DNA from: Pedosphaera sp.
GTDB lineage: Bacteria > Verrucomicrobiota > Verrucomicrobiia > Limisphaerales > UBA1100
NCBI GenBank assembly: GCA_009695465.1
Contig: SIAW01000004.1
Span: forward strand, 1-56,333
Direction of reading: 5' to 3'
DNA length: 56,333 nt
Position 1 is the first letter of the stretch. Every line of letters begins with the position of its first letter. Positions 1 to 56,333 of the stretch are shown one piece after another. Position numbers and translations under genes: made by a program. Under the pieces are notes generated by a model. That model was not told the origin of the DNA, did not search any database, and worked only from the letters and a program-made list of their open reading frames with translations.

Positions 1-36
1 GGGCCGATGCGGAAATTGGCGGCGAGCAGGCGGGGG

Positions 37-1149
37 TCAAAGTGCCGCCGCAATGGCGTCGCCCATCTCTCGCGTGCCGACTTTTTTCGCGGTGGGATCG
101 GCGGTGGAGTAGATGTCGCCGGTACGCAGGCCGTTGGCGATGGCTTTGCTGACGGCGGCGTCGATGGCGTCGGCAGCGGCGTTCTGTTTGAAGCTGTAGC
201 GGAGCATCAGCGCGGTGGAGAGGATTTGCGCGATGGGGTTGGCGAGGTTCTTGCCGGCGATGTCTGGCGCGGTGCCGCCGGCGGGTTCGTAAAAACCAAA
301 AGTCTGTTCGCCACTGGTCGCGCCGAGGCTAGCGCTGGGCAGCATTCCGAGCGAACCGGCGAGCGCGGCGGCTTCGTCGGAGAGGATGTCGCCGAACATG
401 TTTTCGCAGAGCATCACGTCGAACTGCGTCGGGCGCAGCATCAGTTGCATCGCGCCGTTGTCCACGAACATGTGGTCGAGCGCCACGTCGGGATACTGCT
501 TGGAAACCTTCGTCACCACATCGCGCCAGAGCACGCCGTTCTCCAGCACGTTCGCCTTGTCGATGCTGCAGACTTTTTTACGGCGAAGCTGCGCGGCCTT
601 AAACGCGACGTGCGCGATGCGTTCAATCTCCGGCGTGGTGTACACCATCGTGTCGATCGCGCGCAGATGGCCGTTGCCGATGTCCTCGGTCTTTTTCGGC
701 TGACCAAAATACATGCCGCCGGTCAACTCGCGCACGACGAGCATGTCGATGCCGTCGCCCTGGCGCTCCTTCGAGAGCGGGCAGGCGTGGGCGAGTTCCT
801 TGGGCAATCGCACGGGGCGCAGATTGGCGAAGAGACCGAACTCCTTGCGCAGACGCAACAGCGCGGCGCGCTCGGGACGTTCCTCCTTCGGGATGGACGG
901 ATCGCGATCGGGCAATCCGACGGAGCCGAACAAAATGCAATCGCTCAGTTTGCAAAGCGCGAGCGTGGCGTCGGGCAACGCCTTGCCCGCGGCGTCAATG
1001 CCCGCCCAGCCAACGGGCGCTTCGGTGATGTCGAACCGCAGCGCGAACTTCTTCTCGACTGCGCGCAGCACTTTGATGGCTTCGCGCATCACCTCGGGGC
1101 CGATGCCGTCGCCAGCGAGCGCGGCGATTTTGAAAACGGAGTTGCTCAT
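37..1149 (-). CDS. leuB: 3-isopropylmalate dehydrogenase
   Basis: Oxidatively decarboxylates 3-isopropylmalate to 2-oxoisocaproate in leucine synthesis, using NAD and a divalent metal in the cytoplasm. The 370-residue product has the family N-terminus (IAALAGDGIGPEV), the substrate-binding arginine region (LRLRKEFGLFANLRPVRL), the metal-binding stretch VDNGAMQLM followed by GDILSDEAA, and the NAD-binding GSAPDIAGK-like segment EPAGGTAPDIAGK. I chose the ATG at 1149 (MSNSVFKIAAL); the frame stays open upstream, but that extension has no family similarity. The length fits the family. The 36 bases beyond the stop, at the window edge, show no feature. Confidence 0.95.
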   Translation of the reverse strand: MSNSVFKIAALAGDGIGPEVMREAIKVLRAVEKKFALRFDITEAPVGWAGIDAAGKALPDATLALCKLSDCILFGSVGLPDRDPSIPKEERPERAALLRLRKEFGLFANLRPVRLPKELAHACPLSKERQGDGIDMLVVRELTGGMYFGQPKKTEDIGNGHLRAIDTMVYTTPEIERIAHVAFKAAQLRRKKVCSIDKANVLENGVLWRDVVTKVSKQYPDVALDHMFVDNGAMQLMLRPTQFDVMLCENMFGDILSDEAAALAGSLGMLPSASLGATSGEQTFGFYEPAGGTAPDIAGKNLANPIAQILSTALMLRYSFKQNAAADAIDAAVSKAIANGLRTGDIYSTADPTAKKVGTREMGDAIAAAL

Positions 1150-1232
1150 AAAAACAGGCGGCGAGATTAGGCGCACCGCGCGGGTTGGTGAAGGAAATTT
1201 GCAGGCGCCGCGCGCTCGACGAACAAATTCCA

Positions 1233-1261
1233 TTGACCCTTGCACGGCGCGTTTCTACTGT
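1233..1261 (+). promoter_or_regulatory. sigma70-type promoter for the DUF5069 gene
   Basis: TTGACC at 1233-1238 and TACTGT at 1256-1261 are separated by 17 bases, matching five of six and three of six consensus positions. A purine-rich ribosome binding site (AGGAAA) lies about 7 bases before the ATG at 1298. The spacing is ideal but the -10 box is only moderate, so this is a prediction. Confidence 0.5.
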
Positions 1262-1297
1262 CGCGACCGGTAACCCTAACATATCAGGAAACAGACT

Positions 1298-1738
1298 ATG
1301 TCCAAATACGTTCCTCTCATCAGTTCCGGCACCAAAGGTCCGCTGGGTGTGCTGCATCTCCCGCGCCTCTGGCAAAAGGTCTCGCTGGAATGCGCCGGCA
1401 AGTTGGCGGATGGCTATCCCGGCATCGGCCAAGGCTACGACATGATGGTCATCAACGCGCTCGGCTTGAAGGCCGACGATGTGAAGCACTACATCCAAAG
1501 CCACAAGCCGACCTATCCGCAGTTCGAGGCGTGGGTGAAGAAGCACGCGACGCATCACACGCGCGCGGACATCCACAAGCTGAACGTGGCCATTGCCGGC
1601 TACATCCACAGCGATGAAACGCGCCACGCCATCTTGAAGGCCAACGACCTGCACGATGACGGCTCAGTGTTGCCCGACGCGGTGAACCTGAACAACCTCG
1701 ACGACTGGCACGAGTTCCACGCGGCAGTGTTGAAGTAA
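1298..1738 (+). CDS. DUF5069 domain-containing protein
   Basis: A 146-residue cytoplasmic protein of unknown function. It has the layout of DUF5069 proteins, which are common in Verrucomicrobia and Planctomycetes: an N-terminal LPRLWQKV segment, a central 'GQGYDMMVINALGL' region and a C-terminal half rich in acidic and aromatic residues. There is no signal peptide or membrane segment. It appears monocistronic, with its own promoter (1233-1261), a clear AGGAAA ribosome binding site and a strong terminator directly downstream. The family call is from memory of its pattern; no biochemical role can be read from the sequence. Confidence 0.75.
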   Translation: MSKYVPLISSGTKGPLGVLHLPRLWQKVSLECAGKLADGYPGIGQGYDMMVINALGLKADDVKHYIQSHKPTYPQFEAWVKKHATHHTRADIHKLNVAIAGYIHSDETRHAILKANDLHDDGSVLPDAVNLNNLDDWHEFHAAVLK

Positions 1739-1761
1739 ACTGCCAAGGAAAGTTTTTACGG

Positions 1762-1790
1762 CCGGCGTGGGGCGACCCACGCCGGTTTTT
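1762..1790 (+). terminator. rho-independent terminator after the DUF5069 gene
   Basis: A perfect 10-bp GC-rich stem (1762-1771 pairs with 1776-1785) with a GCGA tetraloop is followed by five T residues. It ends the plus-strand transcript. On the minus strand the run precedes the stem as A residues, so it is not a good terminator for the converging aminotransferase gene. Confidence 0.9.
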
Positions 1791-3066
1791 ATTTGCAGCC
1801 GATGGATTGCAATGCGCGGCCCAATCGGGCGGCACCTTCGGCCAAATCGGCCAAGCTCGCGCTGCCGAAGCTCAGGCGCATTTCATGACGGGGCACCTTG
1901 CGCGCGGTGTCGGTTGCATAACACAAATCGCCGGGCACATAGAGCACGTCGTTTTGGAGCGCTGCCTTGAACAGGCGCGACTTCGCATCGGTGCGCACGT
2001 GCTGGGGCAATCGCGCCCAGACGTACAGCCCACCGGCTGGCGTCTGCCACGTGACCGACGGCGGCAGATGGCGGCGGAGCGCACTCGTCAACACGCGCGC
2101 CTTTTTTGCGTAGCGCTGCTGTAGCGTGCGAACCTGTTCGGCGTAGGCCCCCGAAGCCATCGCTTGGGAGAGCAACTGCTGCAGGAAATTGGCGGTGCCA
2201 AAATCGTGGTTGCCCTTTACGCGCAGCACGGCGTCACGCACGGGGTCGGGCAGCACGCCGTAACCCACACGCAGGCCGGTCGCAAAAGGCTTGCTGAAGG
2301 TGCTGGTGTAAATCACCCGGCGATCGGTGCTGTCCACCGTGAGGGCGGAGGGGATGTCCGCGCCGGCAAAACGCAGCTCGCGATACGCGGCGTCTTCCAG
2401 CAGGTAGATGGGATGCCCGGCCTCGCGTTCGTAACGGCGCAGCAGGCGCAGTGCAGCGGCCTTTTTCTGCAAGCTCGTCGTGGTGCCGGCGGGATTGCTG
2501 AAGTAGCTGACGAGATAAAGCAGCTTGAGCCGGGGCAGTTGGCGGCGCGCGCGCAGTCCTTCCAGCACCGATTCCAGATGCGCCAAGTCCAGCCCATCGT
2601 GTTCCATGCGGATGCCGCGCCCGACCAGCCCGTGGCTTTGCATGATGCCGAGGTAAACGAAATACGACGGGTCTTCCACCAGCACAATGTCGCCCGTGTC
2701 GCACAGGACTTCCGTGAGGATGTAGAGCAACTGCTGCGAGCCGTGCGTCACCACGATGTCGTCGGCTGCGCAAGCGCGGGGCTTGGCGGCAGCGCCGTCT
2801 TGCTCGCGCAAATGCTGGCCAATCAACTCGCGCAGGATGGGGTCGCCCGCAGTGGTGCCGTACTGCAACGCCGGTTGCGCGGTGCGGGGCGCGCGCAGCA
2901 GGCGCTGCGTCAAAACGCGTGCGGCGTGGACAGGCAGCGTGGGGTTGTCGGTGAACCCTGCCGCCAGTGAAATCAATTTGGGCTGCTGCAACGCTGCCTG
3001 CATCAGCCAGGAAATGGGCGGCGCGGTGGTGCGCTGGGCCAGTTGCGAGAGCGCGGTGCGTTTCAT
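1789..3066 (-). CDS. PLP-dependent aminotransferase (2-aminoadipate/MocR-like fold)
   Basis: Fold-type I aminotransferase of 425 residues, related to the catalytic half of MocR regulators and to 2-aminoadipate/aromatic aminotransferases. Visible motifs are the early glycine-rich AAGFTDNPTLP region, LQYGTTAGDPILRE, VTHGSQQLLY, the tyrosine-containing VEDPSYF, SNPAGT, LLEDAAYRELRF, and the PLP-lysine motif TSTFSKPFATGLRVGY. There is no N-terminal winged helix, so it is an enzyme rather than a MocR-type regulator. Start ATG 3066 (MKRTALSQ); upstream codons in frame have no similarity. The donor amino acid cannot be deduced. It is divergent from thiG across 90 bases. Confidence 0.85.
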   Translation of the reverse strand: MKRTALSQLAQRTTAPPISWLMQAALQQPKLISLAAGFTDNPTLPVHAARVLTQRLLRAPRTAQPALQYGTTAGDPILRELIGQHLREQDGAAAKPRACAADDIVVTHGSQQLLYILTEVLCDTGDIVLVEDPSYFVYLGIMQSHGLVGRGIRMEHDGLDLAHLESVLEGLRARRQLPRLKLLYLVSYFSNPAGTTTSLQKKAAALRLLRRYEREAGHPIYLLEDAAYRELRFAGADIPSALTVDSTDRRVIYTSTFSKPFATGLRVGYGVLPDPVRDAVLRVKGNHDFGTANFLQQLLSQAMASGAYAEQVRTLQQRYAKKARVLTSALRRHLPPSVTWQTPAGGLYVWARLPQHVRTDAKSRLFKAALQNDVLYVPGDLCYATDTARKVPRHEMRLSFGSASLADLAEGAARLGRALQSIGCK

Positions 3067-3116
3067 GCCCAGTGCAGGATGGGGCAAGCGCACCGGACTG
3101 CCAACGCTTTTCAAAG

Positions 3117-3144
3117 CGCGCTCGACGCGCCAAACGCGAGCGCG
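3117..3144. promoter_or_regulatory. inverted repeat between divergent aminotransferase and thiG genes
   Basis: CGCGCTCG at 3117-3124 and its exact complement CGAGCGCG at 3137-3144 flank a 12-base loop, 13 bases before the thiG GTG. It could be an operator or an mRNA hairpin. The sequence does not resemble a TPP riboswitch (no THI-box core). The function is unknown. Confidence 0.35.
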
Positions 3145-3156
3145 TAATTTCCGGCC

Positions 3157-3942
3157 GTGGCCACACGCCTGCTCCAAATTGCCGACCGCACCTTTACCTC
3201 GCGCCTGCTGCTGGGCACGGGCAAGTTTGCCTCGCCGGAGTTGATGCGCGATGCGCTGGTCGCCAGCGGCGCGGAGATCGTGACGGTGGCGTTGCGCCGC
3301 GCCGATCTGTCCGGCAAAAAAGATCCCTTCGCCAACATTCTTGAATTCATTGATCCGCAGCGCTACCTGATTTTGCCCAACACCAGTGGCGCAATGAACG
3401 CGGCGGAAGCGGTGCGACTGGCGCGACTGGCCGCTGCGGCGGGGTTGCCCAAATGGGTGAAGCTGGAGATTCATCCAGACCCGCGTTATCTCCTGCCCGA
3501 TCCCATCGAGACTTTTATCGCCGCGCAACAGCTCGTGAAAGAAGGGTTCACCGTGTTGCCGTACATCAATGCCGATCCGGTGCTGGCCAAGCGCCTACAG
3601 GAAATCGGCTGCGCCACGGTGATGCCGTTGGGGGCGCCGATCGGTTCCAATCGCGGTGTGCAGACGCGTGATCAAATCCGAATCATCCTCGATCAAGCCA
3701 CCGTGCCGGTGGTGGTGGACGCAGGATTGGGCGCGCCCAGCCACGCTGCTGAGGCGATGGAACTGGGCGCCGACGCCGTGTTGATTAACACCGCGATTGC
3801 CGTTGCCGCTGATCCCTGCCGCATGGCGATCGCGTTCAAACAGGCGGTGGAGGCCGGCCGCGCCGCGTATGAGATTGGGATGGCGGAGCAATCCGCCACC
3901 GCCAATGCCACCAGTCCATTGACGGGGTTCCTCACGCAATGA
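3157..3942 (+). CDS. thiG: thiazole synthase ThiG
   Basis: Forms the thiazole phosphate ring of thiamine from 1-deoxyxylulose 5-phosphate, dehydroglycine and sulfur carried by ThiS. The 261-residue (beta/alpha)8 protein shows [10 protein letters not shown], the Schiff-base lysine region WVKLEIHPD, the phosphate-binding [13 protein letters not shown], and [24 protein letters not shown] in short consecutive blocks typical of ThiG. It starts with GTG at 3157 without a clear ribosome binding site. No thiS, thiF or thiH lies nearby. Its stop overlaps the next start by ATGA, so it is the first gene of a coupled operon that otherwise concerns LPS sugars, CTP and folate. Confidence 0.95.
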
Positions 3943-4952
3943 GCGAACTTTCCCTACCACGCACCCGCGAGTTGTTGCATGCGGCAGTTCGCGCGCGTGT
4001 GCTGGTCGTGGGCGATGTGATGCTCGATCAGTTCATTCGCGGTCGCGTGGCGCGCATCTCGCCGGAGGCTCCGGTGCCCGTGCTGGATTTTGAGGATGAA
4101 CAATTCATGCCCGGCGGCGCTGCCAACGTGGCGCGCAACCTGACCGCGCTGGGTGCGCAGGCGGAAATCTTCGGTGTCGTGGGTGACGACCCTTCCGCTG
4201 CGCAGTTGCGCGGGTTGTTGTCGCGCGAAAAGGTGGGCGCAAAGGGACTGGTCGCCGAGCGCGGGCGCATGACCACGCGCAAGGTTCGCATCATCGCTCA
4301 TCATCAACACATCGCGCGGGTGGATCGAGAAACCCGCAGCATCATCCGCGACGACACGCAGCAGCGAGTGCTGGCAGCCGTGCGCCGCGCGTTGCCACGG
4401 GCTGATGCCGTCATCGTGGGTGATTACGGCAAAGGCATGATCACGCAGCCGTTGCTGAATGAACTCAAGCGACTGTGCCGCGCGCAGGGTGTGTGGCTGG
4501 GGCTGGATCCCAAGCCCGTGCACGCGATCAAACTGCAGGGGCTTTCGCTCATCACGCCGAACCGGAAAGAGACGTTCGAGTTGGCTGGCCTGTCCGACAC
4601 CACGCGCCATGCGGATCCGCTGCGTGATGCGGGACTGCGCCGGGCGGCGACACGATTGCTGACCAAGCTGCGGCCGGAGGTGCTACTGATCACGTTGGGC
4701 GAACAGGGCATGCTGTTGTGCCGTCGCGGCCAGCGTCCGTTGCATGTCGCTACGGCCGCGCGCGAGGTGTTTGATGTCTCCGGCGCAGGCGACACGGTGA
4801 TCGCCAGTTTCACATTGGCGATGACAGCGGGTGCGACGCCGGAGGAGGCGGCCGTGTTTTCCAATCACGCCGCCGGCGTGGTGGTGGGCAAGGTGGGAAC
4901 GGCGACAGTCACGCCGGCCGAGATGCTGGCCAGCTTCGCGTCGCAGCCATGA
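3939..4952 (+). CDS. rfaE1: D-glycero-beta-D-manno-heptose-7-phosphate kinase
   Basis: PfkB/ribokinase-family sugar kinase that phosphorylates heptose 7-phosphate at C1 in ADP-heptose synthesis for the LPS inner core. The 337 residues cover only the kinase domain of HldE; the adenylyltransferase domain is absent. Motifs seen are [21 protein letters not shown] near the N-terminus (two blocks), [24 protein letters not shown], and the catalytic DVSGAGDT near residue 275. ATGA overlaps at both ends couple it to thiG and gmhB. The missing adenylyltransferase must be encoded elsewhere. Confidence 0.92.
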
Positions 4953-5493
4953 AGCGCGCGGTGTTTCTGGATCGGGACGGCACGTTGAATGTGGAGCGCA
5001 ACTATTTGTCGCGGCCGGAGGATTTGGTGTTGCTGCCCGGCGCGGGCGCGGCACTGCGCCGGCTGCAGGATGCGAATTTCTTGTTGTTCATCGTCACCAA
5101 TCAATCGGGCATCGGGCGCGGTTATTACACCGAGGCGGACATGCACCGGGTGAATGAACGGCTCGGCGCGGAGTTGGCGCGCGACGGAGTGCGCTTCCAG
5201 AAAATCTATTATGCCGCCGAGGCGCCCGAGCAGCCCAGTCGCGGCCGCAAGCCCAGCCCGCAGTTTCTGTGGGATGCGCGGGATGAGTTCGGTCTCGACC
5301 TTTCGCGCAGTTACATGGTCGGGGACAAGATGATTGATCTGGAGTGCGGCTGGAACGCGGGCGTGAAGGCGAGCATCCTTGTGCGCACCGGCTACGGCAC
5401 TGAAGTGGAGCAGGCGGCATCCCCCAATCTTTCGCGGGCAATCGTGAAGGATGATCTGGCGGCGACCGCAGCGTGGATATTGGAGCAGCAGGA

Positions 5494-5497
<4 letters not shown>
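4949..5497 (+). CDS. gmhB: D-glycero-beta-D-manno-heptose 1,7-bisphosphate 7-phosphatase, GmhB-like
   Basis: HAD-superfamily histidinol-phosphatase-type enzyme of 182 residues, predicted to remove the 7-phosphate after the RfaE1 reaction. Motif I is FLDRDGTLN, followed by VTNQSGIGRGYYTE, and motif III/IV is MVGDKMIDLECGWNAGVK. Classical GmhB carries a zinc-binding C/H/C/C loop before the GRKP lysine motif. Here the loop reads AAEAPEQPSRGRKP, with no cysteine, so it looks like a zinc-free variant. ATGA overlaps on both sides, and the operon context (rfaE1, kdsB) supports the role. Confidence 0.88.
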
Positions 5498-7841
<2,344 letters not shown>

Positions 7842-7845
7842 TTCC

Positions 7846-9090
7846 GTGACCTATCGCGAGGCGACGGAGTGGCTGGGCGGACTTCGCCAATTCGGCGCTC
7901 GGTTGGGGTTGGACAACATGCGGGCACTGGCTGCGGCCAGCGACAATCCGCAAGACCACCTGCGCTTCATCCACGTGGCCGGCACCAACGGCAAAGGCTC
8001 GGTCTGCGCGATGCTGGCGAGCATCCTGCAACGCGCGGGCTGTCGTGTGGGTTTGTACACCTCGCCGCATCTGCTCAGTCTGCGCGAGCGCATCCAGATC
8101 AACGGCCAGTTGATTGGCGAAGTGGACTTCGCCACGCACGCCACCGCTGTGCGGCACGGACTGCCCGCGTCGCAGGGCGACCCCACGAGCACCTTATTTG
8201 AGGCTGCCACCGCGATTGCGTTGCGACACTTTGCCGCGCAACGCTGCGACTGGGTTGTTTGGGAAACCGGACTGGGCGGACGACTGGACGCCACCAACAT
8301 CGTCACGCCCGCCATCTCTGTCATCACCCACATCGCACTCGACCATCAAGATTGGCTGGGCCACACGATCGAGGCCATCGCCGCCGAAAAGGCGGGCATC
8401 ATCAAGCCCGCCGTGCCGGTGTTGAGCGGTGTGGATGTGACGGCAGCACGAGCAGTGATCGAACAAGTTGCACGCGAGCAACACGCCCCGCTGACGTGTG
8501 TGGCCGAGGAAGCCGACACGGCATTGCTGGGCGCGCATCAACGTCGCAACGCGGGTTTGGCCGCAGCGGTGGCGCGTCAACTAGGCATCGCCGATGAAAC
8601 AATCCGCGCGGGCTTGGCCACGGTGCAATGGCCGGGGCGAGCGCAACTCATCCATGTCAGTGGCGGCCGTCGCATCCTGCTGGATGGCGCGCACAATGTC
8701 GCGGGCGCAGAGGCGTTGGCGGCTTTGTTGAAGGCGCAGTTCGCGGGCGAAACCAAAACCCTCCTCATCGCCTGTTCCACTGACAAGGACTGGATGGGGA
8801 TGTGCCGGTGTTTATCACCGCTGGCCGCGCGCGTGGTGGCGGTGCCCAACTACACGGAGAAGGCCGTGCCGCCCGAGTCCATCGCCGAACAATGTCGGCT
8901 GACCAATCCGCGCGCGGAGGTGCTGGCCTGCATCTCCGTCGAGGAGGGATTGCGGGTGGCGGCCAACGATGCTTTCCTTGTGGTCACCGGATCGCTTTAC
9001 TTGGTGGGCGGCGTGATGGAATTGCTGGGTTGCGACCCGCTCTTGCCGCGCGGAGAAAGAGGATTGAATGAATGGGCAAAGGTTCGTTGA
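7846..9090 (+). CDS. folC: dihydrofolate synthase / folylpolyglutamate synthase
   Basis: Mur-ligase-family enzyme that adds glutamate to dihydropteroate and folates. The 414 residues include the ATP P-loop FIHVAGTNGKGSVCAML, LYTSPHLLSLRERIQING, WETGLGGRLDATNI, ALDHQDWLG and the C-terminal DGAHNVAGAEAL. I chose GTG 7846 (VTYREATEWL) because it begins the family-like N-terminus and follows the pyrG stop by 4 bases; the longer frame upstream runs inside pyrG. It overlaps the next gene by 23 bases, so it is translationally coupled. Confidence 0.93.
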   Translation: MTYREATEWLGGLRQFGARLGLDNMRALAAASDNPQDHLRFIHVAGTNGKGSVCAMLASILQRAGCRVGLYTSPHLLSLRERIQINGQLIGEVDFATHATAVRHGLPASQGDPTSTLFEAATAIALRHFAAQRCDWVVWETGLGGRLDATNIVTPAISVITHIALDHQDWLGHTIEAIAAEKAGIIKPAVPVLSGVDVTAARAVIEQVAREQHAPLTCVAEEADTALLGAHQRRNAGLAAAVARQLGIADETIRAGLATVQWPGRAQLIHVSGGRRILLDGAHNVAGAEALAALLKAQFAGETKTLLIACSTDKDWMGMCRCLSPLAARVVAVPNYTEKAVPPESIAEQCRLTNPRAEVLACISVEEGLRVAANDAFLVVTGSLYLVGGVMELLGCDPLLPRGERGLNEWAKVR

Positions 9091-11236
9091 TGCAGGGCTG
9101 GTGCTTGTGAGCGCGTTGTGCGCGGCCTGCGCCGTGACAGATTCCACGGCGCCGACGCTCACCGTGCCGCTGGTCTATCCCAAGACCCGCACGGTGGAAC
9201 AGGTGGACGTGCATCACGGCACGGCCGTGGCGGATCCGTATCGTTGGTTGGAAGACGCCGACTCGTCGGACACGCAGGCGTGGGTTGCCGAGCAGAATCG
9301 GCTGACGTTCGCGTGGCTGGCCGCCATCCCCGAGCGCGCGGCCATCCGCAGTCGGCTGCAGCGGCTTTGGAATTACGAACGACACAGCCTGCCCGTCAAA
9401 CGCGGCACCAACTATTTCTACACGCGCAACGATGGCCTGCGCAGTCAGCCGGTGCTGCATGTCACCGAGAGATTGGACAGCGACGGGCGCGTGTTGCTGG
9501 ATCCCAACCAGCTTTCTGCCGACGGCACCGTGGCGCTGGCGCGTTGGGTGCCCAGCCAGGACGGGCAGTTTTTGGCGTACGCCGTTTCTGCCGCCGGTTC
9601 GGACTGGCAAGAATGGCGCGTGCGCGACGTGCGCAGTGGACGCGACACCGACGACCGTTTGCGCTGGGTGAAATTTTCTGGTGCCGCTTGGCGTCGCGAT
9701 GGCAGCGGGTTTTATTACAGCCGCTACGATGAGCCTGCGGGGGGCCAGTCCATGCGCGGCCTTAACTACCACCAGAAATTATTTTTCCATCGACTGGGCA
9801 CGCCACAGTCGGCGGATGAATTGGTGTACCACAACCCAGCCCACAAAGAATGGGGCTACAGCGGCGATGTCACGGAGGATGGGCGGCATCTCATCATCAC
9901 CGTTCGGCAGGGCACCGACCCGCGCAACCGGATTTTCTACAAGAGCCTGACCGACGCCAACGCAACGGTGAAGCCGCTCGTGGAGGAGTTCGAGGCCGAC
10001 TACTCGTTCGTGGGCAATGACGGCGGGACGTTCTGGTTTCGCACCGACCTCAACGCCACGCGCGGCCGTGTGGTGGCGATGGAGCTGACCAAGCCGCAGG
10101 AAAAGAAGACTGTGATTGCCGAAGCGCCGGACACCTTGCGCGGGGTGAGTTGGATGAACGGCCAATTCGTGTGCAGTTACCTGCGCGATGCCCGCAGCCA
10201 AGTGCGGGTGTTTGGTCGGGACGGTCAGTTGGTGCGCGAGGTGGCGTTGCCGGGTATCGGCACGGCGAACGGGTTTGGCGGACAAGCGAGCGACAAGGAA
10301 ACATTTTTTGCCTTCACCAGTTTTAACGAGCCCAGTTCCACCTATCGCCTCGACTTGGCCAGCGGCAATAGCACGGCCCTGCGCAAGCCGCAGGTGGATT
10401 TCAATCCGGCGGATTTTCTCACGCGCCAAATCGTCTATCGCAGCAAGGACGGCACGCGCATTCCCATGTTCATCGCGCACAAACGCGGCCTCAAGCTTGA
10501 CGGCAACAACCCCACACTGCTCTACGGCTACGGTGGATTTAACATCAGCCTCACGCCCAGTTTTTCGCCCATGGAATTATTGTGGATGGAGATGGGCGGC
10601 GTGTACGCGATGCCCAATCTGCGCGGCGGCGGCGAGTACGGCGAGGCGTGGCATCGTGCTGGGACGAAATTGGAGAAGCAGAATGTCTTCGATGACTTCA
10701 TCGGTGCGGCAGAATGGTTGCAGGCCAACCTGTACACGCGACCGGAGAAACTGGCCATCGCCGGCGGCAGCAACGGTGGACTGCTCGTGGGCGCGTGCAT
10801 GACGCAACGGCCGGAGCTTTTCAGCGCCGCGCTGCCGGCCGTCGGCGTGATGGACATGTTGCGCTTCCAGAAATTCACCATCGGCTGGGCGTGGACTAGT
10901 GACTACGGCTCGGCAGAAAACGCGGCGGAATTCAAGGCGCTGCACGCCTATTCGCCCTATCACAATCTCAAGCCGGGCACGCGCTATCCGGCGACATTGG
11001 TCACGACGGGCGACCATGATGACCGCGTCGTGCCGGGACACAGTTTCAAATTTGCAGCGCGACTGCAGGCCGCCCATGTTGGTGAAGCTCCGGTGCTGAT
11101 CCGTGTGGAAACCCGCGCGGGCCACGGCGCAGGCAAGCCCACGAAGAAACGCATCGAAGAAGAGGCTGACCGACTCGCGTTCTTGGTGCAGGCACTACGC
11201 ATGAGTCCGGTTCTGCGCACCGACACGCAGCCGTGA
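9068..11236 (+). CDS. prolyl oligopeptidase family serine peptidase (S9A)
   Basis: Exported peptidase predicted to cleave short peptides after proline. The 722 residues begin with a hydrophobic signal segment (LVLVSALCAACA), which may be a signal peptide or an atypical lipoprotein signal. The beta-propeller follows (PYRWLEDADS near residue 56) and then the alpha/beta-hydrolase domain. The catalytic Ser568 sits in GGSNGGLLVG, the aspartate in GDHDDRVVPGHS, and His686 in RAGHGAGKP. The S9A N-terminal motif DPYRWLED and the length both fit. The start overlaps folC, so it is the last gene of the thiG-pyrG operon although functionally unrelated. Confidence 0.93.
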   Translation: MNGQRFVDAGLVLVSALCAACAVTDSTAPTLTVPLVYPKTRTVEQVDVHHGTAVADPYRWLEDADSSDTQAWVAEQNRLTFAWLAAIPERAAIRSRLQRLWNYERHSLPVKRGTNYFYTRNDGLRSQPVLHVTERLDSDGRVLLDPNQLSADGTVALARWVPSQDGQFLAYAVSAAGSDWQEWRVRDVRSGRDTDDRLRWVKFSGAAWRRDGSGFYYSRYDEPAGGQSMRGLNYHQKLFFHRLGTPQSADELVYHNPAHKEWGYSGDVTEDGRHLIITVRQGTDPRNRIFYKSLTDANATVKPLVEEFEADYSFVGNDGGTFWFRTDLNATRGRVVAMELTKPQEKKTVIAEAPDTLRGVSWMNGQFVCSYLRDARSQVRVFGRDGQLVREVALPGIGTANGFGGQASDKETFFAFTSFNEPSSTYRLDLASGNSTALRKPQVDFNPADFLTRQIVYRSKDGTRIPMFIAHKRGLKLDGNNPTLLYGYGGFNISLTPSFSPMELLWMEMGGVYAMPNLRGGGEYGEAWHRAGTKLEKQNVFDDFIGAAEWLQANLYTRPEKLAIAGGSNGGLLVGACMTQRPELFSAALPAVGVMDMLRFQKFTIGWAWTSDYGSAENAAEFKALHAYSPYHNLKPGTRYPATLVTTGDHDDRVVPGHSFKFAARLQAAHVGEAPVLIRVETRAGHGAGKPTKKRIEEEADRLAFLVQALRMSPVLRTDTQP

Positions 11237-11251
11237 GGGGACATTCGCTGT

Positions 11252-11872
11252 TCAACGCGGCGACTGCAGCGCTTCCAACTGGCGGTCGTGCATCTTCGTG
11301 AGGAGGAGTTGGCTGGCGAGCGCGCCGCCCAGACAGAGGAACATGTCCCACTGCGCGTCCCACGGATCGCCTTGCGTGCCGAGAAATTCGTGGGCGCTCT
11401 GCCCCAACGCCAGTGCAGTCCACCATTCGACCATCTCATAAACGGCACTGCTGGCCAGGCACACCGACAGGACAAGAAAGAAGAGCCATCCGCCCTGCTT
11501 CACCGGTGAGCAGCGCAGCAATACTTCGCGGGTGAGGATGGCCGGAATGAATCCCTGCGCGAAGTGCCCCACGCGGTCGTAGTGGTTGCGCGCGAGGCCG
11601 AGCCAGTCTTGCACCCAGTGGCCCAGCGGCACTTCGGCGTATGTATAATGCGCGCCCAGCATCAGGACGAGCGCGTGCAGGAACGCCAGTCGATACGCCA
11701 GCGGCGTCAGCGGGAAACGGCGGGCCGTGATGATTAACACCGGGAGCGCAATGAGGATGGGCGCAACTTCCAGCCACCATGTGAGGCGATCTTTTGGGCC
11801 GATGCCCGAGAGGATGAGCAGCACTGAGCCGAGGGCCAACAATACGAACGGCTCCTTCGCGCGTGCTGTCAC
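11252..11872 (-). CDS. DUF2238 / YjdF-like inner-membrane protein
   Basis: A 206-residue membrane protein with about six hydrophobic segments and no known catalytic role. The layout matches the DUF2238 (YjdF) family: the conserved polar motif [10 protein letters not shown], then [15 protein letters not shown], an EMVEWW motif in a later helix, and the terminal [10 protein letters not shown] followed by the last helix. It is convergent with the peptidase gene (15-base gap) and divergent from the Gfo/Idh gene. No regulatory signal is obvious in the 93 bases upstream. Confidence 0.85.
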
Positions 11873-11965
11873 CGCCGCAGATGTTGCCAGCCGGTGCGTT
11901 GTAGGTCAATGCAGCGCGCCGTGGCTCCAACCAATTTGCTTGCGAGCGAAGTTGGCAAAGTTAGC

Positions 11966-13288
11966 ATGTCCACATCCATGAAAACCGCATCCACCCGTCG
12001 TCGTTTCATCCAACAATCCACGGTCGCTGGCGCTGTCGGCTGGGCGGCGGCCAAAGGGTTTCCCTCTTTGCACGCACAGGATTCGCAGAAGAAGGTCGTC
12101 GTGGGTGTCATGGGTTTGGGGCGCGGGATGGGGCATGTGAGCAGCTACGCCACGCAGTCCAACTGCGATGTGGCTTACGTGTGCGATCTGGATTCGCGCC
12201 GGTTGGCCAGCGGGTTGAACGCCGCGCGCAACTTTATCAAAGACCAACCGGAGAAGCGCGAGCCTAAAGGCGTGACGGAGTTCCGCCGGATGTTGGAGGA
12301 CAAGAGTGTGGATGTCATCTCCATCGCTGCGCCGAATTTCTGGCACACGCCCGCCGCCATCATGGCCATGCAGGCGGGCAAGCATGTGTACGTGGAGAAG
12401 CCCGGCAGCCACAACTCGCGCGAGGCGGAGTTGATCGTCGCTGCGGCGCGCAAATATAAAAAGCAGGTGCAGATGGGCAATCAGCGGCGCAGTCAGCCGG
12501 GCATTATCGAGGGCATTGAGAAGGTGCGGTCCGGCGCCATCGGCCGCCCGTTGTACGCGCGGTGCTGGTACGACGGCGCGCGGCCGTCCATCAAGAAGGG
12601 ACAGATCGCCGCGTTGCCCGAATGGCTCGGGGTCGAGGGCTGGAAAAGCTGGCAAGGCCCCACGCCGGAGCGGCCCTACAAAGATAATATCGTCCACTAT
12701 AACTGGCATTGGATGTGGCACTGGGGCGGCGGCGAGATGCAGAACAACGGCCCGCATTTTCTGGACGTCGCGCGCTGGGGTTTGGGTGTGGATTATCCCA
12801 CGCGCGTCACCTGCGGCGGCGGGCGTTACCATTTCGAGGATGATCAGGAGACGCCTGACACGTCCTACGCCGTGTACGATTTCGGCAAGGTGGGCATCGC
12901 GTGGGAACAGAGCAGCAGTCACGCGCGCAAGCCGGAGAATCACCCGCTCGTCACGTTCTACGGCGAGAGCGGCACGCTTTCAATTATCGGCAGCGGCTAC
13001 AAAATCCACGACCTCGCCGGCAAGGAGACCGCCAACGTGCCGGGCAAGTGGAGCGATGGTTTTCACTTCGGCAACTTCCTCAACGCGGTGCGCTCGGGCG
13101 AGAAACTCAATGCGGAGATTGGCGACGCGCAGATCAGCACGCGGCTTTGTCATCTGGGCAACATCGCCTACCGCGCCGGGCGCACCATCAATTGTGATGC
13201 GAAGACCGGCAAGATTGTGGGCGACGACGATGCGGTGAAACAATATTGGGGCCGCGAATATCGTCCGGGCTGGGAGCCCAAAGTCTGA
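11966..13288 (+). CDS. Tat-exported Gfo/Idh/MocA family oxidoreductase
   Basis: NAD(P)-dependent sugar or glycoside oxidoreductase-type protein with a twin-arginine signal ([17 protein letters not shown], likely cut after LHA), so it acts outside the cytoplasmic membrane. The Rossmann domain follows ([13 protein letters not shown]) and the family motif EKPGSHN gives the usual lysine. The C-terminal domain contains [20 protein letters not shown], split over the substrate-binding region. About 440 residues. Start ATG 11966 (MSTSMKT); ATG 11978 is an equal alternative. Such secreted paralogues are numerous in Planctomycetes and Verrucomicrobia; the substrate is unknown. Confidence 0.88.
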
Positions 13289-13339
13289 CTCGTGCCCGCG
13301 GCGTGCCGTGCTGCTTTGGCAACAGCAGCCGGTGATAAA

Positions 13340-16162
13340 TCAGGACTTCGGCACCGCCTCGACACAACGGCCGCAGAGGGTGGGATGGGCTGGGGCTGCG
13401 CCGATGTCGTCTTCCCAATGCCAGCAGCGCTCGCACTTGGCGCCGTCGGCCTTGGCAACGGTGACAGTGACTTTGTCCGCAGCACTGTCCTCGCGCCATT
13501 CGAGCTGCGAGACGTTGAGCAACTCGCGCAAGGTAGCGGCCTGCGCGCGCGCGGCGGCCAGCGATTCGGGGTTGCCGGTGAGTGTAACTTTCGCTTCGAG
13601 CGCTTTGCCGATGAGCTTGGCTTGACGCGCTTTTTCCAACTCGGGCAACGCCACTTCGCGCAGGGCGAAGAGCTGATTCCAATTATCGCGGTCGGCTTCG
13701 GATAAGGCGTTGCCGGTCGCGGGCCAGTCGGCCAGATGCACGGAGGGCACGCTGCGGCCAGGGATGAATTCCCACGCTTCATCGGCGGTGAAGGCGAGGA
13801 TGGGCGCGAGCATCTGGCAGAGGCCGGAGACGATTTTGTGCAGCGCGGTCTGCGTGGCGCGACGGCGCGGCGAATGGGCGGCGTCGGTGTAAAGCCGGTC
13901 CTTCACCACGTCGTGATAAATGGCAGAAAGTTCAACGGCGGCGAATTGGCTCACGCGCTGATAGACGACGTGAAACTCAAAGGCGTCGTACGCAGCGCGC
14001 ACAGCCACTTCGAGCGCGGCGAATTCGCCGAGCGCCCAGCGGTCCAGCGGCGTGAGTTGGGCATCGGGCACGGCGTGCGTTGCGGGGTCGAAGTCGAAAA
14101 GATTGGAGAGTTGATAACGCAGCGTGTTGCGCAGGTTGCGATAAGTCTCGCTGACCTTGCGGATGCGCTCTTCGCTCACGACGATGTCGTTGCGGAAATC
14201 CTGCGAGGCGACCCAGAGGCGCAACACATCCGCGCCGTGCGTTTTCACGTAGGCATCGGCCGTCTGCGGTTTCTCGTATCCGGTCTGTTTGCTTTTGGAG
14301 ATTTTCTCGCGGTCCGCATCCACCATGAATCCGTGGGTGATGACGGTCTTGAACGGTGCAGCGCCGTTGCCCGCCAGCGAGAGGAGCAACGAAGATTGGA
14401 ACCAGCCGCGATGTTGGTCGGAGCCTTCCAGATACACATCGGCTCGCCACGCAGCGGCAGGTTCAGCGCCTTCGCGTTCTGCGGCGTGCTGCAATTCCGC
14501 GCGGCGCATGAGCACGGCGCGAGAGGAGCTGCCCGAATCAATCCAGACATCGAGCGTGTCGTGCGATTTGGCGACGGGTTCGGGGCCGGTCCAGCCGGCA
14601 GGTTTCAAGAGCGCCCATAATTCGGCGGCGGATTTCTCGAACCAGACATTGCTGCCGTGCTTCTCAAAAAGATCGGCGGCGGCGCGCACGATGCGGGCGT
14701 CGAGAATGGGATTTTGTTGCGCGTCGTAAAAGGCGGGGATGGGCACGCCCCAACTGCGCTGGCGGCTGATGCACCAATCCGGGCGCGTGCCGACGGCCGA
14801 TTCGATGCGGCGCTGTCCCCAATCGGGCACCCAATGCACGTGGCCGATGGTTTCTTGTGCGCGCTGGCGAAAGCCGTCGTGGTCAATCTTGATGAACCAC
14901 TGATCCATCGCGCGGAAGATGACCGGCGTCTTGCTGCGCCAACAATGCGGGTAGCTGTGCGTGTAATTTTCCTGAAGCGCCAGCGCGTTGAGTTCGCGCA
15001 ACAAGGCGATGACCGCTTCGTTCGCCTCGCTCTTGCCGGCCTTTTCGAGAATGGCTTTGCCGATGAGACCGGCGGGCAACTGCTGCGCAGCGGGCAAGTC
15101 ACCGGTGTGTGCGAGGCGGCCCTCGTCGTCCACGGGCGAGTAGATGGGCAGCCCGTGCGCGCGGCCCAGATTGTAATCGTCGGTGCCGTGACCGGGCGCG
15201 ATGTGGACGAAGCCGGTGCCGGTGGAATTCTCCACGAACTCCGCCGCCAACAAACGTCCCGTGCGCGCGCAGAACGGATGCTGATATTCCAGCGTGGCCA
15301 GTTCATCGCCGTACACGGTGCGGATGATCTCGTGACTTTCCCAACCGCACGTGGCGGCGACTTTGGGCAGCAACATCGTCTCGACGAGATAGGTCTCATC
15401 GCCCACGCGCGCGAGTTGGTAGGTGAACTTGGTGTTAAAGGCGACGGCGAGATTGGCGGGCAACGTCCACGGCGTGGTGGTCCAGATGAGGACGAAGGTT
15501 TTGGGTTGGCCGACGACGGGGAATTTCACGAACACGCTCTGACTCACGTGGTCGGCGTACTCCACCTCCGCCTCGGCCAGCGCGGTGCGGCAGGGGATGC
15601 TCCAGTACACGGGCTTCTTGCCGCGATAAACAAAACCCTTCTCCACGATGTCGGCGAAGAGGCGCAGCTCGTCCGCCTCGTATTCCTTGTCGAGCGTGAG
15701 ATAGGGCCGATGCCAGTCGCCGAGCACGCCGAGGCGCTGAAATTGCGTGCGCTGCAGGTCGATGTATTTGCGCGCGTAAGCCTCGCACGCCTTGCGAATG
15801 GCGGCGGGTTCGGCCGAGGTGTCGCCGGCCTTGCGCATCTCCTGCGACACTTTGAACTCGATGGGCAACCCGTGGCAATCCCAGCCGGGCACGTACGGCG
15901 CATGACGTCCGCGCAGCGACTGGTACTTGAGGATGATGTCCTTGAGAATTTTGTTGAGCGCGGTGCCGACGTGAACATCGCCATTGGCGAAAGGCGGGCC
16001 GTCGTGCAACACGAACTTGGGCGCACCCGCGCGGCGTTGCTGGATCTGCGCGTAAAGACCGGCGGCTTCCCACTGCGCCAGTCGCTGCGGCTCGCGCGTG
16101 ACGAGGTCGGCCTTCATCGCGAAGTCCGTGCGCGGCAGATTGAGTGTGCTTTTATAGTCCAT
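13340..16162 (-). CDS. ileS: isoleucyl-tRNA synthetase
   Basis: Charges tRNA-Ile. The 940-residue class I synthetase has PPFANGDVHVGTALNK with the HIGH-equivalent HVGT at residues 64-67, the editing domain with TTTPWTLPANLA, the signature KISKS at 620-624 and GADVLRLW. The C-terminal zinc finger follows (CERCWHWED ... CGRC). Start ATG 16162 (MDYKSTLNLP); a start four codons upstream is possible. A promoter is visible at 16184-16212. The domain set is that of the bacterial type-1 enzyme. Confidence 0.97.
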   Translation of the reverse strand: MDYKSTLNLPRTDFAMKADLVTREPQRLAQWEAAGLYAQIQQRRAGAPKFVLHDGPPFANGDVHVGTALNKILKDIILKYQSLRGRHAPYVPGWDCHGLPIEFKVSQEMRKAGDTSAEPAAIRKACEAYARKYIDLQRTQFQRLGVLGDWHRPYLTLDKEYEADELRLFADIVEKGFVYRGKKPVYWSIPCRTALAEAEVEYADHVSQSVFVKFPVVGQPKTFVLIWTTTPWTLPANLAVAFNTKFTYQLARVGDETYLVETMLLPKVAATCGWESHEIIRTVYGDELATLEYQHPFCARTGRLLAAEFVENSTGTGFVHIAPGHGTDDYNLGRAHGLPIYSPVDDEGRLAHTGDLPAAQQLPAGLIGKAILEKAGKSEANEAVIALLRELNALALQENYTHSYPHCWRSKTPVIFRAMDQWFIKIDHDGFRQRAQETIGHVHWVPDWGQRRIESAVGTRPDWCISRQRSWGVPIPAFYDAQQNPILDARIVRAAADLFEKHGSNVWFEKSAAELWALLKPAGWTGPEPVAKSHDTLDVWIDSGSSSRAVLMRRAELQHAAEREGAEPAAAWRADVYLEGSDQHRGWFQSSLLLSLAGNGAAPFKTVITHGFMVDADREKISKSKQTGYEKPQTADAYVKTHGADVLRLWVASQDFRNDIVVSEERIRKVSETYRNLRNTLRYQLSNLFDFDPATHAVPDAQLTPLDRWALGEFAALEVAVRAAYDAFEFHVVYQRVSQFAAVELSAIYHDVVKDRLYTDAAHSPRRRATQTALHKIVSGLCQMLAPILAFTADEAWEFIPGRSVPSVHLADWPATGNALSEADRDNWNQLFALREVALPELEKARQAKLIGKALEAKVTLTGNPESLAAARAQAATLRELLNVSQLEWREDSAADKVTVTVAKADGAKCERCWHWEDDIGAAPAHPTLCGRCVEAVPKS

Positions 16163-16183
16163 CAGGCAGCCCAAGAAGCGGGG

Positions 16184-16212
16184 AAAGTATCAGCCGAAAG
16201 AGGCGCAATCAA
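16184..16212 (-). promoter_or_regulatory. sigma70-type promoter for ileS
   Basis: On the minus strand, TTGATT (16207-16212) and TACTTT (16184-16189) are separated by 17 bases. This would place the transcript start about 15 bases before the ileS ATG, giving a very short leader. The -10 form TAC--T is the same as in the promoter at 1256-1261. Confidence 0.45.
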
Positions 16213-16281
16213 GCGTCCAGCCAGAACGGAATGTATGGTTCGCCAGTTGGCAGCGCGGTTGCCGATGGCTACTCTGCCGAG

Positions 16282-17313
16282 ATGCAAAAGAGAGAGCGCA
16301 CGGCGGCAGAGATGGAGTTGACGCGGCGCATCGCGGAGCTGATCGCGTTGAAAGGCGGCGGGCACAACACGGACTTGGTCGCCGACATCATCGAGAACGC
16401 GCTGAAGTTGATGCGCGACGTGGAGCATCGCGGCGATGTACGCGTCATTCAGACCGCGCTGCGCGAGTTGCGCTACGCCTTCAAACTCTTCGCGCCGTAT
16501 TCGGCAACGCGCAAGGTGACCATCTTCGGTTCCGCACGCATCGCGCCGACCAAGGTGGAATATCAGCAAGCGGTGGAGTTCGCGCGGCTCAGCGCGGACG
16601 CTGGCTGGATGGTCATCACCGGTGCTGGCCCGGGCATCATGCAGGCGGGACACGAAGGCGCGGGGTTGGAGAAAAGTTTTGGCGCGAACATCCGCCTGCC
16701 GTGGGAGCAGGGCGCGAATCCCGTGATTGAGCACGACAAGAAACTCATCACGTTCAAATATTTCTTCACGCGCAAGCTCACGTTCATCCGGCACTCCGAC
16801 GCGCTGGCGCTTTTCCCCGGCGGCTTCGGCACGATGGACGAAGGGTTCGAGGCGCTGACGTTGATGCAGACGGGCAAGAGCCGGCTGATGCCGTTGGTGC
16901 TCGTGGATCGCCCCGGCGGCACGTACTGGAAAACGTGGGACCGCAACGTGCGCGATCATCTGCTGCGCGACCAACTCATCTCGCAGGATGATCTGAATCT
17001 GTACCAGATCACCGATGACCCGGCGCAGGCGGTGCGTTGGATTACGCGCTTCTACCGGAACTTTCACTCGACACGTTTCGTGCGCGATCAACTGGTGATG
17101 CGATTGCAGCGCGCGCCCACGGCCACGGCGTTGGCGGGCGTGAACGCGGATTTCGCCGACATCATCACCGGCGATGCGATGCGGCTCATCGGGCCGACAG
17201 ACGAGGAGCGCGATGACAACGATGAAGTGGCGCTGGCGCGGATGAGGTTCGGTTTTGACCGCAAGAGTTACGGGCGGCTGCGGGAATTGATCGACGTGCT
17301 CAACAATTTTTAG
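16282..17313 (+). CDS. LOG-family (TIGR00730-type) Rossmann-fold protein
   Basis: A 343-residue member of the lysine-decarboxylase-like/LOG family. Family members hydrolyse nucleoside 5'-monophosphates such as cytokinin ribotides; the substrate here is not known. The core domain has VTIFGSARI, MVITGAGPGIMQAGHEGA and the signature PGGFGTMDEGFE. It carries about 75 extra residues at the N-terminus and a long C-terminal extension compared with the roughly 190-residue plant LOG type. I chose ATG 16282 (MQKRERTAAEM); the upstream frame overlaps the ileS promoter. Its end overlaps ogt tail-to-tail by 14 bases. Confidence 0.8.
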   Translation: MQKRERTAAEMELTRRIAELIALKGGGHNTDLVADIIENALKLMRDVEHRGDVRVIQTALRELRYAFKLFAPYSATRKVTIFGSARIAPTKVEYQQAVEFARLSADAGWMVITGAGPGIMQAGHEGAGLEKSFGANIRLPWEQGANPVIEHDKKLITFKYFFTRKLTFIRHSDALALFPGGFGTMDEGFEALTLMQTGKSRLMPLVLVDRPGGTYWKTWDRNVRDHLLRDQLISQDDLNLYQITDDPAQAVRWITRFYRNFHSTRFVRDQLVMRLQRAPTATALAGVNADFADIITGDAMRLIGPTDEERDDNDEVALARMRFGFDRKSYGRLRELIDVLNNF

Positions 17314-17818
17314 TGCGCTCAATGGCGAGCAGGCGACGCTTCCATTCCAGTCCGCCGGAGAATCCGCCGAGCGTGCCGTCACTGGCGATGACGCGGTGAC
17401 AGGGAATGAGCAGCGGGATGGGGTTCGCGCCACACGCCGCGCCGACGGCCCGAGCCGCGCGTGGCCGGCTGGTGGCCGCAGCGATTTGAGCGTAGCTGCG
17501 CGTTTGCCCGCGCGGGATGCGCTGGAGTTGTTTCCAAACTTGAACCTGAAACAACGTGCCCGATGCGAGATCCAGCGGCGGCAGCACCGCGGGCGTGTTT
17601 CCTTTCAAGATGGACTCGATGGCTTTTGCCGTGGTGACGAGCCAACTTTGGTGCGCGGCGTTTTCGGGTTGTCGCGTGTGGATGGAGATTCGAATCGCGT
17701 TTGGAAAATACAGACACGCCAGCCCGACGTGAGTGAAAGTGACAGTGAAAATCCCCGCAGACGTTTGCAGTCGATGCCGGCTCAGAGCTGCGGGATGACC
17801 GTGGATAGCACCGCCCAT
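17300..17818 (-). CDS. ogt: methylated-DNA--protein-cysteine methyltransferase
   Basis: Suicide DNA-repair protein that takes methyl groups from O6-methylguanine. About 172 residues with the DNA-binding helix region FQVQVWKQLQRIPRGQTRSYAQIA and the acceptor cysteine in IPCHRVIASDGTLGGFSGG (read as adjoining blocks). I used ATG 17818, which overlaps the 3' end of the upstream membrane-protein gene. No other in-frame ATG/GTG precedes the conserved part, so the exact start is uncertain. It ends the long minus-strand run. Confidence 0.88.
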   Translation of the reverse strand: MGGAIHGHPAALSRHRLQTSAGIFTVTFTHVGLACLYFPNAIRISIHTRQPENAAHQSWLVTTAKAIESILKGNTPAVLPPLDLASGTLFQVQVWKQLQRIPRGQTRSYAQIAAATSRPRAARAVGAACGANPIPLLIPCHRVIASDGTLGGFSGGLEWKRRLLAIERTKNC

Positions 17819-18267
17819 AATACGATGATGAGAATCAGCGCGAGGACAATCACGCGGTTGCGGGCCACTTTTTTTTCGCGGCGCAGTGCAGGCAGTCCGG
17901 CCACGGCGTTCACGGCGAGGTACGTGGTGAATTTGGGATTGGGCGGGCCGATGGGACCGAGGTATTCGCGCAGGCGCAGCCACAGACCGAAGAGATCGAA
18001 TTTGCGCATGCCCTGCGCGTTGTAGTGCGCGGCGGTGTTGAACTCCTCCACGGTTCGGCGCGGCGGCGTGCAGTCCATTTCCGGAATGGCGATGGGCGCA
18101 GCTTGCGGCGGCGGTTCCAACAATTGCGTGGTGGGCGGCGAGACGGGCGCGGTGTGGCCGAGCTGCGTTTGGAGCTGGGAAATCTTTGAGGTGAGATCGG
18201 CAATCTCAAGCTGCAGATCCTGCGCGCGGCTGGTGATGGCGGGAGTTTTATTTCGCTTCCAGAACAT
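17782..18267 (-). CDS. hypothetical membrane protein with N-terminal coiled coil
   Basis: A 161-residue protein of unknown function. Residues about 12-38 (ITSRAQDLQLEIADLTSKIS) form a short coiled coil, followed by a proline-rich linker, a central region with PPRRTVEEFNTAAHYNAQGM, and one strong C-terminal transmembrane helix (VIVLALILIIVLWAVLSTV). The topology suggests a tail-anchored protein with most of its chain in the cytoplasm. It lies 8 bases downstream of another coiled-coil, C-terminally anchored protein, and the two are probably co-expressed and may work together. Confidence 0.7.
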   Translation of the reverse strand: MFWKRNKTPAITSRAQDLQLEIADLTSKISQLQTQLGHTAPVSPPTTQLLEPPPQAAPIAIPEMDCTPPRRTVEEFNTAAHYNAQGMRKFDLFGLWLRLREYLGPIGPPNPKFTTYLAVNAVAGLPALRREKKVARNRVIVLALILIIVLWAVLSTVIPQL

Positions 18268-18275
18268 CGCGGTGC

Positions 18276-18917
18276 TTAACGGGTGATGATGTAAAGAAAC
18301 ACGGCCATGCCCAGCAACAGCAACGGCCACGAAACGGCCAGTCCGATGAGACAGAGTTGGCCGAAGGTTTGCGGCAGCAGCGGATTGGTTGGGTGCGCGT
18401 TGTGTGCGCCGTCGGTTAAGACTGACGCGGGTAAAGATTGTGCCGAGAGCAGCGGCCATTTGATGCGCGCGGAGTTGAGTTCCATCCGGGCGTTTTCCAG
18501 CGTGGTGAGGTTGCGGGTGAGTTCGAGCTTCCACTCGTCGCGATGCGTGTCGATGTCGGCGAGCGATGCCACTTTTCCCAACGCCTCGCGCAGGTCCCCG
18601 ATGGTGCGGGCCATCTGTTCGGCATCACGGCGGCTGTTTTGCTCGGCCTCATTCAGCAGGCCCAGACTGCGCGTCATTTCGTTGAGCAACTCTTCGCGGC
18701 CGGTCTCAAACTCGCTGAAGCGGCGGCGCGATTCTTCCACCGTCGCACGTTCGCGTTCCGCGGTGGACAATTCACGCGTGAGGTCGGTGATGCGCTTCTG
18801 CAAATCCCCCACCTGCGTTTCCAATTCAGCCCTGTCGGCGGTGCGGGGACGCGGATTGGCTGCGATTGCGGGGAAATCTTCCTCCACCAAACTGCTGGAA
18901 CCATCGTAAGCCGACAT
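18276..18917 (-). CDS. hypothetical coiled-coil protein with C-terminal membrane anchor
   Basis: A 213-residue protein of unknown function. Residues about 25-150 are predicted long coiled coil (for example LETQVGDLQKRITDLTREL, then EELLNEMTRSLGLLNEAEQ). A hydrophobic C-terminal segment (LCLIGLAVSWPLLLLGMAVF) would anchor it in the membrane. Start ATG 18917 (MSAYDGSSS). It sits between the ABC exporter genes and another tail-anchored coiled-coil gene; no enzymatic motif is visible. Confidence 0.7.
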   Translation of the reverse strand: MSAYDGSSSLVEEDFPAIAANPRPRTADRAELETQVGDLQKRITDLTRELSTAERERATVEESRRRFSEFETGREELLNEMTRSLGLLNEAEQNSRRDAEQMARTIGDLREALGKVASLADIDTHRDEWKLELTRNLTTLENARMELNSARIKWPLLSAQSLPASVLTDGAHNAHPTNPLLPQTFGQLCLIGLAVSWPLLLLGMAVFLYIITR

Positions 18918-18996
18918 GCTCGAACTATAGGCCAGCTCCCCGCCTTGTAAAGCAGATGTTGTGGGTGAGTCGCCAGTAGGCCACCGTATATTGTGG

Positions 18997-21456
18997 TCAC
19001 TGCTCGATTTCGGAGAGCTTTTTCCGCGCATACAGCAGCGGCAACAGTCCCAAACCGAGCGAGAGCAGCAGGAACAGACTGCGGGCTGCCAGTTTGACTG
19101 GGAAGGACGGCGGGCCAAACAGGTGCCACGGCGATTTCCACGGCGAACCCAAGCCCATGCAGATGACGCCGATGCCAATGTAGATGAAACTCAGCACGAG
19201 GCAGAAGGTGCCGCCGAAGCCGCTGACGATCTTGCTGGGATTTTCCTCGCGTAGATTGGGGTAGAGCACGCCCATGCTGATGGCCAGGCTGTTCAAGGTG
19301 AGAAGCATGATGAGGATGCCGCCGGAAAAATAGGCGATCTCGGCGGCGGGCAGATTGAGCATGCGCCCGGAGAGGATGATGAGCGGCAGCGAAATCATTG
19401 TCGAGACGGCCACGGCCAATCCCAGTTTGACCAACACGACCCGCGCCAGTCCCATCGGCGCCATGCCGACGATCCAGAGCCGTTTGCCTTCCAGCGAAAA
19501 TTGCGGGTACACAAAGCGCGTGGTCAATGTGGCGAGGTTGAGCGCGCACGCCGCCAGGTTCATATAGGCCACCACGTAGAGCCAGTAGTCGCTGGTGAAC
19601 TGCTGCGTGAAGTAGCGCAGGTTCATCATGTACACGCCCAAGATGCCAAAGAGCACGAGCGATTGCAGCCACTGGCTGGTGTCGCGCCAGAAGATGCGGA
19701 TGTCTTTGATCAAAAGCGCGCGCGTGGACGCCGCCACAAAGGGCACCCAACTGATCAACCGCTCCAGCACGCTGCGCGAGGATGCGGATTTTTGGGAGGC
19801 GGCCAGGCGTTGCCACAATCCGCTGGCCTCGGCGATCAGTCCTGCGCCGGCGAACAAGGTCAGCCACGCGCCGATGCCCAGATTTGCCAAGGAGGCGAGT
19901 CCTGCGTTGTATCCAAACCCCAGCATCACCAGTGACGGCAACAGTCCGGCCACGCAATACGCCGCGCGCCATCCTGTGATGAAAGCGAACGCCGCGGACA
20001 GCGGGATGGTCAGCAGGAGCAGGGCTGTGACTTGAGCGCCCCGTGATTCCGCGTTGACGATGCGCAGCGCCGACCGGTTGCGCAGCAGGTCCCATCCGGA
20101 AAGCTGCTCGCGGAATTGCTCGTTCAAGCGCAATTGAAATTCGGCCTGCAATGTTTCCAAGCCGACAAAGCCGCGGTGCTTTTCAATCCGCGGCATCAAC
20201 TCGCGATAGCCGGGCTGGATGGCCGCCACGGCTGATGGCGTCAACGCAAAATGGCCGAGCTGGCTGGGGCCAAGATTTCGGCCCAGTTCCTCGATGGCAT
20301 TGCTCATGCCCAACGCCACGACACTGGCCTCGTACGTGCCGACCTGGATGGGCAGCCATTGATTGGACTCGATGTTGGTCTGCGCTTGGGCGCACACGGC
20401 GGTCATGTCCGCCCGCGCGGCGCGCAGTGCGGGAGTGACGTTGAAGTAAGGCAGGAACACGCAGCCCAGCGCCATCACGGCGCAGGCGCGCCCGATGTGT
20501 TGCAAGAGCGTTTGCCAGCCGAGCAACAGATTGACGCCGCGACTGTGCGAGTCAGTGAGGGTGCGCAGAAAGAAGCCGCCGGTGCGTGTCATGCCGATGT
20601 ACCCGAAGAAGAGGGCGTTGCTCAGCAGCACCAGAAAATAAAATCCGGCCAGACTGTGCACGCCGTCTTTCCATTCCACGACAGACTTGGAGAGCCAGTA
20701 GCTGGGCATGAACGGGAACTGCGCGAAGCGCGCCTTGCTGAGCAGTCGCAGTCGCTCGCTGCCGGCTTGGATGGAGATCGCCTCGTCAAGCACCTCTGCC
20801 GGGCGCATGTACTGGTAAATCCCGATCAGCAATATCAGCAAGATGGGGATGCCAAAGATCCAGATCATGCGGCGCTCCAGATAGCGCGCCATCCCGATGG
20901 CCAGCCAACAACCCAGCACCGCCGGCAGCACGACGAAGAGCGCAACGAGGCAGAAGGTGAGCACATAAAAATGCCACGGCACCTGATAGTGCAGCCCGTA
21001 CGCCACCAGCAACGGGGTCACCAATAAGAGAAAGGCCCACGAAGCGACGATGGTGGATTCGATGAACTTCCATTGATAGATGGCGGACGCGGGGATGGGC
21101 AGGGTGGACAGCCACGAGGCTTCCCGGTTGCGGAAGAGATTGGAGTAGCCCACCACCACGTTGCTGAAGAGCAACATCGTGAACAGGAATGCGAAGAGCA
21201 GGAACACCATCTCCTCGATGAGCGTGCTGCCGATGCCTTGCGCGGTGGACAAGCGGCGCAGTCCCAGAGTGAACAGGCCCGCTGCGACGACTGGATAACC
21301 CAGGACGAAGAGGCTGATGATCCACGACAAAAACCGCGAGTGATTGGCGGCGGATTGGAGACGGCGACAGGCTTGCAGTGCGTTCACGCGCAGCAATAAC
21401 CCCAGCATGAAAACCTTTGTAGGTGGACTGGGCGGCGTGGAGGGACTGCTGGACAT
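18997..21456 (-). CDS. ABC-2-like exporter membrane protein
   Basis: An 819-residue membrane protein in two halves, each with about six hydrophobic helices. A soluble insert of roughly 150-190 residues (around 340-500) lies between them and is likely extracytoplasmic (it contains QTNIESNQWLPIQVGTYEAS and a helix-rich part). This matches large putative ABC exporter permeases found next to ATPase genes in Verrucomicrobia and Planctomycetes. The ATPase gene lies 15 bases upstream, so together they form a transporter. The substrate is unknown. Confidence 0.75.
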   Translation of the reverse strand: MSSSPSTPPSPPTKVFMLGLLLRVNALQACRRLQSAANHSRFLSWIISLFVLGYPVVAAGLFTLGLRRLSTAQGIGSTLIEEMVFLLFAFLFTMLLFSNVVVGYSNLFRNREASWLSTLPIPASAIYQWKFIESTIVASWAFLLLVTPLLVAYGLHYQVPWHFYVLTFCLVALFVVLPAVLGCWLAIGMARYLERRMIWIFGIPILLILLIGIYQYMRPAEVLDEAISIQAGSERLRLLSKARFAQFPFMPSYWLSKSVVEWKDGVHSLAGFYFLVLLSNALFFGYIGMTRTGGFFLRTLTDSHSRGVNLLLGWQTLLQHIGRACAVMALGCVFLPYFNVTPALRAARADMTAVCAQAQTNIESNQWLPIQVGTYEASVVALGMSNAIEELGRNLGPSQLGHFALTPSAVAAIQPGYRELMPRIEKHRGFVGLETLQAEFQLRLNEQFREQLSGWDLLRNRSALRIVNAESRGAQVTALLLLTIPLSAAFAFITGWRAAYCVAGLLPSLVMLGFGYNAGLASLANLGIGAWLTLFAGAGLIAEASGLWQRLAASQKSASSRSVLERLISWVPFVAASTRALLIKDIRIFWRDTSQWLQSLVLFGILGVYMMNLRYFTQQFTSDYWLYVVAYMNLAACALNLATLTTRFVYPQFSLEGKRLWIVGMAPMGLARVVLVKLGLAVAVSTMISLPLIILSGRMLNLPAAEIAYFSGGILIMLLTLNSLAISMGVLYPNLREENPSKIVSGFGGTFCLVLSFIYIGIGVICMGLGSPWKSPWHLFGPPSFPVKLAARSLFLLLSLGLGLLPLLYARKKLSEIEQ

Positions 21457-21471
21457 GGCGGCAGCGGGGCT

Positions 21472-22266
21472 TTAAGGGCCAGATCCCGGCGCGGGTTTGC
21501 GCGGGACTTCCTGATGCAGTTGGCGCCGCGCCATCTCGCCTTCGTCATCCTCGCGCGTGAGAATCAGAAACGCCTCCTCCAACGCGCCGCCGCTGCCGCT
21601 CATCACGCGAAGCTCCTCCGCCGTGCCCAAGGCGATGAGCCGGCCGTTGTGGATGATGCCGATGCGGTCGGCCATTTCCTCGGCGACACTGAGTTGGTGC
21701 GTGGAGAGGAAGATGGTCATGCCCTGTTGCGTCTGCTCCTTGAGCACATCCTTCAACACCCGCGCATGATGCGGATCCAGTCCCACCATCGGTTCATCCA
21801 GCACGAACACCTCCGGCGCGTGCATCAGTGCTGAGACAATTGCCACGCGCTGCCGCGTGCCGTGCGAGAGGCTCTCGATGGTCTCGTTGAGATACGGTTG
21901 CAAACTGAAGCGCGGGATCAACTCCGAGGTACGCTTGTCCATCAGCTCGTCTGTCATGCCGAAGAGCTGGCCGGTGAATCGGAAGAATTCCATCGGCGTG
22001 AGTTTGTCGTAGAGGAACGGGAAGTCGGGCACGTACGCGAGGCGGCGCCGCACCTCCAACGGATGCTGCTCCACATCCCAGCCGCAGATGCGCGCGTGGC
22101 CTTCGCTGGGGCGGATGAGGCCGACGAGCATTTTGATGGTGGTCGTCTTGCCGGCGGCGTTGGGGCCGAGCACGGCGAAAAATTCGCCGCGCTTGACCGT
22201 GAGGCTGAGGTGATTAACGGCCGTCAGCGTGCCGAACCGTTTGACCAGATTGTCCAGCTCGATCAT
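21472..22266 (-). CDS. ABC transporter ATP-binding protein
   Basis: ATPase subunit of 264 residues, partner of the adjacent exporter permease. Walker A is GPNAAGKTTT, the Q-loop region lies at LAYVPDFPFLYDKLT, the signature is a diverged SHGTRQRVAI (instead of LSGGQ), Walker B is VFVLDEP, followed by the D-loop and the switch histidine in FLSTHQL. Start ATG 22266 overlaps the preceding stop by ATGA. The modified signature SHGTRQR is common in ABC-2 exporter ATPases. Confidence 0.92.
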   Translation of the reverse strand: MIELDNLVKRFGTLTAVNHLSLTVKRGEFFAVLGPNAAGKTTTIKMLVGLIRPSEGHARICGWDVEQHPLEVRRRLAYVPDFPFLYDKLTPMEFFRFTGQLFGMTDELMDKRTSELIPRFSLQPYLNETIESLSHGTRQRVAIVSALMHAPEVFVLDEPMVGLDPHHARVLKDVLKEQTQQGMTIFLSTHQLSVAEEMADRIGIIHNGRLIALGTAEELRVMSGSGGALEEAFLILTREDDEGEMARRQLHQEVPRKPAPGSGP

Positions 22267-23198
22267 TCGCGGGGTTTGCGTTGGGGATAATATTGCCGGT
22301 TGAGAATGTCCACGTTGACGACAGGAATGTGCGCGCGCAATAACTCCCCGCCGCGCCCGATGTACGCCACGATCTCCTGCGAACCCATCACCGGCGCGCG
22401 CAGCCGGTACACGCGCAGGCGCGGGCTGTAATCGGGCAGCATGGCGTAACGGCCTTCCCACTCCAGCGCGCTTGAGGATCGGGCCAGCGCCGGCGAGGCC
22501 GCATCGCCCGACCCGAACAACGTGGCCAGCAGATAGTCGGTCCATTGATTTTGGATGCCCATGCTCTGCGTCACCAACCACGTGGCGGTCTCCAGCCGCG
22601 CCTTCGACGTTTGCAATTGCGCGAATGTTTTCTCCACCGTGTTGGTGGTCCCGGTGCTGTTGCGCAGGGTGAAGGCGATTTTCTGGCTGGTGCTGTTGCT
22701 GTTGAGTTTGAGATCCCAACCATCCGCCACGCCGGGGCGCCCACTGCCCAAGGTCACGATGAAGGCGCGCCAATCAAGCTGCGCGTCAAAATCCAGATCC
22801 AGATCAAACGCCAATTGCTGGCCGCCGGGCAGCTCGACGGTGCCTGTCGTTTCCGGTGGCGTGCTATCCCAGTTGATTCCGTAGCCACCGACTTTGCGGA
22901 TGCGATTGTCCAGTTGGATAGCCCTGCCATTCTGATCGTACACTTGCCCCAGCCACGTGAAGGAACCGATGGGCGCATGATGCTGGCGCCAGTCGCCATG
23001 ATGATAGATGTCGAAATGCGAAATGGATTGCTCGGGATCCAGCATGCGCTTGGCGATGGTGAGCGGCGGCACCGGCGAGCCAAAGAACTCCGCCTGCCAC
23101 AGCAGATAGTTCATCACCAACCAAAACGCGGTGACGGCCACAAGACAGACGCGATGGAGATTGGACGCGGGCACGGCAGGAGATAATGGAGCGCCCAC
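22263..23198 (-). CDS. hypothetical protein with N-terminal membrane helix, upstream of the ABC exporter
   Basis: A 311-residue protein of unknown function. One hydrophobic helix near residues 16-34 (VCLVAVTAFWLVMNYLLW) is followed by a large, mostly beta-rich region, probably outside the cytoplasmic membrane. It ends with PVVNVDILNRQYYPQRKPRE. Its stop overlaps the ATPase start (ATGA), so it is translationally coupled to the ABC exporter and may be an accessory subunit. I recognise no family. Confidence 0.65.
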   Translation of the reverse strand: MGAPLSPAVPASNLHRVCLVAVTAFWLVMNYLLWQAEFFGSPVPPLTIAKRMLDPEQSISHFDIYHHGDWRQHHAPIGSFTWLGQVYDQNGRAIQLDNRIRKVGGYGINWDSTPPETTGTVELPGGQQLAFDLDLDFDAQLDWRAFIVTLGSGRPGVADGWDLKLNSNSTSQKIAFTLRNSTGTTNTVEKTFAQLQTSKARLETATWLVTQSMGIQNQWTDYLLATLFGSGDAASPALARSSSALEWEGRYAMLPDYSPRLRVYRLRAPVMGSQEIVAYIGRGGELLRAHIPVVNVDILNRQYYPQRKPRE

Positions 23199-23210
23199 CG
23201 CGCCGCGCTG

Positions 23211-24002
23211 TCAAGGACGGGGGATCGTCAGAGTCTGGCCGATGACCAGTCGTTTGGGATCCAATCCCGGATTGGCCGCGATCAAATCCTGCGCCTTGAT
23301 GCCGTACCGGCGCGCGATGCTGGTGGGATTTTCGCTGGCCCCCACCGTGTGTTTTTTGGCGGCAGTAGCGGATGTCACGGGCGCGGCGGTCGGTGCGGTT
23401 TGCTTGGCGGATTTATCGGCGGCCTTCGATGTGGGCGACTGCGGTGCGGGCGCGGGTGGTGTCGGCTGCGGTGGCGGCACGATGTTGGCCAGCGCGGGGT
23501 TGACGGTCTGCAGACGCTGACGCAGCACGTCGTTCTCGTGTTTTAACACGGTGTGCTGCTGCTCAAGTTGGGTGAGCTTGGCTTGCAGCTCCACGACCTC
23601 TTTGCGGCGCAGATCAATCGCGCCGGTGCGTTTCATCTCCTCCACCAAATCAATCTGGCAACCGGCGACGCGATCTTCGATGTCCTTGGCCAGCGGCGAT
23701 TCGGGCATCAATTTGAGGTAACGCCGGTAATGATAGATGGCCGCAGCGGGGTCGCCCTTGTGCTTTTCGTAGAGGATGCCCAGCTCTTTGTGCGCGGCCG
23801 CTGATTGCGGATTCAGTTCGAGCGCCTTGTGGAATGAGTTGATCGCCTCCTCATAATTGAGCTGGCGAACATGGTCTTGGCCTTTGAGATAAAACGGCTC
23901 GCGCTCATCATCGCCCGCACGATGAACAGCAGCCGGGCGATTGCAGCCCGTCACCATCGTCACCAGCAGGAAAACCTCCAACCAACGCACCCAGAACGTC
24001 AC
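23211..24002 (-). CDS. lipoprotein with TPR repeats and C-terminal LysM domain
   Basis: A 263-residue predicted lipoprotein with the lipobox VTGC near residue 20. TPR-like helices follow at about 38-105 (NYEEAINSFHKALELNPQSA), then a coiled coil at about 125-165 (VVELQAKLTQLEQQHTVLK), a Pro/Ala-rich linker, and a LysM domain at about 216-263 (HTVGASENPTSIARRYGI ... LVIGQTLTIP). LysM domains bind peptidoglycan, so the protein probably links a protein partner to the cell wall. The adjoining genes are membrane proteins of unknown role. Confidence 0.85.
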   Translation of the reverse strand: MTFWVRWLEVFLLVTMVTGCNRPAAVHRAGDDEREPFYLKGQDHVRQLNYEEAINSFHKALELNPQSAAAHKELGILYEKHKGDPAAAIYHYRRYLKLMPESPLAKDIEDRVAGCQIDLVEEMKRTGAIDLRRKEVVELQAKLTQLEQQHTVLKHENDVLRQRLQTVNPALANIVPPPQPTPPAPAPQSPTSKAADKSAKQTAPTAAPVTSATAAKKHTVGASENPTSIARRYGIKAQDLIAANPGLDPKRLVIGQTLTIPRP

Positions 24003-24054
24003 GCACTGAACTTATCGAAAATTCTGCCGGGAGGCAATGCGTTGTTGTCCTCCA

Positions 24055-24966
24055 TCAAACATTGGGCGGCGGCTCGCCCGAGAATGGATTTGCGGGCGCG
24101 GCTTCGTCGGACGTCTGCGACGGTGCCGCGAATGGATTTGTTGCCGCAGCAACCGTCTCCAATTTCTCCAAATAGAATGGCGCCAAGAAAAGGTAGCCGA
24201 CGCTGACCACGAGGTGCAGTCCGTAAACCATCAGCACACCGATGAGCGGGAGCAATCCCAGCGCGTAACAAAGGATGCCCATGCCCATCAACGCCGCGCC
24301 GGGCATCAACGCTGCGCCGGCCAGTCGGCAGCAGGCGGCGTAGCCTCCTGCGCGGTCGGAGAAAAAGGCGACGGTGCGCACGGCCCACGCCGCAGCCAAT
24401 GCCAGCAGCGTCCACATGAACATGAGCACCGCCACGATGCCCGCGCCCAGTGCCGCCAGTAAAAATGGGCGGCGCGATCCCCACCACGGCGCCAGCCATT
24501 CGCGCTCCAGCCTCAAGTTGAACTGGGCGGGATACGCGACGCGTACAAAACCGAACAGCGACGCCAACTGCAGCCGGCGCTCCTGGAATTCCACCTGCAC
24601 GTCGGCCACTTGGCTGTGATCTTCCGCATTGAGCGGGTCCACGATGATGTGCAGAAAGGAAGGCTCCGTCAGCCGCGTCAACGCGCGCGGTTCATTGTCG
24701 GGCCACTGCAATCGGCCTTGTGCAATGGCACCGCCGGGAGTGGGCAGATGGGCGATCGCCTCGTCCACGACTGGCATCCATTGGCTGTGCACCAGCCAGA
24801 CGCATGTGCCCGCGATGAAGAGCGCCACCAACAATTGCGCCCGCCACAAGCACCACGTGGATGCGCGCGCGAACGCGGCCACGCCACGCGGGGTGAAGGG
24901 CTGCCAAGCAGCCGTTGGGTTTTCAGAGGGGACAGGCTGCGCGATCGCTGGCGGATCGGGGTCCAT
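24055..24966 (-). CDS. hypothetical multi-spanning membrane protein
   Basis: A 303-residue protein of unknown function. One helix lies at about 43-60 (LLVALFIAGTCVWLV), a soluble, probably extracytoplasmic region spans about 60-155, and three to four helices follow at about 165-265 (FLLAALGAGIVAVLMFMWTLL and later). The C-terminal tail repeats the NPF motif (TNPFAAPSQ, ANPFSGEPP). It is separated by 9 bases from the gene upstream. I recognise no family. Confidence 0.65.
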   Translation of the reverse strand: MDPDPPAIAQPVPSENPTAAWQPFTPRGVAAFARASTWCLWRAQLLVALFIAGTCVWLVHSQWMPVVDEAIAHLPTPGGAIAQGRLQWPDNEPRALTRLTEPSFLHIIVDPLNAEDHSQVADVQVEFQERRLQLASLFGFVRVAYPAQFNLRLEREWLAPWWGSRRPFLLAALGAGIVAVLMFMWTLLALAAAWAVRTVAFFSDRAGGYAACCRLAGAALMPGAALMGMGILCYALGLLPLIGVLMVYGLHLVVSVGYLFLAPFYLEKLETVAAATNPFAAPSQTSDEAAPANPFSGEPPPNV

Positions 24967-24975
24967 GGCCAGCCA

Positions 24976-25407
24976 TCAAGCCTCCGGCTTCGCCTCGGGT
25001 GCTGCTGGGTTCGACGGGGCTTCCAGCACTGGCACGGGGAAACGCAGTTTGAGCACGTCATCCACGATGACTTCGATGTGGTAGATGCCCGGCTGTTGGA
25101 ATTCAATCTGGCCGAAGACCGACACGTTGGTGGCGCTGTGCGAGGGGCTCTGCAGTTGGAATTTCAACCGGCTCTCGCGCATCATCGTGGAGCCGTCGGG
25201 CGCGATGAGCCGGACGCATTCAGCGAACTGCCCGATCCCTGCCACCCAGCGGTTGAAGATGCAGAGCTTGAGCGCCGTCACCGGCAGCTTGGGCACAACG
25301 ATGTGATTGATGACGCCGAGCAGGATGAAGTTGCTGTTCATCTCCTGCCGGATATCTTCGCAGAGGACGGAGCATTGCAGGTCAGGCAGGATGCGAGTGG
25401 GTTCCAT
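24976..25407 (-). CDS. small conserved protein (DUF6941-like)
   Basis: A 143-residue cytoplasmic protein of unknown function. It begins with CSVLCEDIRQEMNSNFILLGV and continues as an all-beta pattern (VAGIGQFAECVRLIAPDG, QQPGIYHIEVIVDD). This resembles a family of about 140-residue proteins that I recall as DUF6941, where 'CDDIR.E..gK..liGv' is conserved; the assignment is tentative. It follows folD by 2 bases and is thus co-transcribed with it. Confidence 0.65.
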   Translation of the reverse strand: MEPTRILPDLQCSVLCEDIRQEMNSNFILLGVINHIVVPKLPVTALKLCIFNRWVAGIGQFAECVRLIAPDGSTMMRESRLKFQLQSPSHSATNVSVFGQIEFQQPGIYHIEVIVDDVLKLRFPVPVLEAPSNPAAPEAKPEA

Positions 25408-25409
25408 GG

Positions 25410-26318
25410 TCAGTCAATTTTGATTCCGAGGGCCTGCGCGGCGGCGCGGGCGGTGTTAGAAAGGAGCATGGCGATGGTCATCGGACCGACCCCGCCGGGA
25501 TTGGGTGTGATGCGGCCGGCCACTAGGCGCACGGCATCGAAGTCCACATCGCCGACCAGCTTGGAGCCGTTCGGCGCGGCGGCATCGGCCACACGATTGA
25601 CGCCCACATCAATGACGATCGCGCCGGGCTTGACCATGTCAGCCTTCACAAAATGGGCGACGCCCATCGCGGCCACGAGGATGTCCGCGCGTCGGCAATG
25701 TTCGGCAATGTGGCGCGTGCGCGAGTGGCAGAGCGTGACGGTAGCATCAGCGCCGCGCGCCTTTTGAAGCAGCAAAGCCGCCAGCGGTTTGCCCACGATG
25801 TTGCCGCGTCCCAGCACGACTACCTCCGCGCCGGCGGTGGCGATGCCGGTGCGCAGGAGCAGTTGCTGCACGCCGGCGGGAGTGCAGGGCACAAAGCCGC
25901 TGGGATCACCCAGCAGCAACTTGCCCATGTTCACCGGGTGAAAGCCGTCCACATCTTTGCCGGGCGAGATGGTGTTGAACACCGCAGCGCTGTCAATGTG
26001 CGCGGGCAACGGAGCCTGCACGAGGATGCCGTGGACGGTGGGATCGGCATTGAGTTCAGCGATGCGGCGCAGCAGATCTTTCTGCTCGGTGGCCTCGGGC
26101 AGCACCTCGGTACGGGAACGGATGCCCAGCCGCGTGCAGGTCTTCTCCTTCATCCCGACGTACACTTTGGACGCGGGATCCTCACCGACACGGATGAAAG
26201 CCAAACCCGGCTGCAGACCGTTGTCGTACAGCCGGGTGATAATCTGGCGAGTCTCTTGATGGATCTCCTCGGCGATGGCCCGACCATCGATGAGGTTGTC
26301 CGCTGTGACGGTGGTCAC
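25410..26318 (-). CDS. folD: methylenetetrahydrofolate dehydrogenase / cyclohydrolase
   Basis: Bifunctional one-carbon enzyme that interconverts 5,10-methylene-, methenyl- and 10-formyl-tetrahydrofolate. The 302 residues include the catalytic VGEDPASKVYVGMKEKTC (Tyr and Lys), GILVQAPLPAHID, KDVDGFHP, the NADP-binding VVLGRGNIVGKPLA and the C-terminal GGVGPMTIAMLL. The start is GTG 26318, which abuts the TAA of the upstream SH3 gene. The motif GRGNIVGKP replaces the more common GRSxIVGKP. The length is normal. Confidence 0.96.
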   Translation of the reverse strand: MTTVTADNLIDGRAIAEEIHQETRQIITRLYDNGLQPGLAFIRVGEDPASKVYVGMKEKTCTRLGIRSRTEVLPEATEQKDLLRRIAELNADPTVHGILVQAPLPAHIDSAAVFNTISPGKDVDGFHPVNMGKLLLGDPSGFVPCTPAGVQQLLLRTGIATAGAEVVVLGRGNIVGKPLAALLLQKARGADATVTLCHSRTRHIAEHCRRADILVAAMGVAHFVKADMVKPGAIVIDVGVNRVADAAAPNGSKLVGDVDFDAVRLVAGRITPNPGGVGPMTIAMLLSNTARAAAQALGIKID

Positions 26319-27818
26319 TTAGGGTTCAAGGTCGTCGGTGGTCTTGAGCGTCTTGACCTGCAACACCGGGGTGTCCGGCCAGCGCGGGTCAATGGCTTCC
26401 TCGCCCGTGATGAGCACGCGACGGCCGCGCAGCATTTTCAGCGGCAGCTTGGGATTGTCGAGCAGCAGGTAGTTGATGACCTTGCCGCTTTCCAGATGCT
26501 CCAGCACAAACGGCGCGGGGGCTTGGATGTTCAAGGTGCGCTGCACGATGCCTTCGCGGACGATAATGCGCACCGGCGGTTTCTCGGTGGGCACTTCGGT
26601 CTTGGTCACGGCGGGCACGGGAGCGGTGGGTGTGGTGGCCGCGGGCTTGATGGGCTCAACGGGCGGCACCACAGCAACAATCTTTGCCGGTTCCGTCGGC
26701 GCAGGAATCACGGGCAACGTTGGCGTGGTGACTGGCGGCGTGGGCGCGGTGACAACCTTGGCCGGCTCGGTCGGCTTGACGGTCTCAGTCGGTGCCGACG
26801 GATTATTGCCAGTGATTTTTGCCGGGGTTTCCTTGTCGGGAGTCGCAGGCGTCCCTGCCACTTTGGCGGGTGCCGGTGCCAAACCCGTCTTCGGGTTTTT
26901 CAAACCTGCCGGCGGGTTCGCCTTGATCGGAATGGGCGGCGCGGGGAATGCCTCGGACGGATCGGTGTTTTTGCGCGTGGGATCGAAGGATTCCAGCGGC
27001 ACGGAGATGATGGTGTCCGATGGCGGGCGGGTGTCCTTGCGGCCAGATGCTGCAGGATTCACTCCCGGATTGCCTTGGCTGGGGATCTTCGGCAGCACTT
27101 TGCTGAGGGTGGGATCGGGCAATGTCACCACATTGGAAACCAGCGGGCCTGTGCCAGCGGCTTGCTTGACGACCAATTCCGCAGCGACGAACACGAAGGT
27201 GTTCAACGGCGCGGCAATCTCCTGCCATTCGTTGACCTTGCGTGCCGTGACGAGCACCGTGTCACCTTTGACCAGTGTGCCGAGGACGGGGAAATTATCA
27301 CCGTGACCTGCGCGCACATTGAGCTTGGTGCCGGCGACGGTGAAGGTCTGCGGATTGGGGCCGGGCACAAGGAACTTGCTGTGCACCCACAGGCCGACAT
27401 TGCCGGGCACCTGCACGCGCAGCCACTGTTTGGGTTCGCCGGCCTTGACGTTTTTCAGCGTCACCTCTTCCAAGATGAACACCGGTTCGCCCTTCTCAAA
27501 TTTGAACACCGGATGGCTGAAGACAGTCGCGCCACCACGTGCCACCACACTGCCGCTGCCGATGGTGCCGATCCAGAGTGTGCCGGCCGGCGGCGCATCA
27601 GATGCAGCAAGCGCGGGTACGCCGGGCGCAGCGCCAGTATCAATAACGCCCGGTGGCAATGCTGCGGGCGGCGCTGCTATGGGCGCAGGTGCCGCTGGTG
27701 CAGCAACGGGTGCCGTAACAATCGGAGGTTTGGCAGGCGCGGCTGGCGCCGCTTGTGCCCACGCGGCGGCGGTCAACGCCGCCACCATTACTGGTGTGAG
27801 GATGTGGTTCGCTTTCAT
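26319..27818 (-). CDS. secreted protein with two SH3-like domains and a long Pro/Thr/Ala-rich region
   Basis: A 499-residue exported protein. It has a signal peptide (MVAALTAAAWAQA), an Ala/Pro-rich stretch, two bacterial SH3-like modules at roughly 85-140 (WLRVQVPGNVGLWVHSKFLV) and 145-200 (LNVRAGHGDNFPVLGTLVKG), then about 200 residues rich in Pro, Thr, Ala and Lys. A conserved-looking C-terminal 85-residue block (RTLNIQAPAPFVLEHLESG) follows. SH3b domains usually bind cell-wall material. The start ATG overlaps the upstream pseudouridine synthase stop (ATGA). The low-complexity region could span the envelope. Confidence 0.8.
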   Translation of the reverse strand: MKANHILTPVMVAALTAAAWAQAAPAAPAKPPIVTAPVAAPAAPAPIAAPPAALPPGVIDTGAAPGVPALAASDAPPAGTLWIGTIGSGSVVARGGATVFSHPVFKFEKGEPVFILEEVTLKNVKAGEPKQWLRVQVPGNVGLWVHSKFLVPGPNPQTFTVAGTKLNVRAGHGDNFPVLGTLVKGDTVLVTARKVNEWQEIAAPLNTFVFVAAELVVKQAAGTGPLVSNVVTLPDPTLSKVLPKIPSQGNPGVNPAASGRKDTRPPSDTIISVPLESFDPTRKNTDPSEAFPAPPIPIKANPPAGLKNPKTGLAPAPAKVAGTPATPDKETPAKITGNNPSAPTETVKPTEPAKVVTAPTPPVTTPTLPVIPAPTEPAKIVAVVPPVEPIKPAATTPTAPVPAVTKTEVPTEKPPVRIIVREGIVQRTLNIQAPAPFVLEHLESGKVINYLLLDNPKLPLKMLRGRRVLITGEEAIDPRWPDTPVLQVKTLKTTDDLEP

Positions 27819-28522
27819 TTTGTGTTTAGTACCGAGTTAATTTCCGTTTCGCTCAACATTCGCCATTTGCCAACGCGCAGTTCGCCTAACTTGATCGGGC
27901 CGATCTGTTCTCGCCGCAGCGCCAACACTTCGATGCCCAGCACTGCGAAAATCCTGCGCACCTCGCGGTTCTTGCCTTCGGCCAATTCCAATTCCACGAT
28001 GCTTCGGGTGTTGTTGGCCATGAGCAACCGCGCCGCTCGCGGTTGCAATCGTTCGCCTTGATGCTCCACGCCGCGCTTCAGCTTGGTCATCACTGCCGGG
28101 GTGACTTTGCCAGCCACTTCCGCCAGATAGACTTTCCCCATGCGGTGCCGCGGATGCGTCACACGCAATGCGAACGCCCCGTCATTTGTGACAAAGATCA
28201 ACCCCTCGCTATCCCGATCCAACCGTCCCACCGGGTAGAGGTGCTGCCATTCCGGCGGCAACAACTCGCCCAAGATGGGCCGATCCCGCTCATCGCTGCG
28301 CGTGCACACATGCCCGCGCGGCTTGTGGACTGCCACATAAAGCTTGCGCTTAAGTTGGATGGGATTGCCGCCGATGCTCACCATGTCAACCTGCGGATCA
28401 ACGCAGGTGCCCATGGTGCGGACGACTCGACCGTTAACCTTCACTTTGCCGGCGAGGATCATTTCCTCTCCAGCCCTTCGTGAAGCCACACCGGCTTCCG
28501 CTAGAAATTTCTGCAGTCGCAC
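27815..28522 (-). CDS. 16S/23S rRNA pseudouridine synthase (RsuA/RluB/E/F family)
   Basis: Isomerises a uridine in rRNA. It has an N-terminal S4 RNA-binding domain (VRLQKFLAEAGVASRRAGEE), then the catalytic domain with the aspartate motif YPVGRLDRDSEGL and the C-terminal GKNREVRRIFAVLG. With start GTG 28522 it is 235 residues; the frame is open to a TTG at 28594 (259 residues), but GTG gives the canonical S4 start. The exact target within the family cannot be told. The small basic protein gene lies 93 bases upstream. Confidence 0.9.
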   Translation of the reverse strand: MRLQKFLAEAGVASRRAGEEMILAGKVKVNGRVVRTMGTCVDPQVDMVSIGGNPIQLKRKLYVAVHKPRGHVCTRSDERDRPILGELLPPEWQHLYPVGRLDRDSEGLIFVTNDGAFALRVTHPRHRMGKVYLAEVAGKVTPAVMTKLKRGVEHQGERLQPRAARLLMANNTRSIVELELAEGKNREVRRIFAVLGIEVLALRREQIGPIKLGELRVGKWRMLSETEINSVLNTK

Positions 28523-28615
28523 AGTTGTGGGTAACGGACAACCAACCCCAATCTCCAACTGGAAACAGGCTCTCCCCTGGGCCAAAGCCCGCAACTAATG
28601 CGACTGCGCGCCGCT

Positions 28616-28771
28616 TTATACTGGCGGCTTGGTCTTGACCAAACCGATCACGCGCTCGCCGGCTTTCCAGCGACCACGTTGCTTGAGCAACGCCACCCGC
28701 TCATAGCGGCGAAGCACGTTGCGCTTGCCCCCAAGGGCACTAACTGCACGCAGACTGCGATGTTGCGACAT
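28616..28771 (-). CDS. small basic protein (Verrucomicrobia/Chlamydiae type)
   Basis: A 51-residue, strongly basic protein beginning MSQHRSLRAVSALGGKRNVL and ending GLVKTKPPV, with the conserved core KRNVLRRYERV and LLKQRGRWKAGERV. It matches the small-basic-protein family I know as TIGR04137, typical of Verrucomicrobia and Chlamydiae; the charge suggests rRNA or nucleic-acid binding, but the function is not established. It has a good ribosome binding site (AAGGAAACGGG) before ATG 28771. It sits directly upstream of the pseudouridine synthase, a ribosome-related context. It is a strong taxonomic marker for the window. Confidence 0.85.
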   Translation of the reverse strand: MSQHRSLRAVSALGGKRNVLRRYERVALLKQRGRWKAGERVIGLVKTKPPV

Positions 28772-28856
28772 ATCCCGTTTCCTTAAGGCCACCTGCAGTC
28801 AGCACCGCGACAGTCATTAAACACCGTCACTGGCACCACCCACAGGCAGCAGGTTG

Positions 28857-28884
28857 GTTCTAACACTGTGCCCACAATAGGCAA
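28857..28884 (-). promoter_or_regulatory. candidate promoter for the small basic protein gene
   Basis: On the minus strand, TTGCCT (28879-28884) and TAGAAC (28857-28862) are spaced by 16 bases and each match four of six consensus positions. This would give a leader of about 80 bases. The remaining 28772-29030 stretch between this gene and nadD shows no other feature. Confidence 0.3.
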
Positions 28885-29030
28885 AGCGAACTTGTTAACA
28901 CTATTGGCAGTGGTTCACAAATGATTTCTCTGGAAAATTCAGCGGGCCTGCTGGGTTGCGTCGGGGCACGCGCTGCGTTAGGCTACGTCCAGAAAATGGA
29001 GATGCGCAAAGAGCGTTTCAACTTCCGCTG

Positions 29031-29621
29031 ATGGCCGCCGCGCAACGGATCGGATTGTTTGGCGGGTCCTTCGACCCCGTCCACTTGGGGCACGTCATGG
29101 TGGCGCGCGCCGCGATTGAGGAGCTGCAGCTCACCCGGCTTTTTCTCATCCCCGCCGCGCGTTCGCCCTTCAAGACCGATGAAACGCCCGCCGCCGCGCC
29201 TCATCGTCTGCGCCTGTTGCGATTGGCGTTTGCCGGTTGGAACGATTGCGAAGTGGACGCGCAAGAGATGGCCCGCGACGGCGCCTCCGCGTCGTACAGC
29301 ATCAACACCGTGCGCGATTACGCTGCGCGATTCACGGGGGCGTCCCTGCATTATCTCATCGGTGCCGATCACGTCCCTACTTTGCCGCAGTGGCGTGAGG
29401 CTGCCGCGCTTGCTGCGCTGGTGACGTTCGCCGTCATGTCGCGTCCCGGAGAAACGCCGGTGGATTTCCCCGCGCCATTCCACGGCACTTGGCTGCGTGG
29501 CCAGCCGATGGCGGTGGCGGCTTCCGACATTCGCCGGCGCGCACGCGCTGGTTTGTCCATTGATCACTTGGTGCCAGCCGCCGTTGCCGGTGCCATCCGC
29601 GAATTGAAATTGTACACTTAA
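29031..29621 (+). CDS. nadD: nicotinate-nucleotide adenylyltransferase
   Basis: Transfers AMP to nicotinate mononucleotide in NAD synthesis. The 196 residues have the nucleotidyltransferase motif IGLFGGSFDPVHLGHVMVA, IPAARSPFK, LHYLIGADHVPTLPQWRE, and a C-terminal ASDIRRRARAG in place of the usual ISSTxIR motif. Start ATG 29031; the upstream frame to 28956 has no similarity. It ends TAATG, overlapping the rsfS start by one base, so the two are coupled. Confidence 0.93.
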   Translation: MAAAQRIGLFGGSFDPVHLGHVMVARAAIEELQLTRLFLIPAARSPFKTDETPAAAPHRLRLLRLAFAGWNDCEVDAQEMARDGASASYSINTVRDYAARFTGASLHYLIGADHVPTLPQWREAAALAALVTFAVMSRPGETPVDFPAPFHGTWLRGQPMAVAASDIRRRARAGLSIDHLVPAAVAGAIRELKLYT

Positions 29622-29989
29622 TGAAACCCAAAGAACTCGCCCAACTCTGCCGTGAATATGCCGACTCTAAAAAAGCCGAGGACATCGTTGTGCTCGATGT
29701 GAGCGGCGTGTCGAGCATCACGGATTATTTTGTCATCGCCACTGCCAACAGCGAGCCGCACGTCCGCTCCATCTGGCATGAGATTGTGGATCGTTTGCAG
29801 CGCGACCACGGCCAGCACGCGGGCAAACCTGAAGGCGCGCAGCAAAGTCAGTGGGTCGTCGTTGATTACTTCGACGTCGTGGTGCACGTGATGGTGAAGC
29901 GCGTGCGCGAGGAGTATAACTTGGAAGGGCTGTGGAACGATGCCACGGCGGTGCGCCCGCCCGTTCGCCGTCGCGCTAAGAAGTTGTGA
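29621..29989 (+). CDS. rsfS: ribosomal silencing factor RsfS
   Basis: Binds ribosomal protein L14 (uL14) and blocks subunit joining, silencing translation in starvation. The 122 residues carry the family pattern KKAEDIVVLDVSGVSSITDYFVIAT, WVVVDYFDVVVHVM and the late YNLEGLW block, in separate short stretches. The nadD-rsfS pair is conserved in many bacteria. Its stop lies 14 bases inside the converging membrane-protein gene. Confidence 0.95.
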   Translation: MKPKELAQLCREYADSKKAEDIVVLDVSGVSSITDYFVIATANSEPHVRSIWHEIVDRLQRDHGQHAGKPEGAQQSQWVVVDYFDVVVHVMVKRVREEYNLEGLWNDATAVRPPVRRRAKKL

Positions 29990-30563
29990 GCACGCCCAGC
30001 CGTCCCCGTGCGGACTTATTGCGCGCGCCGTTGCCCACGACCCACGCCGTGGCACCGAAGTAAATCAACAGCAACGCCGCCGCTGCGACAAAGCCCCCTT
30101 CAGAAACCCGGTGCCACTTCGCGTGCTCGGCCGTGGCCGCTGTGGTGGCCGCGCTGGCAGGAGTGGCCGGACGCGCCGCTGCAGTCTGCGGCGTGCGCTG
30201 AAAATATTCTGGATACTTCTGGCGCAGCAACGACTCCATCTTGGGAGCCAGCCATTGGCCGCCGCCGCCCACCAATCCACCGATAAGCAGCAGCAAGAGG
30301 AGGCGCCATTTGGGAAATGCAATCTTGCCAATCCCCCACTCCAACAGCAGCAACGCAAGCGCCGCGCCTGCGCAGATGTACTGCGCCAGATAACAGCGCT
30401 GAAAGAAAATCTGGCCGGCCTGTCCCTTCGCCGCCTTCTCCGGCAGCAGGCTGTTGACCTCCGGCGCGGTGAAAATCGTCATCGCCACGATGAACATAAA
30501 CACCGCGATGCCCAGCCATACGCCCGTGTTGAGCAGAGAAAGATAACGCAGCAAGTTCACCAT
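29976..30563 (-). CDS. membrane protein, DUF4149-like
   Basis: A 195-residue protein with four predicted helices: about 10-32 (TGVWLGIAVFMFIVAMTIF), 58-76 (YICAGAALALLLLEWGIG), 85-102 (LLLLLLIGGLVGGGGQW) and 158-178 (GGFVAAAALLLIYFGATAW). A hydrophilic region sits between the third and fourth. The 'WLGIAVF....APEV..LL...AG' pattern resembles the DUF4149 family; the function is unknown. It is divergent from ftsK. Start ATG 30563. Confidence 0.65.
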   Translation of the reverse strand: MVNLLRYLSLLNTGVWLGIAVFMFIVAMTIFTAPEVNSLLPEKAAKGQAGQIFFQRCYLAQYICAGAALALLLLEWGIGKIAFPKWRLLLLLLIGGLVGGGGQWLAPKMESLLRQKYPEYFQRTPQTAAARPATPASAATTAATAEHAKWHRVSEGGFVAAAALLLIYFGATAWVVGNGARNKSARGRLGVLTTS

Positions 30564-30663
30564 CGGGCCGCACGGTACGAGATGCCCGCCGGAGTGCCAA
30601 GCCCTGATTGGCGCGAGGTTTTGGATTGTCACAAGGCGGCCGGCAGTGGTTTACTACTCGCGG

Positions 30664-33600
30664 ATGGCGAACAAGGAGGCCACGGAGAAACCCGTACAGG
30701 AAAGCTATGGCGAAGTCGTCGGCATGGTTTTGTTTTTTCTAGCGGTGCTGCTGTTGCTGGCCCTTTTCTCTTTCGACAAACACGACCTCGCCTTCAACGG
30801 CACACAGGTCAACGCCGCGCGGCACAACCTCGTGGGCGTGGTGGGCGCGTGGGTGGCGCAGATTGCTTTTCTCGCGGTGGGCGCTTCAGCGTACCTGCTG
30901 CCGCCGCTGCTGCTGCTCTTCGCGCTGGCCGCATTTTTTGAAAAGCTGGAGGCGATGCGCCGGCGCTGGCCGTGGGCGGTGGTGTTGGTGCTCAGTTGCA
31001 CGGCGGCGCTGAGTTTGCATCACGGACCATTCGATGAACTGGCCCGCCGATTGGGCGCGACGGATCCGGGAGGCTTCATCGGCACGCTGCTCAACCGCTA
31101 CATCTTCATCAACGTCGGCACGGTCGGCGCCAGTATCATCCTCATCTGTCTGTACGGAGTGAGCCTGCTGTTCCTCACCCATTTTCGTTTGGTGGAATGG
31201 CTGGGAGAACGATGGACTGCGTGGCGCGCGCCCCAGGACGCAGCGGCCGCGCCGCTCACCGCGGACGAAGCAGCATTGTCCGAGCGCGCTCAGGCGTTGG
31301 CGCAGCAATATCGCGAGTTGCAGAAGGAATTCGAGAAGGCCAATCAGACGCTCGGAAATATTGTCGGCAACAGCACCACCATCGCGCCCATGGCCAATCC
31401 TGCTGATCCCGTCGGGCCAAGTCTGGGTGCGGATTTGAAGCCGGTGCCCGAGCCGACCGTGCGCGATCTGAGCATGCCCGTGTCAAAGAAGCCCGCGACG
31501 GATGGCCCCACGCGTCAGCTCGCGGCCATCATGTTCACCGACATCGCCGGCTACACGCGCTTGTCCAACCGCGACGAGAAGGCGGCGATGAAACTCATCA
31601 AGCAGCAGCGCAAATTGCTGCGGCCGATCGTGGAGGAGTTCGAGGGCGAATGGCTCAAGGAGATCGGCGACGGATTGCTGCTGAGTTTCCCCAGCTCGCT
31701 CAACGCGGTGAACTGCGCGGTGCGCATTCAAGAGGCGGCGCGCGCGGTGCCGCATCTGAACCTGCGCATCGGTGTGCATCAAGGCGACATCGTGCGCGAG
31801 GGCGGCGACATTTACGGCGACGGTGTGAACATCGCTTCGCGCATCGAAAAATACGCGCCGGTGGGCGGCATCGCCGTGTCCGAAAAAATCCAGCAGGACA
31901 TCTCCAGCCATCCGGAGATCAATCTGGAACTGCTCGGCGAATTTGAATTGGAAGGCGTGGATCAGCGTGTGGAGGTGTTCACGGTCACCTCCAATCTGAA
32001 AGATCCGCTGGACGAAACCAAGTTGGTCGAGCCGTCGGCACCCGCTGTTCCGGTGGAGGCTGTGGCAAAAGGCCCCGCCACGATGGAGGAAATATTGGGC
32101 ATCGTGCCGGTGAAGTTCAAAGTTAAAGCGAAATCCAAACCGCTGGCCGTGGCGGCCACGCCGTTGATCGGCAATTACCAACTGCCGCCGCGCGAGCTCT
32201 TGAAGGTGCCCGAGCCGAGCAAGATCCCTTCAGAAACCAAAGAGGAGATGATGGCCAACTCGCGCCTGATGCAGCAGACGCTGGCGCAGTTTGGCATCGA
32301 GGTCGCGATGGGCGACATCACTAAAGGGCCGACCATCACGCGCTACGAATTGCATCCGGCGCCCGGCGTGAAGCTGGAAAAGATTGTCGCCCTCTCCAAC
32401 AACATCGCTGCGGCGCTGCGCGCGGAGCGCATCAATATCCTCGCGCCAGTGCCCGGGAAAAGTTCCGTGGGCGTGGAAGTGGCCAACCGTTCCAAGTGCA
32501 TGGTGTCGATGCGCGACTTGCTGGAGTCCGACGAGTGGAGCAAGACCAAGGCCCGCATTCCCGTGGTCATCGGCAAGGACGTTTACGGCAACGCCATCAT
32601 CTCCGATCTGGCCGAGATGCCGCATCTGCTCATCGCCGGCGCGACGGGCGCGGGCAAGAGCGTCTGCATCAACACCATCATCGCCTCGCTGCTCTACCGC
32701 TTCTCGCCCGACCAACTGCGCTTGGTGATGATTGATCCCAAGGTGGTGGAGTTGCAGATGTACAACACCCTGCCGCATCTGGTCGTGCCGGTGGTCACCG
32801 ATCCCAAGAAGGTGATCCTCGCATTGCGCTGGGTGGTGTTGGAGATGGAGAAGCGCTACAAGATTTTCGCCAAGGTGGCCGTGAAGAACATCGCCGGTTT
32901 CAACACCCGCTCGCGCGACAAGGTTGTGCTTGCGGTCGAGCAGGACCTGCCGCTGTACGCCGACAAGGAGAAGGGCGACGCCAATTCCAGCGGATTCGCC
33001 GTGGAGGTGGACGAGGAAATTGTGGTGCCGCGCGAGGAGGAGATTCAGATTCCCGATCAGCTCAGCTACGTCGTCGTGGTCATTGATGAGTTGGCCGATC
33101 TGATGTTGTCTGCGCCGGCCGATGTGGAGATGGCCATCGCGCGCATCACGCAGATGGCGCGCGCGGCGGGCATCCACTGCATCGTGGCCACGCAGCGTCC
33201 CAGCGTGGATGTCATCACCGGCGTCATCAAAGCCAACATCCCCGCGCGCATCGCGTTTCAGGTGGCGTCGAAGGTGGATAGCCGCACGATCATTGACAAG
33301 ATGGGGGCCGAGAAATTGTTGGGCAAAGGCGACATGCTTTACATGCAGCCCTCCGCCGCGCAGCCGATACGCGCGCAGGGTGCGCTGGTGACCGATCAGG
33401 AAATCCAAGCCATCGTGGATTTCATCGCCAAGCAAGGGAAGCCTTCGTACGAGATGGACATTCACCAGCAACTCTCCAAGCCGGAAAATGAATTTGGGGC
33501 TGGCTCCAGCGGAGAGGACGAAGAGTTGATCAACAAGTGCATCGAGGTCATCCGCTCTGAGCAGAAGGCCAGCGTGTCGCTGCTGCAACGCCGGCTGCGT

Positions 33601-33735
33601 TTGGGCTACACCCGCGCGGCGCGCATCATGGATGATCTGCAAGAGCGCGGCATCGTCGGGCCCAACAAGGGCGCCGAGCCGCGTGACATCTTGATTGATC
33701 TCGACGTCGCCGCCAACTTGCCGGCCCGCCACTAG
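30664..33735 (+). CDS. ftsK: FtsK/SpoIIIE DNA translocase with an internal class III adenylate cyclase domain
   Basis: A 1023-residue fusion. The N-terminus has about four helices (around 18-37, 57-93, 101-119, 150-175), as in FtsK. A short coiled-coil linker (around 200-232) precedes a complete class III cyclase domain at about 283-441. Its metal aspartates are D293 (MFTDIAGYT) and D336 (GDG), the adenine-selecting pair is K332 and D382, and the transition-state residues are N389 and R393 (VNIASR); their K-D, D-N and N-R spacings of 4, 7 and 4 are canonical. The FtsK alpha/beta motor follows, with Walker A GATGAGKS at 659-666 and Walker B VVVVIDE ending at 809. The C-terminal gamma winged helix (around 950-1010) would read chromosome-orienting sequences. 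Predicted activities are DNA pumping at the division septum and cAMP synthesis from one chain. Start ATG 30664; a GTG six codons upstream is possible. The frame is uninterrupted. Confidence 0.93.
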   Translation: MANKEATEKPVQESYGEVVGMVLFFLAVLLLLALFSFDKHDLAFNGTQVNAARHNLVGVVGAWVAQIAFLAVGASAYLLPPLLLLFALAAFFEKLEAMRRRWPWAVVLVLSCTAALSLHHGPFDELARRLGATDPGGFIGTLLNRYIFINVGTVGASIILICLYGVSLLFLTHFRLVEWLGERWTAWRAPQDAAAAPLTADEAALSERAQALAQQYRELQKEFEKANQTLGNIVGNSTTIAPMANPADPVGPSLGADLKPVPEPTVRDLSMPVSKKPATDGPTRQLAAIMFTDIAGYTRLSNRDEKAAMKLIKQQRKLLRPIVEEFEGEWLKEIGDGLLLSFPSSLNAVNCAVRIQEAARAVPHLNLRIGVHQGDIVREGGDIYGDGVNIASRIEKYAPVGGIAVSEKIQQDISSHPEINLELLGEFELEGVDQRVEVFTVTSNLKDPLDETKLVEPSAPAVPVEAVAKGPATMEEILGIVPVKFKVKAKSKPLAVAATPLIGNYQLPPRELLKVPEPSKIPSETKEEMMANSRLMQQTLAQFGIEVAMGDITKGPTITRYELHPAPGVKLEKIVALSNNIAAALRAERINILAPVPGKSSVGVEVANRSKCMVSMRDLLESDEWSKTKARIPVVIGKDVYGNAIISDLAEMPHLLIAGATGAGKSVCINTIIASLLYRFSPDQLRLVMIDPKVVELQMYNTLPHLVVPVVTDPKKVILALRWVVLEMEKRYKIFAKVAVKNIAGFNTRSRDKVVLAVEQDLPLYADKEKGDANSSGFAVEVDEEIVVPREEEIQIPDQLSYVVVVIDELADLMLSAPADVEMAIARITQMARAAGIHCIVATQRPSVDVITGVIKANIPARIAFQVASKVDSRTIIDKMGAEKLLGKGDMLYMQPSAAQPIRAQGALVTDQEIQAIVDFIAKQGKPSYEMDIHQQLSKPENEFGAGSSGEDEELINKCIEVIRSEQKASVSLLQRRLRLGYTRAARIMDDLQERGIVGPNKGAEPRDILIDLDVAANLPARH

Positions 33736-33780
33736 GCTTTTGGCTTTCCGACTCGTGTGGCGGCGGGTAATCATTCTGCC

Positions 33781-34500
33781 ATGACCACCATCGCGACCGA
33801 ACCCGCCTACAAAGTCTGGGCCGTGGACGATGTCGTGTACGGGCCCGTATCGCAGTCGGTGGTGCTGGAGTGGATCGCCGAACAGCGCATCGTGGCGGGC
33901 ATGTGGCTCTATCCCATGGCCAGCAAAAAGTGGCTGAAGGCCGGCGACCTGCCCGAGTTGCAGGAGACGCTGGCCAGCGCACTCGCTGCGGGATTGACCG
34001 CGCCCGTCGTCGTGTCGCCGCTGGTCGCAGGCGTGCCGGTGGGGGCGCTGCGCAAGGTGGCGATGCTCTCGGCGATGAACGATCAACAGTTGGGCCGCTT
34101 CGCGCAGTTCATGGAAATCGCCAAGGTGACGCAGTTCGAGCTGGTGGTGGAGCACGGCGATCCGGGCGATGCGATGTACGTGGTGCTGGCCGGTTCGCTG
34201 CGCGTGCGCCAGATGGTGGCCGGCAAAGAAACGGTGATCGCCACGTTGCGCGTCGGCGATGTGTTCGGCGAAATCTCGCTGTTCGATCAAGGCCCGCGCT
34301 CGGCCGATGTGTTGGCCAACGAAGACAGCACGCTGCTGGTCATCGGGGCAGATCGCTTTGTGGAGTTCACGCAGAAGATGCCCGAGGTGGCGCTCTCGCT
34401 GTTGCTGGCGATCAGCCGCACGATGGCCAGTCGCATCCGCGCGGACAACGAGCGGCACAAGCAGGACCTGCTCGTGTTGCAAAACGTGAAGCAGCACTGA
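33781..34500 (+). CDS. GYF_2 and cyclic nucleotide-binding domain protein
   Basis: A 239-residue protein with a GYF_2-type domain at about 9-60 (VVYGPVSQSVVLEWI, then KKWLKAGDLPEL) and a cyclic nucleotide-binding domain at about 105-235. The phosphate-binding cassette is FGEISLFDQGPRSADV, with Glu164 and Arg173 as ribose- and phosphate-binding residues; Ser174 follows Arg as in cAMP-binding proteins. There is no helix-turn-helix, so it is not a CRP-type regulator; GYF-like domains usually bind proline-rich peptides. It begins 45 bases after the FtsK-cyclase stop with no terminator between. I infer it is the cAMP receiver of that cyclase. Confidence 0.88.
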   Translation: MTTIATEPAYKVWAVDDVVYGPVSQSVVLEWIAEQRIVAGMWLYPMASKKWLKAGDLPELQETLASALAAGLTAPVVVSPLVAGVPVGALRKVAMLSAMNDQQLGRFAQFMEIAKVTQFELVVEHGDPGDAMYVVLAGSLRVRQMVAGKETVIATLRVGDVFGEISLFDQGPRSADVLANEDSTLLVIGADRFVEFTQKMPEVALSLLLAISRTMASRIRADNERHKQDLLVLQNVKQH

Positions 34501-34514
34501 CGGGCGCGCGTGCG

Positions 34515-35306
34515 CTAGATCGTCAGTCGCTGGTTGTCCTCCACGAACGTGAAGGGGATTTTTCCAAGCTGCGATTGGGCCAGCCCTATCAGTTCAGCGC
34601 GGCGTTCACGCCATTTCCCACCGACATGCGTGAAGGCGATTTGCTTGATGGGTTTGTCCGCCAAAAATTGGAAGAGCTGCGCCGGCTCGCAATGCGCGAC
34701 TTCGCACAGCAACAGATCCAGCGGTTGCGCCACCAACGGATGCAGGTCGTGCAAGCCGCCGATGTCGCCGCTGTGGGCGATGCGTTTGCCTGCGCCTTCG
34801 ATCGCGATGCCGAACGCCTCAAATTTCTGCGGGTGTTTAGCACCGTGCGCCGCGCGCAGTCCCTCCAAGTGCGTCGAGTAATGCGGCGTGAGAATCAGCC
34901 CGTCGCCGGTGATGGGCGTCGCGCATTGCCACGGCTGCCAGTCCGTGGCGAAGGCCAGCAGCTCGGGGAAGATGTACGAGGCATTGAGCATCTGGCGCAC
35001 GGGCGCTTCGCCTTCGGCGGGCAGATGGATGGTCAACGGCTTTTTGCGGCCGAGCAACCAGAAGCCCTGCATCAACATGAAAATCCCGCCGATATGATCG
35101 CAGTGCAGATGGGTGATGAGAATGCGGTCAATGTCGTCGGCGCCCACGCCATGCGCGCGCAGTTGGCGCGTGGCGGGTTCGCCGCAGTCCACCAAGAGCG
35201 TGACGCCGCCGAGCCGGTAGAGGAAGGCCGAGTGATTGCGATCCGCGCTGGGATGACCGTCGCCGGTGCCCAGACAAGTCAGGGTTGCCGTGTCCATCGT
35301 GCTCAT
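34515..35306 (-). CDS. metallo-beta-lactamase fold hydrolase
   Basis: A 263-residue cytoplasmic MBL-fold enzyme with the zinc motif THLHCDHIGG, then HSGDIGG, a later CEVAH, and a terminal TH motif (AFTHVGG). The overall form resembles RNase Z-like and cyclic-phosphodiesterase-like MBL proteins; the substrate cannot be set from sequence. It converges on the cyclic nucleotide-binding gene with only 14 bases between. Start ATG 35306 (MSTMDTATLTCLGTGDGHPS). Class II cAMP phosphodiesterases share this HxHxDH motif, so a link to cAMP turnover is possible but unproven. Confidence 0.8.
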   Translation of the reverse strand: MSTMDTATLTCLGTGDGHPSADRNHSAFLYRLGGVTLLVDCGEPATRQLRAHGVGADDIDRILITHLHCDHIGGIFMLMQGFWLLGRKKPLTIHLPAEGEAPVRQMLNASYIFPELLAFATDWQPWQCATPITGDGLILTPHYSTHLEGLRAAHGAKHPQKFEAFGIAIEGAGKRIAHSGDIGGLHDLHPLVAQPLDLLLCEVAHCEPAQLFQFLADKPIKQIAFTHVGGKWRERRAELIGLAQSQLGKIPFTFVEDNQRLTI

Positions 35307-35446
35307 CGTTGTGGCGTGACCATGCGCAATGCCCGGACATTCTCTCTGACGCGCCGACCAAATCCAGCGCAAAACAAACGCACGCCTCAGCAACTTTGGG
35401 ATAACTTTTTGTTTTCTGACTTTGGCGAGGCCACTAATTTTTCAGC

Positions 35447-35956
35447 GTGACAAGTGTCGCTGAACAATTGCGCGAGACGCGCAAGCAACGCGGTTGGACG
35501 GTAGCCGATGTGATGGCCCGGACCAATCTCAAGGCCGAACAGATCCAGTGGCTGGAGTCTGGGCGCTGGGACGCGTTTGCTGCGCCGGCCTACGTGCGCG
35601 GCTTTGTGCGTTCTTACGCGCAGCAACTCAAGCTGCCGCTGCAGGAGTTGAGCGGCCTGCTCGACGCGGAGTTGGGGCAGACGGAAAAATTCCGCGAGCT
35701 GCCCGACGTGGCCCATGCGCCCAAGACGTTCCTCAATCGGCTGATGCTCGCCTCCTCGCGCGTGAACTGGAGAATCGCGCTGCCGGTGCTGGTGTTCCTG
35801 GCTTTGGTGGCGCTCACGTATGTCGGTGTCCAAGCTTGGCAACAGCGTCGCCCAACGGACCCGCTCAAAAATCTGGGCACGGGCATGATTGACTTGGACA
35901 AAAAACACACCGACGTGGATCGCCTGCCGCCGAGTCCGGTGCCCACGACCCGTTGA
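35447..35956 (+). CDS. RodZ-like helix-turn-helix membrane protein
   Basis: A 169-residue protein with an N-terminal HTH_25-type domain (LRETRKQRGWTVADVMART, then YVRGFVRSYAQQL) followed by a single transmembrane helix near 107-128 (ALPVLVFLALVALTYVGV). RodZ links the MreB cytoskeleton to the envelope; the HTH in that family binds MreB rather than DNA. The periplasmic part is only about 40 residues, with no DUF4115 domain, so it is a short form. Start GTG 35447. Its position between ftsK and rimO/pgsA is a conserved neighbourhood. Confidence 0.82.
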   Translation: MTSVAEQLRETRKQRGWTVADVMARTNLKAEQIQWLESGRWDAFAAPAYVRGFVRSYAQQLKLPLQELSGLLDAELGQTEKFRELPDVAHAPKTFLNRLMLASSRVNWRIALPVLVFLALVALTYVGVQAWQQRRPTDPLKNLGTGMIDLDKKHTDVDRLPPSPVPTTR

Positions 35957-36019
35957 TTGCGTCCGTCTGCGGTTTCCAAGGTTGATTGCGTCCCGCCCTT
36001 GGCCTACGCTCTGACCCCC

Positions 36020-37606
36020 GTGTCAGAAAATGGAAAACTTCCCACGTTGCGTGTGGGCATGATTTCACTGGGCTGCGCCAAAAATTTGGTGGATGCCGAG
36101 GTCATGCTCGGCTCGTTGCTGGCCGGCGGCGTGGAGATCACCAACGATCCGGCCAACGCCGACGCGCTGATCATCAACACCTGCTCGTTCATCGGCGAGG
36201 CGCAGGAGGAAAGCGTGGACACCATTTTGGAATCGGCAGAGGTGCGCGCCGCGCGCCAGCCCGGGCAGGCGATCATTGTCTCGGGCTGTCTGCCGCAGCG
36301 GTTCCGCGAGGAGTTGCCCAAGTTGTTGCCGGAGGTGGACGCGTTCATGGGCGTGGATCAAGTGAGCGAGGTCGCGGGCATCGTGCGCAGCGCGGTGGCG
36401 CGGCGTCGTCAGATCGCGACCGTTCCGAGTGTCCCTCTTTCGCGCCGCAGGAAAATCGAACTCCCCGCAGTCGCACCCACTGTGCCGACTGCGCCGATCC
36501 ATCAAGTGACCGTGCGGCCCAAGTACGTGCCGGACTTTGCCACGCCACGCTTTCGTCTCACCCCGCGCCATTTTGCGTATGTGAAGATTGCCGAGGGCTG
36601 CAATCATCCGTGCAGCTTTTGCACCATCCCGAGGATGCGCGGCGGGCACCGCAGCCGCACGCAGGCTGATGTGGTGGCCGAGGTGCGGCAACTGCTCAAG
36701 GAGGGTGTCAAAGAGATCAATCTCATCTCGCAGGACGCTACCTATTACGGAATGGATCTGCGGCCGGATCATCGGCCGGGCATTTCCTCGCCCGCCAAAT
36801 TCACCGCCGCCGCCGGCGCGTTGACGGCCGACGCCACGACCTTGTGCACCTTGTTGCGCGAACTCAATGCACTGCCCGGCAAATTCTGGATTCGTTTGCT
36901 CTACACTCATCCGGCGCACTGGACCGATGAATTGATCCGCACCATTGCCGAGTGTCCGAAGGTGGCGCGTTACGTGGACATGCCTTTGCAGCACATCCAC
37001 GATCTGATGCTCGAACGCATGCGGCGCGAGACCGACAGCCGGCACATCCGCGATCTCATCGCGCGCATCCGCGCCGGCGTCCCGGGCATCGCGTTGCGCA
37101 CGACGTTCATCGTGGGGTTCCCCGGCGAGACGGAGCGGTGTTTTGAGACGCTCTTGGATTTCATTGGTGAAACAAAGTTTGAGCGGCTGGGCATCTTTGC
37201 CTATTCGCGCGAGGAGAGCACGCGCGCCGGCGGCATGCGCGGGCAATGCGCCGAGGCGACCAAACAGGAGCGGCGCCAACGCGCGATGGCGGCGCAACGC
37301 GAGGTGTCGCGCGCGATGGGCGCGGCGATGGTGGGCCGCCAGTTGAACGTGTTGGTGGAAGGCACGGCGGAAGGTGCCGCTGCTGAATCTGCCGAGGTGC
37401 GCTCGTGGGAGCACGGGTTGATCCGCCAATCTGCGCCGCGCCAAAAGGCGTTGGGCGCTGGAAAATATCTGGTCGCGCGCGGCGAGTCTGATGCGCCGGA
37501 CATCGATGGCCGTGTGTATGTGCGCGGCGATTTATCCGTGGGCGAATTCGCCGGGGTGCGGGTGGTGGGCCACACTGATTACGATTTGATCGCCGAACCG
37601 ATCTAG
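36020..37606 (+). CDS. rimO: ribosomal protein S12 methylthiotransferase RimO
   Basis: Radical SAM enzyme that adds a methylthio group to an aspartate of ribosomal protein S12. The N-terminal MTTase domain has ISLGCAKNLVDAEVM and the 4Fe-4S cysteines in NTCSFIGEA and SGCLPQ. The SAM cluster is CNHPCSFC (with EGCNHPCSFCTIPRMRG around it) and a C-terminal TRAM-like domain follows. At about 528 residues it is roughly 80 longer than usual; the extra length is a basic/proline insert before the radical SAM core and a second insert around residues 255-290. Start uncertain: GTG 36020 is chosen, and a TTG at 35957 is in frame. Confidence 0.93.
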   Translation: MSENGKLPTLRVGMISLGCAKNLVDAEVMLGSLLAGGVEITNDPANADALIINTCSFIGEAQEESVDTILESAEVRAARQPGQAIIVSGCLPQRFREELPKLLPEVDAFMGVDQVSEVAGIVRSAVARRRQIATVPSVPLSRRRKIELPAVAPTVPTAPIHQVTVRPKYVPDFATPRFRLTPRHFAYVKIAEGCNHPCSFCTIPRMRGGHRSRTQADVVAEVRQLLKEGVKEINLISQDATYYGMDLRPDHRPGISSPAKFTAAAGALTADATTLCTLLRELNALPGKFWIRLLYTHPAHWTDELIRTIAECPKVARYVDMPLQHIHDLMLERMRRETDSRHIRDLIARIRAGVPGIALRTTFIVGFPGETERCFETLLDFIGETKFERLGIFAYSREESTRAGGMRGQCAEATKQERRQRAMAAQREVSRAMGAAMVGRQLNVLVEGTAEGAAAESAEVRSWEHGLIRQSAPRQKALGAGKYLVARGESDAPDIDGRVYVRGDLSVGEFAGVRVVGHTDYDLIAEPI

Positions 37607-37612
37607 CCCGCC

Positions 37613-38278
37613 ATGAATCTGCCCAACAAAATCACGACCTCGCGATTTTTCATCACGGTGATTTTCGTGGTGGTGATGCTGTGGGAATTTCCGCACCACT
37701 ATTCGGTGGCCGCCGCGCTCTTTTTCTTGGGCGGCCTGTCGGACATCGCCGATGGCGAAATCGCGCGTCGTCGCAATCTCAAGACCGACTTCGGCGTGTT
37801 GATGGATCCGTTGATTGACAAGATCATGGTCTGCGCCGGTTTCATCATGTTGATCGCCGCGCCCACGCCCCCGGCGATGGCGCAGGCCATTGCGGCGCTG
37901 GGATTGCCGCACTGGCTGCAGATACCCGGGCCGACGTTGCTGATGCCCGCGTGGATGGTGATCATCATCGTCGCGCGCGAACTGGCGATCACCGGGCTGC
38001 GCTTGTTGGCGGCGAACAACCAAGTCGTGCTCGCCGCCGAATCCATCGGCAAACGGAAGACCAATCTGCAGGTCACCGCTGTCATCGCCATTTTGATTTG
38101 CGTCAGTTATCCGGATTGGGGCGCGGGCGCGCGCAGTTTTTTTGACGCCAAGGTGGGAGTGCTGCCGTGGTCGCTGTGGTTCACACTTTTGGTCACGTGG
38201 GCAGCCGTCGCGCTGACGATGGTCTCGGGCATCCACTATCTCTGGGGCAACCGCGCGCTCTTCTTGAAGGACATGTAG
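37613..38278 (+). CDS. pgsA: CDP-diacylglycerol--glycerol-3-phosphate 3-phosphatidyltransferase
   Basis: Integral membrane enzyme that makes phosphatidylglycerophosphate from CDP-diacylglycerol. The 221 residues include the CDP-alcohol phosphotransferase motif D-x2-DG-x2-AR-x8-G-x3-D-x3-D, visible as SDIADGEIARRRNLKTDFG with MDPLIDK following, plus several hydrophobic helices and the late ARELAITGLR. It lies 6 bases after rimO and 2 bases before pgpA, so product and next step are co-encoded. Confidence 0.95.
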   Translation: MNLPNKITTSRFFITVIFVVVMLWEFPHHYSVAAALFFLGGLSDIADGEIARRRNLKTDFGVLMDPLIDKIMVCAGFIMLIAAPTPPAMAQAIAALGLPHWLQIPGPTLLMPAWMVIIIVARELAITGLRLLAANNQVVLAAESIGKRKTNLQVTAVIAILICVSYPDWGAGARSFFDAKVGVLPWSLWFTLLVTWAAVALTMVSGIHYLWGNRALFLKDM

Positions 38279-38280
38279 CG

Positions 38281-38793
38281 ATGAACCGCGCGATCGTCTG
38301 GCTGGCGCAAGGCTGCGGCTTGGGCCGATTGCCCAAAGCGCCGGGCACGTGGGGATCGCTGGGCGGACTGGTGTGGACGGCGCTGCTGTATTGGCCCGGC
38401 TCTTTCTGGTTTTACACCGTGGGCACCGTGGTGGGATTGTGCGCGGCCGTGTGGATTTGCGGCGAGGCAGAACGTGCGATGAACCAGTCCGATCCGCCCT
38501 CGGTGGTGCTCGATGAAATCGCCGCCGTGCCGGTCTGCTTTCTTTTCCTGCTCGCCGCTGAAAGCGTTGTGCGCCCCGTCCTGCCAACCCTCGGTGAACT
38601 GGTCGCCAAACCCGCAGCGTGGTGCTGGCTGCTGGCGGGCTTTGGGCTGTTCCGTTTGTTTGATGTCACCAAACCGCTCGTGGTGGATCAGGCGCAGTCG
38701 CTGTCCGGCGGCTGGGGCGTGGTGATGGACGACGTGGTGGCCGCGATTTACGCGGCGGTCGCGTTGCAGTTGCTGGCCGTCCTGTTGCGCTAA
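38281..38793 (+). CDS. pgpA: phosphatidylglycerophosphatase A
   Basis: Removes the phosphate from phosphatidylglycerophosphate to give phosphatidylglycerol, directly following the PgsA step. The 170 residues show PKAPGTWGSLGGL, PPSVVLDEIAAVPV, LFRLFDVTKP and GGWGVVMDDVVAA, the metal-binding and active-site motifs of the family, with hydrophobic helices between. Start ATG 38281, 2 bases after pgsA; a longer frame from 38167 overlaps pgsA and adds nothing conserved. Confidence 0.95.
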   Translation: MNRAIVWLAQGCGLGRLPKAPGTWGSLGGLVWTALLYWPGSFWFYTVGTVVGLCAAVWICGEAERAMNQSDPPSVVLDEIAAVPVCFLFLLAAESVVRPVLPTLGELVAKPAAWCWLLAGFGLFRLFDVTKPLVVDQAQSLSGGWGVVMDDVVAAIYAAVALQLLAVLLR

Positions 38794-38800
38794 CTGAAAA

Positions 38801-40015
38801 TCACTTCGCCGGTTCGAGCGCGAAGATCTTGCCCTCGAATCCCAACATGTAAACTTCGCCGTCACCATCTTCTGCGAAGCTGGCGATGAGACGGATGGGA
38901 TTGGCGGCGATCAATTCATCGTACGCCGTCACGGTCTTGCCGTCGTGGCGCAGGCCCCAGACGGTGCCCTGCTTGTAATCGCCGTAGAGATACAGGCCGC
39001 GCAGCGAAGGATGTTTTTTGCCGCGATACACGTAGCCGCCCGTGACGCTGAGGCCGTGGCTGTGCTTGTTGAACTTGCTCTCGGTGGCCAATCCCGGCAC
39101 GTGCGGATATTCGATGACAGGATCGATGTACGGCTGCGCCGGCACAAAGGTGGTCTTGAGCCACGGATGAAATCCCTCGCGCGCGCGCCAGCCGTAGTTG
39201 CCGCCTTTGACGATCAGATCAATCTCCTCCCACTTGTCCTGCCCGACATCGCCGGCCCACAACTGCCCCGTCTCGCGATCAAAGCTCATGCGCCACACAT
39301 TGCGCAGGCCGTTGGCCCAGATTTCGCCGCGCGCATCTTCGCGGCCCACAAACGGATTATCTTTGGGGATGCCGTAGGGCAACACACCCGTGCGCGTGTC
39401 CACGTCAATGCGCATGACGCAACCCAGCAGCGTGGTGGGGTTCTGCGCGTTGTCCAGCGGGTCATCGCGTTTGCCGCCGTCACCGTGGCTGATGTAGAGC
39501 TTGCCATCGGGCCCGAACACAATGCAGCCGCCGTCGTGATTCCAGAACGGGCGCACGATCTGCAGCAGCACGCGTTCGCTGGCCAAGTCCGCCTTGTTGG
39601 GATTGTCCTTCGCCACGGTGAACTCGCTCACCACACTGCGCATCGGATCCTGCATCGAGTAGAAAACGTAGAACTTTCCGTTCTCCTTGAACTTGGGGTG
39701 GAACGCCATGCCCAGCAGTCCCTCCTCGTCTTGCGCGTAGGTTTTGCGGCTGACGATGTCGAAGAACTCCGCGACCTCCGCACCCTGCCGATCTTTGGGC
39801 AGGATGACGATGCGCCCTTGTTGTTCGAGCAGGAAGATGCGGCCTGAGCCATCGGGCGCCTGTTCCATCCACAGCGGGCGTTTGAATTTCAGATTGGGCC
39901 AGGCATTCGCGAGCTTGAGTTTGGGCAACGGCGCTGCCGACGAGGAGCAAACCGAGAGAGCCACGCACAACGCCAGCACACCACGCGCCGCCCGACCGGA
40001 GAGGATGGATTTCAT
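38801..40015 (-). CDS. PQQ-dependent sugar dehydrogenase-like (GSDH family) secreted protein
   Basis: A 404-residue exported six-bladed beta-propeller of the glucose/sorbosone dehydrogenase family. It has a signal peptide (GVLALCVALSVCSSSAA), then QAPDGSGRIFLLEQQGRI, DEEGLLGMAFHPKF, HDGGCIVFGPDGKLYISHGDGG, WANGLRNVWRMSFD and the late GGYVYRG block. The family oxidises sugars with PQQ, but many members are uncharacterised. I chose ATG 40015; the TTG at 40024 is also in frame. It converges on pgpA with a 7-base gap. Confidence 0.85.
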   Translation of the reverse strand: MKSILSGRAARGVLALCVALSVCSSSAAPLPKLKLANAWPNLKFKRPLWMEQAPDGSGRIFLLEQQGRIVILPKDRQGAEVAEFFDIVSRKTYAQDEEGLLGMAFHPKFKENGKFYVFYSMQDPMRSVVSEFTVAKDNPNKADLASERVLLQIVRPFWNHDGGCIVFGPDGKLYISHGDGGKRDDPLDNAQNPTTLLGCVMRIDVDTRTGVLPYGIPKDNPFVGREDARGEIWANGLRNVWRMSFDRETGQLWAGDVGQDKWEEIDLIVKGGNYGWRAREGFHPWLKTTFVPAQPYIDPVIEYPHVPGLATESKFNKHSHGLSVTGGYVYRGKKHPSLRGLYLYGDYKQGTVWGLRHDGKTVTAYDELIAANPIRLIASFAEDGDGEVYMLGFEGKIFALEPAK

Positions 40016-40140
40016 GCGCGCCAATTAACGCCGCCCCGCGAGCTTTGTCAAACACACCGGCTGCACTTCTCTGCTGTGAGCAAGAAAGCGTTGCGCCGTG
40101 TGCGCGGCAGCTTATCAATCTGGCACAGCGGAGACTTATT

Positions 40141-40743
40141 TTGAACGAGTGGAACATCCAGACCCGTGCCCATGCCTGTGCGGCTTGTGCGCGCCCATTT
40201 GCCGATAAGGAACCTTGCCACACCCTGTTGCTGGACGAGGCGCACGCCTATCAGCGGCAGGATCTGTGCTCGGCCTGCTGGCTGGCGCAGCATCCGGAGA
40301 ACGCGCCCGGGCCGCGCGCCTTCATGTCCCACTGGAAAGGCGTGCACAGCGTGCCGCCGCCGGTGACCGATATCATCCAAAAGGATACCGCCGAGTCGCT
40401 GCTGCGCAAATTGGTGGCCACGCGCGACGTGCGCTGGCGCGAGGCCAGCTACATCCTCGCCGTCATGCTGGAGCGCAAACGTATCTTGAAAGTGAAAGAG
40501 CAGTTGCGCGAAGAAGGGCAGCGCGTGTTTGTGTACGAGCAACCCAGCACGGGCGACCTGTTCACCATCCCCGACCCGCAATTGCGGCTGGAGGCTTTGC
40601 AGCAAGTGCAGGCCGATGTCGCTGCGCTGCTCGAATACGGTTTGCCCGTCGCGGGACAGCCTTGGCCGCCGACCGCCGTTGCGATGGGCGTGGCGGTTGT
40701 AGTTGCTGCGGCAGTCCGAGAACCCGCGGATGTACTTTCTTGA
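40141..40743 (+). CDS. hypothetical protein with zinc-ribbon-like N-terminus
   Basis: A 200-residue protein of unknown function. Two CxxC pairs (CAAC near residue 13 and CSAC near 43) suggest a zinc ribbon, followed by a helical part (ILAVMLERKRILKVKEQL) and a hydrophobic Ala/Val-rich C-terminus. The proposed start is TTG 40141 because GGAG sits 7 bases upstream and the CxxC region follows directly; the frame is open further upstream. Its stop lies 3 bases before rnc, so they are probably co-transcribed. Confidence 0.65.
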   Translation: MNEWNIQTRAHACAACARPFADKEPCHTLLLDEAHAYQRQDLCSACWLAQHPENAPGPRAFMSHWKGVHSVPPPVTDIIQKDTAESLLRKLVATRDVRWREASYILAVMLERKRILKVKEQLREEGQRVFVYEQPSTGDLFTIPDPQLRLEALQQVQADVAALLEYGLPVAGQPWPPTAVAMGVAVVVAAAVREPADVLS

Positions 40744-40746
40744 GTC

Positions 40747-41484
40747 GTGCAATGGCAGGCATCATTTCAAAAGCGACTGGGCTACACCTTCCGGCGGCCC
40801 GAGCTCTTGGTGTTGGCACTGACCCATCCCTCGGCGTGCGCGGAACAACAGGGGCCCGCGCAGAGTAATCAACGGCTGGAATTTTTGGGGGACGCCGTGC
40901 TGCAACTGGTGCTCAGCTCGGAGTTGTTCCGGAAATTTCCAGGCCGCGACGAGGGGGGCCTTTCCAAAAACCGCGCGTGGCTCGTCAACGGAGAGACGCT
41001 GGCCGCGCAGGGACGCGTGCTGCGGCTGGGCGAGATTTTAGTGCTCGGCCGGGGTGAAGAAAAATCCGGCGGGCGCGACCGTGACTCTTCGCTGGCCGAC
41101 GCCTTTGAGGCGTTGCTGGGCGCGATCTACATGGATGGCGGCTACACCAAAGCGCGCGCGGTCATCCTGCGGCAGTTCGGCGAGGCGTTGCACGGCGCCG
41201 ACGCCGGGCAATTTGTGGGCAACCCCAAAGGTGAACTGCAGGAATTGGTGCAGGCCAAGTCTGCCGCCGGTCCAGAATATCGGTTGGTGGACACGGTCGG
41301 GCCAGATCATGCCCGCGTTTTTGTCTGTGCCGTGCGGTATCAAGGAGAGGAATTGGCGCGGGGCAACGGCAAAAGCAAAAAGGCTGCGGAGGCTGCAGCG
41401 GCTGCGGCGGCGTTGGAAGTTTTGAGGGGCGCAAAAACGGGGCGCGGCAAAAAACGGTCCACGCCCGCTGCGGGGCACGCTTGA
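40747..41484 (+). CDS. rnc: ribonuclease III
   Basis: Cleaves double-stranded RNA in rRNA and mRNA processing. The 245 residues have the signature NQRLEFLGDAVLQL, the second catalytic block SLADAFEALLGAIYMDGGY, and a C-terminal double-stranded RNA-binding domain (NPKGELQELVQAKSAAGPEY, KSKKAAEAAAA), followed by a basic tail. The start GTG 40747 lies 3 bases after the preceding gene. Confidence 0.95.
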   Translation: MQWQASFQKRLGYTFRRPELLVLALTHPSACAEQQGPAQSNQRLEFLGDAVLQLVLSSELFRKFPGRDEGGLSKNRAWLVNGETLAAQGRVLRLGEILVLGRGEEKSGGRDRDSSLADAFEALLGAIYMDGGYTKARAVILRQFGEALHGADAGQFVGNPKGELQELVQAKSAAGPEYRLVDTVGPDHARVFVCAVRYQGEELARGNGKSKKAAEAAAAAAALEVLRGAKTGRGKKRSTPAAGHA

Positions 41485-41531
41485 CGCCGCCGCCGGCACT
41501 CCATTACGTTGCTGCGGGGGATTTTTAGATT

Positions 41532-42182
41532 ATGGCAGGCCAAGTATTTCAGAACAACTATCTCATCCCGCACGTGGTCGAGCAGACCGGGCGCGGGGAA
41601 CGCGGCTACGACATCTTCTCGCGGCTACTGGTGGATCGCATCATCTTTCTGGGCACCGCGATTGACGACCAGGTGGCCAACGTGGTGATCGCCCAGATGC
41701 TTTTCTTGCAGATGACCGATCCCAAGAAGGACATCCATCTCTACATCAACTCGCCCGGCGGCCATGTCACCAGCGGCTTGGCGGTGTATGACACCATGCA
41801 GTTCCTCACCTGCGACGTGAACACGTACTGCATCGGGCAGGCGGCCAGCATGGGCGCGGTGTTGCTGGCCGGCGGCACGAAGGGCAAACGCTTCTCGCTG
41901 CCCAACGCCAACATCATGATCCATCAAGTGCTCGGCGGCGCGGAAGGTCAGGCCACGGACATGGAGATTCGCGTGCGCCACATGTTGGAATTGAAGAAGC
42001 GGCTCAACGGCATTCTCGCCAAGCACACGGGCCGTACGGTTGCGGAGGTGGACAAGGCTTGCGACCGCGACAATTTCATGGCCGCGCAAGACGCCAAGGA
42101 TTTTGGTTTGGTGGACGAAGTGGTGCAGTCGCGCAAACAGTTGCCGTCACTGCCGGAGAAGTCATCAGTGGACCTGAAATAA
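41532..42182 (+). CDS. clpP: ATP-dependent Clp protease proteolytic subunit
   Basis: Serine protease ring that degrades proteins fed by ClpX or ClpA. The 216 residues show [18 protein letters not shown], the catalytic serine in [11 protein letters not shown], the histidine in [12 protein letters not shown] and the aspartate region [10 protein letters not shown]. The N-terminus ([20 protein letters not shown]) fits a short or no propeptide. It is followed 9 bases later by clpX, the usual pairing. Confidence 0.97.
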
Positions 42183-42191
42183 TTTCTCAAT

Positions 42192-43466
<1,275 letters not shown>

Positions 43467-43523
43467 CCGGACACGCTCGCCGGACTTGGCGCGCGCGAGG
43501 TTTTCCACTAGGGTTTGCCGCCC

Positions 43524-44699
43524 ATGACCGCTGCCGTTGACCGTTTGATCGCCGATCACGTCCAGGCCATCCCGCCTTCGGGCATCCGCGAATTTTTTGA
43601 CCTTGTGCAGGCGCAGAAGGACGTCATCTCGCTGGGCGTGGGCGAGCCGGACTTCGCCGCACCGTGGCGCGTTCGCGAAGCGGCCATCTACGTGCTGGAA
43701 CGCGGCCGCACCAGTTACACTTCCAATCTGGGCTTGCTGAAATTGCGCGAGGCCATCGCGGGTTATGTCGGCGAGCATTTCCACGTGAACTACGATCCGG
43801 CCGAAGAGATTCTCATCACCGTGGGCGTGAGCGAAGCGCTGGACTTGGCGTTGCGCGCGCTGATCAATCCCGGCGACGAGGTCATCTATCACGAGCCGTG
43901 TTACGTGAGCTACGCGCCGTCCATCGCGCTGGCGCACGGGGTACCGGTGCGCGTGTCCTGCACGGCCGAGAGCGGCTTCAGCGTCACCGCCCAAGCCATC
44001 GAGGCGGTCATCACGCCCAAGAGCAAGGTGCTGGTGTTAAATTTCCCGACCAACCCGACGGGCGGCACGATGACGCGCGCGGAGTTGCTGGCAATCGCCG
44101 AGGTGGTGACACGCCATAATCTCATCGTCATCACGGACGAGATCTACGCCGAGCTGACCTTCGAGGGCGAACACGTGAGCATCGCCGCACTGCCGGGCAT
44201 GCGAGAGCGCACACTTTTTCTGCACGGATTTTCCAAGGCGTACGCTATGACGGGATTTCGTTTGGGCTACGCCTGCGGCCCGGCGGGATTGATCGGCGCG
44301 CTCAATCGCATCCACCAATACAGCATGCTGTGCGCGAGCATCATCAGCCAGGAAGCGGCGGTCGAGGCCATCCTTCACGGCGGCGATGCTGTGGCGCAGA
44401 TGCGCGAGCAGTATCGGCAGCGGCGCAATTTGATGGTGGCCGCGTTCCGCGCGATGGGGCTGCAATGCCACCTGCCGCGTGGCGCGTTCTACGCTTTCCC
44501 CAACGTGCAGACCAGTGGGCTGGATTCAAAAACGTTCGCGCTGCGATTATTGCAGGAAGAAAAAGTGGCGTGCGTGCCCGGCACGGCGTTCGGCCCCACC
44601 GGCGATGGTTTCCTGCGTTGCTGCTTTGCCACGGCGCTGGACCGCATCGAAGTGGCGATGGAGCGGATGGATCGTTTCGTGAAACGAATGAAGGGCTGA
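43524..44699 (+). CDS. PLP-dependent class I/II aminotransferase
   Basis: A 391-residue aspartate-aminotransferase-fold enzyme: ISLGVGEPDFAAPWRVREA, YTSNLGLLKLREAI, NFPTNPTGG, VITDEIYAELTF and the PLP lysine in HGFSKAYAMTGFRLGY, with the C-terminal substrate arginine in FLRCCFAT. It resembles the alanine/glutamine-type or MalY/PatA-type transaminases; the substrate is not defined. Start ATG 43524, with a TTG at 43515 also in frame. It follows clpX by 57 bases and converges on dnaA. Confidence 0.88.
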   Translation: MTAAVDRLIADHVQAIPPSGIREFFDLVQAQKDVISLGVGEPDFAAPWRVREAAIYVLERGRTSYTSNLGLLKLREAIAGYVGEHFHVNYDPAEEILITVGVSEALDLALRALINPGDEVIYHEPCYVSYAPSIALAHGVPVRVSCTAESGFSVTAQAIEAVITPKSKVLVLNFPTNPTGGTMTRAELLAIAEVVTRHNLIVITDEIYAELTFEGEHVSIAALPGMRERTLFLHGFSKAYAMTGFRLGYACGPAGLIGALNRIHQYSMLCASIISQEAAVEAILHGGDAVAQMREQYRQRRNLMVAAFRAMGLQCHLPRGAFYAFPNVQTSGLDSKTFALRLLQEEKVACVPGTAFGPTGDGFLRCCFATALDRIEVAMERMDRFVKRMKG

Positions 44700-44755
44700 G
44701 TTTCCTCAGCCCTTCATCCACCAACCCCTTGCGCTAGGCGCGACGCCTATCGCAA
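44691..44755. terminator. two hairpins at the convergent end of the aminotransferase and dnaA genes
   Basis: A 10-bp perfect stem (44691-44700 with 44705-44714, loop TTTC) overlaps the aminotransferase stop codon. A second 12-bp stem with one mismatch (44729-44740 with 44744-44755) overlaps the dnaA stop codon. Neither has a T-run, so these may be rho-dependent or bidirectional end signals. Confidence 0.5.
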
Positions 44756-46171
44756 CAATAGTTTCTCCAGGTAATTGACCGTCTGCCGGACGTTCGCATC
44801 AATCTCCATCCGGTCGCGCACAAGACGGCAAGCGTGCAGCACCGTGCCGTGATCGCGTCCGCCGTACGCCTCGCCAATGGCGCTGAGCGAATGATCGGTG
44901 AGCTGGCGCGAGAGGAACATCGCGACCTGCCGCGGGAAGGCGATGTTTTCCGGGCGGCGCTTGCTCGTCATGTCCGCCAAGCGGATGTCGTACTTCTCAG
45001 CGACCTTTTTCTGGATGAACTCGATGGTGATGGTGTGACGGCCTTCTTCCTGCAGGATTTCGCGCAGCAGATTTTCCACCATGTCATTGGTCAGATCCTT
45101 GCCGGTCAGATGGGCATAGGAAGCCACACGAATCAGCGCGCCTTCCAAGCGGCGAATGTTGGTGCGGATGCGATTGGCCAAGAACTGCAGCACTTCCTCG
45201 GGCAACGCCACGCCCATCGTCTTCACCTTGTTGCGCAGGATCGCCAAGCGCGTCTCCACATCCGGCGGCTGCAGATCGGTGACCAAACCCCATTCAAAGC
45301 GCGACACCAAACGATGCTCCAGATTCTGGATCTCGCTCGCCGGCCGGTCGCAGGTGAGGACGATCTGTTTGCGCGCCTCGTGCAACGCGTTAAACGTGTG
45401 GAAAAACTCCTCCTGAATCCGCTCTTTGCCGGCGAGGAACTGGATGTCGTCAATCAATAGCACGTCGGTCTGGCGATACTTCTTGCGGAACTTGACGAGC
45501 TGATTGTCCTGAATGGCTGCGATGTACTCGTTGGTGAATTTCTCCGAGGACAGATAGGTAACCTTGGCGGCCTTTTTGTTCTCCGCCACATGTTGGCCGA
45601 TGGCGTGCAGCAAGTGCGTCTTGCCCAGCCCCGTGCCGCCGTAGAGGAAAAGCGGATTGTAAGACTTGCCCGGCTGCTGTGATACCGCCAGCGCCGCCGC
45701 ATGCGCAAAGCTGTTGTTGTTGCCCACCACGAACGTCTCGAAGGTGTTGCGGGGGTTAAACACCGTATCGGGGTCCGGCAATTTCTTGGGTGCAAGCGTC
45801 GTCGGCACGCCGGCAGCCGCTTTGGCGACGTGGTTATGATTGTTCGTCGCCACCGCTCCCGGTGTCAGTCGGTTGGGCGCCGCTGGCGCGGCCTGCCCCG
45901 GCAGCGCCGGCGCCACCAAATCGGGGGCCACCTTGAACTTGATCTGCAACTTGCGACCAGTCGATTGGGTGAGCGAGTCCTGCAACAGTTGCAGGTAGTT
46001 GTCCTTGAGCCAGACTTCGGAGAAGTCGTTGGGAACCTCAAGGGTGATGGAGGTCTGGTTCAGCATCACCGGGCGGATGGAGGTGAACCAGAGGTTGTAT
46101 GTCTCGTTATTGAGAACGGTGCGGAGCTGCTTTTGCGCCCGGATCCAGATTGTTTCGGCTGATGCCTGCAT
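44747..46171 (-). CDS. dnaA: chromosomal replication initiator protein DnaA
   Basis: Opens the chromosome origin by binding DnaA boxes and loading the helicase. The 474 residues have the N-terminal domain (ETYNLWFTSIRPV), a Pro/Ala linker, the AAA+ domain with Walker A GGTGLGKTHLLHAI and Walker B DVLLIDDIQFLAGKE, and the C-terminal DNA-binding domain with the signature RDHGTVLHACRLV. Start ATG 46171. The gene is followed by convergent hairpins, and the 420-base upstream segment holds DnaA-box-like sequences, suggesting autoregulation or origin function. Confidence 0.98.
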   Translation of the reverse strand: MQASAETIWIRAQKQLRTVLNNETYNLWFTSIRPVMLNQTSITLEVPNDFSEVWLKDNYLQLLQDSLTQSTGRKLQIKFKVAPDLVAPALPGQAAPAAPNRLTPGAVATNNHNHVAKAAAGVPTTLAPKKLPDPDTVFNPRNTFETFVVGNNNSFAHAAALAVSQQPGKSYNPLFLYGGTGLGKTHLLHAIGQHVAENKKAAKVTYLSSEKFTNEYIAAIQDNQLVKFRKKYRQTDVLLIDDIQFLAGKERIQEEFFHTFNALHEARKQIVLTCDRPASEIQNLEHRLVSRFEWGLVTDLQPPDVETRLAILRNKVKTMGVALPEEVLQFLANRIRTNIRRLEGALIRVASYAHLTGKDLTNDMVENLLREILQEEGRHTITIEFIQKKVAEKYDIRLADMTSKRRPENIAFPRQVAMFLSRQLTDHSLSAIGEAYGGRDHGTVLHACRLVRDRMEIDANVRQTVNYLEKLLLR

Positions 46172-46593
46172 ATTCGGTTGGTGACTGGGCTACTTACTCT
46201 GCAATTTATTCACGTGCCACTCTGGCAACAGGTGGCTGATATTTCAGCGCACCCCGATCTCTCCTCACGGAAAGATCCGTTTTCCAAAAACTCGCGACCA
46301 ATGAACGTCAGCAATGCCCTCAAACCGATTGTTTCCAACAGGTTGGGCGCTTCTGCGCCGCTGGTCCGCACCCACAAGCAATCTGCCTGATGCAGGCTTA
46401 CCTGGGACGCGGCGCCATGTGTATGGCAATCAATCTGAGCTTCACAGTTCAAGATGTTATCTTTTGTTCACGGGTTCTTCACACAGCCAATTCAGGCTGC
46501 GAAAAACAATTCTTAAAACACCCGCTTTGGCCGCCGTGCGCCAGCATTGTTCGCATCTGTCGCGCGGATTTGTAAATCAATGCGGAGATCAAT
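46172..46593. other. non-coding region upstream of dnaA: candidate oriC or dnaA control region
   Basis: A 422-base segment, poorer in GC than its surroundings and with no convincing gene. DnaA-box-like 9-mers (consensus TTATNCACA): TTATTCACG at 46206-46214 (8 of 9), TTCTTCACA at 46475-46483 (8 of 9), TTGTTCACG at 46464-46472 (7 of 9) and a reverse-type TGTGTATGG at 46418-46426 (7 of 9). Inverted repeats lie at 46235-46248 (GCTGA/TCAGC) and 46415-46428 (GCCAT/ATGGC). AT-rich stretches lie around 46441-46580. This fits an origin or an autoregulated dnaA promoter; no box is perfect, so I rate it as plausible only. Confidence 0.4.
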
Positions 46594-46845
46594 TCAGATG
46601 GCCGCATTGCCGGTTTCGCTGGTGCGGATATGGAGGGCGCTCTCGATGCGGCTGACAAAATCCAATTTCAGTTTCGGCAGAAAATCCACCGCATACTCGC
46701 TCCCCCGATAAATCTCCGCGTGCCCTTTCTGGCGGCCAAATCTTTTAACCTCGCTGACCGTCAATCCCGCGACGCCGGTCGCCGTCAAAGTGGACTTCAC
46801 TTCTTCCAGCTCGAACGGTTTGATAATGGCATCGATGCGCTTCAT
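46594..46845 (-). pseudogene. glnB: P-II nitrogen regulator with a 29-codon internal deletion
   Basis: An 83-residue P-II-like protein; normal GlnB has 112. The N-terminal part aligns well (MKRIDAIIKPFELEEVK, FGRQKGHAEIYRGSEYAVDF with the T-loop Tyr51 equivalent), and the C-terminal part matches from Phe92-Val93 on (FVSRIESALHIRTSETGNAAI, in two blocks). Exactly 29 residues are absent between, removing part of beta3, helix alpha2 and the GKIGDGK B-loop that binds ATP phosphates. The frame is kept. The join falls where both flanks would read 'FV', so the deletion may have used a short repeat. It is probably non-functional or altered; a sequencing or assembly slip cannot be excluded. No amtB lies nearby. 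Confidence 0.75.
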
Positions 46846-46983
46846 GACGGTCAGGTTACTGGACGCGATGTTAACAACCGGCCCCTTGCTGTAAACAGGG
46901 AAAGTGAAATCAATTTGTTGAGCACCCGCGCGGACACGCAGTCGGCGCTCGACACGCAGCGTCAGCTTGCGAAACATCCGCGC

Positions 46984-48072
46984 GTGGGTTGGTTTTATCG
47001 CACAGTGTTGCGTCCGGGATTGTTCCTCCAAGATTCGGAACGCGCCCATGACCGCGTGCTGCGCTGGCTGGCGTGGCTGTCGCAGCATCCCCGTTGCGCC
47101 GCACTGGCAACAGCGGGACTGCGCGCGCCGGAATTGCCGGTGGAAGTGGGCGGCCTGCGTTTCCCCAATCCCATCGGTCTCGCTGCGGGCATGGACAAAG
47201 GCGCGGTGGCCGTGCCGATGTGGTCGCGCTTGGGATTTGGTTTTGCCGAATTGGGCGGCGTCACGCAGCACGCGCAGCCGGGCAACGATGCCCCGCGCAT
47301 GTTTCGCGCAGTGGCCGATCGCGCGCTGGTCAATCGCATGGGCTTCAACAATCCCGGTGCGGCGACCGTGGCCGCGCGGCTTGCGCAGTGGCAACAGCGC
47401 AGGTTGTGGCCAGCGCATCCAGTGGGCATCAATCTCGGAAAATCCAAAGTCACCGCACTGGAAAATGCGGCAGCGGATTACGCGTCGTCGTTTCGGGCGC
47501 TGTTGCCGCACGCGGACTTCTTCGTCATCAACGTCAGTTCGCCCAACACGCCGGGCTTGCGGCAACTGCAGGACAAATCGGCACTGGCAGAAATCATCGC
47601 AGCACTCCGCGCCGTGGATGCAACAAAACCGCTGTGGGTCAAAGTCGCGCCGGATCTGGAGTGGGCGGCCGTTGATGAGCTGACAGCACTGGCGTTGGAT
47701 TGCGGCTTGGCCGGCGTGGTGGCCACCAACACCACACTCGCGCGGCCAGAAACCCGCGATCCCGCGCGGGCGCAGGTGTACGCACAGACTGGCGGGCTTA
47801 GCGGGGCGCCGTTGCGTGCGCGCAGCACGGAGATCATCCGGCACATCCATCGCAGTGCGCAGGGCAGACTGCCGATCATCGGGGTCGGCGGGGTGTTCAA
47901 CACCGAGGATGCGTGGGAGAAAATCACCGCCGGTGCCAGTCTCGTGCAGATTTACACCGGCCTTGTGTACGAAGGCCCGGCCATCGCCCGCGATATTGTC
48001 ACCGGCTTGCAGCGGAAGCTTACCGAACGAGGTATGAAAAACTTGCGCGACGCCGTCGGCACCGGCGCGTGA
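46984..48072 (+). CDS. pyrD: dihydroorotate dehydrogenase (quinone), class 2
   Basis: Membrane-associated flavoenzyme that oxidises dihydroorotate to orotate in pyrimidine synthesis and passes electrons to quinone. The 362 residues begin VGWFYRTVLRPGLFLQDSER, matching the amphipathic class 2 N-terminus. They then show NPIGLAAGMDKGAVAV, GGVTQHAQPGNDAPRMFR, NRMGFNNPG, the serine-base region INVSSPNTPGLR, TGGLSGAPL and IIGVGGVF. Start GTG 46984 matches the E. coli N-terminus; a TTG at 46915 is in frame. It is divergent from glnB. Confidence 0.93.
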   Translation: MGWFYRTVLRPGLFLQDSERAHDRVLRWLAWLSQHPRCAALATAGLRAPELPVEVGGLRFPNPIGLAAGMDKGAVAVPMWSRLGFGFAELGGVTQHAQPGNDAPRMFRAVADRALVNRMGFNNPGAATVAARLAQWQQRRLWPAHPVGINLGKSKVTALENAAADYASSFRALLPHADFFVINVSSPNTPGLRQLQDKSALAEIIAALRAVDATKPLWVKVAPDLEWAAVDELTALALDCGLAGVVATNTTLARPETRDPARAQVYAQTGGLSGAPLRARSTEIIRHIHRSAQGRLPIIGVGGVFNTEDAWEKITAGASLVQIYTGLVYEGPAIARDIVTGLQRKLTERGMKNLRDAVGTGA

Positions 48073-48081
48073 TGCCGGTGT

Positions 48082-48732
48082 CTATCTTCCCACCAGCGCG
48101 CGCTGGATTTCGGCGATGATACGCGCGCTCGTCTGCTCGGGGCTTTCTCCGGAATTATCAATGATGCGCGCGCCCTCGGCGATTTTCAGTGGGGCGACGG
48201 CGCGCTGGCTGTCCTTCTGATCTCGCGCAGCCAGGTTTTCCTGAACCCCATCGGCTTCGCGCCGGCGCTGGCGCTCGGCCGGATTGGCATCGAGATAGAA
48301 TTTGTAGGGTGTCTCCGGGAAAATATTGCTGCCGATGTCCCGGCCTTCCATCACCAAATGTCCAAAGCGCGCGCAGTCGCGCTGATGCAGTTTCATCCAG
48401 TGCCGCACCTCCGGCACGGCGGCGACGTGCGGCACGGCGGCGCTGACTTCGGCCGTGCGGATTTCCGCTTCCGGAAAATATCCGTCCACCAACAATCGCA
48501 CGTGACCTTCCACGCAGACCAGTTCGGCGCGCCACTCGCGGCAGACTTGGGCCACGGCTGATTCCTCGCGCACGGGCACGCCTCGTTGCAGGCAGTGCCA
48601 CGCCAGCGTGCGGTACATCGCGCCGGTGTCCACGTAAGTGTAGCCCAGCTTGCGCGCGATGAGCCGTGCGTTGGTGCTCTTGCCGCTGGCGCTGGGGCCA
48701 TCAATGGCGATGATGATGGGTGCCGTGTTCAT
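48082..48732 (-). CDS. cmk: cytidylate kinase
   Basis: Phosphorylates CMP and dCMP with ATP. The 216 residues have the P-loop IAIDGPSASGKSTNA, YVDTGAMYRTLAW, the GRDIGSNIFP motif and the C-terminal lid region. Start ATG 48732 overlaps the aroA stop (ATGA). The tyrA-aroA-cmk order is common in bacteria; the usual rpsA does not follow here, as pyrD converges instead. Confidence 0.95.
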   Translation of the reverse strand: MNTAPIIIAIDGPSASGKSTNARLIARKLGYTYVDTGAMYRTLAWHCLQRGVPVREESAVAQVCREWRAELVCVEGHVRLLVDGYFPEAEIRTAEVSAAVPHVAAVPEVRHWMKLHQRDCARFGHLVMEGRDIGSNIFPETPYKFYLDANPAERQRRREADGVQENLAARDQKDSQRAVAPLKIAEGARIIDNSGESPEQTSARIIAEIQRALVGR

Positions 48733-49994
48733 GCGGCCAATTCGGATTGGGTCAGCGCGGCGCGCGTGTGGCCGTGGCGGATGATGGCTCCCAAACCTGC
48801 GGGCGGTTCCGCCGCGAGCTTCTGGAAAAAATTGGGAAACGTCTTCTGCACACAGGCGGGATTGCGCAGGCGGATGCCCGGCACTTTTAGTCCGAGCAAC
48901 GCGAAGCACATCGCCACGCGATGATCGTTGTACGTCTCGATCTCCGCGCCGTGCAATTGCGACGACGGCTCGACCGTCAGCGTGTCGTCGTCCTCAATCA
49001 CCTTCGCGCCGCATTTGGTAAGCTCCGTGCGCAGCGCGACGACGCGTTCGCATTCCTGCACGCGCAGTCGCGACAGATGCGTGAAGCGCACCGGGCGCGT
49101 GCCCAGCGGCGCCAGCACGATGGCCGTCATGATGCTGTCGCCCAGATCCGTCAGGCGCGACACCTCCGCCGGCAGTTTGAGGAAGCGCGGGAAGTCCGCG
49201 TCAATCTGCATGCCCGTCATCGGCCAGTGCGCCACCTCCACCGATTCTTTGAAAAGATTCACGCCCCAGAAATAACTGCCGCTGGACGCATCGGGTTCCA
49301 CGACGTACACGCCGCCGTGATTGGGAAACTGTCGCACCATGCGCTGCGTCATCTGCACGTAGGGCGCTTCATCAATGTTGGCGATGCCCGGCTCGACCAA
49401 CCACTGGCCGCGTGGCGCAGCAAGCAATAATGCCGAGGCGAATTGCGAACTGTCCCGCACGCTGACATTGCAAAAAGCGTTGCGCGGGCCGCTGCCGTGG
49501 ATGAGCGCGGGCAGCCGGTCCTCGGTGGCGTCCACGCGATAGCCCAGTTGGCGCAGCGCGTGGAAAAGTTCGGACTGCGGCCGCTGGTGCATCCGCTCCG
49601 TGCCGTGCAGGCGATAAACACCGTGGCCCAGACAGACCAGCGCCGCCAGAAATCGCGCCACGGTGCCGGCGTTGCCCACGAAAAGTTCCAGCGGCTTTTC
49701 TGGCGTGCCGGCGGCGGGGATGCGCCCGCTCTGTCCGTGAACGATGATGGTGCGATTGGCCGGCTCGGTCGCTTCGGGCCGCACCTCCACCGCAAAACCC
49801 AGTTGGCTCAACGCCTCCACCATCACCTGCGTGTCCTCGCTCCACAACGCGCCGATGAGCGTGACGGGTGCATCGGCCAACGCCGCCAGCACCAGCGCGC
49901 GGTTGGTGATGCTCTTGGAGCCGGGCACGGTGACGTGAGCGGAGAGCGCCGGGCCGGACAGCGGTTCAATTTCGATGAGGTCGGGCAGCGGCAT
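48729..49994 (-). CDS. aroA: 3-phosphoshikimate 1-carboxyvinyltransferase (EPSP synthase)
   Basis: Adds the enolpyruvyl group of PEP to shikimate 3-phosphate in aromatic amino acid synthesis. The 421 residues have TVPGSKSITNRALVLAAL, ELFVGNAGTVARFLAAL, the late RVQECERVVAL and TYNDHRVAMCFALLGL motifs, with the full family length. Start ATG 49994 lies one base after the tyrA stop, and its own stop overlaps cmk, so the three genes are tightly coupled. Confidence 0.96.
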   Translation of the reverse strand: MPLPDLIEIEPLSGPALSAHVTVPGSKSITNRALVLAALADAPVTLIGALWSEDTQVMVEALSQLGFAVEVRPEATEPANRTIIVHGQSGRIPAAGTPEKPLELFVGNAGTVARFLAALVCLGHGVYRLHGTERMHQRPQSELFHALRQLGYRVDATEDRLPALIHGSGPRNAFCNVSVRDSSQFASALLLAAPRGQWLVEPGIANIDEAPYVQMTQRMVRQFPNHGGVYVVEPDASSGSYFWGVNLFKESVEVAHWPMTGMQIDADFPRFLKLPAEVSRLTDLGDSIMTAIVLAPLGTRPVRFTHLSRLRVQECERVVALRTELTKCGAKVIEDDDTLTVEPSSQLHGAEIETYNDHRVAMCFALLGLKVPGIRLRNPACVQKTFPNFFQKLAAEPPAGLGAIIRHGHTRAALTQSELAA

Positions 49995-49995
49995 G

Positions 49996-50862
49996 TCAGG
50001 CTTTGCGTTGAAGCCAGTCGGCGCGCAGCTTTTGTCCGCGGGCAAAAAATTGTTCCAACGCCTGCGTGTCGCCGCGCCCCAATGCCTGTCGCAGCGCGCC
50101 CAACTCATCGGCCAATTCGCCCAGCGCTTGATCAATGGACTCGCGGTTGGCCAGCGCGATGTCGCGCCACATCGCGACGGAGCCATCGGCCAGCCGTGTG
50201 GTGTCGCGAAATCCTGTCGCGCAAAAATCAGACTGCCCGTTCACCGCGCGGCCCAGCACGGTGTTGACCAGCGCCGTGGCCACCGCGTGCGGCAGATGGC
50301 TGGCGCGCGCGACCAGCCTGTCGTGCTCCTCCGGGGAAAGATGGACGGGACGCGCGCCCAGCGCTCGCCAGAAAGTTTCCACGGTTGCAACCGCGGCGGG
50401 ATTGGTTTTCGGCGTGGCCGTCACGGCGCAGACCGCGCCTTCAAACAAATCGGCGCGCGCGTGGGCGACGCCTGTCTTTTCAGAGCCGGCCATCGGATGG
50501 CTGCCCACAAATTGCGGCAGCACAGTTTCCAGTTCCGCCACCACGCTGCCTTTGACACTGCCGACATCGGTGACGATTGCGTCGGCGCGCAGATGCGGGC
50601 GCAGTTGCTGCGCCAGTTCGCGCATCTGTCCCACGGGGGTGCACAGGATGACGAGCGCGGCATCGGTCACGGCGGCCGCCAAATCTTGCGTGGCCTCATC
50701 CACTGCGCCCGCGGCGAGGCATTCGGCAATCTGTTCCGGACGGCGCACGTAACCGGTCACGTGCCGGGCGATGTGGCGTTGGCGGACGGCCAATCCAATG
50801 GAGCCACCGAGCAAGCCGACACCCACGACCGTGATTTTGGGTAGATCCACCGCGGACATCAT
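49996..50862 (-). CDS. tyrA: prephenate dehydrogenase
   Basis: NAD-dependent oxidative decarboxylation of prephenate (or arogenate) toward tyrosine. The 288 residues have the Rossmann motif VVGVGLLGGSIGLAV, CTPVGQM, DVGSVKGSVV, the conserved HPMAGSEKTGVAHA and the C-terminal helical domain (SHLPHAVATALVN). There is no C-terminal ACT domain. Start ATG 50862 (MMSAVDLPK); ATG 50859 is also possible. First gene of the tyrA-aroA-cmk operon, 66 bases after the CbiX-type gene. Confidence 0.93.
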   Translation of the reverse strand: MMSAVDLPKITVVGVGLLGGSIGLAVRQRHIARHVTGYVRRPEQIAECLAAGAVDEATQDLAAAVTDAALVILCTPVGQMRELAQQLRPHLRADAIVTDVGSVKGSVVAELETVLPQFVGSHPMAGSEKTGVAHARADLFEGAVCAVTATPKTNPAAVATVETFWRALGARPVHLSPEEHDRLVARASHLPHAVATALVNTVLGRAVNGQSDFCATGFRDTTRLADGSVAMWRDIALANRESIDQALGELADELGALRQALGRGDTQALEQFFARGQKLRADWLQRKA

Positions 50863-50928
50863 GAGGTTGGGTTGAGCTTCTTTCAAAGTCCAAATTGCGC
50901 GGTGCGTCCTGCCCCGCCGTTGGCCCAA

Positions 50929-51804
50929 TCAAGCGACGGCCATCTCACGCACGCGTTCCAGAATCACTTCGGGCAGATGCGGTTCATCGCCAATGGCGCG
51001 GGTGTACCACAACCATTTGCCGTGACGCTCGGTGGGATTGTTCCACGTGGGTTGGCCGGCGGCCAATCGTTGCGCGACCGTCGCGGGCGATTCGCCCAGC
51101 AGCACGGGGATGTCCTCCACGGTGTGCAATCCGTCCGCGATGAAGAAGGGCACCAGCACGAGATGGCGTTGGGCGCTCATCGCGTAGCAGTCTTTGATGA
51201 ACGGCGCTTCTTCCATGAACACGGCATGCGCCTCTGCGTACTCGCCGCGGCGGCGGATGAGTTCCACCTGCGCCTCGATGGCCTCGCGCGACCGCCGGTT
51301 TTTCCCCGTGCCATGCCCGGCGATGAAGAGCGCGGTCTGGCTAGGCTCTGGGGCGTGCGGGAAGGGATGGGTCTGGACAATCTCCCGGGCGCGCCCCAGC
51401 AGCACATCGGTCATGCTCGGGTGCGTGCCGATGGGGTGACAATAGTGGACGCGTGTGCCGCCCAACTCCTGTACGCGCGCGTAATGACATTCATCGGCGG
51501 GACAGTCGCACTTGCCACGACGGCACAGGCCCAGTTGTTGCGGGATGGTGTCCTCGGTGAAATGCCCTTCGCTGATGGTGATGGGCACCACAAAGACCCG
51601 TGCGACCCGCGCGGCGATGAGGGCAGCGAGTGCCGGAGCAATCTTGGGCGTCTCCAGATTGTACGCCGTGCTGACCTGCGCGAACACTCCGCGCGCGCTC
51701 AGAATGTCGGCCAGCCGTTTGGTGGGCGCGCTGGACTGCGCGTTGACGGTGGACCCGTGCGCCACCAGCACCAAGGCTGAATCTGATAAATCATGGACAA
51801 ACAC
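50929..51804 (-). CDS. CbiX/SirB-type chelatase with a cysteine cluster
   Basis: A 291-residue protein with two CbiX-like halves: LVLVAHGSTVNAQS near the N-terminus and FIAGHGTGKNRRS in the second half, with HLVLVPFFIADGLH. Family members insert cobalt or iron into sirohydrochlorin, in cobalamin or siroheme synthesis. Between the halves a cysteine cluster (Cys94, 99, 101, 106 and His107 of CRRGKCDCPADECH) suggests an extra metal or Fe-S site. No cobalamin genes are nearby. Start GTG 51804 is chosen; GTG 51879 is also in frame. Confidence 0.8.
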   Translation of the reverse strand: MFVHDLSDSALVLVAHGSTVNAQSSAPTKRLADILSARGVFAQVSTAYNLETPKIAPALAALIAARVARVFVVPITISEGHFTEDTIPQQLGLCRRGKCDCPADECHYARVQELGGTRVHYCHPIGTHPSMTDVLLGRAREIVQTHPFPHAPEPSQTALFIAGHGTGKNRRSREAIEAQVELIRRRGEYAEAHAVFMEEAPFIKDCYAMSAQRHLVLVPFFIADGLHTVEDIPVLLGESPATVAQRLAAGQPTWNNPTERHGKWLWYTRAIGDEPHLPEVILERVREMAVA

Positions 51805-51963
51805 CGCGTTTTCAAATAGCGTACCGGCTCTCCAACTGCAAGAGCAGCCAGCAGTCTGGATGGTGAACAGGCGTAACACAGGCTGAAAGGCCGGCGTCTT
51901 GGCTCCGTCCAGAAGGTTGGACCACTAGCAGTAAACAACCAAACAACCCCAAAACCCCCATAC

Positions 51964-52239
51964 ATGAAAAAAATCCTACTCATCGCTGCGGCCCTGTGCT
52001 GCGCCGCCGTGCTCAGCGTCAATGGCGCTGACGAGAAGAAGCCCGAGAAAAAGGGCGAGAAGAAGAAGATCGAGTTGACCTCCGATCAGAAGGCGCTGCT
52101 CAAGGAGATCACCGAGAAGTACGACGCCAACAAGGACGGCAAGTTGGACAAGGACGAGCGCGCCAAGATCAGCGACGACGACAAGAAGAAGTTGGCTGAC
52201 GCCAAGCTGCCTGGCTTTGGTAAGAAGAAGGACAAGTAG
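51964..52239 (+). CDS. small secreted EF-hand protein
   Basis: A 91-residue protein with a signal peptide (KKILLIAAALCCAAVLSVNGA) and a short mature part very rich in Lys, Asp and Glu. Residues about 54-65 (DANKDGKLDKDE) form a complete EF-hand calcium loop (Asp, Asn, Asp, Gly, Leu, Asp, Glu at positions 1, 3, 5, 6, 8, 9, 12). The second half (SDDDKKKLADAK) is too degenerate to bind calcium. It is a single gene with a strong terminator; the leader before its ATG is pyrimidine/A-rich, lacking a Shine-Dalgarno sequence. Confidence 0.85.
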   Translation: MKKILLIAAALCCAAVLSVNGADEKKPEKKGEKKKIELTSDQKALLKEITEKYDANKDGKLDKDERAKISDDDKKKLADAKLPGFGKKKDK

Positions 52240-52271
52240 TCATTTTACGGCGGCAACTTTGCCGCTGACAA

Positions 52272-52306
52272 AACGCCGCTCCTGCAAAGGGGCGGCGTTC
52301 TTTTTT
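52272..52306 (+). terminator. rho-independent terminator after the EF-hand gene
   Basis: An 11-bp stem with one T-G wobble (52272-52282 with 52289-52299) and a 6-base loop is followed by CTTTTTT. It sits between the EF-hand gene and the convergent alcohol dehydrogenase. A smaller hairpin (52250-52265) lies just upstream. Confidence 0.85.
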
Positions 52307-52335
52307 GCTCGCGACGTCTTCGCAGACATCACAAA

Positions 52336-53508
52336 TCACAGCGCGGCGCGATAGAGCCGGACGAAGTCTGCCGCCGCGATGGGGCGCGGATTGAATCCCG
52401 CTGTCCATTGCCGCGCGGCTTCTGCAGCCAGTTGTTCGATGGCCGGTTCATTCACGCCGCACGCCGACAGCCGGCGTGACAGCTCGGCGGTGTCCAGCAG
52501 CGATTCAATCAAGCTCGCCAACGTCTCGGCAGGCGCTTGGCCGTTGGCGGCGGTGCCAGCGGCAGAAAGCAATTCTTGATAGTGTGCGCACGCCGTTTCC
52601 AATTCGCCATTGAAGCGCACCACATGCGGCAGCATGAGGCCCACCGCGTGCCCGTGGATGAAATCAAAATGCGCCGTCAACGGATTGGCGGCAGAATGTG
52701 CCGCGCCGAGCATGCTGTGTTCGATGGCCGTACCCGCCAACGCTGCGCCCAGCAGCATGCGACTGCGCGCCTCCAAATTCGCAGGCTCGCGCAGCACCCG
52801 CGGCAGGCTGGACGCCAGCAATCCGAATGCGGCGTTGGAATATTTTCCGGAGATGACGTTGCGCTTGTTGGTGACGGCGGTTTCCACCGCGTGCGCCAGT
52901 GCATCAATGCCCGTGCAGGCACTCACGCGGGCGGGCTGCGAGAGGGTCAGCAGCGGATCCAGAATCGTCACCTTGGCCATCGCCTTGGGATCGCCGCAGG
53001 CCATTTTCTGGTGCGTGACATTGTCGGCAATCAACGCGAAGGACTGGCATTCGCTGCCGGTGCCCGCCGTCGTGGGGATCATGATGGACGGCAACATGGG
53101 CAGTTTGGCTTTGCCCACGCCCCAGTAATCCTGCATCTGCCCGCCGTTGGTGAGGATAAAATTGGTGCCCTTGGCCGTGTCCATCGAACTGCCGCCGCCC
53201 AAGCCGATGATGAAATCCACGCCCGCCTGTCGCGCGACGGCGACGCAATCCTCCACGCAAGCGGTGGTGGGATTTTCCTTCGCGCGATCGTAGAGGGTCA
53301 CTGCCACGCCCGCGCGTTCCAAGTGGCCGCGCACGGCGCCCGCGTGGCCCGCCGCCACGATGCCGGCATCGGTGACGAGCAACGCGCGCGTCGCGCCCAG
53401 TTCGCGCGCCCGCATGCCGGTTTGGGATGCGGTGCCCGCGCCGAACACGACGCACAGGTGCGGGTGGCGCTCAATCAACGAAGGGTCAATGTCCGCGGGC
53501 AAACTCAC
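52336..53508 (-). CDS. iron-containing alcohol dehydrogenase
   Basis: Fe-ADH-fold oxidoreductase of 390 residues that reduces an aldehyde or oxidises an alcohol with NAD(P). Motifs are VVFGAGTASQTG, FIIGLGGGSSMDTAKGTN, PTTAGTGSE, the metal-binding GIDALAHAVE, and DFIHGHAVGLMLPH with its conserved histidines. It lies 71 bases downstream of the adenylating enzyme on the same strand; the pair could convert a carboxylate to an alcohol through an activated intermediate. The substrate is unknown. Confidence 0.9.
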   Translation of the reverse strand: MSLPADIDPSLIERHPHLCVVFGAGTASQTGMRARELGATRALLVTDAGIVAAGHAGAVRGHLERAGVAVTLYDRAKENPTTACVEDCVAVARQAGVDFIIGLGGGSSMDTAKGTNFILTNGGQMQDYWGVGKAKLPMLPSIMIPTTAGTGSECQSFALIADNVTHQKMACGDPKAMAKVTILDPLLTLSQPARVSACTGIDALAHAVETAVTNKRNVISGKYSNAAFGLLASSLPRVLREPANLEARSRMLLGAALAGTAIEHSMLGAAHSAANPLTAHFDFIHGHAVGLMLPHVVRFNGELETACAHYQELLSAAGTAANGQAPAETLASLIESLLDTAELSRRLSACGVNEPAIEQLAAEAARQWTAGFNPRPIAAADFVRLYRAAL

Positions 53509-53579
53509 GGCAAACTCAGACGCGGCATTGCCGATGTGTGTTCAAGCTGCTGCGACGGCGCGCCATTTCGCGGCGCAGT

Positions 53580-54671
53580 CTAGTACACGCCCTCGACGAT
53601 TTTCTTGGAGAGTGCCCCGAAGGGACGCACCTCTGCGACGCCGTCCCACGGATAAAGATCAATCGGCTCGCGGCGGATGGCCTCGTCACGTTCCAGAAAG
53701 CGAGGCATGAAAAATTCCTTCGTCAACGTGGTCAACTCCACGCGGCCCCACTGTTCGTAGGGCACGGGCTGGTCGGTCTCGGAGTTGATCACGCGCAGTG
53801 TGGCACGCGGCTGCGGCGCGTAGTAGGTGATGGAATATTTGTCGGCGGGCGTGAGCGGGCGATGCCTGGCCAGTCCCATCAACGTGTTGCCGTAGGTGGG
53901 CACGAAGCCGATTTTGTTCTCCAACAATTCCTCGACGAGGAAGCGCGTGTACTGCGGATCCATCGTAGTGCCGCCGCAAAACACGCCGCGGATGCCGGCC
54001 TTGTGGAGGTCGATCCGTTCGGCGAGCGCCTCGAGCAGCTTGGGCGTGGTGAAGAGCGCGCTGACTTTGCGATGCGTCAAGATGGTGACGGCCTGGTCCA
54101 CGACGTGTTCCATGTACGCCTTGGCCTCATCGTATTTTTTATCAATGAGCACCCGCTTCACCCAACGCGGATCCAAGTCCACGAAGTAGCAGGAGCAGCC
54201 GCGCACGTTGGCCAAGTGCTCGATGGACAAGCGCAGGCGGCGCGGGCCGGTGGGGCCGACCATCAGCCAATAGTGGTCGCGCGGGAAATGCTCGTCCTTG
54301 AGCGTCTCAGAAAACTCGCTGTAATCTATTTTGTAATCTTCCCAGCCGATGCGCTGCTTGGGCATGCCCGTGGTGCCGCCGGTCTCAAAAATATTGAAGG
54401 GCCGCCCCTTGTACTGGCGCGGCACCCAGACTTCCGGCTGCATATCGCGCAGCCACTCGTCCTGGAAATGCGGGAACTTGGCGATGATGTCGGCGAAGCA
54501 CTTGACCTCTTGGGCGGGATCCCAGCCGGCCTTCTTCGCCCAGTCCAGCCAGAACGGGCAGCCGGTCTCCGGCGAGAAATGCCACTGGATAATCTCCCGC
54601 ACATGCGCGTCGAGTTGCTGCTGTGCGGCGTGGGTCTTTGCTTCCAAGCTGGCGGAATTAGCGGTTGTCAT
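53580..54671 (-). CDS. ANL-superfamily adenylate-forming enzyme (PaaK/CapK- and EhpF-like)
   Basis: A 363-residue single-domain adenylating enzyme. It has the ATP-binding glycine/threonine motif ETGGTTGMPKQRIGW, then PTGPRRLRLSIEHLA, SALFTTPKLLEAL and IGFVPTYGNTLMGLARH, but is shorter than CoA ligases because the C-terminal lid is missing. The size and layout resemble EhpF of griseoluteic acid synthesis, which activates an aryl carboxylate for reduction; that link is my inference. It lies upstream of an iron-containing alcohol dehydrogenase. Start ATG 54671 overlaps the upstream transporter's end by 14 bases. Confidence 0.75.
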   Translation of the reverse strand: MTTANSASLEAKTHAAQQQLDAHVREIIQWHFSPETGCPFWLDWAKKAGWDPAQEVKCFADIIAKFPHFQDEWLRDMQPEVWVPRQYKGRPFNIFETGGTTGMPKQRIGWEDYKIDYSEFSETLKDEHFPRDHYWLMVGPTGPRRLRLSIEHLANVRGCSCYFVDLDPRWVKRVLIDKKYDEAKAYMEHVVDQAVTILTHRKVSALFTTPKLLEALAERIDLHKAGIRGVFCGGTTMDPQYTRFLVEELLENKIGFVPTYGNTLMGLARHRPLTPADKYSITYYAPQPRATLRVINSETDQPVPYEQWGRVELTTLTKEFFMPRFLERDEAIRREPIDLYPWDGVAEVRPFGALSKKIVEGVY

Positions 54672-56333
54672 TGCTTTGGGATGATGAGGGATCGTTTGGA
54701 GTTGATGGCCGCTCCTGCCGCACCGGGTCGTCTTGCCTCGGCAAACGCGGAGTGGATGCCTGCGGTGTCGGGGAAGGATTTCCGGAGGGCTGCGCGGCCG
54801 GACGATCGGGCCGCTGCGAGGCATAACGCTGACGCTGATCCTGCTGCGGGCGTTGTTGGCCGGACTGCCGCTGCGGATTGTTCCGGGAATCACGCTGATC
54901 ACGTGAGTCACGCGGGTCGCGTGAATCGCGAGGGTCACGCTGATCACGTGAGTCACGCGAATCCTGCTGCGGCCGCTGCTGGGCATACGGGCGCGGATTA
55001 TTCCGGGAATCGCGCGAGCCTTGTTGCGATTGTTGCGAGCGTTGCGGGTTCTGACTTTGTTGCGGCTGCTGTTGGAGATGATTCTGCGGCTGCTGCTCCT
55101 GCGGCAGGTTGCCCACGAAATAGCGGCGCAAGATTTCATCCGCCGGCCGGGCGGTGAACCGCGAGACCAACAACAGCACCGCCGTGGACGCCGCAAACAT
55201 CGGCAACACCGGCAGCATCCCAAAAAATGTCGGCGAGGTGGCTGCACCGTCCGCCGCTCGGAGCAGCAACAGAACACCAACGACCATCGCTGCAGCCATC
55301 GCTGCGCCCACACCGACTGCCGTTGCACGCGGCCAGTACAGCGCCGCAAAGACAATCGGGAACAGCGCGGCAAAACCGCTCACGCACCAAACACCCAGCG
55401 TGGCCAGCCGCCCCGAATCGGCCAGCAAAGCGGCGGCGACGCAGGCCAACAGGGCGACCGCAGTCGTGACCCAACGGGCGGTGTCAATTTTTTCAGTATC
55501 ACTGGGGAACGCACGGCCGGACATCGCCAGCACCAGATCCTGCGTGATCACCGTACCCAGACTCATCAGCATTGGCACCACGCACACGCATGCCCCGGCG
55601 ACGGTCAGCACCGCAAAAATTCCCGTGAGCAATAATGAGGAGGACAGTTGCCCGAGCAACGCCGCCAGCACATCCGGAGTGGTGGCGACATCTTTCGCGG
55701 CCAACGCCGCCGCCACCGCCGCCGAGGTGGCAGAAGCCAGCACATCCGGAGTGGTGGCGACATCTTTCGCGGCCAACAACGTGCCTGCGGCCCAGATGCC
55801 CAAGAGCACGCAGGGCAGCCACAGGATTGCCAGCGCGATGGGATGCACGATGAGCGCGCGGCGAAACGTATCGGGCGAACGTGCGCCCATCCAAAACAGG
55901 AACATCTGCGGCAACACGCCCAGTGCCAGCGGCAGGAAGAGCGCGGAGAGGAATTGGACGTGCGACACGGTGCTTGTCGGTGCGGTGGGTTCCGATGGCA
56001 GGGTCGGTTCCGGGCCTTTCTTGCCGCCCAATTGCCACTCGGCTTTTTTGTTGGCCAACTCCACTTCCGCTTCGGTGTGGGCCTTCTGTTCGGCGGCAAA
56101 TTGTTTGGCGTTCTCTGGATGCACGCCCATCACCAGCAACCCGCGCGCGCGCGGTTGGTCGCCGGTCAGCTCTGTGGCGTGTTTGATGTTGGCCGCGACC
56201 GACCACGCTTTGCCTTCTTTCTTGGCGACATCACGGCTGATGCGATGGGCTGTGTACAACGTGGCGAGTAGTCCCGCCGCCAGCAATGCGACCGCGCAGA
56301 TCAGTGTGAAACGACTGGCCGCGCGCATGCCGC
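54658..56333 (-). CDS. sodium:solute symporter, C-terminal part, with a long hydrophilic tail (partial)
   Basis: The open frame runs off the window's right edge, so the N-terminal helices are missing. The visible 556 residues have about eight hydrophobic helices with SSS-family features (VLPQMFLFWMGARSPDTFRRAL, SLGTVITQDLVLAMSGR, ALYWPRATAVGVGAAMAAA). A 24-residue unit, AAKDVATTPDVLA plus a spacer, is duplicated. A roughly 150-residue C-terminal tail follows that is rich in Gln, Arg, Asp and Ser (SRDSRDQRDPRDSRD-type repeats), with no similarity to normal SSS tails. The substrate is unknown. Confidence 0.75.
   Translation of the reverse strand, partial: GMRAASRFTLICAVALLAAGLLATLYTAHRISRDVAKKEGKAWSVAANIKHATELTGDQPRARGLLVMGVHPENAKQFAAEQKAHTEAEVELANKKAEWQLGGKKGPEPTLPSEPTAPTSTVSHVQFLSALFLPLALGVLPQMFLFWMGARSPDTFRRALIVHPIALAILWLPCVLLGIWAAGTLLAAKDVATTPDVLASATSAAVAAALAAKDVATTPDVLAALLGQLSSSLLLTGIFAVLTVAGACVCVVPMLMSLGTVITQDLVLAMSGRAFPSDTEKIDTARWVTTAVALLACVAAALLADSGRLATLGVWCVSGFAALFPIVFAALYWPRATAVGVGAAMAAAMVVGVLLLLRAADGAATSPTFFGMLPVLPMFAASTAVLLLVSRFTARPADEILRRYFVGNLPQEQQPQNHLQQQPQQSQNPQRSQQSQQGSRDSRNNPRPYAQQRPQQDSRDSRDQRDPRDSRDPRDSRDQRDSRNNPQRQSGQQRPQQDQRQRYASQRPDRPAAQPSGNPSPTPQASTPRLPRQDDPVRQERPSTPNDPSSSQSNDNR
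54890..55085 (-). repeat. tandem low-complexity repeats coding an RD/QQ-rich tail
   Basis: The DNA repeats short units such as GTCACGCTGATCACGTGAGTCACGC at 54890-54965, coding RDSRD/RDQRD/RDPRD elements. A Gln-rich stretch at about 55020-55085 codes QQPQQSQNPQ. These are coding repeats inside the symporter gene's 3' end. Confidence 0.75.
55664..55777 (-). repeat. 42-bp direct repeat, 72 bp apart, within the symporter gene
   Basis: Bases 55664-55705 and 55736-55777 are identical over 42 bp. The 72-bp offset keeps frame and duplicates the AKDVATTPDVLA peptide. It looks like a recent in-frame tandem duplication in a loop between membrane helices. Confidence 0.8.

Follow-up and report, generated by a model that had tools for sequence, protein, structure and literature searches.

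A class III cyclase domain inside the only FtsK found in a Pedosphaera genome, with a cyclic-nucleotide-binding gene directly behind it

The analysis of the window (the whole 56,333-nucleotide stretch of Pedosphaera sp. contig SIAW01000004.1) confirmed that the DNA translocase FtsK and a cyclase are fused in a single gene. Judged from its sequence, a complete ATP-type class III cyclase sits inside the single FtsK found in this genome, and cAMP is the most likely product predicted for it. Directly behind the fusion lies a gene for a protein with a cyclic-nucleotide-binding (CNB) domain, absent from the sequence-only reading that preceded this work, and we regard it as the strongest contextual clue to the purpose of the cyclase. 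The fusion gene and its parts are laid out as follows:

30664..33735, forward strand: ftsK-cyclase fusion gene, 1023 residues in a stop-free frame with five Pfam domains
30709..31200, forward strand: FtsK_4TM membrane region, residues 16-179 (PF13491, E 5.7e-29)
31261..31362, forward strand: predicted long linker helix, residues 200-233 (AlphaFold, block pLDDT 62-80 for residues 201-230)
31423..31479, forward strand: linker motif LGADLKPVPEPTVRDLSMP, residues 254-272, common to most unfused FtsKs, the cyclase starting soon after
31504..31998, forward strand: class III cyclase domain, residues 281-445, with D293, K332, D336, D382, N389 and R393
32182..32487, forward strand: FtsK alpha domain, residues 507-608 (PF17854 FtsK_alpha, E 5.1e-28)
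32509..33207, forward strand: FtsK/SpoIIIE motor, residues 616-848 (PF01580 FtsK_SpoIIIE, E 1.3e-64), with Walker A GATGAGKS at 659 and Walker B VVVIDEL at 804
33514..33696, forward strand: FtsK gamma DNA-reading domain, residues 951-1011 (PF09397 FtsK_gamma, E 2.3e-24)

The sequence-only reading had described one uninterrupted frame of 1023 residues containing the FtsK membrane region, a full cyclase domain, the AAA+ motor and the gamma domain. The forward strand does translate without a stop from 30664 to 33735, and Pfam finds all five domains in this one protein, each above its curated cut-off, with the Guanylate_cyc match covering residues 287-440 (E 1.4e-13). Starting at a GTG upstream (30646) would lengthen the ORF by 6 residues. 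Membership in the FtsK family follows from the presence of 4TM, alpha, motor and gamma in one chain (Pfam); both Walker motifs are intact, with Lys665, Asp808 and Glu809 in 49/49 protein rows (P0001-P0049), which stand for 48 distinct proteins, since P0001 and P0002 are both the window's protein. The fusion is the sole FtsK_SpoIIIE match in its own assembly, in which one tubulin/FtsZ-family match was also found. The AlphaFold model of the full-length protein was poor and mostly unreliable (mean pLDDT 49.9).

An ftsK match was present in 19 of the 20 genomes of the window's GTDB family, and in all 19 the cyclase was inside ftsK; the one genome without a match (G015) is 50% complete. Among the 18 family genomes other than the window's, 15 carried 4TM, cyclase, motor and gamma in one ORF, two (G012 and G018) lacked only the gamma end because their contigs end there, and in G017 the fused gene was spread over two contigs. 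A protein search with residues 281-615 against 5.8 billion proteins yielded, among the best 120 of 7163 matches, 48 proteins with cyclase, alpha and motor (P0002-P0049), 45 of them with all five Pfam domains (P0003, P0011 and P0049 are shorter, and P0002 is the window's own). These fusions scored 386-711 bits and the next match down 225; since these figures concern the best 120 of 7163 matches, more distant fusions may exist. That assembly or binning had joined two separate genes, a suspicion raised by the metagenomic origin of the named genomes of the family, is ruled out for all practical purposes by the same junction in 18 separate family assemblies with cyclase and motor in one ORF, and by database proteins from several sources that share it and are 56-86% identical to the window over residues 281-615. 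The sequence-only reading had made its case depend on the same architecture in other Verrucomicrobiota genomes, and relatives within the window's family do have it. Its interpretation was thus upheld in part, namely for the complete ATP-type cyclase built into the sole FtsK found and for the close relatives of the same architecture; its coupling of second-messenger synthesis to chromosome pumping is taken up below as a proposal.

In the genomes searched, the fusion appears restricted to this one family. Across 387 genomes of the phylum, with the best 5 candidates per genome scored, 17 had a match at E 1e-30, and cyclase and alpha shared one frame of FtsK length only in the window's own genome; the other 16 showed matches to one part at a time, including a row in G416 where the cyclase runs on into the linker, but in a frame of 352 residues. 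Among the matches listed for 146 genomes of the order, scored in the same way, none outside the family spanned the cyclase; one match (G126) begins at residue 396, yet its locus, L088, has no cyclase. In addition, 40 unfused ftsK genes, drawn from 32 further families of this order, contained no cyclase.

Trees of the two halves agree with a common descent of the fusions. The fused FtsK motors formed one clade with support 100/99 (14 fused rows chosen from the 49, and 40 unfused) and the fused cyclases one group with support 96/89 (24 fused, 45 others), the bootstrap of both trees being not fully settled. Cyclases carried by TPR, WD40 and kinase proteins were the nearest relatives of the fused ones. 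A single clade implies a single origin, and the 19 genomes therefore do not count as independent evidence that cyclase and CNB gene belong together. The insert in the linker amounts to about 165 residues; 4TM and alpha are 300-360 residues apart in the 14 fused sequences, against 138-247 in the 40 unfused ones. A charged stretch like that of residues 200-233 is also found at the same place in unfused FtsKs (linker comparison). The linker motif of the window reads PVPEPTVRDLS, shortly upstream of the cyclase start; the pattern P[VL]PxPxx[RQ]DxS was present in 35/40 unfused and 6/14 fused sequences, the other 8 fused sequences having only a shorter form, e.g., PRIIDLSQP, where printed.

Within the cyclase domain, the six canonical residues that the sequence-only reading had placed at D293, K332, D336, D382, N389 and R393 were all at those positions and invariant in 49/49 rows. 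They include the two metal-binding Asp, the substrate-specifying pair and the transition-state Asn and Arg of class III enzymes. The substrate pair is of the ATP type (Lys/Asp), as K101/D157 of Ma1120, and its residues agree with the earlier prediction of ATP rather than GTP as the likely substrate. The class III catalytic fold is present, the fold of the cyclase domain matching that of adenylyl cyclases, and the domain is under purifying selection, with a dN/dS above that of the motor in 3 of the 4 computable pairs. Apart from the fused domain, the genome has a single class III cyclase match, in a protein that contains a HAMP domain (G000:C18, L125:5278-7515, reverse strand).

The genes behind the fusion are the following:

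33781..34500, forward strand: GYF-like and cyclic-nucleotide-binding protein of 239 residues (PF00027, E 6.5e-21), its ATG 45 bases past the ftsK stop
33805..33987, forward strand: GYF_2-like N-terminal part of the CNB protein, modelled confidently (pLDDT 83-91 for residues 11-70)
34264..34308, forward strand: phosphate-binding cassette FGEISLFDQGPRSAD, of the form FGE...RSAD in 18/18 CNB proteins of the family
34515..35393, reverse strand: metallo-beta-lactamase-fold (MBL) hydrolase (PF12706), convergent with the CNB gene

In 19/19 family genomes the CNB gene lies directly 3' of the fused ftsK on the same strand, and its nearest in-frame ATG was 41-179 bases past the ftsK stop in the 17/17 loci measured. 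A promoter/terminator scan of the forward strand of the interval showed neither a promoter-like nor a terminator-like site. The protein is the single PF00027 match of its assembly, and its CNB domain, with the Glu and Arg of the cassette in place, makes it by sequence a candidate cyclic-nucleotide receptor. Pfam did not find GYF_2 on the window's protein at 0.01 and found it on three of five relatives scanned, in all cases under the cut-off (E 2.5e-5 to 8.9e-4). The model of the protein ends in a long C-terminal helix (201-238). Neither Pfam nor the structure model revealed a recognisable DNA-binding domain, and the HTH that would place the protein with CRP/FNR was not detected by Pfam.

A CNB match of some kind occurred in 137/146 genomes of the order. 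Among the matches listed, full-length GYF-CNB rows outside the family were 28-54% identical, and none of them adjoined ftsK in these 146 genomes. The family members form one clade (SH-aLRT 96); the GYF-CNB family itself, with relatives spread widely through the order, predates the fusion. Outside the window's family, the GYF-CNB gene was located directly after a shared gene of about 600 residues in 8 of 19 loci fetched (L106-L109, L111, L112, L118 and L122), identified as arginyl-tRNA synthetase in the three scanned (L107, L111 and L118); of 23 named loci located away from ftsK, a single one had this order. The cassette Glu was replaced by Asp in 7/19 of the outside-family proteins. In the unfused genome G040, some 2 kb separate the GYF-CNB gene from an HTH-rimO-pgsA cluster resembling the one behind the family ftsK, and its position in the family may thus in part be inherited synteny. 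The ftsK-CNB pair and the fusion are so far peculiar to the family, which argues for a functional link, though one with a single evolutionary history.

The same caution applies to the wider neighbourhood. Between 28956 and 38275 of the window, nadD, rsfS and a DUF4149 gene lie on one side of ftsK, and a RodZ-like HTH gene, rimO and a pgsA-like CDP-alcohol phosphatidyltransferase gene on the other, in an order kept around ftsK in most of the sufficiently long family loci (with an exception upstream in L033, from G019). The flanking genes are syntenic as well. The HLHxDH motif of the MBL protein was invariant in 14/14; its nearest solved relatives were mixed (Apyc1, YhfI-like, RNase Z, arylsulfatase), and NCBIfam ranked RNase Z first, below its cut-off. 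MBL relatives were found in 28/97 genomes of the order, three of them in the window's family. A role as phosphodiesterase is possible for this protein; in the available text of the Apyc1 paper, YhfI prefers cAMP/cGMP (PMC9117128).

A profile search of the 40 unfused loci, two of which end right behind ftsK, gave no CNB gene, no MBL gene and one separate cyclase gene (L068, 3.4 kb from ftsK). Single-sequence queries detect cyclases weakly, as in L207 (20 bits, vs. 214 by Pfam). This locus (G095:C18:43500-55000) contained an unfused ftsK (3278-6001, reverse strand) with an MBL relative 0.9 kb away (6906-7814, reverse strand) and, about 1.9 kb from ftsK on the other side, a response-regulator and class III cyclase gene (183-1409, reverse strand), which at 20 bits is not closely related to the fused cyclase. 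The arrangements in L207 and L068 could be coincidental, or remnants of a former ftsK-cyclase neighbourhood; with them, a cyclase near ftsK is not unique to the family, only the fusion is. In addition, two genomes of the same family have a second cyclase gene beside a small opposite-strand CNB gene, apart from ftsK (G018:C58:7358-8223 and G019:C75:8767-9632), and in Thermoplasmata archaea (L166, L173 and L177) small CNB genes were found a few kilobases from class III cyclase genes, in L166 directly after the cyclase.

Class III cyclases are active as dimers whose two catalytic sites lie at the interface, and the working form of FtsK is a hexamer; assembly of the ring would therefore pair six cyclases into three active dimers, which would be placed between the membrane anchor and the motor. 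We consider it somewhat probable that the linker cyclase makes cAMP where FtsK assembles and that the product of the next gene binds this cAMP locally. The second class III cyclase of the genome, and the higher dN/dS of the fused cyclase relative to the motor in three of four pairs, weigh against this. The cAMP would indicate that septal FtsK has assembled, or is pumping, and the GYF-CNB protein would convert the signal into a protein-protein event at the septum, with a partner bound or released through the GYF-like part. A readout by protein contact and not by transcription is proposed because no DNA-binding domain was seen. The MBL-fold hydrolase may remove the signal, this being the least certain step. 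With a cyclase in FtsK and a sensor-type domain next door, it is likely that the pump sends a signal from the site of division during chromosome sorting. More tentatively, and with the odds slightly against it, FtsK hexamers closing on DNA trapped at the septum could trigger their own cAMP, and a dedicated non-transcriptional receptor could turn the burst into a division checkpoint.

The same parts could work in the reverse direction, the cAMP-bound GYF-CNB protein acting back on FtsK as a brake or licence, in a local feedback and not an outgoing message. A receptor gene directly behind ftsK in the 17/17 loci measured and a CNB protein with no visible DNA-binding domain fit this equally, and the sequence evidence does not separate it from local signalling outwards; we take it as unlikely, at about one chance in five. 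An interface between the GYF-like part and a PVPEP-type linker motif, considered as its ligand, was unsupported by their co-distribution, since the motif is present in the FtsK of G039 (L082), a genome without any CNB match.

Somewhat less likely again is a constitutive production of cAMP in which FtsK does no more than hold the cyclase at the membrane and the CNB gene is simply a neighbour in the operon. Class III cyclases do ride many carriers, the nearest being the TPR, WD40 and kinase proteins, and the genome has its HAMP-type cyclase too, but if FtsK were just an anchor, one would expect some genomes to have dropped or swapped it, and the cyclase was retained in FtsK in 19/19. Captured domains can also end up regulatory, so the cyclase might now serve the FtsK ring as a non-enzymatic module for nucleotide binding or dimerisation; this we judge improbable, as a pure scaffold would not need the six catalytic residues that are invariant in 49/49 rows, and the CNB gene is adjacent in 19/19 genomes. 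Finally, PADLOC matched the cyclase weakly to PycC (E 3.4e-4) and the CNB domain to PycTIR (E 7e-14), but an anti-phage system like Pycsar, with a pyrimidine cyclase and a CNB effector, is highly improbable: the PycTIR matches cover the CNB part only, neither TIR (Pfam) nor another effector part (Pfam, model) was found in the neighbour, the cyclase has the ATP-type Lys/Asp pair, and its carrier is the sole FtsK detected in this genome, encoded by a gene that is family-wide as a clade, in contrast to mobile defence genes.

How the division machinery learns of the progress of chromosome segregation is a long-standing question, and a signal generator inside the DNA pump, with a candidate receptor adjacent, would make it testable with purified parts. 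Bacterial cAMP is known mostly through CRP-type control of transcription; if local signalling from FtsK is true, cAMP gains a local role at the division site. No FtsK-cyclase fusion was reported among the matches listed in open-licence PubMed Central literature, which is without most subscription papers and preprints, in agreement with the statement of the sequence-only reading that none had been described; one paper, in its available part, mentions FtsK and cyclase domains apart and not fused together (PMC8195603).

Partial parallels exist. In the portions available of the respective sources, XC_0250/XC_0249 of Xanthomonas campestris link a class III cyclase gene to the gene of a CNB receptor that reads its product (PMC3770947), but the product is cGMP, the receptor has a GGDEF domain and no FtsK is involved, unlike in the window's pair; similarly, the Toxoplasma guanylate cyclase with P4-ATPase domains fuses a class III cyclase to an ATP-driven membrane machine (PMC6592433), which differs from the FtsK fusion in being eukaryotic, of the P-type ATPase kind and a source of cGMP. 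As far as the accessible text goes, DmxA of Myxococcus xanthus is a diguanylate cyclase recruited to the division site and active late in cytokinesis, which was enriched with FtsK in proximity labelling, although the authors doubt direct recruitment by FtsK (PMC11255338); it is a separate enzyme making c-di-GMP, whereas here a cAMP-type cyclase lies within FtsK itself.

The neighbour protein shares the CNB fold and the phosphate-binding cassette with CRP/FNR and PKA-R, but has a GYF-like N-terminus and no DNA-binding or kinase-inhibiting part was seen in it. With respect to E. coli-type FtsK/SpoIIIE, the fusion keeps the same 4TM, alpha, AAA+ motor and gamma in canonical order, with Walker A and B intact, and differs in the class III cyclase in its linker; with respect to the class III adenylyl cyclases Ma1120, Rv1900c/LipJ and 3mr7, it differs in that the carrier is a chromosome translocase. 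FtsK and cyclase domains are each known, and it is their union, with the receptor gene attached, that is new.
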